Positions 1 to 6,116 of a DNA stretch of 6,116 nt are shown in pieces (position 1 is the first letter of the stretch; every line of letters begins with the position of its first letter). The notes under the pieces are model-generated. The model was not told where the DNA came from. It made no database searches and was given only the letters and a program-made list of their open reading frames with translations. A program made the translations under genes and the position numbers. The DNA comes from a bacterium (lineage in GTDB: Bacteria > NPL-UPA2 > JAGMAN01), in assembly GCA_023130215.1 (NCBI GenBank), contig JAGMAN010000090.1, forward strand, positions 1-6,116, written 5' to 3'.

Positions 1-216
1 CCCCATACAGGTATTAAAGAGAGTAACAAGGAGCTTCTTCCCTCGAAAATGGTGCAGTCCTACCAGGCAACCGAGAGGAATTGCTACTATGGAAGAGAGG
101 ATTAAAGCAGTCCCGGAGATAATCAAAGAGCGCAAAACAATGTGATGGATACCGGAATTAGGGTCAAAAATTAGCCTGAGAGCCTCAAGGAATATTGGCC
201 CAATACCTTCTTCCAT
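1..216 (-). CDS. tupB: Tungstate ABC transporter permease TupB, N-terminal part (cut by window edge)
   Basis: This is the inner-membrane permease of a tungstate ABC importer; with the lipoprotein TupA and an ATPase it would carry tungstate into the cytoplasm. The reading frame stays open for 72 codons from the ATG at 216 to the window edge. It begins MEEGIGPIFLEALRLIF and continues with HHIVLRSLIISGTALILSS and VAIPLGCLVGL. This is the characteristic N-terminus of TupB/ModB-like permeases: a short amphipathic start, then a first hydrophobic membrane segment at about residues 26-55. The stop codon of tupA (219-217) is followed at once by this ATG, so the two are cotranscribed and probably translationally coupled. 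A purine-rich stretch inside the end of tupA (AGAGGATAAG on the minus strand) can serve as its ribosome binding site. The family call rests on the N-terminus and on the neighbour. A general molybdate/sulfate-type permease is the alternative, but the TupA partner favours tungstate. Confidence 0.85.
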   Translation of the reverse strand, partial: MEEGIGPIFLEALRLIFDPNSGIHHIVLRSLIISGTALILSSIVAIPLGCLVGLHHFRGKKLLVTLFNTCMG

Positions 217-1035
217 TTACTTATCCTCTAAAGGAATAAAAAGGGACTGCCCCCATCGCTTTTTCCCGAAATCTCCGATTATTCTTTTGCCCTCAGATGA
301 ATTAAGGAATTCAACTAACTTCTTAGCCTTAGGATAATGGACATGAGGGAACTTCTCAGGATTTGCAATAATTAGAGAATAGGGATTATAAAGGAGAGCG
401 TCTTTCTTTGAGTAAAGGAAGCATAGATTTAGACGCGGCTTAAGGGCAAGGAAAGTTCCTTTATCGCTAAGGGTGTAAGCACCAAGTTCACTTGTTAGGC
501 GCAGGGTCCCGGCCATTCCCTGACAGCTCTGGCGATACCAGGTTCCAATTGGGACGATTGCCGCCTCTTTCCATAACTGCTTCTCTTTGTGAAAAGTTCC
601 TGAGTTATCTCCCCGGGAGACAAAGGGCACTTTCTTTCCATAAATTTTCTTTACCGCCTCAAGGACTGAGCTTGACTCTCTTATTTCAGCCGGGTCTGAA
701 GTGGGACCCACCAGAACAAAATAGTTATACATAACCGTTGTCCGTTCTATACCATAGTTAGAAGATACAAGCTCTTTCTCCAGGCAAGGGGCGTGAACCA
801 GGATGGCATCGCAGTCACCACAGCGGGCAAGTCCAAGAGCTTTTCCGGTTCCAACTGCTAAAACATCTACCTTAACTCCGGTTTTTTCCTGGAATCGAGT
901 CAGCAGAACTTCAAGCAATCCGGAGTTATAACAGCTGGTAGTGGTGGCAAGACGGAGACGTTCCCCCTTAGCACGGACACAGCCGCTAATGGCCATTAAG
1001 GAAATGGCCAGGGCGAGAACAAAATTTCTCTTCAC
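217..1035 (-). CDS. tupA: Tungstate-binding lipoprotein TupA (ABC transporter substrate-binding protein)
   Basis: Extracytoplasmic solute-binding protein that captures tungstate for the TupBC importer. From GTG 1035 it is 272 aa. Residues 1-18 form a lipoprotein signal peptide (basic KRN, hydrophobic FVLALAISLMA, lipobox ISG|C, lipidated Cys19). Oxyanion-site hallmarks of TupA follow: TTTS at 31-34 followed by SGLL, VGTGKAL, LVHAP, MYNYFVLVGP, SRGDNSGT with Arg141, a QGM..TL segment, and AYTLSDKGT. Length fits the family. Start choice: the same frame is open to ATG 1071, but neither start has a good ribosome site. The segment between them is a conserved element found again in non-coding DNA at 3824-3850. 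The likely transcription start also falls near 1071, and GTG gives a clean signal peptide. Odd: six cysteines in the mature protein beyond the lipidated one (35, 72, 75, 84, 171, 205), including a CGDC motif. Tungstate over molybdate specificity is inferred from family resemblance. Confidence 0.9.
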   Translation of the reverse strand: MKRNFVLALAISLMAISGCVRAKGERLRLATTTSCYNSGLLEVLLTRFQEKTGVKVDVLAVGTGKALGLARCGDCDAILVHAPCLEKELVSSNYGIERTTVMYNYFVLVGPTSDPAEIRESSSVLEAVKKIYGKKVPFVSRGDNSGTFHKEKQLWKEAAIVPIGTWYRQSCQGMAGTLRLTSELGAYTLSDKGTFLALKPRLNLCFLYSKKDALLYNPYSLIIANPEKFPHVHYPKAKKLVEFLNSSEGKRIIGDFGKKRWGQSLFIPLEDK

Positions 1036-1065
1036 GGTGCCGATTCTCAGGCAGTGCTGCTTCGC
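1034..1065 (-). promoter_or_regulatory. Candidate structured leader element, copy 1 (before tupA)
   Basis: On the minus strand this reads GCGAAGCAGCACTGCC, then an 8-nt spacer TGAGAATC, then GGCACCGT. It matches the copy before mobA (3824-3850) at 23 of 24 conserved positions; only the spacer length and sequence differ. A hairpin can form: AC (1055-1054) plus TGCC (1053-1050) pair with GGCA (1041-1038) and GT (1035-1034), leaving a CC bulge (1037-1036) and an 8-nt loop. The GT of the 3' strand belongs to the proposed GTG start codon of tupA, so the fold would bury the start codon. An extended -10 box ends 12 nt upstream of the element, placing it at the 5' end of the mRNA. Function as a cis-regulatory RNA is inference. 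A DNA operator is less likely because the half-site spacing differs by 5 bp, about half a helical turn, between copies. Confidence 0.6.
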
Positions 1066-1077
1066 CAGCATGGGACT

Positions 1078-1086
1078 ATTTTAACA
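1078..1086 (-). promoter_or_regulatory. Extended -10 promoter box for tupAB
   Basis: On the minus strand TGTTAAAAT fits the extended -10 form TGnTATAAT with a 5/6 hexamer (TAAAAT at 1083-1078). The position 17 bp upstream holds only a weak -35 (TTTATT at 1106-1101), which an extended -10 can tolerate. Transcription would begin near 1071, just ahead of the conserved leader element and too close to ATG 1071 to leave room for a ribosome site there. Inferred from sequence only. Confidence 0.4.
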
Positions 1087-1119
1087 CAGCTTCGGCTGGA
1101 AATAAAGCGCCAAAGAAGG

Positions 1120-1147
1120 GAATTGAAAAAACAGAATTGAAAAAACT
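1120..1147. repeat. Two tandem 14-bp direct repeats in the divergent promoter region
   Basis: GAATTGAAAAAACA (1120-1133) is followed directly by GAATTGAAAAAACT (1134-1147), 13 of 14 bases identical. The next 14 bases (GTTGTAAAATATTC) are only loosely similar. The repeats lie between the divergent tupA and DUF39 genes. Each contains TTGAAA, a -35-like hexamer. They may be a transcription-factor site, an A-tract bend or a slippage product. No intrinsic function can be read from them. Confidence 0.55.
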
Positions 1148-1148
1148 G

Positions 1149-1177
1149 TTGTAAAATATTCGTGAAAATGCTAATAT
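1149..1177 (+). promoter_or_regulatory. Weak sigma70-like promoter candidate for the sulfur/Moco operon
   Basis: TTGTAA (1149-1154) and TAATAT (1172-1177) are 17 bp apart, each matching the consensus at 4 of 6 positions. They sit about 50 bp ahead of the DUF39 start codon in an A+T-rich stretch. A 5/6 box TAAAAT at 1152-1157 also occurs but has no -35 at a proper distance. The operon presumably starts in this gap, but the exact promoter is uncertain. Confidence 0.25.
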
Positions 1178-1216
1178 TGGTCAAGGTGGCAAGAAGCAAC
1201 CTATCATATCTGAGAT

Positions 1217-1223
1217 GGGAGGT
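1217..1223 (+). promoter_or_regulatory. Ribosome binding site fixing the DUF39 start
   Basis: GGGAGGT lies four bases before ATG 1228. No comparable site precedes the upstream in-frame GTG at 1162, so translation should begin at 1228 and the 22 upstream codons are not expected to be part of the protein. Confidence 0.75.
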
Positions 1224-1227
1224 AAAG

Positions 1228-2433
1228 ATGGCTAAGACGATTGCAGAGATAAACGAAAAGATAAAAAAAGGAGAAGCAGTAGTAGTAACGGCTGAAGAGA
1301 TCATAGATTTAGTAGATGAGAAAGGGACGCAGAAGGCGGCTAAGGAAGTAGATGTGGTCACAACCGGGACCTTCGGCCCAATGTGCTCATCCGGTGCTTA
1401 TTTCAATATTGGGCATACCAGGCCAAAGATAAAGTTAGGAGGAGGGAGAGCTTACCTTAATGATGTTCCTGTCTATACTGGTTTTGCCGCTACTGATATC
1501 TATATTGGAGCAACTGCTCTTCCTGACGATGACCCTCGCAACAAGGTCTTCCCCGGGAAGTTTCTGTATGGCGGAGGGCACATCATTGAGGAGATAGTTG
1601 GCGGGAAAGATGTGAAGTTAAGAGCTGCTGCCTATGGCACTGACTGCTACCCAAGGAAGAGTCTGGAAACCTGGCTGAATATCAAAGACCTCAATGAGGC
1701 AGTGCTCTTTAATCCCCGCAACTGTTACCAGAACTATAATGTAGCGGTAAACCTCTCCGACAAGGTAATCTACACTTATATGGGGGTCTTACAACCAAAC
1801 TTAGGAAATGCTAACTACTGTAGTGCCGGCCAGCTATCTCCCCTGCTTAACGACCCTTATTATAAGATCATCGGGATTGGCACCCGCATCTTCCTCGGTG
1901 GAGGAGTAGGCTATGTAGCCTGGCAGGGAACACAGCATAACCCGACGGTGAATAGAGGAGAGAATGGAGTGCCCCGGGGAGGGGCTGGAACATTGGCGGT
2001 TATGGGAGACCTGAAGCAGATGTCTCCGGATTGGCTGGTGGGAAGCACCTTCACTGGCTATGGAGTTAATCTGACGGTTGGAATCGGGGTTCCCATTCCC
2101 ATCCTGAATGAAGAGATTCTTAAATGGACGGCGGTAAAAGATGAGGACATCTATACCCAGGTTGTTGATTATGGCCAGGCCTATCCCTCGGGGAAGAAGG
2201 AGAGCCTGGGAGAGGTGAATTATGCTCAACTGAAAAGTGGTAAGATTACTGTCCAGGGAAAAGGGGTTCCTACCGCCGGGCTTTCCAGTTATGCCAGGGC
2301 AGTGAAGATCGCCGGGCTCCTTAAGGATTGGATAAAGAAGGGAGATTTCCTGTTGACAGAGACAGTCCAGCCTCTTCCATCAGTTGATTCGGGAGTAACT
2401 TTCAAACCACTTAAGGAGAGACCAATAAAATAA
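1228..2433 (+). CDS. DUF39 (HcyBio) homocysteine biosynthesis protein
   Basis: 401 aa, family COG1900/DUF39. In methanogens this family, with a NIL/ferredoxin partner, makes homocysteine from L-aspartate semialdehyde and sulfide (the Methanosarcina acetivorans MA1821/MA1822 system), bypassing O-acyl-homoserine. Visible here are the N-terminal TIAEINEKIKKGEAVVVTAEE, the block VVTTGTFGPMCSSGA, a glycine-rich GGGRAYL, DIYIGAT, FLYGGGHIIEE, the block AAAYGTDCYPRK, and IFLGGGVGYVAWQGTQH. Cys53 and Cys140 lie in the two cysteine blocks that correspond to those implicated in persulfide/disulfide chemistry in the archaeal protein; this mapping is by motif position, not alignment. No signal peptide or membrane segment, so cytoplasmic. 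It is the first gene of the plus-strand operon and 14 bp ahead of its ferredoxin partner. The start is set by a strong ribosome site. Family membership is secure; the biochemical role in this bacterium is inferred. Confidence 0.92.
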   Translation: MAKTIAEINEKIKKGEAVVVTAEEIIDLVDEKGTQKAAKEVDVVTTGTFGPMCSSGAYFNIGHTRPKIKLGGGRAYLNDVPVYTGFAATDIYIGATALPDDDPRNKVFPGKFLYGGGHIIEEIVGGKDVKLRAAAYGTDCYPRKSLETWLNIKDLNEAVLFNPRNCYQNYNVAVNLSDKVIYTYMGVLQPNLGNANYCSAGQLSPLLNDPYYKIIGIGTRIFLGGGVGYVAWQGTQHNPTVNRGENGVPRGGAGTLAVMGDLKQMSPDWLVGSTFTGYGVNLTVGIGVPIPILNEEILKWTAVKDEDIYTQVVDYGQAYPSGKKESLGEVNYAQLKSGKITVQGKGVPTAGLSSYARAVKIAGLLKDWIKKGDFLLTETVQPLPSVDSGVTFKPLKERPIK

Positions 2434-2447
2434 CACGGAGGTGAATT

Positions 2448-2855
2448 ATGGCCAAAAAGAGACTTGTGCTTACCTTCCCCCACAAGTTGGTTGACCAGCC
2501 AATTACTTACCATCTGATTAAGGACTACGACTTGATGGTAAATATCCTGAGAGCCAGGGTAACTCCCAGGGAGGAGGGTCGGCTGGTAGTAGAGTTGAGT
2601 GGGGGGAAGGAACCTTTGGATAAAGGGATGAACTATTTAGCTGAATTAGGTGTTCAGATTCAGCCCTTAGCGCAGGATGTCCAGTGGCACCAGGAGAGAT
2701 GCACCCACTGCACTGCCTGTATCCCCATCTGTCCCACTCAGGCCTTTACCCTGGATAGACAGGAGATGACCGTCTCCTTTGATAAGGATAAGTGTATCGC
2801 TTGTGAACTCTGTCTTCCTGTCTGTCCCTATAAAGCCATAGAGATTCTCTTTTAG
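2448..2855 (+). CDS. NIL-domain 4Fe-4S ferredoxin, partner of the DUF39 protein
   Basis: 135 aa in two parts. Residues about 1-76 are a NIL domain (KRLVLTFPHKLVDQPITYHLIKDYDL..NILRARVTP..EGRLVVELSG), an ACT-like fold also found at the C-terminus of methionine ABC transporter ATPases. Residues 80-135 are a bacterial-type double-cluster ferredoxin with Cys85, 88, 91, 95 and Cys116, 119, 122, 126. Both are complete CxxCxxCxxxCP motifs, so two [4Fe-4S] clusters are expected. In methanogens the equivalent protein (MA1822 type) works with the DUF39 enzyme in homocysteine formation, probably by supplying electrons to reduce a persulfide or disulfide. It lies 14 bp after the DUF39 gene with a good ribosome site (GGAGGTG), so tight coexpression is expected. 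The NIL domain could bind an amino acid or serve for docking; this is not known from the sequence. Confidence 0.9.
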   Translation: MAKKRLVLTFPHKLVDQPITYHLIKDYDLMVNILRARVTPREEGRLVVELSGGKEPLDKGMNYLAELGVQIQPLAQDVQWHQERCTHCTACIPICPTQAFTLDRQEMTVSFDKDKCIACELCLPVCPYKAIEILF

Positions 2856-2892
2856 TTGAAAACATGGGCTTGTAAAATGAAGGTGTGGAGTG

Positions 2893-3819
2893 ATGAAAGA
2901 GAAAAGAAATCAAAGATTAATGAGTAATGTGTTGGAATTGATTGGTAGGACACCCATGGTAAAGCTTAATAAGATTGTTGAGGCAGATATGGCTGAAATC
3001 CTCTGTAAACTGGAATTCTTTAATCCTGGAGGGAGTATTAAGGATAGAATCTGCCTGAGCATGATTGAGGATGCCGAGAAGAGAGGAGCGCTGAAAGCAG
3101 GGGCAACCATTATTGAGCCGACCTCCGGGAACACAGGAATTGGACTGGCTATGGTGGCGGCGGTCAAAGGTTATAGATGCATCCTTACCATGCCGGAGAC
3201 GATGAGCGTAGAACGCAGACGCATTCTAAGATCCTACGGGGCAGAGATTGTCCTCACTCCTGGCGCTCGGGGGATGAAGGGAGCGGTGGAGAAGGCAGAA
3301 GAGTTACTGAAAGAGACTCCTGATTCCTTTATGCCTCAGCAGTTTAACAATCCAGCCAACCCTGAGGGACATCGCCGAACTACTGCAAAGGAGATATTGG
3401 AAGTAACCGGAGGAAACATAGATGCGTTTGTAGCCGGAGTGGGCACAGGAGGAACAATCACTGGTGTGGGAGAAATTCTAAAAAAGAAAAATCCTAAGAT
3501 AAAAATCATTGCTGTTGAGCCTGAGGCGAGTGCTGTTCTTTCCGGCAAAGAGCCAGGCCCACACAAGATTCAGGGGATAGGAGCAGGTTTTATCCCCGAG
3601 GTTCTGAATCGGAAAGTCATTGACAAGATTATGACCATCTCCGATGACGATGCTTTCCATACTGCTAAAAGGTTGGCTAAGGAGGAAGGGCTTTTCGTTG
3701 GCATATCGGCTGGAGCGGCTACTTTCGCCTCTATTAAGGTAGCCAAAGAGTTAGGCAAGGGAAATAGGGTAGTGGTTGTCCTCCCCGATACTGGTGAGAG
3801 ATACTTAGGCATGGAGTAA
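2893..3819 (+). CDS. cysK: Cysteine synthase (O-acetylserine sulfhydrylase, CysK family)
   Basis: 308 aa pyridoxal-phosphate enzyme of fold type II. It replaces the activated hydroxyl of O-acetylserine (or a related serine ester) with sulfide to give cysteine. Hallmarks in order: [10 protein letters not shown] near the N-terminus, NPGGSIKDR with the Schiff-base Lys50, the substrate loop TSGNTG (77-82), [19 protein letters not shown], the phosphate-binding GTGGT (184-188), GISAGAA, and the C-terminal [11 protein letters not shown]. The protein ends only a few residues after ERYL, somewhat shorter than enterobacterial CysK. GTG 2890 and ATG 2893 are adjacent possible starts; ATG 2893 is preferred because GAAGGTG upstream is then better spaced. 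It lies 37 bp after the ferredoxin gene. No serine acetyltransferase gene is in view, so the actual serine donor cannot be told; a cystathionine-beta-synthase-like or O-phosphoserine enzyme is less likely. Confidence 0.9.
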
Positions 3820-3823
3820 TACA

Positions 3824-3850
3824 GCGAAGCAGTACTGCCACTGGCACCGT
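3824..3850 (+). promoter_or_regulatory. Candidate structured leader element, copy 2 (before mobA)
   Basis: It begins 5 nt after the cysK stop codon and reads GCGAAGCAGTACTGCC, then ACT, then GGCACCGT. It shares 23 of 24 non-spacer bases with the copy before tupA. Predicted pairing: AC (3834-3835) plus TGCC (3836-3839) with GGCA (3843-3846) and GT (3849-3850), with a 3-nt loop and a CC bulge (3847-3848). The element ends 24 nt before the mobA GTG. No run of U follows, so it is not an intrinsic terminator. The mobA ribosome site is not part of the hairpin, so control here may differ from that at tupA. A role in sensing Mo/W or the cofactor is inferred from the shared pathway of both downstream genes. 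A dispersed genomic repeat is the main alternative. Confidence 0.6.
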
Positions 3851-3865
3851 ACTTTGAATAGATGA

Positions 3866-3873
3866 GGGAGGGG
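3866..3873 (+). promoter_or_regulatory. Ribosome binding site supporting the GTG start of mobA
   Basis: GGGAGGGG directly precedes GTG 3875, which opens the canonical MobA N-terminus (TAVILAGG). An ATG at 3862 is in another frame and is not used for this protein. Confidence 0.7.
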
Positions 3874-3874
3874 A

Positions 3875-4459
3875 GTGACCGCAGTAATCTTGGCTGGAGG
3901 AGAGAATAAGAGGACCGGCCTGAATAAGGCTCTCTTGAAGTTAAACGGGCAAAGCCTTATGGAAACCATAATAGGTAAGCTGAGGAACCTATTTAAAGAA
4001 GTAATCATTGTCAGCAGTTATCCCCGGGAGTATGAGCGTCTCAATCTGAAAGTTGTCAAAGACCTGATTCCGCAAAAAGGCCCCCTGGGAGGCATATATT
4101 CAGGGCTATCTTCCTCTAAGAGTTCCCATAGCTTTGTAGTTGCCTGCGACATGCCCTTTATTAACCCTGACTTAATAAGGTATATGAAAGTCAGAATAGA
4201 TAACTCTGATGTTTTGATTCCAATGACCCGGGAGGGATATGAACCTCTGCATGCCTTTTACTCTAAGAATTGTCTTGATGTCATAAGGAAGCAACTTGAC
4301 TCAGAGGCAAGCCTAAAAATCGTAGATTTCTTTGACCAAGTTAAGGTGAAATATATCGAGGAAGAAGAAGTAAGGAAATTTGACCCTGATGGGCTCTCTT
4401 TCTTTAACATCAATACCAGCGGAGACCTGAATAAAGCAAGGCAAATAGCTAACGAGTAA
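3875..4459 (+). CDS. mobA: Molybdenum cofactor guanylyltransferase MobA
   Basis: 194 aa nucleotidyltransferase that transfers GMP from GTP to Mo- or W-molybdopterin, giving the guanine-dinucleotide cofactor (bis-MGD) used by formate dehydrogenase and other DMSO-reductase-family enzymes. Rossmann-like fold with the signature loop VILAGGENKRTG..KALL (4-20; Arg13, Lys18), GPLGGIYSGL (69-78) that contacts guanine, VACDMPF with the metal-binding Asp92, EPLHAFY, and a C-terminal FFNINTSGDLNKA. Length is normal for MobA. The loop is slightly off consensus: KRTGLNK in place of the usual SRMGxDK. The start is GTG, supported by the ribosome site. It follows cysK by 55 bp, a gap almost filled by the repeated leader element, and is followed by moaA after 35 bp. 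Its presence implies a bis-MGD enzyme in the cell, since aldehyde oxidoreductases of the AOR family do not need the nucleotide. Confidence 0.9.
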   Translation: MTAVILAGGENKRTGLNKALLKLNGQSLMETIIGKLRNLFKEVIIVSSYPREYERLNLKVVKDLIPQKGPLGGIYSGLSSSKSSHSFVVACDMPFINPDLIRYMKVRIDNSDVLIPMTREGYEPLHAFYSKNCLDVIRKQLDSEASLKIVDFFDQVKVKYIEEEEVRKFDPDGLSFFNINTSGDLNKARQIANE

Positions 4460-4494
4460 GGAGTAGAGTTGTACTTTAAAGCTCAGGTGTCAGG

Positions 4495-5505
4495 ATGAGT
4501 AGTCTATATGATAGATATGGTCGCAAGATAGATTATCTTCGGATTTCAGTTACTGATAGATGTAATCTGAGATGCATTTACTGTATGCCCGAATGGGGTA
4601 TCATCCCCCGCAGTCCGCAGGAGATCCTCAGTTTTGAAGAGATAGAAAGGATAGCGAAGGAATCCACTAATTTGGGTATGAACAAAATCAGGGTTACTGG
4701 TGGTGAGCCTCTAATAAGAAGGGAATTAGCTAAACTCATCAGGAATCTATCTAAGATTGAGGGCATCTCAGACCTGTCTATGACTACCAATGGAACCTTG
4801 CTTAAGGATTATGCACAGGAGTTAAGAAACAGTGGTCTTAATCGGGTCAACATCAGCCTGGATACACTCAATGAGGAAAAATACAAATTTATTACCAGGT
4901 CCGGTAAGCTTGGAGAGACACTGCGAGGAATAGACGAAGCGTTACAAGCCGGGCTATCACCGGTGAAGATAAATGTAGTAGTTATGAGAGGGATAAACGA
5001 TGATGAGATTGTGGATTTTATAAAGCTAACCTATGATAAGCCCTTATCAGTGAGGTTCATAGAGTTTATGCCCATGGGCAGTAAGGTCTTCCGGGATGAA
5101 GAAAGATTTATCCCTGCCTGGGAAATCAAAGCCCATTGTCAGAGATTTGCTCAGATTGAACCCTTTATAGATTCATCTCTAACGGGTCTTGACCAGGCCG
5201 ACAGCCTACCAGGCAATGGCCCGGCTCGATATTACCGGATAAGGGGAGCACTGGGCGCAGTTGGATTCATCAGCCCTCTAAGCTCACCATTCTGCTCCAG
5301 TTGTAACCGCCTGAGATTAATTTCTGATGGTAGGCTGAGTCCATGTTTATATAGCCAGTATCAGATAGATTTAAAGAGGAGCCTGCGACAAGGTGCCTCC
5401 TCAGAAGAAATCAGGAATCTGATAAGGTTAGCCATTTCCAATAAGCCCAAGGAACATCACTATCAGTCAGTGGCCGGTCAAGTCATGTCTCAGATAGGGG
5501 GATAA
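4495..5505 (+). CDS. moaA: GTP 3',8-cyclase MoaA (radical SAM, molybdopterin biosynthesis)
   Basis: 336 aa, normal length. MoaA converts GTP to 3',8-cyclo-7,8-dihydro-GTP, the first committed step to cyclic pyranopterin monophosphate. The N-terminal radical-SAM site is complete: SVTDRCNLRCIYCMPE, with Cys23, Cys27 and Cys30 (CxxxCxxC) binding a [4Fe-4S] cluster. GGEP (69-72) contacts SAM. The second cluster, which holds the GTP base, is formed by Cys267, Cys270 and Cys284 (CxxC, then 13 residues, then C) in the FCSSCNRLRLISDGRLSPC block. The chain ends in the double glycine (335-336) that MoaA needs for activity. The N-terminus (LYDRYGRKIDYLRIS) also fits the family. The start ATG has AGGTG six bases upstream. 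It is 35 bp after mobA and 5 bp before the next gene, so cotranscription is likely. The partner MoaC and the other Moco genes are not in this window. Confidence 0.96.
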   Translation: MSSLYDRYGRKIDYLRISVTDRCNLRCIYCMPEWGIIPRSPQEILSFEEIERIAKESTNLGMNKIRVTGGEPLIRRELAKLIRNLSKIEGISDLSMTTNGTLLKDYAQELRNSGLNRVNISLDTLNEEKYKFITRSGKLGETLRGIDEALQAGLSPVKINVVVMRGINDDEIVDFIKLTYDKPLSVRFIEFMPMGSKVFRDEERFIPAWEIKAHCQRFAQIEPFIDSSLTGLDQADSLPGNGPARYYRIRGALGAVGFISPLSSPFCSSCNRLRLISDGRLSPCLYSQYQIDLKRSLRQGASSEEIRNLIRLAISNKPKEHHYQSVAGQVMSQIGG

Positions 5506-5510
5506 ATTAG

Positions 5511-6116
5511 ATGTTAGAATTTTTCTTCTCGCCTAAGTCAGTTGCTGTTGTCGGTGCTTCCCGGGAGAAAGGGAAGGTGGGAAGAGCTCTACTGGATAAT
5601 ATCGTTCGGTTTGGATTCAAAGGGAAAGTTTTTTCAGTTAATCCTAAGCTAAGAAAGATAGACGGATATAAGGTCCATTCCCGGATAAGTGAAATTCCGC
5701 AGGAAATAGACTTAGCCATCATTGCTATTCCGGCTAAAGCAGTCCCTTCAGCCGTTGAAGAATGTGGAAAGAAGAGGGTCCGAGGGGTTGTGGTCGTCTC
5801 GGCTGGATTCAAGGAAAGTGGCCAGGAGGGAATTAAGTTAGAGAAAGAAATTACTGAGACAGCTCTTAAATATGGAATGAGGCTGTGGGGACCAAACTGC
5901 CTTGGTTTCATAGATACCTATTCCTCACTCAATGCCTCCTTTGCTGAAGGGATGCCGCAAAGAGGGCACATTGCCGTTATGTCCCAGTCAGGAGCTCTGT
6001 GTACGGCCATCCTCGACTGGGCTAAAGGACAGGGATTAGGCTTCTCCAAGTTCGCCAGTCTTGGGAACAAGGCCGATATTTCTGAGGTAGATTTGCTTCA
6101 AGCCTGGCGGGATGAC
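5511..6116 (+). CDS. NDP-forming acyl-CoA synthetase, CoA-binding (alpha) part, N-terminal 202 aa (cut by window edge)
   Basis: The frame is open from ATG 5511 to the end of the window. It encodes the CoA-binding Rossmann domain of ADP-forming acetyl/acyl-CoA synthetases, which make ATP from acyl-CoA, ADP and phosphate in fermenting anaerobes. Visible motifs: FFSPKSVAVVGASREKGKVG (4-24), FSVNPK, DLAIIAIPAKAVP, VVVVSAGFKESG, WGPNCLGF (126-133), and MSQSGA (157-162), with SLGNKADISEVDLL near the edge. The phosphohistidine region and the ATP-grasp part lie beyond the window, so it cannot be told whether this is a separate alpha subunit or a fused alpha-beta protein. The ribosome site AGGGGGA (5496-5502) overlaps the end of moaA, and the gap is only 5 bp, so the two are cotranscribed. 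The link to Moco genes may be through tungsten-dependent aldehyde or formate metabolism, but this is inference. A protein acetyltransferase-fused form cannot be excluded. Confidence 0.9.
   Translation, partial: MLEFFFSPKSVAVVGASREKGKVGRALLDNIVRFGFKGKVFSVNPKLRKIDGYKVHSRISEIPQEIDLAIIAIPAKAVPSAVEECGKKRVRGVVVVSAGFKESGQEGIKLEKEITETALKYGMRLWGPNCLGFIDTYSSLNASFAEGMPQRGHIAVMSQSGALCTAILDWAKGQGLGFSKFASLGNKADISEVDLLQAWRDD

Follow-up and report, generated by a model that had tools for sequence, protein, structure and literature searches.

Does the palindrome at the start of a tungstate uptake gene serve as a regulatory switch for that gene, or did it reach this position in another way? The window that we analyzed (6,116 nt) is an entire contig, C127, of a draft genome of 1.01 Mb that comprises 136 contigs and is ~90% complete. 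Its minus strand carries a tupA-like gene (217..1071) for the substrate-binding lipoprotein of a tungstate ABC transporter, with the lipobox AISGC and a match to PF12849 (1.8e-31). The best PDB match of the protein is the tungstate-binding protein 3lr1 (1.3e-66), and its score against the NCBIfam TupA model NF041772 is 192 bits, below the model cut-off of 400. The 5' part of a further gene on the same strand (1..216, open frame MEEGIGPIFLEALRLIF...) abuts the tupA stop; the 72-aa fragment that it encodes gave no match in a Pfam search, and operon context indicates that it is probably the TupB permease. Divergent from tupA are HcyBio, NIL-ferredoxin, cysteine synthase, mobA and moaA. The longest tupA frame begins at ATG 1071, with GTG 1035 in the same frame, and between them lies a 34-bp palindrome, CGGTGCCGATTCTCAGGCAGTGCTGCTTCGCCAG (1035..1068, plus strand), which family matches and site reconstruction define as a copy of a genus-specific repeat. 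A sequence-only reading had seen in this palindrome a hairpin that hides the GTG and turns tungstate uptake on and off. We have good confidence in a different account, namely that the element is a mobile MITE-like palindrome inserted at the original start of tupA and not an evolved tungstate switch.

The core of the element has 13 matches in the genome against 0 in a reversed control, which shows that the element noted earlier at GTG 1035 is real. With a family model derived from 11 copies, we obtained 17, 50 and 44 matches (E<=0.1) in three genomes of the genus (G000, which is this genome, G001 and G002, respectively) and 0 in two relatives from the order and four from the phylum; among the genomes tested, the repeat is restricted to the genus. 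Full copies have the form TACGGTGAAACACGGTGAARCAGTGC...GCAGTACTGCTTCGCTGTA with inverted ends, and these terminal inverted repeats, TACGGTGAA...TTCGCTGTA, are degenerate in the tupA copy, a short one that reaches only 26 bits against the family model. The dinucleotides at the two ends are concordant in 47 of the 55 copies where they are definable (42 TA/TA, 3 TG/TG and 2 CA/CA), a level that 0 of 20,000 permutations reach. The five non-TA pairs, to which the tupA copy (CA/CA) belongs, are direct and not complementary repeats, as expected for a 2-bp target duplication. Additionally, the sites that two G001 copies (L082 and L087) occupy are empty in this genome.

Longer copies are mosaics in which short modules are interchangeable. 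Modules such as CGGTGAAA, CCGCAAAG, CAGCCGAAG, GTGCCGATTCTCAGG and GTGCTGCTTCGCTG meet at CA/TA dinucleotides and vary in number and order (L203-L242, L062-L091), an arrangement suggestive of insertion of one module into another. Several right ends (L074, L077, L021, L069 and L081) run straight into TAAGGAG or TGAGGAG, which places them immediately ahead of a Shine-Dalgarno-like sequence; a target preference or the use of the repeat as a 5' UTR are possible reasons. Searches of the draft genus genomes found no DDE_3 transposase, and the single Y1_Tnp gene in the genus set, in G001, has no repeat copy within the surrounding 3 kb, leaving the family with no linked transposase of either kind in these drafts.

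Copies of the repeat occur before, after and inside unrelated genes. The window itself holds a second copy (3820..3851, minus strand, TA...TA) between the cysK stop, which it follows immediately, and mobA. Elsewhere in this genome, a DegT/DnrJ/EryC1-type aminotransferase gene (L086:992-2221, contig C91) contains an in-frame copy that contributes 37 extra residues, which fall exactly between adjacent residues of 7b0d; the gap at this place is shorter for G001. The insertion adjoins the conserved AQAHGA motif. An RNA 2',3'-cyclic phosphodiesterase gene in G001 likewise has an in-frame copy inside it, and in a MEMO (AmmeMemoSam_B) - AMMECR1 (AmmeMemoSam_A) open frame of G001 (L082:608-2143) an in-frame copy lies between the domains, while the flanks of this copy are found in G000 without the repeat.

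The tupA copy has the same hallmarks at closer range. At either end it has a CA, as a 2-bp direct repeat: one copy at 1033-1034, the other at 1069-1070. The latter is, on the opposite strand, the TG of ATG 1071 (1069..1071, minus strand), which is thus one copy of the target duplication; GTG 1035 (1033..1035, minus strand), a second in-frame start candidate on the basis of the junction sequence and homologue N-termini, consists of the last G of the element and the other TG of the duplication. In gene orientation the element encodes LAKQHCLRIGT plus the G of GTG. Deleting 36 bp, the element and one CA, restores AGTCCC-ATG-AAG-AGA (MKRNFVLALAISLMAISGC), and the reconstructed empty site reads ...TGTTAAAATAGTCCC-ATG-AAG-AGA-AAT-TTT. 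This restoration of an ATG start had escaped the sequence-only reading, which had asked whether the residues before KRNF are conserved in orthologues. Residues 1-12 are not conserved: in TupA homologues the alignment sets in at about residue 13, and several of them have a start codon at most two residues from query residue 13 with little or nothing homologous upstream. Because removal of the element restores an ATG at the point where homologues start, ATG 1071 is probably the original start codon, a view with which the promoter model described below agrees. GTG 1035 then probably arose as a side effect of the insertion, and the 12 residues that separate the two codons would be repeat sequence read in frame. 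A 2-bp duplication at one site is by itself weak evidence of insertion. Neither tupA nor the neighboring HcyBio gene is carried by any of the congeners searched, so the congeners offer no empty counterpart of the tupA site; comparison of the tupA DNA with congeners returned only repeat copies and a 31-base match to the promoter region, and the closest TupA relative among GTDB contigs, at 46% identity, is too distant for DNA comparison.

We propose that the element at 1033-1070 is a mobile, non-coding palindromic repeat of MITE-like kind that would have entered a CA/TG dinucleotide within or immediately behind the original tupA ATG and duplicated the two bases. A 36-bp stop-free insertion would have kept the ATG at the predicted transcription start in frame and added 12 repeat-encoded residues ahead of MKRNFVLALAISLMAISGC, while a GTG would have arisen at the other junction. 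Translation of tupA could then begin at the 5'-terminal ATG, giving a longer signal-peptide n-region, at GTG 1035 behind a 36-nt leader, or at both; the mature lipoprotein should be the same for either start because cleavage occurs at the lipobox Cys. We regard the element as, in all likelihood, an insertion that tupA tolerates, and we infer that it is without regulatory effect on the gene.

Transcription of tupA most likely starts at 1071, as predicted by a sigma-70-type promoter model that was trained on 104 leaders of this genome with the window left out. The learned promoter is TTGACA-17-TGnTATAAT, and in a 236-kb genome sample the regions upstream of genes show clear enrichment of TGnTAnnnT and TTGACA-spaced motifs. 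The extended -10 TGTTAAAAT (1078..1086, minus strand), the predicted tupA promoter, is the top-scoring site in the 194 nt upstream of GTG 1035; its score of 8.42 beats the 95% level of shuffle maxima (7.82; median 4.85) but not the 99% level (8.83). A -35-like TTTATT 17 nt upstream of it is weak. The 9-mer itself is neither rare nor enriched (genome count 18 versus 16 for the reversed control), and the weight given to the box comes only from the promoter model. The predicted +1, ~7 nt downstream of the extended -10, is the A of ATG 1071, and the start near 1071 that had been read from this box by eye accordingly stands as a prediction. As a separate observation, TTTCAGCCGAAGCTGTGnTAAAATA (window 1077-1107) joins a CAGC-CGAA-GCTG palindrome to the extended -10 and recurs with 90% identity at L253:1501-1531 (G001, contig C140), upstream of an unrelated gene for a spermidine-synthase-like membrane protein.

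This placement of the promoter bears on the choice between the two start codons. We assign somewhat less than an even chance to leaderless translation, in which tupA would be read from the 5'-terminal AUG 1071, the 12 residues would extend the n-region and GTG 1035 would go unused. ATG 1071 lies 6 nt past the end of the -10, it lacks a Shine-Dalgarno sequence both as the site now stands and in the reconstructed empty site, and the insertion has left the frame intact. Most genes in the genome have a Shine-Dalgarno sequence, and predicted leaders are mostly ~10 to 130 nt long. Among the 45 genes that lack one, 6 of the 7 extended -10 matches within 40 nt sit 4-9 nt before the start (tupA counts among the six), so a few leaderless genes are likely. 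Such genes nevertheless appear rare (6 of 634, with gene starts called by a simple script), TupA homologues begin at residue 13, and GTG 1035 has a GAG at 10 nt, although a match of this kind is expected in 47% of random 20-mers.

The odds also fall a little short of even for GTG 1035 as the only start, with transcription from 1071 or from farther upstream and the repeat merely 5' UTR. Here the homologue starts near residue 13 fit directly, and the earlier proposal that this GTG opens the lipoprotein signal peptide is plausible; a 36-nt leader is within the usual range for the genome, and GTG is an accepted start codon (83 of 634 genes). The chance-level Shine-Dalgarno match and the competition that would come from an in-frame 5'-terminal AUG detract from this reading. 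A promoter farther upstream, with transcription from ~1158 or 1149 and a leader of ~115-125 nt, is unlikely: the candidates TTGCCA-16-TAGCATTTT (6.26) and TTGACC-17-CACGAATAT (4.76) both score lower than the site at 1078-1086 and lie inside the shuffle range.

The switch itself was addressed by folding runs with several TSS positions, several 3' ends and shuffled leaders. The predicted leader fold consists of two 4-5-bp hairpins whose stability is no greater than that of shuffles (z +0.45). In transcripts from 1071, opening of the GTG region costs 8.9 kcal/mol versus a shuffled-leader median of 11.5, and the region is as hard or harder to open in 84% of the shuffled leaders; the start region is not paired more than expected, and occlusion of the start codon by a hairpin, as once proposed, is not supported. 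An Rfam search of the window returned no riboswitch or other RNA family match, even at E up to 1, and a scan for a terminator or attenuator found none. A hairpin in a 36-nt untranslated leader that hides GTG 1035 and lets tungstate or another signal toggle tupA translation is consequently most improbable, for although the predicted TSS at 1071, the homologue starts and a leader made up wholly of the element would suit such a device, these folding values, the empty Rfam search and the presence of the same element near and inside many unrelated genes, with none in other members of the phylum, all speak against it. The folding predictions would be compatible with hairpins from the insertion that mildly affect tupA expression or mRNA stability.

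Insertion at the original start thus remains our preferred account, and it implies that what looks like a regulatory leader can be the debris of an insertion. tupA would be a clean case of a mobile palindrome duplicating part of a start codon and lengthening a signal peptide in frame, and the likely annotation is corrected, with ATG 1071 probably the ancestral start followed by 12 inserted residues. We also entertain, as a rather doubtful generalization, that genus-specific mosaic palindromes nest in one another and in genes at YR dinucleotides with 2-bp duplications, and that the tupA start was split in this way into two in-frame starts, the 5'-terminal ATG and an internal GTG, that give two signal-peptide forms. 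The repeat family merits its own description: it makes 2-bp YR duplications, has copies that lie in frame in conserved genes, and is so far without a linked DDE_3 or Y1 transposase.

Several known systems invite comparison. The Moco/Tuco riboswitch is an RNA that controls molybdenum and tungsten genes (PMC2408646); unlike it, the tupA window has no covariance-model match in Rfam. REP/BIME sequences with RAYT (Y1) transposases are short, high-copy, palindromic and modular (PMC2817692, PMC3733652), and to that extent the genus repeats resemble them. The latter differ in that they also occur inside genes and are flanked by a duplication; a REP-type conserved tetranucleotide head is not seen in the aligned copies, and the one Y1_Tnp gene, that of G001, is not linked to the repeat. 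Bacterial MITEs with TA ends (Correia/NEMIS, ERIC and RUP) are non-autonomous and mostly intergenic, with terminal inverted repeats and target duplication (PMC2229807). The genus repeats share with them dispersed near-identical copies, terminal inverted repeats, target duplication and empty sites, but they are shorter, consist of interchangeable modules, have a 2-bp duplication of TA, TG or CA, and their genomes show no IS with a DDE_3 transposase. Rickettsia palindromic elements (RPE) are genus-confined small palindromic repeats that also lie in frame inside conserved protein genes (PMC2229807, PMC10969869), and our repeats are likewise small, confined to one genus and present in frame in the DegT, cyclic phosphodiesterase and MEMO-AMMECR1 genes. 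RPEs belong to a different organism and measure ~105-150 bp, while the genus repeats are mostly ~30-85 bp and mosaic; the two are likened by behavior only. By that measure, the closest known kind would be small palindromic insertions, MITE/RPE-like, that are joined in frame to genes.
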